This document shows, one piece after another, positions 1-36,126 of a stretch of DNA of 36,126 nucleotides. The stretch comes from Falseniella ignava CCUG 37419 (lineage in GTDB: Bacteria > Bacillota > Bacilli > Lactobacillales > Aerococcaceae). Within the stretch, counting starts at the first letter, position 1. Each line of letters opens with the position of its first letter. Below the pieces are notes generated by a model. The model did not search any database. It saw only the letters and a list, made by a program, of their open reading frames with translations, and was not told the DNA's origin. The DNA lies in contig NZ_JH932301.1 in NCBI RefSeq assembly GCF_000301055.1, positions 493,115-529,240 of the forward strand, read 5' to 3'. A program made the translations under genes and the position numbers.

Positions 1-13
1 TTGGCTTAAGATA

Positions 14-38
14 AAAGAGGGCAGCGCCCTCTTTTTTT
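14..38 (+). terminator. Intrinsic terminator of an upstream gene
   Basis: GAGGGC (17-22) pairs with GCCCTC (26-31) across a 3-nt loop and is followed by seven T. The adjacent A-run lets the stem extend and may make it bidirectional. The gene it ends lies outside the window. Confidence 0.85.
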
Positions 39-122
39 GTGTGCTAATTATTTTTTCTAAGTGATAGCAGCGCGAAGAGTGAGACAAGTAAGAGAATCCC
101 ATTTGGGACAATAAAAATTGCC

Positions 123-1043
123 TTGAATCGAAACTCCATATTAATTCTCTTCATAATTAAAAATGGTTCATATCAATCATTTGAATCTCATCAGACCATG
201 ATGGGCATATATGAGAATCAAGAAGTATATGTTGTACTATTCGATCTCGATGAAGGGATGGCTTATATACCGCTCGATGAGTATTTAACTCAATATCGTC
301 TATATGCAGAAGATAATAAGACCTCTCAATATAATCGCATCTTCAGATTTGAGGACGATCTACCTGAACGTCTAGCTATCGCCGAAGAGAAATATAAAGG
401 TCTCTACATGGCAACACCGATAGATGGTGATCCTGAATCATATAGAGTTCTTAAGCCATCTCATTATTATAATTATGTCCGCCCAGTGACAGATGATTCA
501 GCCATTAAAGAAGACGATCAATGGGTTTATTTGATAGCGGATGAAGCTATCCTTGAGAAGGTAGACCCAGAATTCTGGGATGTAATGCAACTCGATCCTT
601 CAGAAGTTAATCAATTCGTCTTACGCGTCCATAAAGAGAATCAACTTATCGATGGCAAAGTCTATTTTGTGTCTGAAGAGGATCTTACCTTCGTCTATTA
701 TATATCACAGAATCATTATGATTTCCGCGAAGCAACAGCGGACGATGAACGACCATTCCCTAATGAAGATCAAATTATTGGCGATTTCGAAGATATTAGC
801 TTGCAAATTGAAGAAGAATTAGGCATGTTACCATGGGAAGTTCAAGACATGCGCCATTATTTAGAGATTGTTATCTATGACTCAGAATATCAGTCTCCAG
901 AATTCGAAGATGCTTATTCTGAGATTATATACCTTATCGATGAGTTCAACTATCCCGAAACACAACTAGATGAGGATTTACGAGTATTAATTGATGATGA
1001 AGAATTTAGAGCCAACGTCAAAGAGTACATATTAGGTGAATAA
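123..1043 (+). CDS. Acidic hypothetical protein
   Basis: I do not recognise the family. The product (306 aa from a TTG start) is soluble, rich in Asp, Glu and Tyr, and has no signal peptide or clear membrane segment beyond a short hydrophobic run at residues 5-12. The start is uncertain: the frame opens at position 48, no ATG precedes residue 26, and the TTG at 123 has no convincing Shine-Dalgarno. Either the true start is the ATG pair at 198-203 (also without a good site) or the 5' end has been lost. Base composition is more balanced than the AT-rich genes that follow, so I place it in the host backbone left of the lanthipeptide island. Confidence 0.55.
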   Translation: MNRNSILILFIIKNGSYQSFESHQTMMGIYENQEVYVVLFDLDEGMAYIPLDEYLTQYRLYAEDNKTSQYNRIFRFEDDLPERLAIAEEKYKGLYMATPIDGDPESYRVLKPSHYYNYVRPVTDDSAIKEDDQWVYLIADEAILEKVDPEFWDVMQLDPSEVNQFVLRVHKENQLIDGKVYFVSEEDLTFVYYISQNHYDFREATADDERPFPNEDQIIGDFEDISLQIEEELGMLPWEVQDMRHYLEIVIYDSEYQSPEFEDAYSEIIYLIDEFNYPETQLDEDLRVLIDDEEFRANVKEYILGE

Positions 1044-1079
1044 GTGTTAAATAGAATCGTATAAAATTCCCCTCTGATG

Positions 1080-1210
1080 AACTGACCCCCAAAAGTTAGA
1101 CCAAAAATCTAACCTCTGGGGGTCTTATTATGAGTAAATATAGTTTAGATACTTAGCTTCAAATAGGCGCTGATTATGAAGCGGCGAAGGTGGCTAAGTT
1201 GTGTATAAAA
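1080..1210 (+). mobile_element. Remnant of an IS3-family left end
   Basis: GACCCCC and GGGGGTC bracket an inverted repeat in which TTAGA and TCTAA pair around CCAAAAA. This is the typical terminal arrangement of IS3-type elements with a tgaccccc(a)-start. It is followed by an ATG at 1131 reading MSKYSLDT and then a TAG stop, matching the start of an OrfA. The rest of the element is missing. A related but better preserved end lies at 18089-18264 in the same orientation. Confidence 0.65.
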
Positions 1211-1222
1211 TCTGTCATTTAT

Positions 1223-2080
1223 TTATTCTATCAAAATAGACTCTAATTCTTTCTTCTTGGAGTTAGCATTCGCAAAATCTTTGAAGTGAATTAAAATATC
1301 TATTGCTTTATTACATAATTCAGTTCCCTGTTCGATTGATCCAGATTTAATCAAATAAATACCTTTTAAATAGTTTTTTTGGTTAAGTTCAAAGAAAGAC
1401 TTTGATCCATCTAATAATAATTCTGCTTTATTTATCATCTCTATTGCTTGATTTAAACAATTATTTTCAAGACAATAATTAGCCATGTTCAAGATAACCA
1501 TCGCGTAAGGACCTTTTTTCTTGTTAATCGTCGCATATTTTTCAATTTTTTTTAATACAGTATGTTGAAATGATAGAACTTGAGTTGGATTTAAGCAAAA
1601 AATAATATTTCCAAACAAAATAATCTCATAATGTCCCCAATCATTTACGTTATGCAAATATCTCATGACTATATCAATTTCACTACTATTAAACTCTGTA
1701 TCGGTAATGGAATTAAGAATTTGCTTTGCAACAATTCCATAATGTAAATATCTACTATTATTTGTTTCTTCATATAATTGTTGTTGCCGTAATATCAACG
1801 TTTCTAACATTACAATATTATTGGACTGTTTGGCTAATCTTAGATTATCAATAAATGAGTTAATTTCTGAGGTGTAAGTATCAAATGTTTCACTTACAAA
1901 TTCATTATATTTTACATTTAAACGATCAAGTAATCGAAGAAAAGTCTGAACCTTAATATCAGATTTACAATTTTCAAAATGTGATAAGAATTGTGGCGAA
2001 ACAATATCGTGAGCTAGTTCAGCCTGAGTCATATTTTTACTTATTCTAATCTTTTTAATAATACCCCCTATTATATTCAT
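1223..2080 (-). CDS. Rgg/MutR-family transcriptional regulator
   Basis: Likely controls the neighbouring lanthipeptide operon. Residues about 5-60 form an XRE-type helix-turn-helix (IRISKNMTQAELAHDIVSPQ followed by FLSHFENCKSDI). The remaining 220 residues are helical and repeat-like, as in the Rgg/GadR/MutR family. At 285 aa the length is normal for that family. MutR-type proteins are known activators of lantibiotic clusters in streptococci, and many Rgg proteins sense short secreted peptides. The gene is divergent from lanC across a 727-bp AT-rich control region, and its own base composition is equally AT-rich, so it probably travelled with the cluster. A Shine-Dalgarno (GGAGGG on the minus strand) lies just before the ATG at 2080. 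I found no convincing cognate short hydrophobic peptide gene beside it. Confidence 0.8.
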   Translation of the reverse strand: MNIIGGIIKKIRISKNMTQAELAHDIVSPQFLSHFENCKSDIKVQTFLRLLDRLNVKYNEFVSETFDTYTSEINSFIDNLRLAKQSNNIVMLETLILRQQQLYEETNNSRYLHYGIVAKQILNSITDTEFNSSEIDIVMRYLHNVNDWGHYEIILFGNIIFCLNPTQVLSFQHTVLKKIEKYATINKKKGPYAMVILNMANYCLENNCLNQAIEMINKAELLLDGSKSFFELNQKNYLKGIYLIKSGSIEQGTELCNKAIDILIHFKDFANANSKKKELESILIE

Positions 2081-2102
2081 AAGCCCTCCTTATTTCTTAT
2101 AA

Positions 2103-2180
2103 ATATTAAATAAATTTCATCAATTAAAAAATTCTTTAATAGAATACACATAAATAAATAATTTAGATATAATAGTAAAG
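2103..2180 (+). promoter_or_regulatory. AT-rich segment resembling the lanC upstream region
   Basis: This stretch, starting ATATTAAATAAATTT, aligns loosely over about 80 bp with 2554-2630 upstream of lanC (by eye roughly three-quarters identical). It carries a consensus TATAAT at 2168-2173. No obvious gene follows before the lanT fragment at 2338. It may be a second copy of the operon promoter region, or the alignment may only reflect shared AT-richness. Confidence 0.3.
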
Positions 2181-2337
2181 GAAATAATATTTTCAATCAA
2201 TAAATTACCTAATTAATTTATAATGATTATTCCAGTGTATTTATTATTTTGATTGATATTATTAAAGACATTTTTCCAATCACGATTCGCCTAGACAATT
2301 GATTATTAAATGCAAATATTTATTGAAGTTACTTTGG

Positions 2338-2539
2338 ATGAGAGAATTGGCTTTTGGTTTGACCATGGGAAACAGCCCTCTGGGGGTGAGTGGCAAAAAA
2401 TTGCATTCATTCGTTCTGTTTAAACCCGTCTCATGTGTATATATTTGATGAACCTACCAATTATCTTGATGGAGTGTCTAAGGAGAAAATACATGCTTAT
2501 ATAAATAATCTCAGTGTCTCCTCAATAGTTATTCATATT
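2338..2539 (+). pseudogene. Fragment of lanT (duplicate of 8061-8263)
   Basis: This segment matches the ATPase part of lanT at 8061-8263 with three substitutions and one deleted base, and the match breaks off sharply on both sides. It covers the signature motif PSGGEWQKIAFIRS and Walker B region DEPTNYLD. The missing G near 2419 shifts the frame and creates a TAA right after FIRSV. It cannot make a transporter. The near identity shows the copy is recent compared with the age of the genes. Confidence 0.93.
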
Positions 2540-2610
2540 TTACCTAATTATATATATTAAATAAATTTAACTTATTAAAATATTTTTTAATATAAAAACA
2601 CTTTTATAAA

Positions 2611-2644
2611 ATAACTTGTATAGTAATGATAACTTATACTATAG
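2611..2644 (+). promoter_or_regulatory. Candidate operator/promoter of the lanthipeptide operon
   Basis: Two direct repeats ATAACTTGTA (2611-2620) and ATAACTTATA (2629-2638) lie 18 bp apart. They overlap an inverted repeat TATAGTA (2619-2625) / TACTATA (2637-2643). A TATACT hexamer at 2635-2640 could be a -10 element. The position, 165 bp before lanC and between it and the divergent regulator, fits a binding site for that regulator. Assignment is inferred. Confidence 0.4.
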
Positions 2645-2807
2645 AATAAGACAACAAATAAAAAAATTTCCAAATCTACATTTTGTATAAATAATACATA
2701 TATATTGTTTCGAACATGAGTGAGTAATTCGGAGTATGTTGATGATTTAATCGAACAGTTTAATTAAATATTGAAAAATAAATATTTAATGTTAGGGGAT
2801 TAATATA

Positions 2808-3983
2808 ATGAATAATGAATACACTAAAATAATTAACGAACTAAGCTCCTTAACATTAGAAAATATTCATCGAAAAAATCAATGTGATAAACCATTCTAT
2901 CCTTTGGATCTTCTCAGTTATCTGACCTTAACTAACATTAGATTCTTAGAATATGATAACCATGAAAAATATATAATTTTTAAAAATGAATTTTATACTT
3001 CTTTAAATAAATTGAGGGTTGATGTTGATAACATTTCACTTTGGAATGGAATTACGACTGTCTTATTCGTAATAGAAACAATACTAGAAAATGACAAAAT
3101 TGGAGAAATGACTAAAGATTTGAAAGTAGTCTTTAATCAATTATATGGAAAGTTTGGCGATTCATTAGAGGTTTATTTAAAACGAAAAAACTTTGTGTTT
3201 CAAGACTTAGATATTGTTAGTGGTGTATCAGGAGTAATAAGTTATCTTGTTCAGAGTAAATATAATTTATCTACTAATAAAAAAGTATTACAACAGTTAT
3301 TAGAACTTATTGTTGAATTATCTTGTGCAACTAGTGATTCAGAAAGTTCTCCAATAAGTAATATGAATAATTCTTTTATAGGGTTTTCTCATGGGGAAAT
3401 AGGCCTATACACTATGGCATATAAAGCATCAAGGTTATTAAATGATATTGATTCTGAGAAAAAAATGATTAGTATGATTATTTCTATTTTGGGAAAGCGC
3501 TTTAACAATAATCTTTTGAAAAACTTTGATATAAACGCATTAAATAATTCCTGGTGTCATGGTTACGCTGGTTTGATTAAATCATATAGAATTATTAGAA
3601 ATTCATCTTTTGTGTCACCAAAAATAAGGTCGTTGTACGATAATTTTGTTGATATATATGTGAATAATATGATTCATTTAAGTAAAGATAATTTTTATGG
3701 ATCATCTATAATTTGCCATGGCTTAAGTGGATTGATATATGAAGTTAGTTTAATTGATTACGTTTCTTATCCTGAAGAAATCATTAATTATTTAATGAGA
3801 ATGCTTATGGAGATGTACAAACCGGATACATATGTTAAATTTACAGATCATTATTTGGCTCTCGAATATAATCGGGGGGAGATTCCAACAGATATAATTA
3901 ATGGGTTTGAAGGAGTTTTGTTGGTAATAAATAGTGTTATTAATAAGAAACCTTACATTGGAGATTTGATATTTGGGGGATGA
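2808..3983 (+). CDS. lanC: Lanthipeptide cyclase LanC
   Basis: Catalyses addition of cysteine thiols to dehydrated Ser/Thr of the precursor, forming (methyl)lanthionine rings in the cytoplasm with LanB and LanT. The 391-aa product has the LanC barrel motifs: SGVSGVISYL near 138-147, SHGEIGLY near 194-201 (the catalytic-histidine region), NSWCHGYAG near 248-255 and ICHGLSG near 302-308. C250, C303 and H304 match the three zinc ligands of NisC-type cyclases. It is the first gene of the operon; the ATG follows AGGGGA with about 8 nt spacing. The lanB start lies two bases after its stop, so the two are probably translated together. Very AT-rich codon use supports transfer into this genome. Confidence 0.93.
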   Translation: MNNEYTKIINELSSLTLENIHRKNQCDKPFYPLDLLSYLTLTNIRFLEYDNHEKYIIFKNEFYTSLNKLRVDVDNISLWNGITTVLFVIETILENDKIGEMTKDLKVVFNQLYGKFGDSLEVYLKRKNFVFQDLDIVSGVSGVISYLVQSKYNLSTNKKVLQQLLELIVELSCATSDSESSPISNMNNSFIGFSHGEIGLYTMAYKASRLLNDIDSEKKMISMIISILGKRFNNNLLKNFDINALNNSWCHGYAGLIKSYRIIRNSSFVSPKIRSLYDNFVDIYVNNMIHLSKDNFYGSSIICHGLSGLIYEVSLIDYVSYPEEIINYLMRMLMEMYKPDTYVKFTDHYLALEYNRGEIPTDIINGFEGVLLVINSVINKKPYIGDLIFGG

Positions 3984-3984
3984 T

Positions 3985-6648
3985 ATGGAATATATTAGTT
4001 CATATAGGCAATCAATAAATTATAGTTTGTTAGATGCGTTTAAATATCTCAATATAACAAACGATGATGATCTTATTGATTTTGCTAAAGGTAATAAAGC
4101 ATTTATCAATTGCCTAGCATTTTCTAATTTTAATATAATTGCATATTTGTATAATGATAATTTAAAACCTAAAAGAAAGAAAAATTTAGCAAAAACAATA
4201 TATAAATATTTAAATAGATTTTATTTTAATCACATGCCTAATAATTTATGGGCATATAGTAGACCAGTTATTGGCGATTTTCAAGATAAATTGAAGGATA
4301 ACAGAGTCAGACTTGAATATTTGAGCAAAACCGATAGCTTATCTACAAAATCACCTGTAAGGAATGTATATAGAAATCCCGAAATAATTGTAGGTGATCG
4401 TTATTTTTACTTAATAAATTCGTTAAAGGATAATAAATCAAAGTGGAAATTGAAGATAAATAATTTTCTTGAAGAAGTTTACTTAAATACAGGCACACTA
4501 ATTAGCATGTCAAGACTATTTGAAGAGATTGATATATGTACTAATTTTGAAGAGTTTTTAAAAGATATTGAATATTTAGTCAGTATTGATTTTCTAAAGT
4601 GTAAGTTAGATGCCAATATATATATACATAAAATTATTGACTTTGATGAAGAAGAATTTATTAATTTTAACTATATAAATAATAAACAATTAATTCAAGA
4701 GTTGTCTTTAAATGATAATTTTGATAAAGGAAGACAGTCATTTTTTATAAATTTATACAAAAATAAGTTGAATATCTGTGGATTATTTTCTAGAAATAGT
4801 TTTTCTTCAGTTAGAAATATCGTTAGTATTTTTACTTTAGAACATAATTATGATGCTGCAATGGAATGCTTGACTAAGTACTTAGATGAGTATTACGGTT
4901 TAAATACATTTATTCCTTTAGCTGAAATAATTAATTCTCCTTTCTTTGATTCTCTGACAAGCGAAAAATCTATGGGTGTGATTTCGTCTCAAATGGAAAG
5001 ACTTATAAGGGAGTGTAATGACCAGAAATATGAAGAAGTATCTATAGATAATTTGATTGGTAGTCTTGAGCTTGAAGCTTCAATACCTGAAACTTTTTCG
5101 GTTCCCATACAATGCTTAGAAAATGGATTATATTCAATTAACTTGAATAAAGTTTCATCTTGTGCAAATTCTTTCGATAACCGCCTTTTGTATAGTGTCC
5201 CTGAAATTAATTTGCTGGCTGAAGATTTAATTATTGAAAATATAAATCAATCAAGTTTTATTTCGCATTTAAAACACCGAAACGAAAAGTTTTATAATGA
5301 TAGATATTTTACTGATTTTGAATTGCCAGGCTATAACAATATTAAGTTAGAAGAGATGTACATTGGTTACTTCAATAATAATATTAATCTATATGTAAAG
5401 AAGGAAGGTCAATATAAATCAACAATAATTAATGTGCCTTCAATGCTACATGTGAATTCTTTTTCTGAAACTATGCAAAAGTTAATAAGATTATTTGGTA
5501 GAGATGCGGAGTTTAGAACCAATATTTTAGACAGGTATTCATATCAGTCATTTCTTCCCAGGATAAAATATAAAGAATGGGTAATTAGAAGTAAAACGTG
5601 GATATATATTGTGCTTGATGATGATTTTTCATTGTTTTATGAAGATTTTAAGCAATTCATTAAGAAATGGAAAATACCACAAATAGTAGAAATATTTATA
5701 GCTGAAAATCCTTTGACAATAAATATCCATTCAGAATATCACATAAGAAAAATTTTTAATAATATTAAAAATGGTACAAGAATAATAATTTCAGAAATGT
5801 TAAATACTGTTGATAACTATCCTGGAGAGTTTATTTTTAATTATAGTTCTGAAAATCAATATTCTCATATAATAGAAGTTGATGAAGATTCACCTTTGCA
5901 GACTTCTCTGCTTGATACTATATCATATGGAATAAAATGGGTATATTATTCAGTGAAAGTCTCTGTAGCATTTCAGAATGAAATGCTTGTGAAAATTTAC
6001 GATTTAATTGAATCCGAACCATCACTAATAAATTTTCATTTTGTTAGATATACAGAAAATAATATAAACACTTTGAGACTAAGATTTGAACTAAATAATA
6101 AAGAACAATCTTTGTATATTATAGAAAAGATAGAATCAGTTATAGGAAGTCACATTTATTCCGTAAATCGCTTTACACCAGAAATTAATAGGTATGGTGG
6201 CAAAAAGTCGTTTGAAGATATATATTCATATTTCACTTTAGATAGTATGTTTGTAATAAAAATAATAAAGAACAAAAAAATAAATAACCGATTGTTATTA
6301 ACTGATTGTCTATCATATTTTCATATATTATCGGTTTATGATCCTGATGCATTCATAGAAATAAGGAATAAGTATTTACAAGGTAATCTAAAACAGACAA
6401 GACAAACCATAGATAAATTTATAAATGATAATACATTGAATAAGCTTTTTATGGATTTTTATTTATCAAACATGATTGGGATAATTTCTATGCTAAAAGA
6501 ACTGAATTTGAATGAGAGAGTAGATATTTATATGTCAATATTGCATATGCATAGGAATCGACTGTTAAATGATAATAATTACATGGATGAGTTGTCGATG
6601 ATAAAAGCTAGCTTATATTCACTATCTATTAAAAAGATGAATGAATAA
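3985..6648 (+). CDS. lanB: Class I lanthipeptide dehydratase LanB
   Basis: Dehydrates Ser and Thr of the precursor through glutamyl-tRNA-dependent glutamylation and elimination, as known for NisB. The 887-aa product has the long N-terminal glutamylation domain and, from about residue 645, the SpaB-C-type elimination domain. Motifs there include NFHFVRYTENN, LRLRFEL and FTPEINRYGGKKSFE, typical of that fold. Length is a little under NisB (993 aa) but both domains are present, so it is a full LanB, not a split thiopeptide type. I chose the ATG at 3985: GGGGG lies just upstream and the start is two bases after the lanC stop; an in-frame TTG at 3973 lacks a site. Order lanC-lanB-lanT is unusual compared with the common lanB-lanT-lanC. 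Confidence 0.93.
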   Translation: MEYISSYRQSINYSLLDAFKYLNITNDDDLIDFAKGNKAFINCLAFSNFNIIAYLYNDNLKPKRKKNLAKTIYKYLNRFYFNHMPNNLWAYSRPVIGDFQDKLKDNRVRLEYLSKTDSLSTKSPVRNVYRNPEIIVGDRYFYLINSLKDNKSKWKLKINNFLEEVYLNTGTLISMSRLFEEIDICTNFEEFLKDIEYLVSIDFLKCKLDANIYIHKIIDFDEEEFINFNYINNKQLIQELSLNDNFDKGRQSFFINLYKNKLNICGLFSRNSFSSVRNIVSIFTLEHNYDAAMECLTKYLDEYYGLNTFIPLAEIINSPFFDSLTSEKSMGVISSQMERLIRECNDQKYEEVSIDNLIGSLELEASIPETFSVPIQCLENGLYSINLNKVSSCANSFDNRLLYSVPEINLLAEDLIIENINQSSFISHLKHRNEKFYNDRYFTDFELPGYNNIKLEEMYIGYFNNNINLYVKKEGQYKSTIINVPSMLHVNSFSETMQKLIRLFGRDAEFRTNILDRYSYQSFLPRIKYKEWVIRSKTWIYIVLDDDFSLFYEDFKQFIKKWKIPQIVEIFIAENPLTINIHSEYHIRKIFNNIKNGTRIIISEMLNTVDNYPGEFIFNYSSENQYSHIIEVDEDSPLQTSLLDTISYGIKWVYYSVKVSVAFQNEMLVKIYDLIESEPSLINFHFVRYTENNINTLRLRFELNNKEQSLYIIEKIESVIGSHIYSVNRFTPEINRYGGKKSFEDIYSYFTLDSMFVIKIIKNKKINNRLLLTDCLSYFHILSVYDPDAFIEIRNKYLQGNLKQTRQTIDKFINDNTLNKLFMDFYLSNMIGIISMLKELNLNERVDIYMSILHMHRNRLLNDNNYMDELSMIKASLYSLSIKKMNE

Positions 6649-6661
6649 GAGTTGAATAATA

Positions 6662-8407
6662 ATGACTAAATTAAAAACTTCAGTAATCAAGCATTTAAAT
6701 GTAATTAAATTTATTTTTTTCATTGACAAAGTATATTTCTTTTTTAATTTGTATGTCAATTTATTAAGCGGATTATTACCATTTGTAAATGTCTATTTAA
6801 CTAGGAGTATATTAAATAATATTCACACTGTAGATATATCATTGTTCAAAAGTCACCTTTCAAAGTACTTGATATTCTTGATATTTCAGATGCTATTTAT
6901 CAAGTTAACTTCTATCTTAGGTTTTAAAATAAGAAATAAATTTATCTTTTTGCTAGATAGTATAATATTATCAAAGAGTAAACATATTGATTTAGAGGAT
7001 TACGAGAATAGTGCGATATATAATACTATTAGGCAAATATTTGATCAGAGCGATAAAAGTGTGGCAAATTATTTTGAGGATTTTTTGAACGTTATAAAAA
7101 GTTTTTTGATTTTCATTACAAATTCCTATTTTTTATTCGAATTAAATGCATACTTAATTGTTCTGATTATATCTTTTTCTATACTAAAGTCGATAGTGAA
7201 CCTAATAATCGGTAACAAAAGTTTTGAGTTATATAAATTAAAGACACCAAACGAACGAGAAAAATGGTATTACAAATTTATTTATCAAAATGAAAATACT
7301 TATAGAGAAATAAAATCAAACAATGCTTTTAACTTCTTTATAAAAAAATATAAAATAGCTTTCAATAAAGTATTTAAACTAGAATATAACTTGCTACTTT
7401 CAACTGTTAAATTGGAATTTATTCCAGATCTGCTAGATATTTTTTCTGCGATTGCATTATTAGTAATGATTTATTTAAATTTTGATTATCTAAAAATTTC
7501 TTTTGGAAGTATTATTAGCTACACACAAAGCTTTCAAAATATAAAATCATCTGTTGAGACCTTATTTTATGTTTGTTCCAGTCTTTCAACTAAATATTTA
7601 TATGTAAGTATTATCATTGAATTTTTAAATAAATTCAATGATAACCATGACGATGTTAAGAATATGTTATATCAAATTGATTCTATTGAAACAATAGAGA
7701 TTGAAAATTTATCTTTTCAAAGAAACGATAAATTTATATTAGACAAAATATCGTACAAATTTGAGAGAGGAAATCATTATTTGATTGTTGGAGCTAATGG
7801 GTCTGGTAAAACATCTCTTGCTAAGATATTATCGGGATTGTATAAAAACATTGAAGGGAATATTATAATAAACGGTAGAATTGTTGACCCTTCTAATTTC
7901 TCTGTATTTAGAAATAAAATTAATGTACTATTTCAAGATTCCGTTCAATTTGAGTTGACTTTACGTGAAAATTTGATATTTGACAAAGCTATTAATGATA
8001 AAAAAATCAAATCGGAAATTTATAAAATTTCCCCGAACTTGTTATCATTATTTGATTTCAATGATAGAATTGGCTTTTGGTTTGACTATGGGAAACAGCC
8101 CTCTGGGGGTGAGTGGCAAAAAATTGCATTCATTCGTTCTGTGTTAAACCCGTCTGATGTGTATATATTTGATGAACCTACCAATTATCTTGATGGAGTG
8201 TCTAAGGAGAAAATACATGCTTATATAAATAATCTCAGTGTCTCCTCAATAGTTATTCATATTAGTCATGATTATAATTATATTATGAATTTCAATGGCA
8301 TTATATTAATGTTGAATAATGGGAAGATTGTTAAATCGGGATCTTATAATGAACTTGAGAAAGATCCAATATTTAGAAAATTAATTTTAGGAGGTTCTTA
8401 TGAATAA
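6662..8407 (+). CDS. lanT: Lanthipeptide exporter LanT (ABC transporter, NisT type)
   Basis: Exports the modified precursor. The 581-aa product has an N-terminal membrane domain of about six helices (residues 15-325) and a C-terminal ATPase: Walker A GANGSGKTS, signature PSGGEWQKIAF, Walker B YIFDEPTNYLD and switch HISHD. There is no N-terminal C39 peptidase domain, so it belongs to the NisT type that leaves leader removal to a separate protease. The start has only a weak ribosome site, and the stop overlaps the next gene by 8 bp. Part of the ATPase (8061-8263) is duplicated as a broken fragment upstream of lanC. Confidence 0.9.
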   Translation: MTKLKTSVIKHLNVIKFIFFIDKVYFFFNLYVNLLSGLLPFVNVYLTRSILNNIHTVDISLFKSHLSKYLIFLIFQMLFIKLTSILGFKIRNKFIFLLDSIILSKSKHIDLEDYENSAIYNTIRQIFDQSDKSVANYFEDFLNVIKSFLIFITNSYFLFELNAYLIVLIISFSILKSIVNLIIGNKSFELYKLKTPNEREKWYYKFIYQNENTYREIKSNNAFNFFIKKYKIAFNKVFKLEYNLLLSTVKLEFIPDLLDIFSAIALLVMIYLNFDYLKISFGSIISYTQSFQNIKSSVETLFYVCSSLSTKYLYVSIIIEFLNKFNDNHDDVKNMLYQIDSIETIEIENLSFQRNDKFILDKISYKFERGNHYLIVGANGSGKTSLAKILSGLYKNIEGNIIINGRIVDPSNFSVFRNKINVLFQDSVQFELTLRENLIFDKAINDKKIKSEIYKISPNLLSLFDFNDRIGFWFDYGKQPSGGEWQKIAFIRSVLNPSDVYIFDEPTNYLDGVSKEKIHAYINNLSVSSIVIHISHDYNYIMNFNGIILMLNNGKIVKSGSYNELEKDPIFRKLILGGSYE

Positions 8408-9668
8408 TAGTTTGAAAAATATAAGGTCTATGATTTCAATTTTTTATCAAAGTCCTCTTGTCAAATGGCTGATAACTTTCTCTGGTCTAAGTATTATTTT
8501 AATGATGATTTATACATATCCTTTCACTCCCGTGTCTGGTCCAGTCTATCAGACAGAAGAGGAATTCAATATGATTAGCGATGTTGCGAAGGTTAAACAT
8601 TTGTACAAGCCGAGTAACTATCAATTACAAGAATATTATGATGACTACTTAGATGATGGTAGTATTGGGGAGTTGATGAATGTTGAGAATTTCGACGATG
8701 TTCTGGAACGTAATCGATTATTAAAGGAAGTTTACGAGGATGCTTTAGCCAAGCTTGAAAAAGGGATTAAAACTGAAGATCCTAAACAAATTTTACGAGA
8801 TAATATATATTTTCAAAAAATTAATATTCTTTTTCTTTTCTGGGGACTGGACAGAATTGCTTTGCCTGAAAATATCTATTCCCAATTTATTGATTACAAT
8901 CATTTAGCAATACAAAATTATGCTAAAACAAATCAAGTAGGTGAAGCCTATTTAGATGACAAATATAGTTATGGAAATGTTTTAGAATGGATACTATTAA
9001 AACAAGTACATCAAAATTATATTTTCTCTTTCTGGGGAATTGTAATCTTATTATCCTCGTTAGCCATGGTAGTCATTCAACACAAGTTTAATATCTCACA
9101 CTACAGCCTTTTAGCCCATAATCCTATTAAGAATAGCTTAAAATCGATAGTCATGAATGCAAGCAATATTTTCTTTTTATATATCTCTTTTCTTCTTATC
9201 TATACAGTTGGAACAGTTATTGGATTTCTCTATCAAGTGTACATTAATAATGAATCACTCATTGACAATATTCTATATGCATGGTCAAATGCTAATTTGC
9301 AAGTACTGTATCCTTTAGTTATCGGTCTGGTTTCCATTATGTTTATTTACTCATTGTCCAAGTTAATCTTAAATATAACACGACAATCCGCTACGACAGC
9401 TTTTATGGTTATAACGCTTTATTCGTTACCTTATTTATTAGTATTAACCCAGGAGAATTTTCTTTTATTTAATCAGTGGAATCCTTTCTTATATATTGAT
9501 ATTGAGAAGAATATTGGAAATTTCAGAGACTTTATTTTTGATCTTAAAGCAAATCTTTATTTGTTCGAGAACCACTTTGCAATCTTTTACTTATTAGGCT
9601 TAACATTGATTATATCGGGTGCTGATTATTTATATACTAAACATAGAACACATCGAATCACTATATAA
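8400..9668 (+). CDS. ABC transporter permease, probable lanthipeptide immunity (LanE/G-like)
   Basis: Integral membrane protein, 422 aa, with one N-terminal helix (about 24-42), an acidic extracellular domain of some 160 residues, and about five further helices from 208 to 415. This is the layout of ABC-2 type permeases with a large loop after the first helix. It overlaps the lanT stop by 8 bp (AGGAGG site inside lanT) and is followed 12 bp later by the ATPase gene. Position points to a LanFEG-like self-protection pump, but it is much longer than typical LanE or LanG (about 250 aa). A second export function is an alternative. Confidence 0.7.
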   Translation: MNNSLKNIRSMISIFYQSPLVKWLITFSGLSIILMMIYTYPFTPVSGPVYQTEEEFNMISDVAKVKHLYKPSNYQLQEYYDDYLDDGSIGELMNVENFDDVLERNRLLKEVYEDALAKLEKGIKTEDPKQILRDNIYFQKINILFLFWGLDRIALPENIYSQFIDYNHLAIQNYAKTNQVGEAYLDDKYSYGNVLEWILLKQVHQNYIFSFWGIVILLSSLAMVVIQHKFNISHYSLLAHNPIKNSLKSIVMNASNIFFLYISFLLIYTVGTVIGFLYQVYINNESLIDNILYAWSNANLQVLYPLVIGLVSIMFIYSLSKLILNITRQSATTAFMVITLYSLPYLLVLTQENFLLFNQWNPFLYIDIEKNIGNFRDFIFDLKANLYLFENHFAIFYLLGLTLIISGADYLYTKHRTHRITI

Positions 9669-9680
9669 AGGAGGACCAGT

Positions 9681-10553
9681 ATGCATATCAAATTTCGAGA
9701 AGTTGGTTACTCAGTCCATAATCCTATCTTAAAAGATATAGACTTAGCATTTCAACCAGGCACAATTGTTGCATTAGTTGCTCCTAATGGGATGGGGAAA
9801 TCTACATTATTTAAAGGGATTATGAATAGCTTAGTTAATGTAAAAGGAGATATATGTTTACAAAATCATAATTATAATTATCCACTGACTGAAGGCAATC
9901 GCGTTGATATTTATCAACAGATATCTTTAATGGTTGATCAGAAAGATTTAATTGGTTACAAAACGGGTCGAGAACATATTAATTTTGCAAGACAGAATTG
10001 GAATAGTCAGATATTATCAGATGAAGTGATTGATTTGTTGAAGATGAGTGATTATGTTGATAAGAAAGTCTCTCAATACTCATTAGGGATGAAACAACGT
10101 TTATGCTTAGCGATGCAATTAGCGACCGACACTCCTATAATGCTGATGGATGAAGTGATGAATTCATTAGATATCGTGAATGTTGATTTGATATCAAATA
10201 TTCTAATTAATTTAAGAGAGCAAGGAAAAATTATTATCATAGCGTCTCACTTATTAGATAATCTTTCATTGTATTCAGATACGGTTATATTTATTAAGAG
10301 TAAGGATGAAATAATTCAAATTGATACCGATAAACTAGAAAAAATATTAACCCTATTTATGCGAAAAAATCACACATTGTCTAAGACTTTTGAGAAAGCA
10401 CTTTTTTCTGAACCATTCAAGAACAAATTCCAAATTAATATCGATCAGATTACAATGGATGATATTGTTGAATATATGAATCATCCAATGATTCGAACCG
10501 TATCAGTCGGAGATAAGAGTATTACAGACTACTATCATGAATTTTACCTTTAA
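9681..10553 (+). CDS. ABC transporter ATPase, probable LanF-like immunity component
   Basis: A 290-aa ATP-binding subunit that would power the two flanking permeases. Visible motifs are Walker A APNGMGKST (about 36-44), signature YSLGMKQRLCLAM and Walker B IMLMDEVMNSLD. The usual Pro after the catalytic Glu is replaced by Val. The C-terminal 70 residues form the small extra domain seen in BcrA/LanF-like proteins. It has a strong AAAGGAGG site and sits between two permeases of similar design, which suggests a heteromeric pump. Immunity is inferred from cluster context; the ATPase family itself is certain. Confidence 0.85.
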   Translation: MHIKFREVGYSVHNPILKDIDLAFQPGTIVALVAPNGMGKSTLFKGIMNSLVNVKGDICLQNHNYNYPLTEGNRVDIYQQISLMVDQKDLIGYKTGREHINFARQNWNSQILSDEVIDLLKMSDYVDKKVSQYSLGMKQRLCLAMQLATDTPIMLMDEVMNSLDIVNVDLISNILINLREQGKIIIIASHLLDNLSLYSDTVIFIKSKDEIIQIDTDKLEKILTLFMRKNHTLSKTFEKALFSEPFKNKFQINIDQITMDDIVEYMNHPMIRTVSVGDKSITDYYHEFYL

Positions 10554-10597
10554 TAATACAAGAAAATAGTGAGCGATTATAGAGCGAGGAGAATGAA

Positions 10598-11800
10598 ATG
10601 ATAAAGTTTTTAAACAATAGGATATATTGGTTTCTCTGGGTGGGGACTTTTTTACTATTATCGTTTACTCTGTGGCTAAGTTTAAATAAGATATCAGTGG
10701 AAAGTCATATTCAAGAAATTGAGCGACTATTATACCAAGTAGATCATTATACGGATATATTAAAACAAGACGAAATATTGCTAGTAGAAAGTCAAAATTC
10801 AGATGCCGATGTAGCAATGAGTGAACAACCAGGTTTTGATTATGAAGCATGGGGAGTAGACGAAATGGAGAGCATCAAGTACAATTTGGAAGAGCTTCAA
10901 ACGATACGTAAGTATTTGAATTCTATGAACGAGCAACTGAAACATAGTAATTCTTTCACGGATCGTTATCATCTTTCTAACTACTACTATCATCAGAAAT
11001 TAAACAGTCTAAAATTTCGAGGAGATTTAAGAAGTGAGAAATCATTCTTAATACGTTTAGGAACTCTGAATTTATTAGAGCATGAGTCAATAGCTCAATA
11101 TATTACAGAATCAAAATTATCAGAAGAGAAGTTTATTAGCTTAAAATCCAACCAACATTTTATCACCTTAGTAGCATCAATATATATATTAATCCCATTA
11201 TTAATTTTAAGTACAGAAAACAATTTTCTAAGTCGTTATAAAACATCATTATATAAGTACTTGCCTGAAAAATATAATAAATTATTACTATCTTTTAGTT
11301 TACCTAAAATTATTAGAGTCTGGGCATTTGCGATATTCTTTAGAATTGTCTTTTATATCATGAGTTATTTCATGTTAAATATATGGCCGATATATGGAAT
11401 TATACCTATTAGTGTTCAAGGGTCAATTAGCTTATTGAATGTGACGATTGTTTTCTTGATTTACATTGTTTTGTTAACTTTAATAACGATGATTGCTTTA
11501 CTAATTAATGATATAACGCATTATTTTATTTCAGATAATATCTTTTCAATTATAGTCTCATCCATATTAATATTCTTAACAATATTCCAATTGATACCAA
11601 GAATATTAATGTTTATGGAACGCTGGGTCACGTTACCTTTCTGGACTCATACGATGTCGATTGATAGATTAAATCTCGAAGTGGGTGTGCCGTCTTCTTT
11701 AGATAACATATTAATATATATAGTATTTTTAGTCCTTATTGCGACAGTCCTTATTGTTATTCATAAATACTTATGGCAAAGAGCAGTATTTAGAAATTAA
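10598..11800 (+). CDS. ABC transporter permease, second subunit (LanE/G-like)
   Basis: A 400-aa membrane protein of the same plan as the gene at 8400: N-terminal helix (about 11-30), an extracellular and partly coiled-coil domain to about residue 185, then about five helices to the C-terminus. It starts at an ATG after GAGGAG and follows the ATPase by 44 bp. It probably pairs with the 8400 permease in one pump. No protease or peptidase motif is visible that could make it the leader peptidase. Confidence 0.7.
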   Translation: MIKFLNNRIYWFLWVGTFLLLSFTLWLSLNKISVESHIQEIERLLYQVDHYTDILKQDEILLVESQNSDADVAMSEQPGFDYEAWGVDEMESIKYNLEELQTIRKYLNSMNEQLKHSNSFTDRYHLSNYYYHQKLNSLKFRGDLRSEKSFLIRLGTLNLLEHESIAQYITESKLSEEKFISLKSNQHFITLVASIYILIPLLILSTENNFLSRYKTSLYKYLPEKYNKLLLSFSLPKIIRVWAFAIFFRIVFYIMSYFMLNIWPIYGIIPISVQGSISLLNVTIVFLIYIVLLTLITMIALLINDITHYFISDNIFSIIVSSILIFLTIFQLIPRILMFMERWVTLPFWTHTMSIDRLNLEVGVPSSLDNILIYIVFLVLIATVLIVIHKYLWQRAVFRN

Positions 11801-11864
11801 AATCCAATAAAGCTAGATTCGTAATTGAGATACTTAAAATATTTAGAGAAAGGAGGAAAGTGAT

Positions 11865-12059
11865 GTGAAATTTGAAATTGAATTTTACAGGAGTAGTAAT
11901 GAAAACACTAATCAGACTGTGATTACTTTACAAACTCCAGGATGTACATATACATTAGACTGCAATGACCCAGATCCATATAAGACGACTAGTCTGGTTT
12001 GTACAAAGCCAAGGAATAATATATGTAGAATAAATCCTAATTCAATTGACAACAAATAG
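11865..12059 (+). CDS. lanA: Candidate class I lanthipeptide precursor peptide
   Basis: A 64-aa peptide that starts at GTG behind a near-perfect AGGAGGAAAG site. Residues F3-E4-I5-E6 resemble the F-(N/D)-L-(D/E) box that LanB recognises. The C-terminal part has four Cys (27, 33, 46, 54), each preceded by Thr or Ser, so up to four thioether rings are possible. T24-P25-G26-C27 matches the second ring of nisin-type peptides, but the residue before it is Gln where nisin has the Cys closing ring A. The tail NPNSIDNK is long and polar. It is the last gene of the cluster, whereas lanA is usually first. A cut after Gln17 would leave a 47-residue core; that site is a guess. No other small Cys/Thr-rich ORF is found in the cluster. 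Confidence 0.8.
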   Translation: MKFEIEFYRSSNENTNQTVITLQTPGCTYTLDCNDPDPYKTTSLVCTKPRNNICRINPNSIDNK

Positions 12060-12090
12060 AATTTGAGTATTGTTTTTGTTTTCGACTATA

Positions 12091-12117
12091 TTGATAGTGT
12101 AAAGACTGTAGTATAAT
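12091..12117 (+). promoter_or_regulatory. Candidate promoter upstream of the structured element
   Basis: TTGATA (12091-12096) and a perfect TATAAT (12112-12117) are separated by 15 bp, which is short. Transcription from here would enter the folded region at 12161. Confidence 0.4.
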
Positions 12118-12160
12118 GTTGTGAAAATAGTATTGTGACAAAAATATTTTTTGATACTTC

Positions 12161-12408
12161 AAAACGAACAATGATTATCTATAATGCACCGCCCCGAGCC
12201 AAAGTCTCGGGAGTTGCCCAGGTATGATGAGGGACTAAGATTTCCTTTGTGAATCTTAGTCCCTCACATGCGTTAGCTTCAATGGTTAAAAGTTAAAGCT
12301 CTAAACCATTGATATGCGACGCTACGCATAAACAGTCTGTAATGAGTAAACTCATAACAGACTGTTTTAAGTCCATGCATACTCCTTCTGATAATCATTG
12401 TTCGTTTT
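12161..12408 (+). ncRNA. Highly structured element: possible ncRNA or miniature mobile element
   Basis: A perfect 19-bp inverted repeat (12161-12179 with 12390-12408, containing CGAACAATGATTATC) closes a 210-nt region packed with further helices. These are CCCGAG/CTCGGG (12193-12211), a perfect 15-bp hairpin (12228-12242 with 12252-12266), ATGCG-TAGC with GCTACGCAT around an inner CAATGGTT/AACCATTG hairpin, and an 11+5-bp hairpin (12330-12367) with a TAAA loop. T-run bases follow the closing helix. No ORF fits. I do not recognise a known RNA class. A transcribed multibranch RNA and a MITE with terminal inverted repeats are both possible; no clear target duplication is seen. Strand is assumed from the candidate promoter. 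Confidence 0.5.
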
Positions 12409-12411
12409 TCG

Positions 12412-12448
12412 TATCCGCAAAATATTACTTTACAATGTTTTGCGGATA
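12412..12448. repeat. Long inverted repeat (hairpin)
   Basis: TATCCGCAAAA (12412-12422) pairs perfectly with TTTTGCGGATA (12438-12448), and four weaker pairs extend inward. There is no T-run on the plus side. It lies between the structured element and the convergent thioredoxin gene, and could end transcription or belong to the element. Confidence 0.55.
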
Positions 12449-12532
12449 ATAATTGAATTATTCTTTATAATTTTTTCTCCAGTAACTATTACACAACTAA
12501 TATCACAGTCCCAAATAAGTTGCCATTACGAA

Positions 12533-13210
12533 TTATTCGGCAAGTAATGTCTCAACAATCTCATTCAGTTGACTGTCAGTCAGCATTCCGACAATCCGTT
12601 CCGATTCACCACGTCTATTAATTACGTAGGTCGTAGGTAACGTCACGATACCTAACTGGATTTGACTTTTCAAATCTGGGTCGAAATAGACCGGTAATTG
12701 CAAGTTCTGTTCACGTAAGAATTGATTCGCAGCCTCAATTGTCTCCGTCGGACGTGACCCAGTGGCATTTAACATAATGAAGTCAATTTCGTCTTTGTGC
12801 TGATCGTATTGCGATTGGAAATAAGGCATTTCTTTGATACATGGCGGACACCAACTCGCCCAGAAGTTAATAATCGCCGGCTTGTCAATCAAATCATGAA
12901 GTTGAACCATGTTACCGAACGCATCACGCATCTCTAAGTTCGGGAAATCAATGACAACATCGTCTACTTGCTCCGCTTCCGTATTCTCTTCAGCGTCCTG
13001 ACTGCTGTCTGCTTCTTCATTAACTTCTGACTCTGCTATCGTTGTCTCTACCATCGTCGTCTCTACTTCAACAGTTGTCTGCGTGACCTCACTCTCGCTA
13101 GGGGTTTGATTCGTCTGAAGTGCCTTATCAGGCTGTACATAATAATTAATCCCACCTGCAACAACAAGTATTAGAACCAATCCGAGAATTAATCCAATAA
13201 ATTTTTTCAT
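12533..13210 (-). CDS. Extracytoplasmic thioredoxin-like protein (TlpA/ResA type)
   Basis: Membrane-anchored thiol-disulfide reductase. Residues 1-25 form a signal anchor without a lipobox Cys. Residues 30-85 are a Thr/Glu-rich linker, and from about 86 there is a TlpA-like thioredoxin fold with the active site WASWCPPC (C121, C124) and the cis-Pro motif LPTTYVI. It lies 13 bp downstream of ccdA on the same strand, so the two form an operon: CcdA would carry electrons across the membrane to keep this protein reduced. Comparable pairs in streptococci repair methionine sulfoxide reductases or other exported thiol proteins; the target here is not visible. Confidence 0.88.
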   Translation of the reverse strand: MKKFIGLILGLVLILVVAGGINYYVQPDKALQTNQTPSESEVTQTTVEVETTMVETTIAESEVNEEADSSQDAEENTEAEQVDDVVIDFPNLEMRDAFGNMVQLHDLIDKPAIINFWASWCPPCIKEMPYFQSQYDQHKDEIDFIMLNATGSRPTETIEAANQFLREQNLQLPVYFDPDLKSQIQLGIVTLPTTYVINRRGESERIVGMLTDSQLNEIVETLLAE

Positions 13211-13222
13211 AATCGATCCTTT

Positions 13223-13876
13223 CTAAACAGGAATAAGATAATAAATATATCCAGTTGCTACACTAATCCCAAATAAAATTAGTAATATTGCCGACACAAT
13301 TTGAATTTGGCGCATATACTTTTTTAATTGATTAAACAATTGCTTACTCTCTTCAATTAACATCGCACTAAGAATAAATGGAATACCTAGACCTAAAGAA
13401 TACATCACTAACATCATTACAGATTCCAAATAGTGGCTAGAGGTCATTGATACTGCCAAGGCTGAAGCTAGATAAATTCCAACACAAGGTGACCAACTCA
13501 CGGCAAAGATAAGACCTAGAACAAAACTATTTATTTTATCAGCATTTTGAATATTTGCTCCCCCAAACAGTCGATGAGTGACGCGATTCTCAAATAGAAC
13601 ATCAATTCCAAATAAAATCAATAAACTGCCCGCAATAATATTAATGGTCGTTCGATGAATCAATAAAAAATGACCGATTGTATTTAGGAATAAGCTGAAC
13701 GCGATAAATACGATTGAAAAACCAAGAACAAATAACGCTGCCTCTTTAACAGTGCTTTTGCTATCATCTTGTGATTTCATCGACCCAAAATACGTTAAGT
13801 AAATGGGAATTAAAGGCAAGATACAAGGAGATATAAATGTTAAAATCCCCTCAATGAACAGCATAAAGTAAATCAT
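13223..13876 (-). CDS. ccdA: CcdA-type thiol-disulfide transmembrane transporter
   Basis: Passes reducing power from cytoplasmic thioredoxin across the membrane. Six hydrophobic helices and the two conserved Cys motifs ISPCILPLIP (near the N-terminus) and SWSPCVGIYL (mid-protein) identify the CcdA/DsbD membrane domain. The frame opens at an ATG at 13906 without a ribosome site. I prefer the ATG at 13876 (MIYFMLFIEG), which follows AAAGTGAG and gives the usual N-terminus just before the first helix. It is the first gene of a two-gene operon with the thioredoxin-like gene. Confidence 0.88.
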   Translation of the reverse strand: MIYFMLFIEGILTFISPCILPLIPIYLTYFGSMKSQDDSKSTVKEAALFVLGFSIVFIAFSLFLNTIGHFLLIHRTTINIIAGSLLILFGIDVLFENRVTHRLFGGANIQNADKINSFVLGLIFAVSWSPCVGIYLASALAVSMTSSHYLESVMMLVMYSLGLGIPFILSAMLIEESKQLFNQLKKYMRQIQIVSAILLILFGISVATGYIYYLIPV

Positions 13877-14026
13877 AATTCGCTCACTTTCTTTAATTTT
13901 TTTCATTATGACATAGATTCAACTCTAACTCCAAAGACTATGCTTTATCCAAGGCGTCACTTCACAATTTGAGCGCATTATTCCACAATAGAATAGATGA
14001 AATTATGTATTTAAATGAGGGGTATT

Positions 14027-14763
14027 ATGAATCACAATCAAGAAGCCACACGTTTTGATCGGATCAAAATTATAGTTGAGCAAGACGGACTACAAAATTT
14101 GACAGACGCTACAGTGATGGTCCTAGGGCTCGGAGGGGTCGGTTCATCATGTGTCGAAGCTCTAGCGAGGGGCGGGGTCGGGAGATTAATTGTCATCGAT
14201 AGCGATATTGTAGAAATTACTAATATTAATCGCCAAGCGATTGCATTTGAATCGACGATTGGACTCCCCAAAGCCGATGTGATGACAGCAAAGATTCACC
14301 AAATTAATCCTAACTGTCATGTTATTGCAGAGCAAGTGGAAATCTCACCAGAGAACTGTGCCGATGTATTCAGTCAATACCCAAAGCCAGATTATGTGAT
14401 TGAATGTATTGATTCAGTGCTCGCTAAATCTTATATTGCTGCGTGGTGTCAGGCTCACGATATACCGATTGTTGCTTCGATGGGAGCTGCTAACAAAATG
14501 GATCCAATGCAACTTACCTTTGCGGACATAAGACAAACGATGAACTGCCCACTCTCACGTAAAATGCTCGAAGAATATCGTAAACGCGGGGTCGAACATT
14601 TAGATGTCTTATTCTCAAAAGAATTACCGAAAAAAAGAATCCTATCAGTTCAAGTCGGGCTCATACATTAGGCACCATGTCTTACATGCCTCCAATAATG
14701 GGGCAAATGTTAGCTAGTTTTGTTATTCGTCGTCTTGTCGCTCAAGATAGCAAGGAGGTGTGA
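14027..14763 (+). pseudogene. tcdA: tcdA-like gene with frameshifts (tRNA t6A cyclase/dehydratase)
   Basis: The first about 200 codons read as a ThiF/E1-like enzyme: GLGGVGSSC nucleotide loop, DSDIVEITNINRQ, DYVIECIDS and GAANKMDP. In the family it converts t6A37 of tRNA to its cyclic form. After residues FSKELPKK the frame is lost near an A-run at about 14630 and stops at 14671. The expected ending (LGTMSYMPPIMGQM and on to the stop at 14761-14763) continues in another frame, so about two indels are needed. An intact paralogue lies at 27030, by eye about 60 percent identical, so this is not a recent copy. The start is the ATG at 14027 behind GAGGGG; the upstream in-frame ATG at 14015 lacks a site. 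Confidence 0.85.
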
Positions 14764-14765
14764 GA

Positions 14766-15314
14766 ATGCCAACGTTATTGGACACCCATTACCATTTAGA
14801 TTTTATCCCATCATTGGCTAAGCAAGTGGACTTCGTACAGCATAGGCACCAAGGCAATAAAGGTATTGTAGCTCAGACGGTATTGCCTTCGAAATTTGCT
14901 GCCCTGAGCCAGACTTTGGATGAATTTGGTGGATCTCAACCGCTCCTATCGCTTGAATATCATCCTTGGTGGATTCCGTCGGGAAGTCAGCAAGAAGAAG
15001 AAGAAATGGAACGATTCAATCAATACATTCACCAGACGCATTTAATTGGTGAGATTGGCTTAGATTATAGCCCGAAACGCATCGCCGAAGTCCCGGCATC
15101 ATTACAGAATCAAATATTCACGCAATTGTTGGAGACTGATCTGCCCGAATCGATAGCCGATCAGTCATTACAAGTAGAGGATTATATTCGGATGCATCAA
15201 GAAAGTATGCAGACGACGCTGGAAGCATTAATACAATCACTTGGTGAGGATATTATTGAGACGATTCAACACACACAGCAAGCTCTATATCACTATCCGT
15301 CATCGATTGAATAA
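14766..15314 (+). pseudogene. TatD-family hydrolase with large internal deletion
   Basis: It starts at an ATG behind AAGGAGG, overlapping the end of the broken tcdA. The N-terminal part DTHYHLDF (metal-binding HxH), TVLPSKF, EYHPWWIP and GEIGLD matches the intact paralogue at 27772. After QNQIFTQ the sequence jumps straight to LLETDLPE, which in the paralogue lies about 90 residues further on, so the middle of the barrel with further metal ligands is missing. The deletion is in frame, so a 183-aa product could still be made, but it should not be an active nuclease. The decayed tcdA and tatD sit in the same order as the intact pair. Confidence 0.82.
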
Positions 15315-15370
15315 CACACAGAGCGGATTGAAAATCAATGAAAACGTGTTCTTAGTCTATTTTAGTAAAT

Positions 15371-15401
15371 TTGCCCTTTTTTTATAAAATCATGCTAGAA
15401 T
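15371..15401 (+). promoter_or_regulatory. Extended -10 promoter for the YitT-family gene
   Basis: TGC-TAGAAT (-10 at 15396-15401 with an upstream TG) and TTGCCC (15371-15376) at 19-bp spacing. Transcription would start near 15408, giving a leader of about 270 nt. Confidence 0.5.
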
Positions 15402-15407
15402 ATTTAA

Positions 15408-15631
15408 AGATCGAATATCGATGGAACTGGAAATTTACCAGTCGGTTTATCTGATGCCTAAGTGATTGATTAAGAGCCTGAATAGCGCCTGATGTGGGGT
15501 TATTGAAGGCGATAAAGATGACTAGAAGTTCAGAGTTTTGCCGAATTGAAAATTAGCAAACAAAAAAAGCATCAAATCCATCATAGATTGCCGTACGAGG
15601 ATGACCAACGACATCAGCAGTCTTTTTTTTT
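15408..15631 (+). promoter_or_regulatory. Long structured leader with terminator: possible riboswitch or attenuator
   Basis: The leader contains a hairpin ACTGG/CCAGT (about 15426-15442), a GCCT/AGGC helix (about 15487-15510), and a possible closing helix GAACT (15424-15428)/AGTTC (15527-15531). It ends in a terminator: GATTGC (15586-15591) pairs with GCAGTC (15617-15622), with GATG/CATC inside, followed by nine T (15623-15631). The gene starts 48 bp later, so termination here would block it. I checked by eye against purine, TPP, FMN, SAM, lysine, preQ1, guanidine and THF consensus features and found no match. Confidence 0.5.
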
Positions 15632-15679
15632 GTGTTTTGGAGGCATTTTCGTACTAATAAATAAATTAGGAGTGGAAAT

Positions 15680-16318
15680 GTGTTTAGACGTTTGCTAAGT
15701 AAAGTGTTTTTAAGTAAAGATGAAATGTTAATTGTTGCCATAGGAACGGCGATTATGGCTTTTGGTATTGTGAATGTGCATATTCCGAGCCAAATAACAG
15801 AAGGCGGAATTCTAGGTCTTGTATTATTCTTCTATCGCGTGTTACGCTGGAATCCATCCAGAACGGGATTAGTCCTAGATATGACGTGTTATTTAATCGG
15901 ATTCTCACTATTAGGTAAATCATTTATCAAGCGGGCGGCTCATGCTTCTGTATTTTTCGCATTGTTTTACCGATTCTTCCTATGGATGGGACCTGTGTTG
16001 CCTGACTTGTACCATTTACCCGTTATCGCTGCTATCGTTGGTGGAATATTTATTGGGATTGGATGTGGCCTATGTGTCTCGCAAGGCAGTGCTGCTGGTG
16101 GCGATGATGCGTTAGCCATGGTCATCTCTCGATTAGGTAAATTTTCTATCTCTAGAGCGTATTTATTAACGGATGGTATCGTATTATTACTATCCCTGGC
16201 CTATATTAATCCAGGTCGTCTTATCTTCTCATTTATAACAACGATTGTCTCTTCGCTAATAATCGGACAATTTGAGATTCATTTTCCAAGTTTCTCTTTA
16301 TCTGCCGAGACAGTATAA
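15680..16318 (+). CDS. YitT-family membrane protein
   Basis: A 212-aa integral membrane protein with about five to six helices. VNVHIPSQITEGGILGL near residues 32-48 and GLCVSQGSAAGGDDALAM near 128-145 are the two Gly-rich repeats typical of the YitT/DUF161 family. The C-terminal soluble DUF2179 domain of many YitT proteins is absent, so it is a short form. The start is GTG at 15680 behind TAGGAG; an overlapping ATG at 15678 is out of frame. The function of the family is not established. A long leader with a terminator precedes it and a terminator follows it, so it is a single-gene unit. Confidence 0.8.
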   Translation: MFRRLLSKVFLSKDEMLIVAIGTAIMAFGIVNVHIPSQITEGGILGLVLFFYRVLRWNPSRTGLVLDMTCYLIGFSLLGKSFIKRAAHASVFFALFYRFFLWMGPVLPDLYHLPVIAAIVGGIFIGIGCGLCVSQGSAAGGDDALAMVISRLGKFSISRAYLLTDGIVLLLSLAYINPGRLIFSFITTIVSSLIIGQFEIHFPSFSLSAETV

Positions 16319-16343
16319 TATAGCTAATCAACATAATAACAAT

Positions 16344-16375
16344 AAGCTTCTAGCCGTAATGGTAAGAAGCTTTTT
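16344..16375 (+). terminator. Intrinsic terminator after the YitT-family gene
   Basis: AAGCTTCT (16344-16351) pairs with AGAAGCTT (16365-16372), followed by a T-run. The 230 bp to guaB otherwise holds only AT-rich sequence; I saw no purine riboswitch there. Confidence 0.8.
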
Positions 16376-16536
16376 AATATAACGTTGTATGATTATTAAT
16401 AATATTATTTGTATTCAAGAGATACAAGAATACAAGTTAAGAAAAAGATATTAATATTATAATTATTAGTTAAATAAATTGATTATTTTGAGGTTGAATT
16501 TTATCATTATATTTGGTATTTTATGAATAATTATAA

Positions 16537-18030
<1,494 letters not shown>

Positions 18031-18055
18031 TTCTCAAATAATATTATATGTTAAG

Positions 18056-18082
18056 GTATAACAAGGGTGAGTCTCGTTATAC
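18056..18082. repeat. Hairpin after guaB
   Basis: GTATAAC (18056-18062) and GTTATAC (18076-18082) pair perfectly, with AAG/CTC partly extending the stem. No T-run follows directly. The IS3 end begins seven bases later and its own 13-bp hairpin may do the terminating. Confidence 0.5.
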
Positions 18083-18088
18083 TGTAGT

Positions 18089-18264
18089 GCCCCCAAAAAG
18101 TTGGACCAAAAATCTAACTTTTTGGGGGTGTTTATATTGGCAAAATATAGTTATGAATTTAAACGAAGGATTGTCGAAGAATATTTAGAAGGCGTTGGCA
18201 GTTACAAATATTTGGCAAAAAATATCAGGTTAAAAGTGATAGTACCATACGAAAATGGGTTAAC
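18089..18264 (+). mobile_element. Truncated IS3-family element (left end and start of orfA)
   Basis: CCCCCAAAAAGTT and AACTTTTTGGGGG form a 13-bp inverted repeat at the element end, followed by a TTG-started OrfA reading AKYSYEFKRRIVEEYL. At the A-run near 18220 one base is missing: the expected KYQVKSDSTIRKWVN continues in the other frame. The element stops abruptly near 18264, where transporter sequence begins. The overall ORF 18101-18448 stays open across the join by chance. Confidence 0.8.
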
Positions 18265-18448
18265 TTACCCCATTGAAGCATCTAAAGCGCAAATTGTTGC
18301 TTCGGTTGAGGTGATTGTGGCGACATTAGTCGGTGTGCTCTACTTTAAAGAGTCACTTAATTATGTTAGCCTAATTGGGATTGCGATAATGCTCGCCTCA
18401 ATCGTCTTAATGAATATGCAACCGTCAAGTTCGAACCCAGCATTGTAA
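18265..18448 (+). pseudogene. C-terminal fragment of an EamA/DMT-family transporter
   Basis: About 60 residues, PIEASKAQIVASVEVIVATL followed by VGVLYFKESL and IGIAIMLASIVLMN, match the last two helices of EamA-type drug/metabolite transporters (compare the usual EASKAAxxASLEPVxA motif). The other eight helices are missing and the IS3 remnant sits directly at the break, so the gene was cut by insertion or by an IS-linked deletion. The ORF that joins both parts (115 aa) should not be read as a real protein. Confidence 0.82.
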
Positions 18449-18459
18449 TTGAAACAATC

Positions 18460-18492
18460 ATCCTGCCTGATAATAATTAGGCAGGATTTTTT
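18460..18492 (+). terminator. Intrinsic terminator of the former transporter gene
   Basis: ATCCTGCCT (18460-18468) pairs with AGGCAGGAT (18479-18487), followed by six T. Confidence 0.88.
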
Positions 18493-18520
18493 CATTAGTC
18501 AGCTGTTTTATTGCGAGGCG

Positions 18521-18529
18521 TGGTATAAT
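18521..18529 (+). promoter_or_regulatory. Extended -10 promoter of pyrR
   Basis: TGG-TATAAT at 18521-18529 with the extended -10 TG; no good -35 at 17 bp. The transcript would begin about 20 bases before the GTG start, leaving little room for a PyrR-binding attenuator. Confidence 0.5.
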
Positions 18530-18557
18530 TGAGGTGAAATTGAAAGGGGGAATCTAG

Positions 18558-19106
18558 GTGACTAAAGGGCAAATTATGGATCAAGATCGAATGGACCGAA
18601 CGCTCAAGCGGATGGCGCATGAAATATTAGAGAAAAATAGTGAGCCAGAACAACTCGTCTTAGTAGGAATTAAAACACGAGGTGAGACCATTGCACAACG
18701 TTTGCAGCAGAAAATTCAATCGATTGAACAAATTGAAGTACCACTCGAGACGCTAGATATTACATTTTATCGTGATGATTTAAAGCACAAAGAAGGACTA
18801 AAGGAACCTGAAGTCAAACCTGTCACGCTCCAACACGATTTAACCGGTCGCATTGTCGTTTTAGTCGATGATGTACTCTATACAGGTCGAACGGTTCGGG
18901 CTGCGATGGATGCGATTCTTTCGCAAGGACGACCGGCTGCGATTCAGTTGGCGATTTTGGTTGACCGTGGGCACCGCGAGTTACCAATTCGAGCCGATTA
19001 TGTCGGGAAAAATGTCCCAACCGCTTCCTCTGAGCAAATTCAAGTGCAATTGTTGGAAGTCGATGGAGAGGATCAAATTTTGATTTCAGAGCGTTTAAAA
19101 GGATAA
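18558..19106 (+). CDS. pyrR: Bifunctional PyrR: pyrimidine attenuation regulator / uracil phosphoribosyltransferase
   Basis: Binds pyr mRNA leaders in a UMP-dependent way and has weak uracil phosphoribosyltransferase activity. At 182 aa it has normal length; the PRPP-binding loop is [17 protein letters not shown] (about 97-113), with [15 protein letters not shown] near the N-terminus and [19 protein letters not shown] near the C-terminus, all hallmarks of PyrR. The start is GTG behind GAAAGGGGG. No pyrimidine biosynthesis gene follows. An IS1202-type element has inserted at its very 3' end; the target duplication includes the last codons and the stop, so the protein is unchanged. Confidence 0.95.
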
Positions 19107-19111
19107 AAAAT
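19082..19111 (+). repeat. Target-site duplication, left copy (end of pyrR)
   Basis: The 30 bases GATTTCAGAG...GATAAAAAAT are repeated exactly at 20751-20780 on the other side of the insertion. The left copy contains the last pyrR codons and the TAA. IS1202-group elements are known for long duplications (about 27 bp), so a few end bases may match by chance. Confidence 0.9.
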
Positions 19112-19197
19112 GTCAAGCACAAATGAATATGTCCCGATTTTTGGGTTTTTAGCGTGTAACGAAAGAGGGTTAAAAACTACCGCGCTTCGCTTGGTTG

Positions 19198-19246
19198 CCT
19201 CGTGATGATGGACGATACAAAAAGCGCATCGTCCTTCATCACGAGG
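19198..19246 (-). terminator. Strong hairpin at the 3' end of the transposase gene
   Basis: CCTCGTGATGATGGACGAT (19198-19216) pairs with 19228-19246 over 19 positions with one mismatch. It lies just after the transposase stop inside the element, so it could end its transcript or block read-through from pyrR. No clear T-run on either side. Confidence 0.55.
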
Positions 19247-19254
19247 GATTATCA

Positions 19255-20667
19255 CTACACTTCAATTAGCTCTTTTTTCTTTATGTATTCTTGCTTCTTT
19301 AGGTAACGTTGATAAGATTGTCCTTTCCACGGATGCGACATCGGTGGAATGTGTGGTTTCGGTTTAGACTTAGCTTCTTGAATATCTAGTATTTTAGATA
19401 TGGCTTGGTGTGACGGCATTTCAATTAGCTTAAAGAGTTGATTTTTATGAGAGACAAAGAGTTGTAAATCACGCGTACTAATGACCATAACTTTAGTTTT
19501 TCTTGGCAAATGGACTTGCCTCCCATGCTGGTCGTGAAGATGATAGACATGGTTGTTGTATCGAACAGTATGACCAGAGTGAATGACACGCAGGGCAAAT
19601 CTAGCGAGGATGTAATCGAGATTTGTGTCTGCTGATAGTGTTTCAAAGGCATTTATGCTATCTTTAATGGGATGGGCGAATTTTTGATTAAACTGTGGGA
19701 GATAGTCCCTTAGAAACTGATTCGCTTCATCCATATTACGGATACCATTTAACCGCATTTCTTGAAGTAAGCGGTTTTGAAACGTACCGAAAAGACGTTC
19801 AATACGTCCTTTAGCTTGGGGTACTGAGGTCGCTTCCAGTTCAATTCCAAGTGTCTGGCAAGCATATCCGTATTGAGTGAGGGCCTGTTCTTCAAGAGCA
19901 GCGCCCTTTTTTGGGGTGTTGACGCCTGAGAAAATGGATCGATAATCTGTCAAAATGCGATGAGGAATACCGTAGTGGGTCAGGAATTGATGTGAGACTT
20001 GATAATAGCCTTCAAGTGTCTCCTGTGCTGCGAAATAAGCACCAACGACTGTACCAGTGGCATCATCAATCGCGGCATGGAGATAGTAATAGTTCTCGTC
20101 AGCCTCGAACCATTGATGTTCTGAAGCATCCATCTGAAGCAGTTCCCCAGCATATTTGCATCGTGGGCGACTCGGGTGTGCTTTTGAGGCTTCAACGACT
20201 TGAACCTCCTGTAAGGTTTCTTTTTCGTGAGGGGTCAGGCCTTTCTTGTCTGCTTTGTCTTCGAGCTCTTTAGCGACACGCCGTTTAGTTCGACGGGTAG
20301 CTAGAGGCGAGACAATGTGTGCTTCCTTCAAGATATTTCTTAGCGAGCTTTCAGAGAGAAGGATTTCCTCAACTTCTTGAAGTTTTTCATGGAAGTGTGT
20401 GAAGTTAAAGTCATAGTATTTCGAGCGATAGAGCTGAACGATTCGCTTTCGAGTATGACGGTCAATGGTTTTAGAAGGTTTGCGATTGGCATTCTTATGT
20501 CTGAAGCCTTTTCGCCCCTCTTGTTTGTATTTAAGAATCAATCGATTGATCTGTCGTCTGGATAAGTTTAATTCCACTTCAGCACGAGCTTTGGATTTCC
20601 GTCCATTGACGACAGCCTTGATGATATTATATTTATGTGTCTCATTCATGTTAAGATAATCCTCCAT
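19255..20667 (-). CDS. IS1202-family transposase (DDE)
   Basis: A 470-aa transposase that cuts and joins the element ends. The N-terminal helix-turn-helix (residues about 8-60, SRRQINRLILKYKQEGRKGF) is followed by an rve-type catalytic domain with LLQMDASEHQW, DDATG, LTDYRSIF and PQAKGRIERLFGTFQ, giving the Asp-Asp-Glu set. A basic C-terminal tail follows. No frameshift or stop is seen, so the element may still be active. The ATG at 20667 has no obvious site; the ATG seven codons later (MNETHKYN, 20649) is an alternative start. Confidence 0.93.
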   Translation of the reverse strand: MEDYLNMNETHKYNIIKAVVNGRKSKARAEVELNLSRRQINRLILKYKQEGRKGFRHKNANRKPSKTIDRHTRKRIVQLYRSKYYDFNFTHFHEKLQEVEEILLSESSLRNILKEAHIVSPLATRRTKRRVAKELEDKADKKGLTPHEKETLQEVQVVEASKAHPSRPRCKYAGELLQMDASEHQWFEADENYYYLHAAIDDATGTVVGAYFAAQETLEGYYQVSHQFLTHYGIPHRILTDYRSIFSGVNTPKKGAALEEQALTQYGYACQTLGIELEATSVPQAKGRIERLFGTFQNRLLQEMRLNGIRNMDEANQFLRDYLPQFNQKFAHPIKDSINAFETLSADTNLDYILARFALRVIHSGHTVRYNNHVYHLHDQHGRQVHLPRKTKVMVISTRDLQLFVSHKNQLFKLIEMPSHQAISKILDIQEAKSKPKPHIPPMSHPWKGQSYQRYLKKQEYIKKKELIEV

Positions 20668-20750
20668 TGAGATCCCTCCTTAGATTTAATATACACTAAA
20701 GTGGGACATTTTCATTTACGGTTACTTGAGACATTATCATTTGTGGATGA

Positions 20751-20780
20751 GATTTCAGAGCGTTTAAAAGGATAAAAAAT
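20751..20780 (+). repeat. Target-site duplication, right copy
   Basis: Exact 30-bp copy of 19082-19111. Here it is a non-coding echo of the pyrR end and lies just before the -10 region (TATAAT, 20803-20808) of the next gene. Confidence 0.9.
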
Positions 20781-20842
20781 TAAAATTTAATGAAAAAAGA
20801 TGTATAATAGCATTACAAAATCTTTTAAGGAGGCTGAATTTT

Positions 20843-22030
20843 ATGACATATTTAGAACGTGCCAAAGAATTATTCGAAGAAGGGCGTGAGTTTCGTCGTC
20901 AACTTCATCAACATCCAGAAGTAGGATTCGAACTACCCGAGACGGCCAAAGCTGTTAAAGCAAAACTCGATGAAATTGGTATTGCCTACCAGATGGTTGG
21001 TGATTCTTACGGAATCACTGGTACCTTAGGGAATCCAGATAAAGGAAAAACACTCTTACTACGAGCTGATATGGATGGACTGCCAATTACTGAAAAGTCT
21101 GTTCATGACTTTGTCTCTAAGAATGAAAATGGACATCTTTGTGGGCATGATATGCATACGACTATCTTATTAATGGTTCTTAAAATGTTAAAAGAAAACG
21201 AAGATCAATTGCAAGGACAAATCAAATTCCTATTTCAACCAGCTGAGGAGACACTCAATGGTGGTGTCTTAATGTTGAAAGAAGGTATCTTGGAAAATCC
21301 AAAACCAGATGCAGGGATGGCACTGCATATGTGGCCGGTTGCGGAGAAGGTTGATATTGAAGTGGCTCACGGGTCTGCACTCGCTTCGGCATTGAACTTT
21401 AGAATTACCGTTAAAGGAGTAGGCGCTCATGGTGCGATGCCATATAACGGAATCGACCCGGTCTTTGTTGGAACACAAATTATCAATGCGGCGAATGGAA
21501 TTATCGCACGTGAATTACCATCTAACCGCAGTGCATCACTTTCAATGGGATTTTTCGAAGCGCCAGGAGGATCGGTTAATATTATTCCACCAACCGTTGT
21601 CATCGAAGGGACATCGCGTTCGCTCTACGATGAAGCTGCTGAACATATGGCTAAACGTCTACCTGAAGTGGTTGAGTATATTGGGAAAGCCTTTCGAGCA
21701 GAGACGGAATTTGAAGTGTTAGCGGATGTTCCAAGCTTAGTGAATACCGATGCGATCACGGACCAAGTGATTGAATCTGCGAAAGAAGCTGTTGGGGAAG
21801 CTTATGAGGTCAAACAAATTGGCTCATTCTTAGCTTCTGAAGACTATGCGCATATTGCCCACGTCTTACCAGAATCCTGTTATTTCTTTGTTGGCTGCCC
21901 ACTCCCTGATGAGGAAGGAAAAGTCTATGCGGTACATCATCCGCATGTACAGTTCAACGAAGAAGCGTTAATTGTTGGTTCAGCAACGATGGCAACCGCA
22001 GCCACTAATTGGTTGCGAGATAATCAATAG
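20843..22030 (+). CDS. M20-family amidohydrolase
   Basis: Zinc-dependent amidase that likely removes an acyl group from an N-acyl amino acid or related amide (HipO/IAA-amino acid hydrolase group). At 395 aa it has normal length. Motifs: REFRRQLHQHPEVGFE at the N-terminus, LLLRADMDGLP, LCGHDMHTT, QPAEETLNGG, MALHMWP, the dimer-domain VKGVGAHGAMP and the final ligand region HHPHVQFNEE. It starts behind AAGGAGG and is followed 16 bp later by a cyclase-family gene, so they are likely co-transcribed. The natural substrate cannot be read from sequence. The IS1202-type insertion lies just upstream, so its present promoter may differ from the ancestral one. Confidence 0.9.
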   Translation: MTYLERAKELFEEGREFRRQLHQHPEVGFELPETAKAVKAKLDEIGIAYQMVGDSYGITGTLGNPDKGKTLLLRADMDGLPITEKSVHDFVSKNENGHLCGHDMHTTILLMVLKMLKENEDQLQGQIKFLFQPAEETLNGGVLMLKEGILENPKPDAGMALHMWPVAEKVDIEVAHGSALASALNFRITVKGVGAHGAMPYNGIDPVFVGTQIINAANGIIARELPSNRSASLSMGFFEAPGGSVNIIPPTVVIEGTSRSLYDEAAEHMAKRLPEVVEYIGKAFRAETEFEVLADVPSLVNTDAITDQVIESAKEAVGEAYEVKQIGSFLASEDYAHIAHVLPESCYFFVGCPLPDEEGKVYAVHHPHVQFNEEALIVGSATMATAATNWLRDNQ

Positions 22031-22045
22031 AAAGATGGAAAGAAA

Positions 22046-22789
22046 ATGTATCCAATTCATGAATTATTAAAAGAATTAAAATCGTATCGCTGGGTGAATT
22101 TAACTCATGAAGTGACGTCAACCATGGCGATTTATCAGGCATTTAATCCTTTAAAAGAAACTATTCTAACGACACTTGAAGAGACAGGGTCTGATAACCG
22201 CGAATATACACTAGGAACTTCTCATGGAACGCATATTGATGCACCTGCCCACTTTATGGAAGGGGGGCGGATATTCTCCCAGATTCCACTTCAAGAGCGT
22301 TATTTACCACTTTATGTGTTGCACCTAGAAGATAAAGTGGCTGAAAATCCTGGCTACGCCGTGACGGTTGAAGATATTAAAGAATTCGAAGAAGAATACG
22401 GTCCAATTCCAGCGGGTGCCTTTGTAGCTTTCTCATCCGGTTGGTACCACCGCATCGGTTCGCAGGAAGACTTTACCAATACGAATGAAGCGGGTGTAGA
22501 AGTGACACCAGGTTGGTCGGTTGCAGCGCTGCAATATTTAAGTCGTGAGCGTGGCATTACAGCGATAGGGCATGAGACATTGAATACGGACTCTGGTCCT
22601 GAAGCGGCTGAAGCAGGCGATCTAGTCGCACAACGTTACTGGCTAAATGAAAATAAATTCCAAGTTGAAGTTATGGCGAATTTAGATCAACTTCCTCCGG
22701 TTGGCGGTATTATTATGGTTAATACACCGCATATTAAAGATGCGGTCGCCTTCCCATCGGAAGTCATTGCGATTGTCCCAAATAAATAA
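22046..22789 (+). CDS. Cyclase-family metal hydrolase (kynurenine formamidase-like)
   Basis: A 247-aa member of the cyclase family (PF04199), which includes kynurenine formamidase, isatin hydrolase and other amide or lactam hydrolases. The metal-binding motif SHGTHIDAPAHF (about 58-69) is complete, and NLTHEVTSTMAIYQ near the N-terminus and GHETLNTDSGPEA near residue 172 are typical. It follows the M20 amidohydrolase by 16 bp, which suggests the two act one after the other on an amide substrate. No other tryptophan catabolism gene is nearby, so I do not assign kynurenine formamidase activity. Confidence 0.85.
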   Translation: MYPIHELLKELKSYRWVNLTHEVTSTMAIYQAFNPLKETILTTLEETGSDNREYTLGTSHGTHIDAPAHFMEGGRIFSQIPLQERYLPLYVLHLEDKVAENPGYAVTVEDIKEFEEEYGPIPAGAFVAFSSGWYHRIGSQEDFTNTNEAGVEVTPGWSVAALQYLSRERGITAIGHETLNTDSGPEAAEAGDLVAQRYWLNENKFQVEVMANLDQLPPVGGIIMVNTPHIKDAVAFPSEVIAIVPNK

Positions 22790-22800
22790 TTAGCGATTAC

Positions 22801-22837
22801 AAAAGCGATTCGATCAAAATGATTGAATCGCTTTTTA
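22801..22837. terminator. Bidirectional terminator between convergent genes
   Basis: AAAAGCGATTC (22801-22811) pairs with GAATCGCTTTT (22825-22835), with T and A runs on the two sides. It serves the cyclase gene and the LysR gene. Confidence 0.88.
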
Positions 22838-22855
22838 ATGTTATTTGTTAGAAAA

Positions 22856-23806
22856 TTAATCGCGATGGCGACGGTATTGATAGCCAGGCTGTTTAGCCAC
22901 GCCTTCATCAAGACATTGCTTCAAAATCTCGATAAATTCAATCGCAATCGGGTTCAGCTGATGGAAATCATTGGTAATATAGCCAATCTCAATCTCTTCG
23001 TCGGACACGAGGGGGCGCGCAATAATATCTTCGCCATTCAAGTTGGCATTAATAATTCCGGAAGAGATGGTATAACCATTCAGACCAATCATTAAGTTAA
23101 AGATGGTTGCTCGGTCACTTACAATAATCGATTGATCAACACTATAATCTGCATGCACTTCTTCCCAGAAATAATAGGAATTATAATTACCTTGCTCGAA
23201 GTTTAACCGAGGATAAGGTTTTAAATCCTCAAAAGTAATCCATTCTTTTTGAGCTAAGGGATGGTGTTGATAGACAAAAATATGTGGCTGAGTAGCAATC
23301 AGTGGATGGAAGGTTAAGTGCTTATCGGCTAAGTCTTTATTAATGACTTGGCGATTATAGCGACTGCGATAGATCACTCCCAATTCACTGCGCAATCGGT
23401 AAACTTCATCAATCACCTCATAGGTACGTACTTCTTTTAAGGATGCTTCGAAACGGCGTTCTTTTTTGCGTTTTAACAAGCGAGCAAAGGCGTCTACCAC
23501 GAAAGCATAGTGATGGGTCACCACTGAGAATATCTGCATCGCACGTGGCTCTGCTTCAAAATAACGCCGTTCCATCAAGGCCATCTGTTCCATAATTTGA
23601 TTCGCATACTGCAAGAATTCTTCGCCCTCGCTCGTTAACGTAATCCCTCGAGGACTTCGGATAAAGAGTTCAATACCCAGCTCTTCTTCTAACTTGGCCA
23701 TCGCGTTGGATAGGGAAGGCTGGGAAATAAATAAGGATTGAGCGGCTTTGGTGAGCGAGCGTTCTGTCGCCACAGCTCTAAAATATTTAAAATCTTCGAT
23801 TCGCAT
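22856..23806 (-). CDS. LysR-family transcriptional regulator
   Basis: A 316-aa regulator with the N-terminal winged helix (residues 1-60, DFKYFRAVATERSLTKAAQS then LFISQPSLSNAMAKLEEELG) and a C-terminal effector domain. It is divergent from the MetE-C-like gene, with a 21-bp palindrome in the gap, so it most likely controls that gene and itself. This arrangement and the operator resemble the methionine regulators MtaR/MetR of streptococci; that link is inferred. It starts at ATG behind AAAGGAGAG. Confidence 0.92.
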   Translation of the reverse strand: MRIEDFKYFRAVATERSLTKAAQSLFISQPSLSNAMAKLEEELGIELFIRSPRGITLTSEGEEFLQYANQIMEQMALMERRYFEAEPRAMQIFSVVTHHYAFVVDAFARLLKRKKERRFEASLKEVRTYEVIDEVYRLRSELGVIYRSRYNRQVINKDLADKHLTFHPLIATQPHIFVYQHHPLAQKEWITFEDLKPYPRLNFEQGNYNSYYFWEEVHADYSVDQSIIVSDRATIFNLMIGLNGYTISSGIINANLNGEDIIARPLVSDEEIEIGYITNDFHQLNPIAIEFIEILKQCLDEGVAKQPGYQYRRHRD

Positions 23807-23837
23807 CGGTCTCTCCTTTAAAGGTTAATTCACTTCC

Positions 23838-23858
23838 GTTATAGTCTACAGCTATAAC
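23838..23858. promoter_or_regulatory. LysR-type operator palindrome
   Basis: GTTATAG-TCTACAG-CTATAAC is a perfect 7-7-7 dyad between the divergent LysR and MetE-C-like genes, and it contains the T-N11-A LysR pattern. It resembles the MET-box (TATAGTT..AACTATA) described for streptococcal methionine regulators, as I recall that consensus. Confidence 0.65.
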
Positions 23859-23939
23859 TAACTCTTGTAAATAGGTATTATACATATTGAGGTCAATCCT
23901 TTATAGTATGACTTAAGCAATTTAAGGGAGATGATTTTA

Positions 23940-25127
23940 ATGACAAATTATTCAAAAAGATTTTTAACGGTGGGTTCCTTGTTACGCCCAGCGAACTTAT
24001 TAACTTATAAAAATGAAATTGAGCATCGCGATGATATAACTTATCCATTTTACAATGATTTACCAGGATACTTAGGGGTAGAGCGCGAGGCGGTTAAATC
24101 CATCGTTGATAAACAAGTGGCTCATGGGTTAACCGAAATATCCGATGGGGAGTTTCAACGTTCTTTATGGCACTTAGACTTTGCTTGGGGCTTAGAAGGC
24201 ATTGAGCGTCAATTAGCCGAGGAAGGCTATCATTTCTATGAAGAAGACGAAGACGGTCATCGCCATGATTTTGAGACACGCCGTGATATTGGTTTGCGAG
24301 TGACCGGGAAGTTATCCGGCAAGAATCATCCGTTTATCGAACACTTTAAATATGTTCGCTCACTAGCACCAGAATCAGTGGCAGTTAAGCATCCAATCTT
24401 TTCACCAGGACATCTTTACTTTGAATTATTAGGGCAAGGTGCAATTGGTGAAGGTCAATATTATTCAGATTTAGCAACTTTCCGTGAAGACTTAGTCCAG
24501 GCTTACCGTGAATATGTGAAAGAATATGCTGAAGCGGGTGGCACCATCCTTCAAATCGATGATTGCGTCTGGGCAAGCTTTGTCGGTGGCGACGATGAAA
24601 TCCGTCTCGATTCAATGGATCAGGCAGATTATTCAAAGTTTTCGAAGCGCGAGTTAGCACAACAGTTAGTTGACTTGAATAATGCCGTGGCAGATTATGC
24701 ACACGAACTGGGATTAAAAGTCTATGCCCACAATTGTCGTGGAAATTATGCTTCACGTGCCTTTACGGATGGGGCATATACCGAAGTAGCCGAATACTTC
24801 TTAGCCCGTCAGCATTATGATCGCTTCTACTTAGAGTGGGATGATGAGCGCGCGGGTAGCTTGGAAGCTTTAGCAGTCTTCAAAGACCGTCCGGAGGTTG
24901 AAGTCGTTGTCGGCGCACTCTCTTCTAAGACGTCCACTTTAGATGATGAAGAACGCGCCATTCGCCTACTTGAAGAAGCAACGCGCTATATTCCAAAGGA
25001 CCGTCTCTACTTATCACATCAATGTGGCTTTGCTTCATGTGATTGTGGTAATGAATTAACGGAAGCAGAGCAATGGGCTAAAATTGATCAAGGGCACGAC
25101 ATTGCCTATCGTTTCTTTGGGGAGTAA
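23940..25127 (+). CDS. MetE C-terminal-like protein (YxjG/YxjH type)
   Basis: A 395-aa protein that corresponds to the catalytic C-terminal barrel of cobalamin-independent methionine synthase, without the N-terminal half. Zinc-ligand motifs are present: HNCRGNY near residue 269 and LSHQCGFASCDCGNE near the C-terminus. LLRPANLL at the start and ISDGEFQRSLWHLDF near residue 65 are typical of the YxjG/YxjH group, which are thought to transfer methyl groups to homocysteine from an unsettled donor. I chose the ATG at 23940 because GGGAG lies 9 bases before it; the in-frame ATG at 23931 touches that site. Likely controlled by the divergent LysR protein. Confidence 0.87.
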   Translation: MTNYSKRFLTVGSLLRPANLLTYKNEIEHRDDITYPFYNDLPGYLGVEREAVKSIVDKQVAHGLTEISDGEFQRSLWHLDFAWGLEGIERQLAEEGYHFYEEDEDGHRHDFETRRDIGLRVTGKLSGKNHPFIEHFKYVRSLAPESVAVKHPIFSPGHLYFELLGQGAIGEGQYYSDLATFREDLVQAYREYVKEYAEAGGTILQIDDCVWASFVGGDDEIRLDSMDQADYSKFSKRELAQQLVDLNNAVADYAHELGLKVYAHNCRGNYASRAFTDGAYTEVAEYFLARQHYDRFYLEWDDERAGSLEALAVFKDRPEVEVVVGALSSKTSTLDDEERAIRLLEEATRYIPKDRLYLSHQCGFASCDCGNELTEAEQWAKIDQGHDIAYRFFGE

Positions 25128-25146
25128 AATTGAGTTAATACATCAT

Positions 25147-25175
25147 TTGTGAAAACGATTTATTTATGATATACT
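25147..25175 (+). promoter_or_regulatory. Strong promoter of the ABC-F gene
   Basis: TTGTGA (25147-25152), 17-bp spacer, TATACT (25170-25175) with an extended -10 TGA just upstream. The transcript would start near 25182, some 265 bases before the start codon. Confidence 0.75.
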
Positions 25176-25190
25176 TGAGGAAAAGAAAGA

Positions 25191-25330
25191 ACGAGGTGTA
25201 TCCATTGAGCCCAAACTAAAAAGAACCACAGCGAATCAAGCATCAGTTCCCACCATTATGGGGTAGGGTTGTTTGATTGCGGTCTTTTTAGTTAGGGTGA
25301 AGTGGATACACTTTTTGTGTACACTTTTTT
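25191..25330 (+). promoter_or_regulatory. ABC-F leader with attenuator hairpins and tiny upstream ORF
   Basis: Within the leader, ACGAGG is followed by a possible four-codon ORF (TTG at 25205, reading MSPN then TAA). Next, a long hairpin pairs AACTAAAAAGA (25214-25224) with TCTTTTTAGTT (25283-25293), with an inner GC-AATCAA/TTGATT-GC stem. A second hairpin (25302-25311 with 25317-25324) is followed by six T (25325-25330), so it looks like an intrinsic terminator. Such leaders in ABC-F resistance genes switch on when ribosomes stall on the small ORF. This is inferred from layout. Confidence 0.6.
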
Positions 25331-25448
25331 AGTCAGGATGCTGTCGTTAGCGTATTTGTGTACGATGCATGCTGCCCCTCATTTGATAAAGATCAAACGC
25401 TGTGAAGCCTGTCAGACGTTGTCACAGTTTTTAAAAGAGGAGGTAATC

Positions 25449-26975
25449 ATGCTACAAATTAATGATTTAACGATGGCACATCGCAAAGATATGAAAATAT
25501 TAATTGAAAACTTTACAGCGGTCATTAACCGAGGTGATCGGGTTGCAATCATTGGTGAAGAAGGTAATGGGAAGTCGATTTTATTGCGATGGTTATGGGG
25601 AGACCCGACGTTAACAGATTTCTTAGAGATACAAGGTCAGCGAATCAATCAATTTGATTCCGTAGGTTACTTGCCCCAAAGTTTATCGGAAGCAGAACTG
25701 GCGTTGTCTGTTGCTGATTTCTTCTTCCAATCGGGAGATTTTGATATTGATTACGCTAATTTATACCAAATTGCCGCACGATTACAGTTCGATGTGGAAC
25801 TGCTCTACGCTACCCGTTCGATGAAAAGTTTATCAGGTGGCGAGCGGATTAAAGTGCAATTGTTACAAATACTGATGAAGCAGCCTGACGTACTCTTATT
25901 GGATGAGCCTTCGAATGATTTGGATATTGAGTCATTGGTCTGGTTGGAACAATTTATCAACGAGTTCTCCGGAACGATAGTCTATATCTCGCATGATGTC
26001 ACTTTCTTGACAAATACAGCCACTGCCATTATTCATATCGAGCGACTCGTCCATAAGCGCCAACCTCGCGTGACTTACGCCAAGTTGGGGTATGCCGATT
26101 ATATTGAACAACGGACGCAATCGGATGCCAAGCAACAGCAATTGGCTAATCAACAGCGAGCAGCGGATGAACAGCGAATGCAAACGTTGCGTCAACAGAC
26201 ACAAAGAGTTCATCATCAAATGGCCAATACTAATAATGATGTGGCAGGGCGTTTATTAGCGAAGAAGATGGCTAATTTAAAAGCATTAAATCATCGTTTT
26301 GAACGAGATCGAGCGCAATTTGTCGAGCGTCCAATATCGGAAGATGCGATTTTACTAGGGTTCGATCAAGTCTCGCCGTTACCGAAGTCGAAGCGAATTG
26401 TGTCACTCGATAATTATCGTCTTGAAGTGGATGGTAAGCAACTGGCCTGTAATATTTCACTGCTAATGAACGGTCAAGATAAGATAGGAATTATCGGGCG
26501 TAATGGAATGGGTAAATCAACATTATTGCAAGCAATTTGGCAGCAGCTGCCGGACATTTCAGAGATGAAAGCGGGGTATATGCCGCAAAACTATGAAGAG
26601 CTTTTGCCCGTGAATCTGTCTCCAATTGAATATTTACAAGAGAAGGGCGACCGCGAAGAATTAACTCGGATTATGACGTATTTAGGGGCTTTACGCTACT
26701 TGCCAGAAGAGATGGAACGACCGATTCAACAATTATCGGGTGGTCAGAAAGCGAAGCTGTTATTGATGCGTTTGGATTTTCATCGGTGTAACGTCTTATT
26801 TTTAGATGAACCGACTCGGAATTTCTCACCGCAGTCGGTCCCCGAATTGATTGAGACCTTCCAGCGATTCGAAGGGGCAATCTTGACGGTGTCGCACGAC
26901 CGGGCTTTCTTAGCTGCCGTTTGCGATAAAATTTATCAATTAAAATCCGATGGCTTGTATCTCGTCTCGAATTAA
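25449..26975 (+). CDS. ABC-F family ATPase, possible ribosome-protection antibiotic resistance factor
   Basis: A 508-aa protein with two ATPase domains and no membrane part. Domain 1: GEEGNGKSI, SLSGGERIKVQL, LLLDEPSNDLD. Linker about 250-310, rich in Gln and Arg (the part that enters the ribosome in this family). Domain 2: GRNGMGKSTLL, LSGGQKAKLLL, LFLDEPTRNFSPQS. The ending EPTRNFSP is common in Vga/Lsa-like and related ABC-F proteins. I start at the ATG behind AAAGAGGAGG; an upstream in-frame start at 25302 would put 49 odd residues across the leader terminator and has no ribosome site. Antibiotic spectrum cannot be told; a housekeeping translation role is also possible. Confidence 0.88.
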   Translation: MLQINDLTMAHRKDMKILIENFTAVINRGDRVAIIGEEGNGKSILLRWLWGDPTLTDFLEIQGQRINQFDSVGYLPQSLSEAELALSVADFFFQSGDFDIDYANLYQIAARLQFDVELLYATRSMKSLSGGERIKVQLLQILMKQPDVLLLDEPSNDLDIESLVWLEQFINEFSGTIVYISHDVTFLTNTATAIIHIERLVHKRQPRVTYAKLGYADYIEQRTQSDAKQQQLANQQRAADEQRMQTLRQQTQRVHHQMANTNNDVAGRLLAKKMANLKALNHRFERDRAQFVERPISEDAILLGFDQVSPLPKSKRIVSLDNYRLEVDGKQLACNISLLMNGQDKIGIIGRNGMGKSTLLQAIWQQLPDISEMKAGYMPQNYEELLPVNLSPIEYLQEKGDREELTRIMTYLGALRYLPEEMERPIQQLSGGQKAKLLLMRLDFHRCNVLFLDEPTRNFSPQSVPELIETFQRFEGAILTVSHDRAFLAAVCDKIYQLKSDGLYLVSN

Positions 26976-27029
26976 GTTACATTAAACGTTGAGAAAAAAG
27001 TCAATGCTATAAATAAAGGAGTCGTTGAG

Positions 27030-27749
27030 ATGACGGATGCACGATTTGATCGGGTTAAATTATTACTAAAAGAGACAGGTTTGGAGAAGTTGCAAGCGGC
27101 CACAGTGATGGTCTTGGGGCTGGGAGGTGTCGGATCGAACTGTGCTGAGGCGCTCGTTCGTGGCGGCATTGGTCGATTAATTTTAATTGATTGCGACGTG
27201 GTGGATATTACCAATATGAACCGACAAGCGGTTGCTTATACGGAGACCATCGGGCGGGCAAAAGCGGATGTGATGGCAGAAATCGTTCATGCGATTAATC
27301 CAGCTTGCCAAGTTGAGGCCGAAGTCTTAGAATTGCATCCTGATACGATTGCTCAAGACTTAGCGCACTTCACCCGACCAGACTATGTTATCGACTGCAT
27401 CGATTCGGTACGCGCTAAAGCGGCTGTGGCTGCTTGGTGCCAGGAGGAATCTTTGCCACTGGTTGCTGCTATGGGTGCGGCGAATAAATTCGATCCTGAG
27501 CAACTGACCTTTAGCGATATTCGTAAAACGAGTTATTGCCCATTAGCGAAAGTCATGCGGCGGGAGTATCGTAAAGTCGGCGTTGAACATGTGGAAGTCA
27601 TCTATTCGACCGAACCAGCCTTCAAGTTCGAGAGCGAAGCGGGAGCGGATCGTTCGACCCGACTTGGTACCGTCTCGTATATGCCACCGATTATGGGACA
27701 AATGCTCGCAGGTAAAGTGATTCGGCGACTTTCAGGATTAGAACCGTAG
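27030..27749 (+). CDS. tcdA: tRNA threonylcarbamoyladenosine dehydratase (TcdA)
   Basis: ATP-dependent E1-like enzyme that cyclises t6A37 of ANN-decoding tRNAs to ct6A. The 239-aa product has the nucleotide loop GLGGVGSNCAEALVRGGIG, DCDVVDITNMNRQAV, DYVIDCIDSV and MGAANKFDP, and the family's conserved end RLGTVSYMPPIMGQMLAG. It follows the ABC-F gene by 54 bp and is followed by a TatD-family gene, so the three may be co-transcribed. A decayed paralogue of the tcdA-tatD pair lies at 14027-15314; this copy is complete and should carry the function. Confidence 0.92.
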   Translation: MTDARFDRVKLLLKETGLEKLQAATVMVLGLGGVGSNCAEALVRGGIGRLILIDCDVVDITNMNRQAVAYTETIGRAKADVMAEIVHAINPACQVEAEVLELHPDTIAQDLAHFTRPDYVIDCIDSVRAKAAVAAWCQEESLPLVAAMGAANKFDPEQLTFSDIRKTSYCPLAKVMRREYRKVGVEHVEVIYSTEPAFKFESEAGADRSTRLGTVSYMPPIMGQMLAGKVIRRLSGLEP

Positions 27750-27771
27750 CCATTCGAAAAGGGGTGCAAGC

Positions 27772-28593
27772 ATGTTAATCGATACCCATTATCATTTTGA
27801 TTTTATCGAAGATCCAGCTGTTCAAAGTGAATTCGTTGAACGACTGGCGGCTTTGGATATTCAATTAGTAGCGCAGACTGTATTGCCGAGCCAATTCGAG
27901 CGTGTCTACCAGTTGGCACAAGTGTACGCGCAATCTGGCTGGACTTTGCGCCCGGCGTTGGGTTGGCACCCTTGGTGGATTGAATCACGTGATCAATTTG
28001 AAGAGGAGCTTTCCATCTTTCAAGCCATGTTGTCAAAGACGCGTTCAATTGGAGAGATTGGACTCGACAACGCGAGACAAGAGATCGACGAAGCGGGGCG
28101 ACAATTGCAACGCGAAGTATTCGAGCGAATACTCGACATGATTGTCGAACAAGCGTCATTAGAGGATGGGGAATCCGGTCCTTATACGCTCTCGATTCAT
28201 GCCGTCCGTTCGCAAGACGATGTGATTGATTTAATCGAACGTACTGGAGTTTATCAAGCGAATACGGCGGTGATTCTTCATCGCTTTAACGGAACGAGTG
28301 ACCAGCTGATGCGTCATATTAAGCAAGGGGGGTATCTATCTGTCCACCCTGACATGCTTCAAACGAAAAAAGGTCGCGCGTACGTCCAACAAGTCCCAGC
28401 AGAGCGGTTGTTGTTAGAGACAGATTTGCCGGAAGCGGCATTTGATGAAGCTACGCAAGGGATGGCAGAGGAGTTGGCTGCTGAAGTTGAACAAGCTCTT
28501 ACAGAGACATTGACTCAGTTAAGCGAATTGCGAGGTGAAGCGATGCAGCCGATTATTGAGGCAACCCAACGAAAATTATATGGGCAACGATGA
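27772..28593 (+). CDS. TatD-family metal-dependent hydrolase
   Basis: A 273-aa barrel of the TatD group, known as metal-dependent nucleases. Visible motifs: the metal-binding DTHYHFDF at the N-terminus, ALGWHPWWIE, SIGEIGLDNAR, LSIHAVRSQDDV (metal His), VILHRFNGTSDQ and LLLETDLPEA (metal Asp). It diverges from housekeeping TatD in spacing and in having HYHFDF rather than the common HCHLD. It starts behind AAGGGG 22 bp after tcdA. The substrate is unknown; linkage to tcdA in both copies suggests a shared role or just shared transcription. Confidence 0.88.
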   Translation: MLIDTHYHFDFIEDPAVQSEFVERLAALDIQLVAQTVLPSQFERVYQLAQVYAQSGWTLRPALGWHPWWIESRDQFEEELSIFQAMLSKTRSIGEIGLDNARQEIDEAGRQLQREVFERILDMIVEQASLEDGESGPYTLSIHAVRSQDDVIDLIERTGVYQANTAVILHRFNGTSDQLMRHIKQGGYLSVHPDMLQTKKGRAYVQQVPAERLLLETDLPEAAFDEATQGMAEELAAEVEQALTETLTQLSELRGEAMQPIIEATQRKLYGQR

Positions 28594-28604
28594 ATTCAAA
28601 CGTT

Positions 28605-28637
28605 AAAACGGCGGACTTCAATCAGTCTGCCGTTTTT
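28605..28637. terminator. Bidirectional terminator between convergent genes
   Basis: AAAACGGCGGACT (28605-28617) pairs with AGTCTGCCGTTTT (28624-28636) with one mismatch, flanked by A and T runs. Confidence 0.88.
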
Positions 28638-28670
28638 ATTTGTTAGCGTGAATGTGTTGTTGTAAAAATT

Positions 28671-29402
28671 TTATGCCAAAATACCACCATCGGCAATAAA
28701 CTCAGAGCCCGTAGAGTAGCTCGACTCATCAGACGCTAAGAATAGGACTAAGTTAGAAATTTCTTCAGGTTCAGCCATCCGTTTCAATGGCACAAAGTTG
28801 ACCATCGCTTGAATTTGGTCGAAGGCTTCACTGTGTTGGACCATCGGTGTATTGATAATCCCTGGATGGACGGAGTTCACCCGGATATGGTATTGCGCCA
28901 GTTCTTTGGCAGCGGCTTTACTCATCCCGCGAACCGCAAATTTCGTATCGGTATAACCAATTGCGCCTCCGTTCATACCATTAATTGAGGAAATATTAAC
29001 AATCGATCCCGCTCCAGCTTCCTTCATCGAAGGGATGACATAGTGCATACCAAGGAATACAGAGACTTGGTTAATATTCACAATACGTAGATAATCTTCG
29101 AGCGAGGAATGTTCTGCCGATAGCACAGTTGACACTCCCGCATTGTTGACGAGCACGTTAATTGGGCCAAAAGCAGCTTCAGTTTCTTTGACGACGTGTT
29201 GCCAATCTTCTTCGCTCGCGACATCATGTTTGATAAAGATTGCATTTTCACCGAGTTCTTCAGCTAATTGTTGACCTTTTGCTTCATCAATATCGGTGAT
29301 GGCAACTTTAGCACCTTCTTGAATAAATAATCGTGAATGAGATTCACCCATCCCATTCGCGCCACCTGTAATAATTGCCACTTTACCTTCTAATCTTGCC
29401 AT
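28671..29402 (-). CDS. Short-chain dehydrogenase/reductase
   Basis: A 243-aa NAD(P)-dependent oxidoreductase of the classical SDR family. Cofactor loop TGGANGMGES (about 12-21); Asp at the end of strand 2 (AITDID) favours NAD(H). NNAG, the catalytic Ser region VNISSINGMNG and YTDTK (Tyr and Lys of the active site, with unusual Thr-Asp-Thr in place of xAS) are present, as is the NTPM loop. Resembles 3-alpha/20-beta-hydroxysteroid or cyclopentanol dehydrogenase-like SDRs, but substrate cannot be assigned. It starts at ATG behind AAGGGGG and stands alone between two terminator-like regions. Confidence 0.9.
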   Translation of the reverse strand: MARLEGKVAIITGGANGMGESHSRLFIQEGAKVAITDIDEAKGQQLAEELGENAIFIKHDVASEEDWQHVVKETEAAFGPINVLVNNAGVSTVLSAEHSSLEDYLRIVNINQVSVFLGMHYVIPSMKEAGAGSIVNISSINGMNGGAIGYTDTKFAVRGMSKAAAKELAQYHIRVNSVHPGIINTPMVQHSEAFDQIQAMVNFVPLKRMAEPEEISNLVLFLASDESSYSTGSEFIADGGILA

Positions 29403-29500
29403 ACGAACAAACCCCCTTATAATATTTTGTATCTATATTGTACGTATCTCTAGTTATTTTGTAAAGGTTTTCTACTTTGAGATTTAATAAGGAGCTCGTC

Positions 29501-30502
29501 TTAAACGAGCCCCATCAGCCATTCGACACTGATCGCCACAATAATTACGAGAATTGAGACGATCAAGCCATGCAACATCGGTGCATGGCCGACTTCTTTC
29601 ATTTCTTTGAGACTCGTATTAAGCCCGATCGCTCCAAGTGCTGTAACCATCAGGAACTTACTGAGCCATTTTAAGTTTTCTGCCAAATGAACTGGAATCC
29701 AGCCGACGGTACGTGCCGCCGACATTAATAAGAAAAAGACAATGAACAGTGGGAAAATCTTGGTGAGATTGAGTTGAACGCGATGCTCGCTATGATGCTC
29801 ACGTTGTTTCATACGGTGATGAATTAATGCAAAGATGATCACGGTTGGAATGATGACCAATGTTCGGGTTAACTTCACCATCGTTGCGAAATCGCCAGCC
29901 GCCTCACTGTAGGCGTAACCCGCCGCTACAACCGATGCGGTATCATTGACCGCCGTTCCCGTCCATAACCCATACGCCACATCGGATAAGTGCAGAGCCC
30001 GTCCCATGATTGGGAATAAAATAATCATAAACATATCGAAGATAAAGGTCGCACTCATCGCAAAAGCCACATCGATTGGTTTCGCCTCAATAACGGGGGC
30101 AATTGCTGCAATAGCAGATCCGCCACAAATGCCGGTTCCGGCCGAGATTAAGTTGGATAGTTTCCAATCGAGTCCTAGTGCTTTACCAATCAAGTAACCT
30201 CCACCAAAACAAGTGAGTAATGTAAAGAACATGACGAAGATTGAGAGTTGGCCAACATGGAAGATAGTATGAATATCTAAAGAAGCCCCAAGTAAAATAA
30301 TTGCTAATTTTAGAACTCGTTTCGAAGCGAACGTCACGCCTGGCTCGATCAAATCATTTTTCGGACGAAAATAATGGATCAACATCCCTAGAAAGAGGGC
30401 GATTACTGAAGCAGAAATAAATGGAATGGGTAATAGTCCCTCAATAAATCGCGCCATCACTGCAATGAGCGCTGCTAATAATAAACCTGGTAAATATAAC
30501 AC
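29501..30502 (-). CDS. YeiH/UPF0324-family membrane protein (putative sulfate exporter)
   Basis: A roughly 333-aa integral membrane protein with about ten helices. Family motifs: ALFLGMLIHY, KLAIILLGASLD, SAGTGICGGSAIAAIAPVI and GTAVNDTASVVAAGYAYS. Related proteins have been linked to export of sulfite or sulfate, with thin evidence. I prefer the GTG at 30502, seven bases after AAAGGAGG; the TTG at 30508 lies one base from that site. No sulfur-metabolism gene is next to it. Confidence 0.85.
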   Translation of the reverse strand: MLYLPGLLLAALIAVMARFIEGLLPIPFISASVIALFLGMLIHYFRPKNDLIEPGVTFASKRVLKLAIILLGASLDIHTIFHVGQLSIFVMFFTLLTCFGGGYLIGKALGLDWKLSNLISAGTGICGGSAIAAIAPVIEAKPIDVAFAMSATFIFDMFMIILFPIMGRALHLSDVAYGLWTGTAVNDTASVVAAGYAYSEAAGDFATMVKLTRTLVIIPTVIIFALIHHRMKQREHHSEHRVQLNLTKIFPLFIVFFLLMSAARTVGWIPVHLAENLKWLSKFLMVTALGAIGLNTSLKEMKEVGHAPMLHGLIVSILVIIVAISVEWLMGLV

Positions 30503-30585
30503 AATCAAACCTCCTTTAAGTCAGTCATACTGTACCATAGCGGGGTGTTTTTTAGAAGAGCATTCGTATTCGGAATGGTTTGAAT

Positions 30586-30614
30586 TTAAAGAATTAGGCT
30601 GAATAGGCTATAAT
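30586..30614 (+). promoter_or_regulatory. Promoter for the gene at 30644
   Basis: TTAAAG (30586-30591), 17-bp spacer, TATAAT (30609-30614). Good -10, moderate -35. Confidence 0.5.
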
Positions 30615-30643
30615 AATAAGGAACCAGATAAAGGAGAAGATCG

Positions 30644-31984
30644 ATGAAAAAGAAACGACGATTTATTGGACGGACTGAGCTGATCATTGAGTTATTCATT
30701 ATTATCAGCTTGTTGACGGTGATCTACCTATTAGATCGCTGGAATGCGGAAGAATTATTGAAAATCTTTACGGATGGTACGTTTGTTGCTGCGGCCTTAT
30801 CAGTTCCGATTACGCTGAGTGGGTATATTCGCAATAAAGAGCGCGAGGACCTTGAAGAGGATCAGCAATCACGCCGTGAAAATGAATTGAAGCAACAAGA
30901 GTTCTACAACGACACCTTAGATAAATTAGAAGAACTCTATGTTGAAACGGATGACGAGAATTACCATGATAATGAAGAATTATTTTTTAGTATCAAATTT
31001 TTAAAGTTACATAATGTATTGAGCGATGGACAAGTGATTCAAGATAATCCAAATTTGGTAGACAAGTTCTATCATGCGATTAAGTTGACCTATATTCGTT
31101 TTATTACGTATGGGTTGGATGAGTTATTGGAAGAAGAAGTAGCCTGCGAGACTGCGACAGGGGATTGTAGTGACCGCTTAGAAGATTTATTTGATATCCA
31201 TCAAGCCCTAGAACGGATCGAGCGGCGTATCGAGCAAAGTGATCAAGAGTTTAAAGATTTGTTTGAGGCAGAAGAAATAGGCAAATTTATTCGCCGCCGC
31301 TTTCCAAATGTTTCGTGGAAAGAAGTGCTTGACCAGGAACGCATTAATGAAGCGGGTGCAGTTACAACGTATTTTTATAAACCAGCAATGCAAAATATTA
31401 CGATTCCAGCGAAGTTGGAGGAGCATTATGTCTTCTCACCGAATATCGAGCAGTTGGATCGTTCAGTTCGAGAAGAATTAAGTATGATTGATAATATTTA
31501 TCCAAGTATTGTTTTAGAGCCGGAGGAGATTCCAGTTCAAGTCGAACGTCTACCACAATCGATTGTTCAGTCAGTGGCGGAAAGAGAATCGGAGTATGAC
31601 ACCCGTAATGAGCTGTACCATCATGTCAAATCGTTCTATCCCGATGCTTATGATCAAGTCCGAGTCTCGGTGACGCATTCTCCAGACCACGAATTGGTGG
31701 CTTGGTTTACGCTTAGAGAAGAAGATTGGGATGCAAGTGTCGCTGAGGGAATTGATACCTACCATTTCATTATTATGGATGATGATGACTTGACAAACTC
31801 TGCAATCATTAGCTTTGAAAGTGAAGCATTCCGAACTCTGTTATTAGAGAAGCTGAATGATCCAGCAGGTTATGTAAATGATAAGTATCAGCTTCACTTT
31901 ACGGTAGATAGTGACTTGAAGTTGCATGATCACTCTTTCGAAGAGCCACGTGTTGTTTTTGTGGATCGTGAAGAGCTAAATTAA
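30644..31984 (+). CDS. Membrane-anchored protein of unknown function
   Basis: I do not recognise this 446-aa protein. Residues 1-8 are basic, two helices lie at about 13-30 and 42-60, and a charged likely coiled coil (residues 63-100, RNKEREDLEEDQQSRRENEL) follows. The rest is a soluble acidic domain with no catalytic motif I can name. A topology with both ends inside the cell is likely. It starts behind AAAGGAG with its own promoter and ends in a terminator, so it is a single-gene unit between YeiH and PrsW. Confidence 0.7.
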   Translation: MKKKRRFIGRTELIIELFIIISLLTVIYLLDRWNAEELLKIFTDGTFVAAALSVPITLSGYIRNKEREDLEEDQQSRRENELKQQEFYNDTLDKLEELYVETDDENYHDNEELFFSIKFLKLHNVLSDGQVIQDNPNLVDKFYHAIKLTYIRFITYGLDELLEEEVACETATGDCSDRLEDLFDIHQALERIERRIEQSDQEFKDLFEAEEIGKFIRRRFPNVSWKEVLDQERINEAGAVTTYFYKPAMQNITIPAKLEEHYVFSPNIEQLDRSVREELSMIDNIYPSIVLEPEEIPVQVERLPQSIVQSVAERESEYDTRNELYHHVKSFYPDAYDQVRVSVTHSPDHELVAWFTLREEDWDASVAEGIDTYHFIIMDDDDLTNSAIISFESEAFRTLLLEKLNDPAGYVNDKYQLHFTVDSDLKLHDHSFEEPRVVFVDREELN

Positions 31985-32006
31985 AATTAGGCGTTGAATT
32001 TATGTG

Positions 32007-32040
32007 AAGAGCGGGTGAATTTTTTCATCGGCTCTTTTAT
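32007..32040 (+). terminator. Intrinsic terminator
   Basis: AAGAGC (32007-32012) pairs with GCTCTT (32031-32036), with GTGAA/TTCAT inside, followed by T-rich sequence. Confidence 0.75.
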
Positions 32041-32099
32041 TTTCTAGTGGGTGTGCGTATAATAGCTCCATACAGATTGAAATAGGAGTCGGATGACGA

Positions 32100-32960
32100 A
32101 TGAAAAGAAAAGTAATTATTTTTGGATTATTAGTTTTAATGTCGATTGGTTTGGAATACGAAATGGAAAATTTGTATTTCGGAGAAGTGACCTTGTTAGA
32201 GTTAGGCGAGTATTTGAGTGGGCTCGGGGTAGTTGTGATTTATTGTATTCCACTCGGTTTATTGATACGACGGCTCTGGCGGCAAGTTGGGTTGAGCTTT
32301 GAAGCTGGGGTCATCGCGATCATGGTCGGCTGCTTTGTCTCAGGTTGGTTGGCTGGTGAAGCGAATACTTATATTGAGTCGCTCTGGTACTTAGCACTTC
32401 CTAATGCAGAAAGGTTGATTGACTGGAATGATGCGCTAGCCGCACCGTTTGTTGAAGAAATCTTAAAATGCGCTTGTGCCTTGTTAGTAATGTACTTGAT
32501 CGGCGAGCGCCGTCTTAGCGCTGCGTTTGTAATTGGGATGGTAATTGGCTTTGGCTTCCAGTTGATTGAAGATTTAAATTATGTCTTGCAAGCGGAGACC
32601 ATTACCTTCGAAATGGCGGCTTACCGCGCAGCCGGGGCATTGTCATCGCACTGGATGATGACCGGCGTGACGACCGCTGGGGTCTGGGGACTGTGGTTAT
32701 GGTACCGCGAGAAGGTGGAGAGCTTGCCGCTAGGTTGGCTCTGGGTTAGTGCGTTGATGCCGATGGGCTTGCACTTTATTTGGAACAGTCCGCTCGGTTA
32801 CCTCTGGGTTACGAGCTTAGTAAGTGCCGCAATTATCTACTTATGGGGGCGGTTGTACTTGACTTGGTTTGGAAGAACAGGACTGTGTACTGGTAAAGAG
32901 GGCGTAGTGTCGGATGAAGTTAAGAGAAAGGGTGAGGATGGATGTCAACTGTACAACTAA
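32100..32960 (+). CDS. PrsW-family intramembrane metalloprotease
   Basis: A 286-aa multi-helix membrane protein. The PrsW family signature is clear: FVEEILKCACALL (the EExxK motif, about 120), GFGFQLIEDLNYVL (about 155-168), SSHWMMTGVTTAG and MGLHFIWNSP, which together supply the conserved Glu, Asp and His residues. PrsW cuts anti-sigma factors in Bacillus; the substrate here is unknown. The AGGAG at 32084 lies 11 bases from the ATG at 32100 and only 4 from an out-of-frame ATG at 32093. The GNAT gene begins inside its last codons, so the two are coupled. The final 25 residues are charged and hydrophilic. Confidence 0.88.
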   Translation: MKRKVIIFGLLVLMSIGLEYEMENLYFGEVTLLELGEYLSGLGVVVIYCIPLGLLIRRLWRQVGLSFEAGVIAIMVGCFVSGWLAGEANTYIESLWYLALPNAERLIDWNDALAAPFVEEILKCACALLVMYLIGERRLSAAFVIGMVIGFGFQLIEDLNYVLQAETITFEMAAYRAAGALSSHWMMTGVTTAGVWGLWLWYREKVESLPLGWLWVSALMPMGLHFIWNSPLGYLWVTSLVSAAIIYLWGRLYLTWFGRTGLCTGKEGVVSDEVKRKGEDGCQLYN

Positions 32961-33481
32961 TTAAGATTCAGCCAGCAGACTTGCCTCATCTTTGGCAAAT
33001 TGGCTTTTCGCAAGAAGCGCCTGCATGGACTCGGTTCAACGCACCTTATTTTAATGACTACAGTGCTTTTGAGAGTGCGGAGGCATTTGTCGGCTCATCA
33101 GTAGCAGAATTTTTGCTAGCTAATCGGGTGCGCGGCATTGAAGTCGATGGCCAGCTGATCGGGATGGTCTCCTACTACTGGGAAAATGAAGCCACCCAGT
33201 GGCTCAACATTGGAATCATTATTTACGATGAGAACTACTGGTCACAAGGCATCGGCACTCGCGCCATGCAACAGTGGCTAGATATTATTTTTGACTTGTA
33301 TCCAGAGTTGGAACATATTGGCCTAGTGACTTGGAGCGGTAATCCTGGCATGATGCACTCTGCGACCAAGCTGGGTATGCAACAAGAAGCGCGCATCCGT
33401 AAAGTCCGCTACTACCAAGGTGTCTATTACGACAGCCTGATGTACGGCATCTTGCGTGATGAGTGGGAAAAGTTAAAATAA
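32942..33481 (+). CDS. GNAT-family N-acetyltransferase (RimJ/RimL type)
   Basis: A 179-aa acyl-CoA-dependent acetyltransferase. The central strand IGIIIYDENYWSQGIGTRAM carries the Q-x-x-G-x-G/A acetyl-CoA loop, and LVTWSGNPGMMHSATKLGMQ with EARIRKVRYYQGVYYDSLMYG is the usual RimJ/RimL C-terminal half. It overlaps prsW by 19 bp with a GTGAGGATGG site and is followed by a strong terminator. The acceptor may be a protein N-terminus or a small amine; sequence does not tell. Confidence 0.9.
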   Translation: MSTVQLIKIQPADLPHLWQIGFSQEAPAWTRFNAPYFNDYSAFESAEAFVGSSVAEFLLANRVRGIEVDGQLIGMVSYYWENEATQWLNIGIIIYDENYWSQGIGTRAMQQWLDIIFDLYPELEHIGLVTWSGNPGMMHSATKLGMQQEARIRKVRYYQGVYYDSLMYGILRDEWEKLK

Positions 33482-33525
33482 AAACTCGCCTTGAAAACTT
33501 CGCTTGAAGCTTTCAAGGCGTTTTG
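33481..33525. terminator. Bidirectional terminator between convergent genes
   Basis: CGCCTTGAAA (33487-33496) pairs with TTTCAAGGCG (33511-33520), flanked by AAAA and TTTT, with a small inner TTC/GAA stem. Confidence 0.88.
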
Positions 33526-33548
33526 TATGGAGTGAGCATGAGTTGGGG

Positions 33549-34430
33549 TTAATCTAACTGGATAGAATAAGTTTGTGGAAGTTTGATACCAGCTTGATTA
33601 AAAGCATCGTAGATAGCATTGCGCATAATCATCTTATTTTTACCCATCTCATCATAAGCAGTGAAAAATTGAACATAAATATTAAATCCAATATTCGTTA
33701 GCTCGGCTCGCAGTGTTGGCTTGCCCCGCTCATCATGGCTATCTAACTTATTTAAGAAGTGCTCGACAGCTTCTGGGTCATATTTTTCAATCATACTTTC
33801 ATATTTCTCGTAAGCAGTCTTACCAGCGATTCGTAGAGCTTGATCGCGATCTGAATCTAACGTAATTGTAATCGAGATATCCACCATCACAAACGGATCG
33901 TTGAAGTTATAATTGAAAACTGGATGCTCAAAAATAAAACGATTCGGAATGCTAATATACCGCCCAGTGTGCGTCATGGCTGTTGTAAGGTCGCCCATTT
34001 CAGACAAGTTAAATTGTAAAAAGTCTATGTCAACCAACTCACCAATGACATGGTTAATTTCAATGACCTGCCCAATTGCGAATGGCTTGCGAATCATAAT
34101 ATAAAAGTAAGCCACAATATCTACAATTAAATCTTTAACGGCTAAGGCAAAGAATGCGAGAACCAGTGTCACCATAATACTAAACGCACGACCTTGTGAG
34201 AAATAGATTTTCAAGATCAGTATTATGTTGATCAGAATAAGTAACGTGCGAATGACTCGAATATAACGTGCTGTGCGTATCTCTTCATCCGTCCACTTGC
34301 GCACTAACCACTGCGTCAGTCGGCTAAGTAAGATGGATATTGCAATAATGATCACAACCAGCAATGTCTTCTTGAGTAGTAGCGCCGTATCTACCTCATC
34401 ACTTGAAATATAGACCATAAAATCCTTCAT
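33549..34430 (-). CDS. MscS-family mechanosensitive channel
   Basis: A 293-aa small-conductance channel that opens under membrane tension. Three N-terminal helices (about 15-110) run into the pore-lining and beta region AFFALAVKDLIVDIVAYFYI then RKPFAIGQVIEI, followed by ISIPNRFIFEHPVFNYN and the cytoplasmic alpha/beta domain. The usual Gly/Ala-rich pore helix is only partly conserved. I chose the ATG at 34430, ten bases from AAAGGAG; a TTG at 34439 is nearly on the site. The first tandem-repeat array begins about 50 bp upstream. Confidence 0.88.
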   Translation of the reverse strand: MKDFMVYISSDEVDTALLLKKTLLVVIIIAISILLSRLTQWLVRKWTDEEIRTARYIRVIRTLLILINIILILKIYFSQGRAFSIMVTLVLAFFALAVKDLIVDIVAYFYIMIRKPFAIGQVIEINHVIGELVDIDFLQFNLSEMGDLTTAMTHTGRYISIPNRFIFEHPVFNYNFNDPFVMVDISITITLDSDRDQALRIAGKTAYEKYESMIEKYDPEAVEHFLNKLDSHDERGKPTLRAELTNIGFNIYVQFFTAYDEMGKNKMIMRNAIYDAFNQAGIKLPQTYSIQLD

Positions 34431-34478
34431 ATAAATCAAACTCCTTTTATTCCATTAAACCAATCATACTTGACTCTG

Positions 34479-34890
34479 TTACGAATGTGAAGTCAAGCTA
34501 TGAAGCTTCATCTGCGAGCGGTTGAGATGAAGTTAATGGGGAAGGAACTTCATTTGAGTGGGGTTGAGTTGGAGTTGTTGCGTGTGGAACTCCATCTCAT
34601 CGGATTGAGTTGAACAAATTGTGTGCGTTTGTTCATCTTGATGGGTTGAGCTGAACAACTAGTGTAAGTTTGTTCAACTTGTCGGGTTGAGCTGAACAAC
34701 TAGTGTGCGTTTGTTCAACTTGTCGGATTGAGTTGAACAACTAACGTGCATTTGTTCATCTTGATGGGTTGAGTTGAACAACCAGTGTGCCTTTGTTCAT
34801 CTTGATGGGTTGAGCTGAACAACTAGTGTAAGTTTGTTCAACTTGTCGGATTGAGTTGAACAAATAGGCTGTACTTGTTCACCTATCATT
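34479..34890. repeat. Array 1: nine 41-bp tandem repeats with hairpin arms, plus one degenerate unit
   Basis: GTTGAG/ATTGAG starts units at 34521, 34563, 34604, 34645, 34686, 34727, 34768, 34809 and 34850, so the period is 41 bp (42 for the first). A weaker unit precedes at 34479. Each unit is: GTTGAG, left arm, 11-nt loop, right arm, tail near TCTTGATGG or CTTGTCGG. Arms pair in every unit but differ in sequence: ATGAAGTT/AACTTCAT in unit 1, TGGAGTT/AACTCCA in unit 2, TGAACAA/TTGTTCA in units 3 to 9. The units at 34645 and 34809 are identical. The last unit overlaps the stop codon of the NERD gene, so the array forms its 3' untranslated region. The period is not a multiple of three and no ORF runs through. 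Confidence 0.93.
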
Positions 34891-35802
34891 GATATGGGCA
34901 CGGTATAGTTTTAGTTGCTGCGGCAATTGATGACTATTTTCATATTGATATAATCCTTGCGCAAGTTTTCTGCAAAGATTCCTCGTATAAAAATGGAGTG
35001 TAGTTCTTCCAACTTGATGATTTGCAAGATACATCAAATCCTTCTTCTGAAAAGTCTGCTCCGGAAACAAAGTCGCACACTCAGCAATCAGGCGCTTAAC
35101 GGCGCTTGATTTTTCTTCTTGGCAGTTACAATTTTGACATGCGATGCATCGATTATGAATTCCGATTCGATAACTACCGCATTTTGGACAAAATATTCCC
35201 GGTGCAAGCTGATTCAAATCGAAAGGATATTGCGTGTGAGGTTGGTATGGTGACACGCAACGGTATTTATTGAGCGTCGACAAAATCCGATCAGCAGTGC
35301 GCGGTTCCATCGGCGGAAGTTGATAAATATGTTTCGGAATATCAATCATCATCAGCGTCATAATATCATTTTCAAGGTCAGCTAGTTTCATTTGACAATT
35401 TGGATGAATCAAAACGAGGTGCGGAATGACATCAATATCGATTCTCTCACGCCGCAACAGATTAGTCAGTCGTGAAGTCGCCATTCGGCACTGAGTGTAA
35501 GGATTGTTTGCAACGACATGGTCATTATATTTAAAAGTTACCCCATCAGATTCACATTGTGCATGATAATTCTTAATCTCATACACATTCAAACTGTTTT
35601 GCGTCAATATCATGACATCAATCTGCGTAAAAGTCCCGATATCAAAAGTATAATCCCAAATGAGGGATAATTTTTTCTGTGAAAATTGATCGGCTAGCTC
35701 GATAAAACGGCGCTCACCCTCATAGCCAGCAATCAGATTTTCGAGCTCCTTTTTGTACAGATGATGATTTCGAAAATGTAACGTAAGCAAATAGTTCAGC
35801 AT
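34879..35802 (-). CDS. NERD-domain protein with zinc ribbon
   Basis: A 307-aa protein. Residues about 25-140 form a nuclease-related (NERD) domain: YEGERRF, FTQIDVMILTQNSLNVYEIK and KNYHAQCE give the D-x-x-x and E-x-K residues of the PD-(D/E)XK-like core. Residues about 215-245 have a CPKCG...CIACQNCNC zinc-ribbon cluster, and a helical, possibly DNA-binding tail follows. The family is related to restriction-type nucleases, but its biological role is poorly known. It starts at ATG behind AAAGGAGG and lies between two tandem-repeat arrays; its stop codon is inside the last unit of array 1. Confidence 0.85.
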   Translation of the reverse strand: MLNYLLTLHFRNHHLYKKELENLIAGYEGERRFIELADQFSQKKLSLIWDYTFDIGTFTQIDVMILTQNSLNVYEIKNYHAQCESDGVTFKYNDHVVANNPYTQCRMATSRLTNLLRRERIDIDVIPHLVLIHPNCQMKLADLENDIMTLMMIDIPKHIYQLPPMEPRTADRILSTLNKYRCVSPYQPHTQYPFDLNQLAPGIFCPKCGSYRIGIHNRCIACQNCNCQEEKSSAVKRLIAECATLFPEQTFQKKDLMYLANHQVGRTTLHFYTRNLCRKLAQGLYQYENSHQLPQQLKLYRAHINDR

Positions 35803-35894
35803 TGAGAACCTCCTTTTTTATTTTTGGCTACCAATAGATACCCAAAAATTAAAGGATTTTGTACGAAAAAGGAGAATTAATAAAAATTTAAGAA

Positions 35895-36056
35895 ATGGAG
35901 GTTATTGAGTCGGAGTTATTGGTCTCGGAACTCCATCTCGGGGAGGTTGAGTTGGAGTTAGTTGTGCGGAAACTCTATCTGAAGGCGGTTGAGTCGGAGT
36001 TAGTTGTGCGGCAACTCCATCTCGGGAAGGTTGAGTTAGAGTTAGTTGTGCGGTAA
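35895..36056 (+). CDS. Doubtful 53-aa ORF made of the array 2 repeats
   Basis: Because 42 is divisible by three, one frame stays open from an ATG at 35895 to a TAA at 36054, giving 14-residue repeats such as VELELVVRKLYLK and VESELVVRQLHLG. There is no ribosome site, the frame breaks in the fourth unit, and array 1 of the same family does not keep a frame. I think it is a by-product of the repeats and list it only so it is not lost. Confidence 0.12.
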   Translation: MEVIESELLVSELHLGEVELELVVRKLYLKAVESELVVRQLHLGKVELELVVR

Positions 36057-36126
36057 CTCCATCTCGGGAGGTTGAGTTGGAGTTAGTTGTGCGGAAACTC
36101 TATCTGAAGGCGGTTGAGTCGGAGTT
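35904..36126. repeat. Array 2: 42-bp tandem repeats with hairpin arms (runs off the window)
   Basis: Units start at 35904, 35946, 35988, 36030, 36071 and 36113 (period 42, once 41). They have the same GTTGAG head and a loop near AGTTGTGCGG, with arms GGAGTT/AACTCC or TGGAGTT/AACTCTA (one G-T pair). The unit at 36071 equals that at 35946 over all 42 bases and the next unit starts the same way, so there is a higher-order repeat of about 125 bp. The array begins about 100 bp upstream of the NERD start codon and belongs to the same family as array 1, whose unit at 34563 has the same arm type. Confidence 0.92.

Follow-up and report, generated by a model that had tools for sequence, protein, structure and literature searches.

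We found that a run of co-directional genes in Falseniella ignava CCUG 37419 closes with an open reading frame (ORF) of 64 codons that probably encodes the precursor of a divergent class I lanthipeptide. The evidence comes from sequence comparison and comprises the gene run itself, the homology of its dehydratase (LanB) over the full length, the intact motifs of the elimination domain and of the cyclase (LanC), and a peptide in which both residues aligned with the ring-A partners of nisin are replaced. The window, by which we mean the whole stretch of DNA analysed (36,126 nt), holds the following genes and gene remnants of the cluster.

1223-2080, minus strand: Rgg/MutR-type regulator, divergent from the operon (PF21259 Rgg_C, 107.7 bits; TIGR01716, 101.4 bits)
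2333-2568, plus strand: broken duplicate of the 3' part of lanT, 236 nt (direct repeats D1/D2 with 8056-8292, 92-93% identical)
2808-3983, plus strand: lanC, cyclase (PF05147, 86.8 bits, cut-off 23.2; conserved HG, WC and CHG motifs)
3973-6648, plus strand: lanB, divergent full-length dehydratase, 891 aa (start at TTG 3973 or ATG 3985; PF14028 and LanB profile)
6662-8407, plus strand: lanT, exporter ABC protein (28.0-29.5% identity to LanT from class I clusters of L. salivarius, S. equinus and P. sordellii)
8400-9668, plus strand: probable immunity ABC permease, 422 aa (judged by its location and by hydrophobic segments identified visually)
9681-10553, plus strand: probable immunity ABC ATPase, LanF-like (TIGR03740 galliderm_ABC, 97.1 bits, below the curated cut-off of 309.75)
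10598-11800, plus strand: probable second immunity ABC permease, 400 aa (putative role)

The first-pass annotation had assigned the peptide to a class I lanthipeptide cluster, and the LanC and LanB families (PF05147 as above; PF14028 at 70.6 bits, cut-off 24.4), together with a NisT-type exporter, bear this out. Aligned with five other LanCs, LanC retains the HG, WC and CHG motifs, and it matches the cyclase part of LicM2 in the PDB (E 8e-5), in agreement with its identification; these motifs presumably hold the zinc ligands, as in NisC. The best 25 of at least 5000 plasmid matches of the exporter include LanT proteins from L. salivarius, S. equinus and P. sordellii whose genes lie next to lanB and lanC. 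The Pfam matches of lanT include no peptidase domain, and we saw no protease gene in the cluster. The permease encoded at 8400-9668 had no family match and the one at 10598-11800 none above cut-off (Pfam and TIGR), and neither matched a plasmid; a permease match to carboxypeptidase T in the PDB (best E 0.014) was taken as chance. The GC content of the cluster block is 24-31%, compared to 37-49% in the kilobases from position 14001 on, a difference that suggests acquired DNA. Under the class I calling rule given in PMC13289728, namely LANC_like together with Lant_dehydr_N or Lant_dehydr_C, the cluster itself would be flagged.

The candidate precursor gene and its signals are located as follows.

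11847-11855, plus strand: Shine-Dalgarno (SD) sequence AGAAAGGAG of the precursor gene, an exact 9-nt anti-Shine-Dalgarno match
11865-12059, plus strand: candidate precursor gene lanA, GTG start, 64 aa (translation, nisin-type alignment, profile, SD, ORF survey)
11934-11945, plus strand: TPGC, residues 24-27, predicted ring B (T24-C27; translation and nisin A alignment)

The ORF list and the translation agree with the first-pass description of a 64-aa, GTG-initiated ORF with four cysteines (residues 27, 33, 46 and 54) in the last position of the cluster. Each cysteine was also said to have a serine or threonine nearby, and such a residue indeed lies 3 to 7 positions N-terminal of all four (T24-C27, T28/T30-C33, T41/T42/S43-C46 and T47-C54). 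The spacing between the SD sequence and the GTG codon is 9 nt. SD matches of at least 8 nt at a spacing of 4-12 were detected by a first script for 6 of 2037 start codons on the plus strand; a second script, in which 9-nt matches were also permitted, gave seven starts with an SD match, three of which lie under the single site AGAAAGGAG. Because the other two of these starts, at 11860 and 11863, open ORFs of only 2 and 1 codons, respectively, the start at 11865 is the sole one with an ORF under this site. When we surveyed ORFs of at least 18 aa lying wholly inside 1044-1222, 2081-2815 or 11790-12532, counting one ORF per stop codon, only the 64-aa ORF combined at least three cysteines with an SD match of at least 6 nt (1 of 22), and no other credible precursor was present among these 22 intergenic ORFs, which upholds the view that this ORF is the precursor of the cluster. 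The first-pass annotation had further reasoned that the GTG start and last position could have hidden the gene from automated callers; the remark in PMC6165006 that small bacteriocin genes can escape automated annotation fits this in a general way.

Codon usage places the 64-aa ORF with out-of-frame sequence, a measure that has little power at such a length. With amino acid composition included, the ORF scored lower than all of 127 in-frame windows, and its score was equalled or exceeded by 49% of 254 out-of-frame windows; for synonymous choice alone, 3.8% of 132 in-frame windows were as low and 67% of 264 out-of-frame ones as high. Scores of in-frame and out-of-frame windows overlap to a large extent, and two annotated precursors that served as positive controls scored below the in-frame mean of their own clusters, yet above the 64-aa ORF.

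The likeness of the peptide to nisin-type precursors is suggestive but not conclusive. The Smith-Waterman score against nisin A is 40 (shuffles, 22.4, s.d. 4.4; 0.3% of 2000 as high), that against nisin U also 40 (0.95% of shuffles as high), that against subtilin 33 (3.35%) and that against epidermin 30 (6.65%), so that the top 1% of shuffles is reached for two of the four reference precursors, a weak likeness. Scored with a profile built on six class I precursors, the peptide reaches 6.6 bits, which 16 of 3000 shuffles and one of 297 other ORFs of the window exceed, and BLASTP against the set of compared proteins finds the L. salivarius precursor at E 0.032. The search against precursor families proposed in the first-pass annotation came out negative: no such family in Pfam or TIGR recognises the peptide at E 0.1. 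A SpaA_4 match in Pfam (16 bits, cut-off 27.3) was taken as chance, as were matches of the peptide in the PDB (best E 0.16).

The ring names used for the aligned positions are those of nisin. In a gap-free alignment, TVITLQTPGC of the peptide stands opposite TSISLCTPGC of nisin A. Nisin Thr2 is retained as T18, Ser5 is replaced by threonine (T21), and the T-P-G-C of ring B is preserved, in line with the earlier reading of TPGC as a ring-B motif preceded by glutamine in place of the ring-A cysteine. Beyond that reading, in this alignment the ring-A serine is gone as well, so that both partners are missing (Ser3 to Val19, Cys7 to Gln23). Further along, C33 falls opposite Cys19 at the end of ring C, with T28 or T30 as its possible partner; the hinge is longer by an inserted Asp-Pro-Asp-Pro; and C46 and S43 stand opposite Cys28 and Thr25 of ring E, with Leu44 in place of Cys26 of ring D. 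C54, preceded by T47, is an extra cysteine within a longer tail. The composition of the core in cysteine, serine and threonine fits a lanthipeptide. As for the leader, the 'FEIE box' reported earlier is present at residues 3-6, where a box of the FNLD type is expected, although it is only a loose match to FxLx. No cleavage site of the GASPR or PQ type precedes the core in the 64-aa translation.

According to PMC12506125, CTPGC is the most conserved region among 164 distinct nisin-like cores, with CTAGC as a variant, and lipid II is bound by rings A and B. Neither motif occurs in the peptide, which has QTPGC and valine at the position of the ring-A serine and falls outside that description. With ring A missing, the two-ring grip on lipid II that characterises nisin is probably absent or altered; the further step, from QTPGC to no binding of lipid II, is one that we infer. 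We found no QTPGC precursor in the parts of the lanthipeptide literature searched. A peptide with ring B but no ring A would be a test of the extent to which the grip on lipid II can be dismantled in nature.

Turning to the dehydratase, the elimination domain (PF14028) of LanB scores over its cut-off, and the glutamylation domain PF04738 scores 20.3 bits, below its cut-off of 28. A profile built from 21 LanB rows, in which two genes are each represented by two rows (L030/L034 and L028/L036), matches the protein over positions 15-987 of 1014 (domain score 147.4 bits), which indicates a full-length LanB even though PF04738 is under its cut-off. The elimination residues R702, R704, E737, R740 and H858, the last by analogy the counterpart of NisB H961, are retained; R786 and R826 are NisB numbers. 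The glutamylation motif reads SIYKYYKRSYYRATPFG in the L. salivarius LanB and, aligned gap-free with it, TIYKYLNRFYFNHMPNN in the window LanB. With NisB numbers assigned by motif, R83 (R82) and R464 (R404) are retained, and Y80, W616 and H961 are kept as well. By contrast with R83, the position of R87 is occupied by asparagine (N86), although each of the 20 reference rows extending that far has arginine there. Methionine replaces T89 (M88; threonine in 17 of 20 rows, methionine in one gene that is counted twice), arginine D121 (R113; aspartate in 11 of 20 rows) and asparagine D299 (N260; aspartate in 14 of 21 rows, asparagine in one), D121 and D299 being positions without strict conservation in these rows, and the position of R14 (arginine in 17 of 21 rows) is an alignment gap. 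Thus, of the six residues listed as essential for glutamylation in PMC12241602, with MadB numbers, and PMC12506125 (R83, R87, T89, D121, D299 and R464), four are changed in two alignments. Judged from these alignments, the glutamylation site of LanB is degenerate and its elimination residues are intact, a point that is new compared to the first-pass annotation.

How severe these changes are can be gauged from NisB mutants studied in vivo. As reported in PMC4341554, Y80F and H961A abolish dehydration; R83A/M leaves 0-3 dehydrations and R87A 4-7, without secretion; 0-7 remain in R14A and W616A; and T89A, D121A and D299A remain slightly under normal, with secretion. Set against this account, most residues with the worst single-loss effects are kept in the window LanB, R14 excepted. 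LanB may therefore still work, weakly or differently, or its glutamylation may be dead. A partner glutamylation enzyme elsewhere was considered and rejected, given that the F. ignava genome has no PF04738 match at 1e-5 and a single PF14028 match, LanB itself. The PDB sequence search with LanB gave no match, and an AlphaFold2 model of LanB from the single sequence (pLDDT 33.9) was set aside. No LanB with a changed R87 was found in the portions of the literature searched. A LanB with intact elimination that is devoid of the second glutamylation arginine would test which activation residues matter outside NisB.

Given the degenerate glutamylation site, absent or weak modification is a serious possibility. 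The main rivals to the functional reading are decay of the cluster and loss of an original precursor. Under decay, glutamylation by LanB would be gone, and the peptide would be translated but barely modified or not at all, with export and immunity kept. The four changed residues and the unaligned R14 position would be expected under such decay, as would the PF04738 score under the curated cut-off and the broken lanT duplicate at the 5' end. However, six ORFs spanning 9 kb of DNA with 24-31% GC have all stayed open, the elimination and LanC motifs are intact, and Y80, R83, W616 and H961 are kept, whereas the mutants of the changed residues T89, D121 and D299 are only mildly affected and R87A still gave 4-7 dehydrations, albeit without secretion and as the loss of a single residue (PMC4341554). 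We accordingly consider decay unlikely. A bolder version of the functional reading is more doubtful still: precursor and LanB might have changed together, so that a ring-A-less, nisin-derived peptide is made by a dehydratase that eliminates in the standard way but activates without the usual glutamyl-tRNA pocket (asparagine for the second arginine of RxxxRxTPFG). The product would then be a class I lanthipeptide whose activation is altered and whose contact with the target differs from the two-ring cage around lipid II.

Relatives of the two proteins are rare. No LanB relative was detected in the 75 other genomes of the family (76 including its own; E limit 1e-10), and two weak ones each were found in the order sample (395 genomes, limit 1e-8; E 1.1e-12 and 4.9e-9) and the class sample (398 genomes, limit 1e-6; E 1.2e-9 and 1.8e-8), samples that overlap. 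PF04738 is present in 16 of 295 genomes of the order, so that LanBs do occur there and the window LanB is far from them. LanC finds only itself in the 395 order genomes at 1e-8. Pattern scans that require an exact short stretch, and so miss moderate relatives, detected no relative of LanB in genome contigs or viral contigs, and a scan of the same exact-stretch kind none of the peptide in viral contigs. Plasmids gave three partial LanB matches (19-27% identity) and none for the peptide; phages gave none for LanB. Two LanB-containing gene runs of two other genomes (L005/L039, run at L039 1814-10556, and L030/L040, run at L040 2485-11077) have no LanC match in the stretch read; in their LanBs the TPFG motif is likewise changed, but both arginines are kept, and for these two reasons they were set aside as parallels. 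Within the F. ignava genome there is one match each to PF14028, PF05147 and the precursor profile, all inside the cluster. That profile was built from three precursors including the 64-aa peptide, so that the self-match follows by construction; it showed no second precursor elsewhere in the genome; a different precursor there, modified by this LanB/LanC pair, is what the first-pass annotation had named as counting against its reading.

The 5' end of the cluster has been rearranged, as the broken lanT copy upstream of lanC implies. In a local alignment, this copy differs from lanT by eight substitutions and three indel columns, one of which is a 1-base deletion; all eight substitutions are non-synonymous, compared to 80% expected for random changes, which gives no sign of selection either way. 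The original precursor could have been lost here, upstream of lanC, in which case the 64-aa ORF would be a second peptide with a signal, immunity or accessory function. Although the precursor precedes the enzyme genes in the two compared clusters that have an annotated lantibiotic precursor (L012 and L013), and the space before lanC holds the lanT piece and no credible precursor, the Cys/Thr pattern, the TPGC and the leader-like start of the ORF all align with nisin-type precursors, and a LanI-type immunity peptide was rejected since the ORF has, by eye, no hydrophobic signal, lipobox or lipoprotein start; we therefore regard this scenario as quite improbable. Less probable again is that the ORF is not a gene and that TPGC and the Cys/Thr pairs arose by chance, because the out-of-frame-like codon scores, the weak profile score (6.6 bits) and the lack of a peptide homologue, viral contigs and plasmids included, are set against a 9-nt SD sequence that serves no other ORF, the position at the cluster end, a likeness to nisin A above that of shuffles and the lack of a rival precursor in the intergenic stretches.

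Several other elements of the window were noted. A MITE-like element of about 255 nt with terminal inverted repeats occupies 12161-12415 (ends by eye), and a second, shorter copy lies at G000:C2:480177-480322; the region 12155-12425 folds as a multi-arm cloverleaf (minimum free energy -108.4, shuffles -51.4, z -13.5), and Rfam gave no match in the window. By eye, 1085-1210 resembles the end of an IS3-type element with the transposase start broken by a stop, and 14015-14671 and 27030-27749 encode two similar ThiF/TcdA-like proteins. Tandem repeats with 41-bp and 42-bp units are located at 34593-34881 and 35905-36126.

Under the preferred reading, in which the 64-aa ORF encodes a divergent precursor peptide of class I, LanB would bind the N-terminal leader through FEIE in place of FNLD, activate threonines and serines of the core via glutamyl-tRNA and then eliminate glutamate. 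LanBs can discriminate between tRNAs (PMC12241602). LanC would add the cysteine thiols to form up to four rings (T24-C27, T28 or T30-C33, T41/T42/S43-C46 and T47-C54), and LanT would export the peptide. Because no protease gene is seen in the cluster, removal of the leader is assigned to a host protease. The ABC system at 8400-11800 would confer immunity, and the Rgg/MutR-type protein would control expression.

Among known systems, the only plasmid match to the window LanC at 1e-3 lies on an Enterococcus casseliflavus plasmid (L011), which also encodes the best match, among the ATPases compared, to the protein encoded at 9681-10553. This locus contains two further hypothetical proteins (357 and 380 aa, hydrophobic by eye), an ISL3 transposase that adjoins lanC, and no recognised LanB or precursor in the stretch read; its hypothetical proteins match the window permeases unconvincingly (best E 0.89). 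The segment L011 8296-12606, with LanC, the ABC ATPase and the two hypothetical proteins, is possibly the remainder of a related cluster. Pep5-type peptides, described in PMC13289728 as class I lanthipeptides without CTPGC, resemble the window peptide in this respect. The streptin-type cluster of an S. equinus plasmid (L013) has lanT, lanC, lanB and a three-gene immunity ABC system, as does the window, but the annotated streptin contains CTPGSC and its immunity permeases are 240-249 aa long, compared to the 400-422 aa, without a family, of those in the window. Finally, the nisin-like lantibiotics (nisin A and U and the gallidermin/nisin-family peptide of L. salivarius, L012) differ from the window peptide in having CTPGC and not QTPGC, serine and not valine in ring A, a hinge without Asp-Pro-Asp-Pro, cysteine and not leucine in ring D (Cys26 of nisin) and a PR or PQ cleavage site. 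The window cluster is further set apart by the last position of its precursor gene, its Rgg/MutR-type regulator, and a LanB that shares 23.9% identity over 473 positions with that of L. salivarius and has changed glutamylation residues. What the two have in common is the class I enzymes and a NisT-type exporter, the TPGC ring-B motif and the Lys-Thr that begins the C-terminal ring region.
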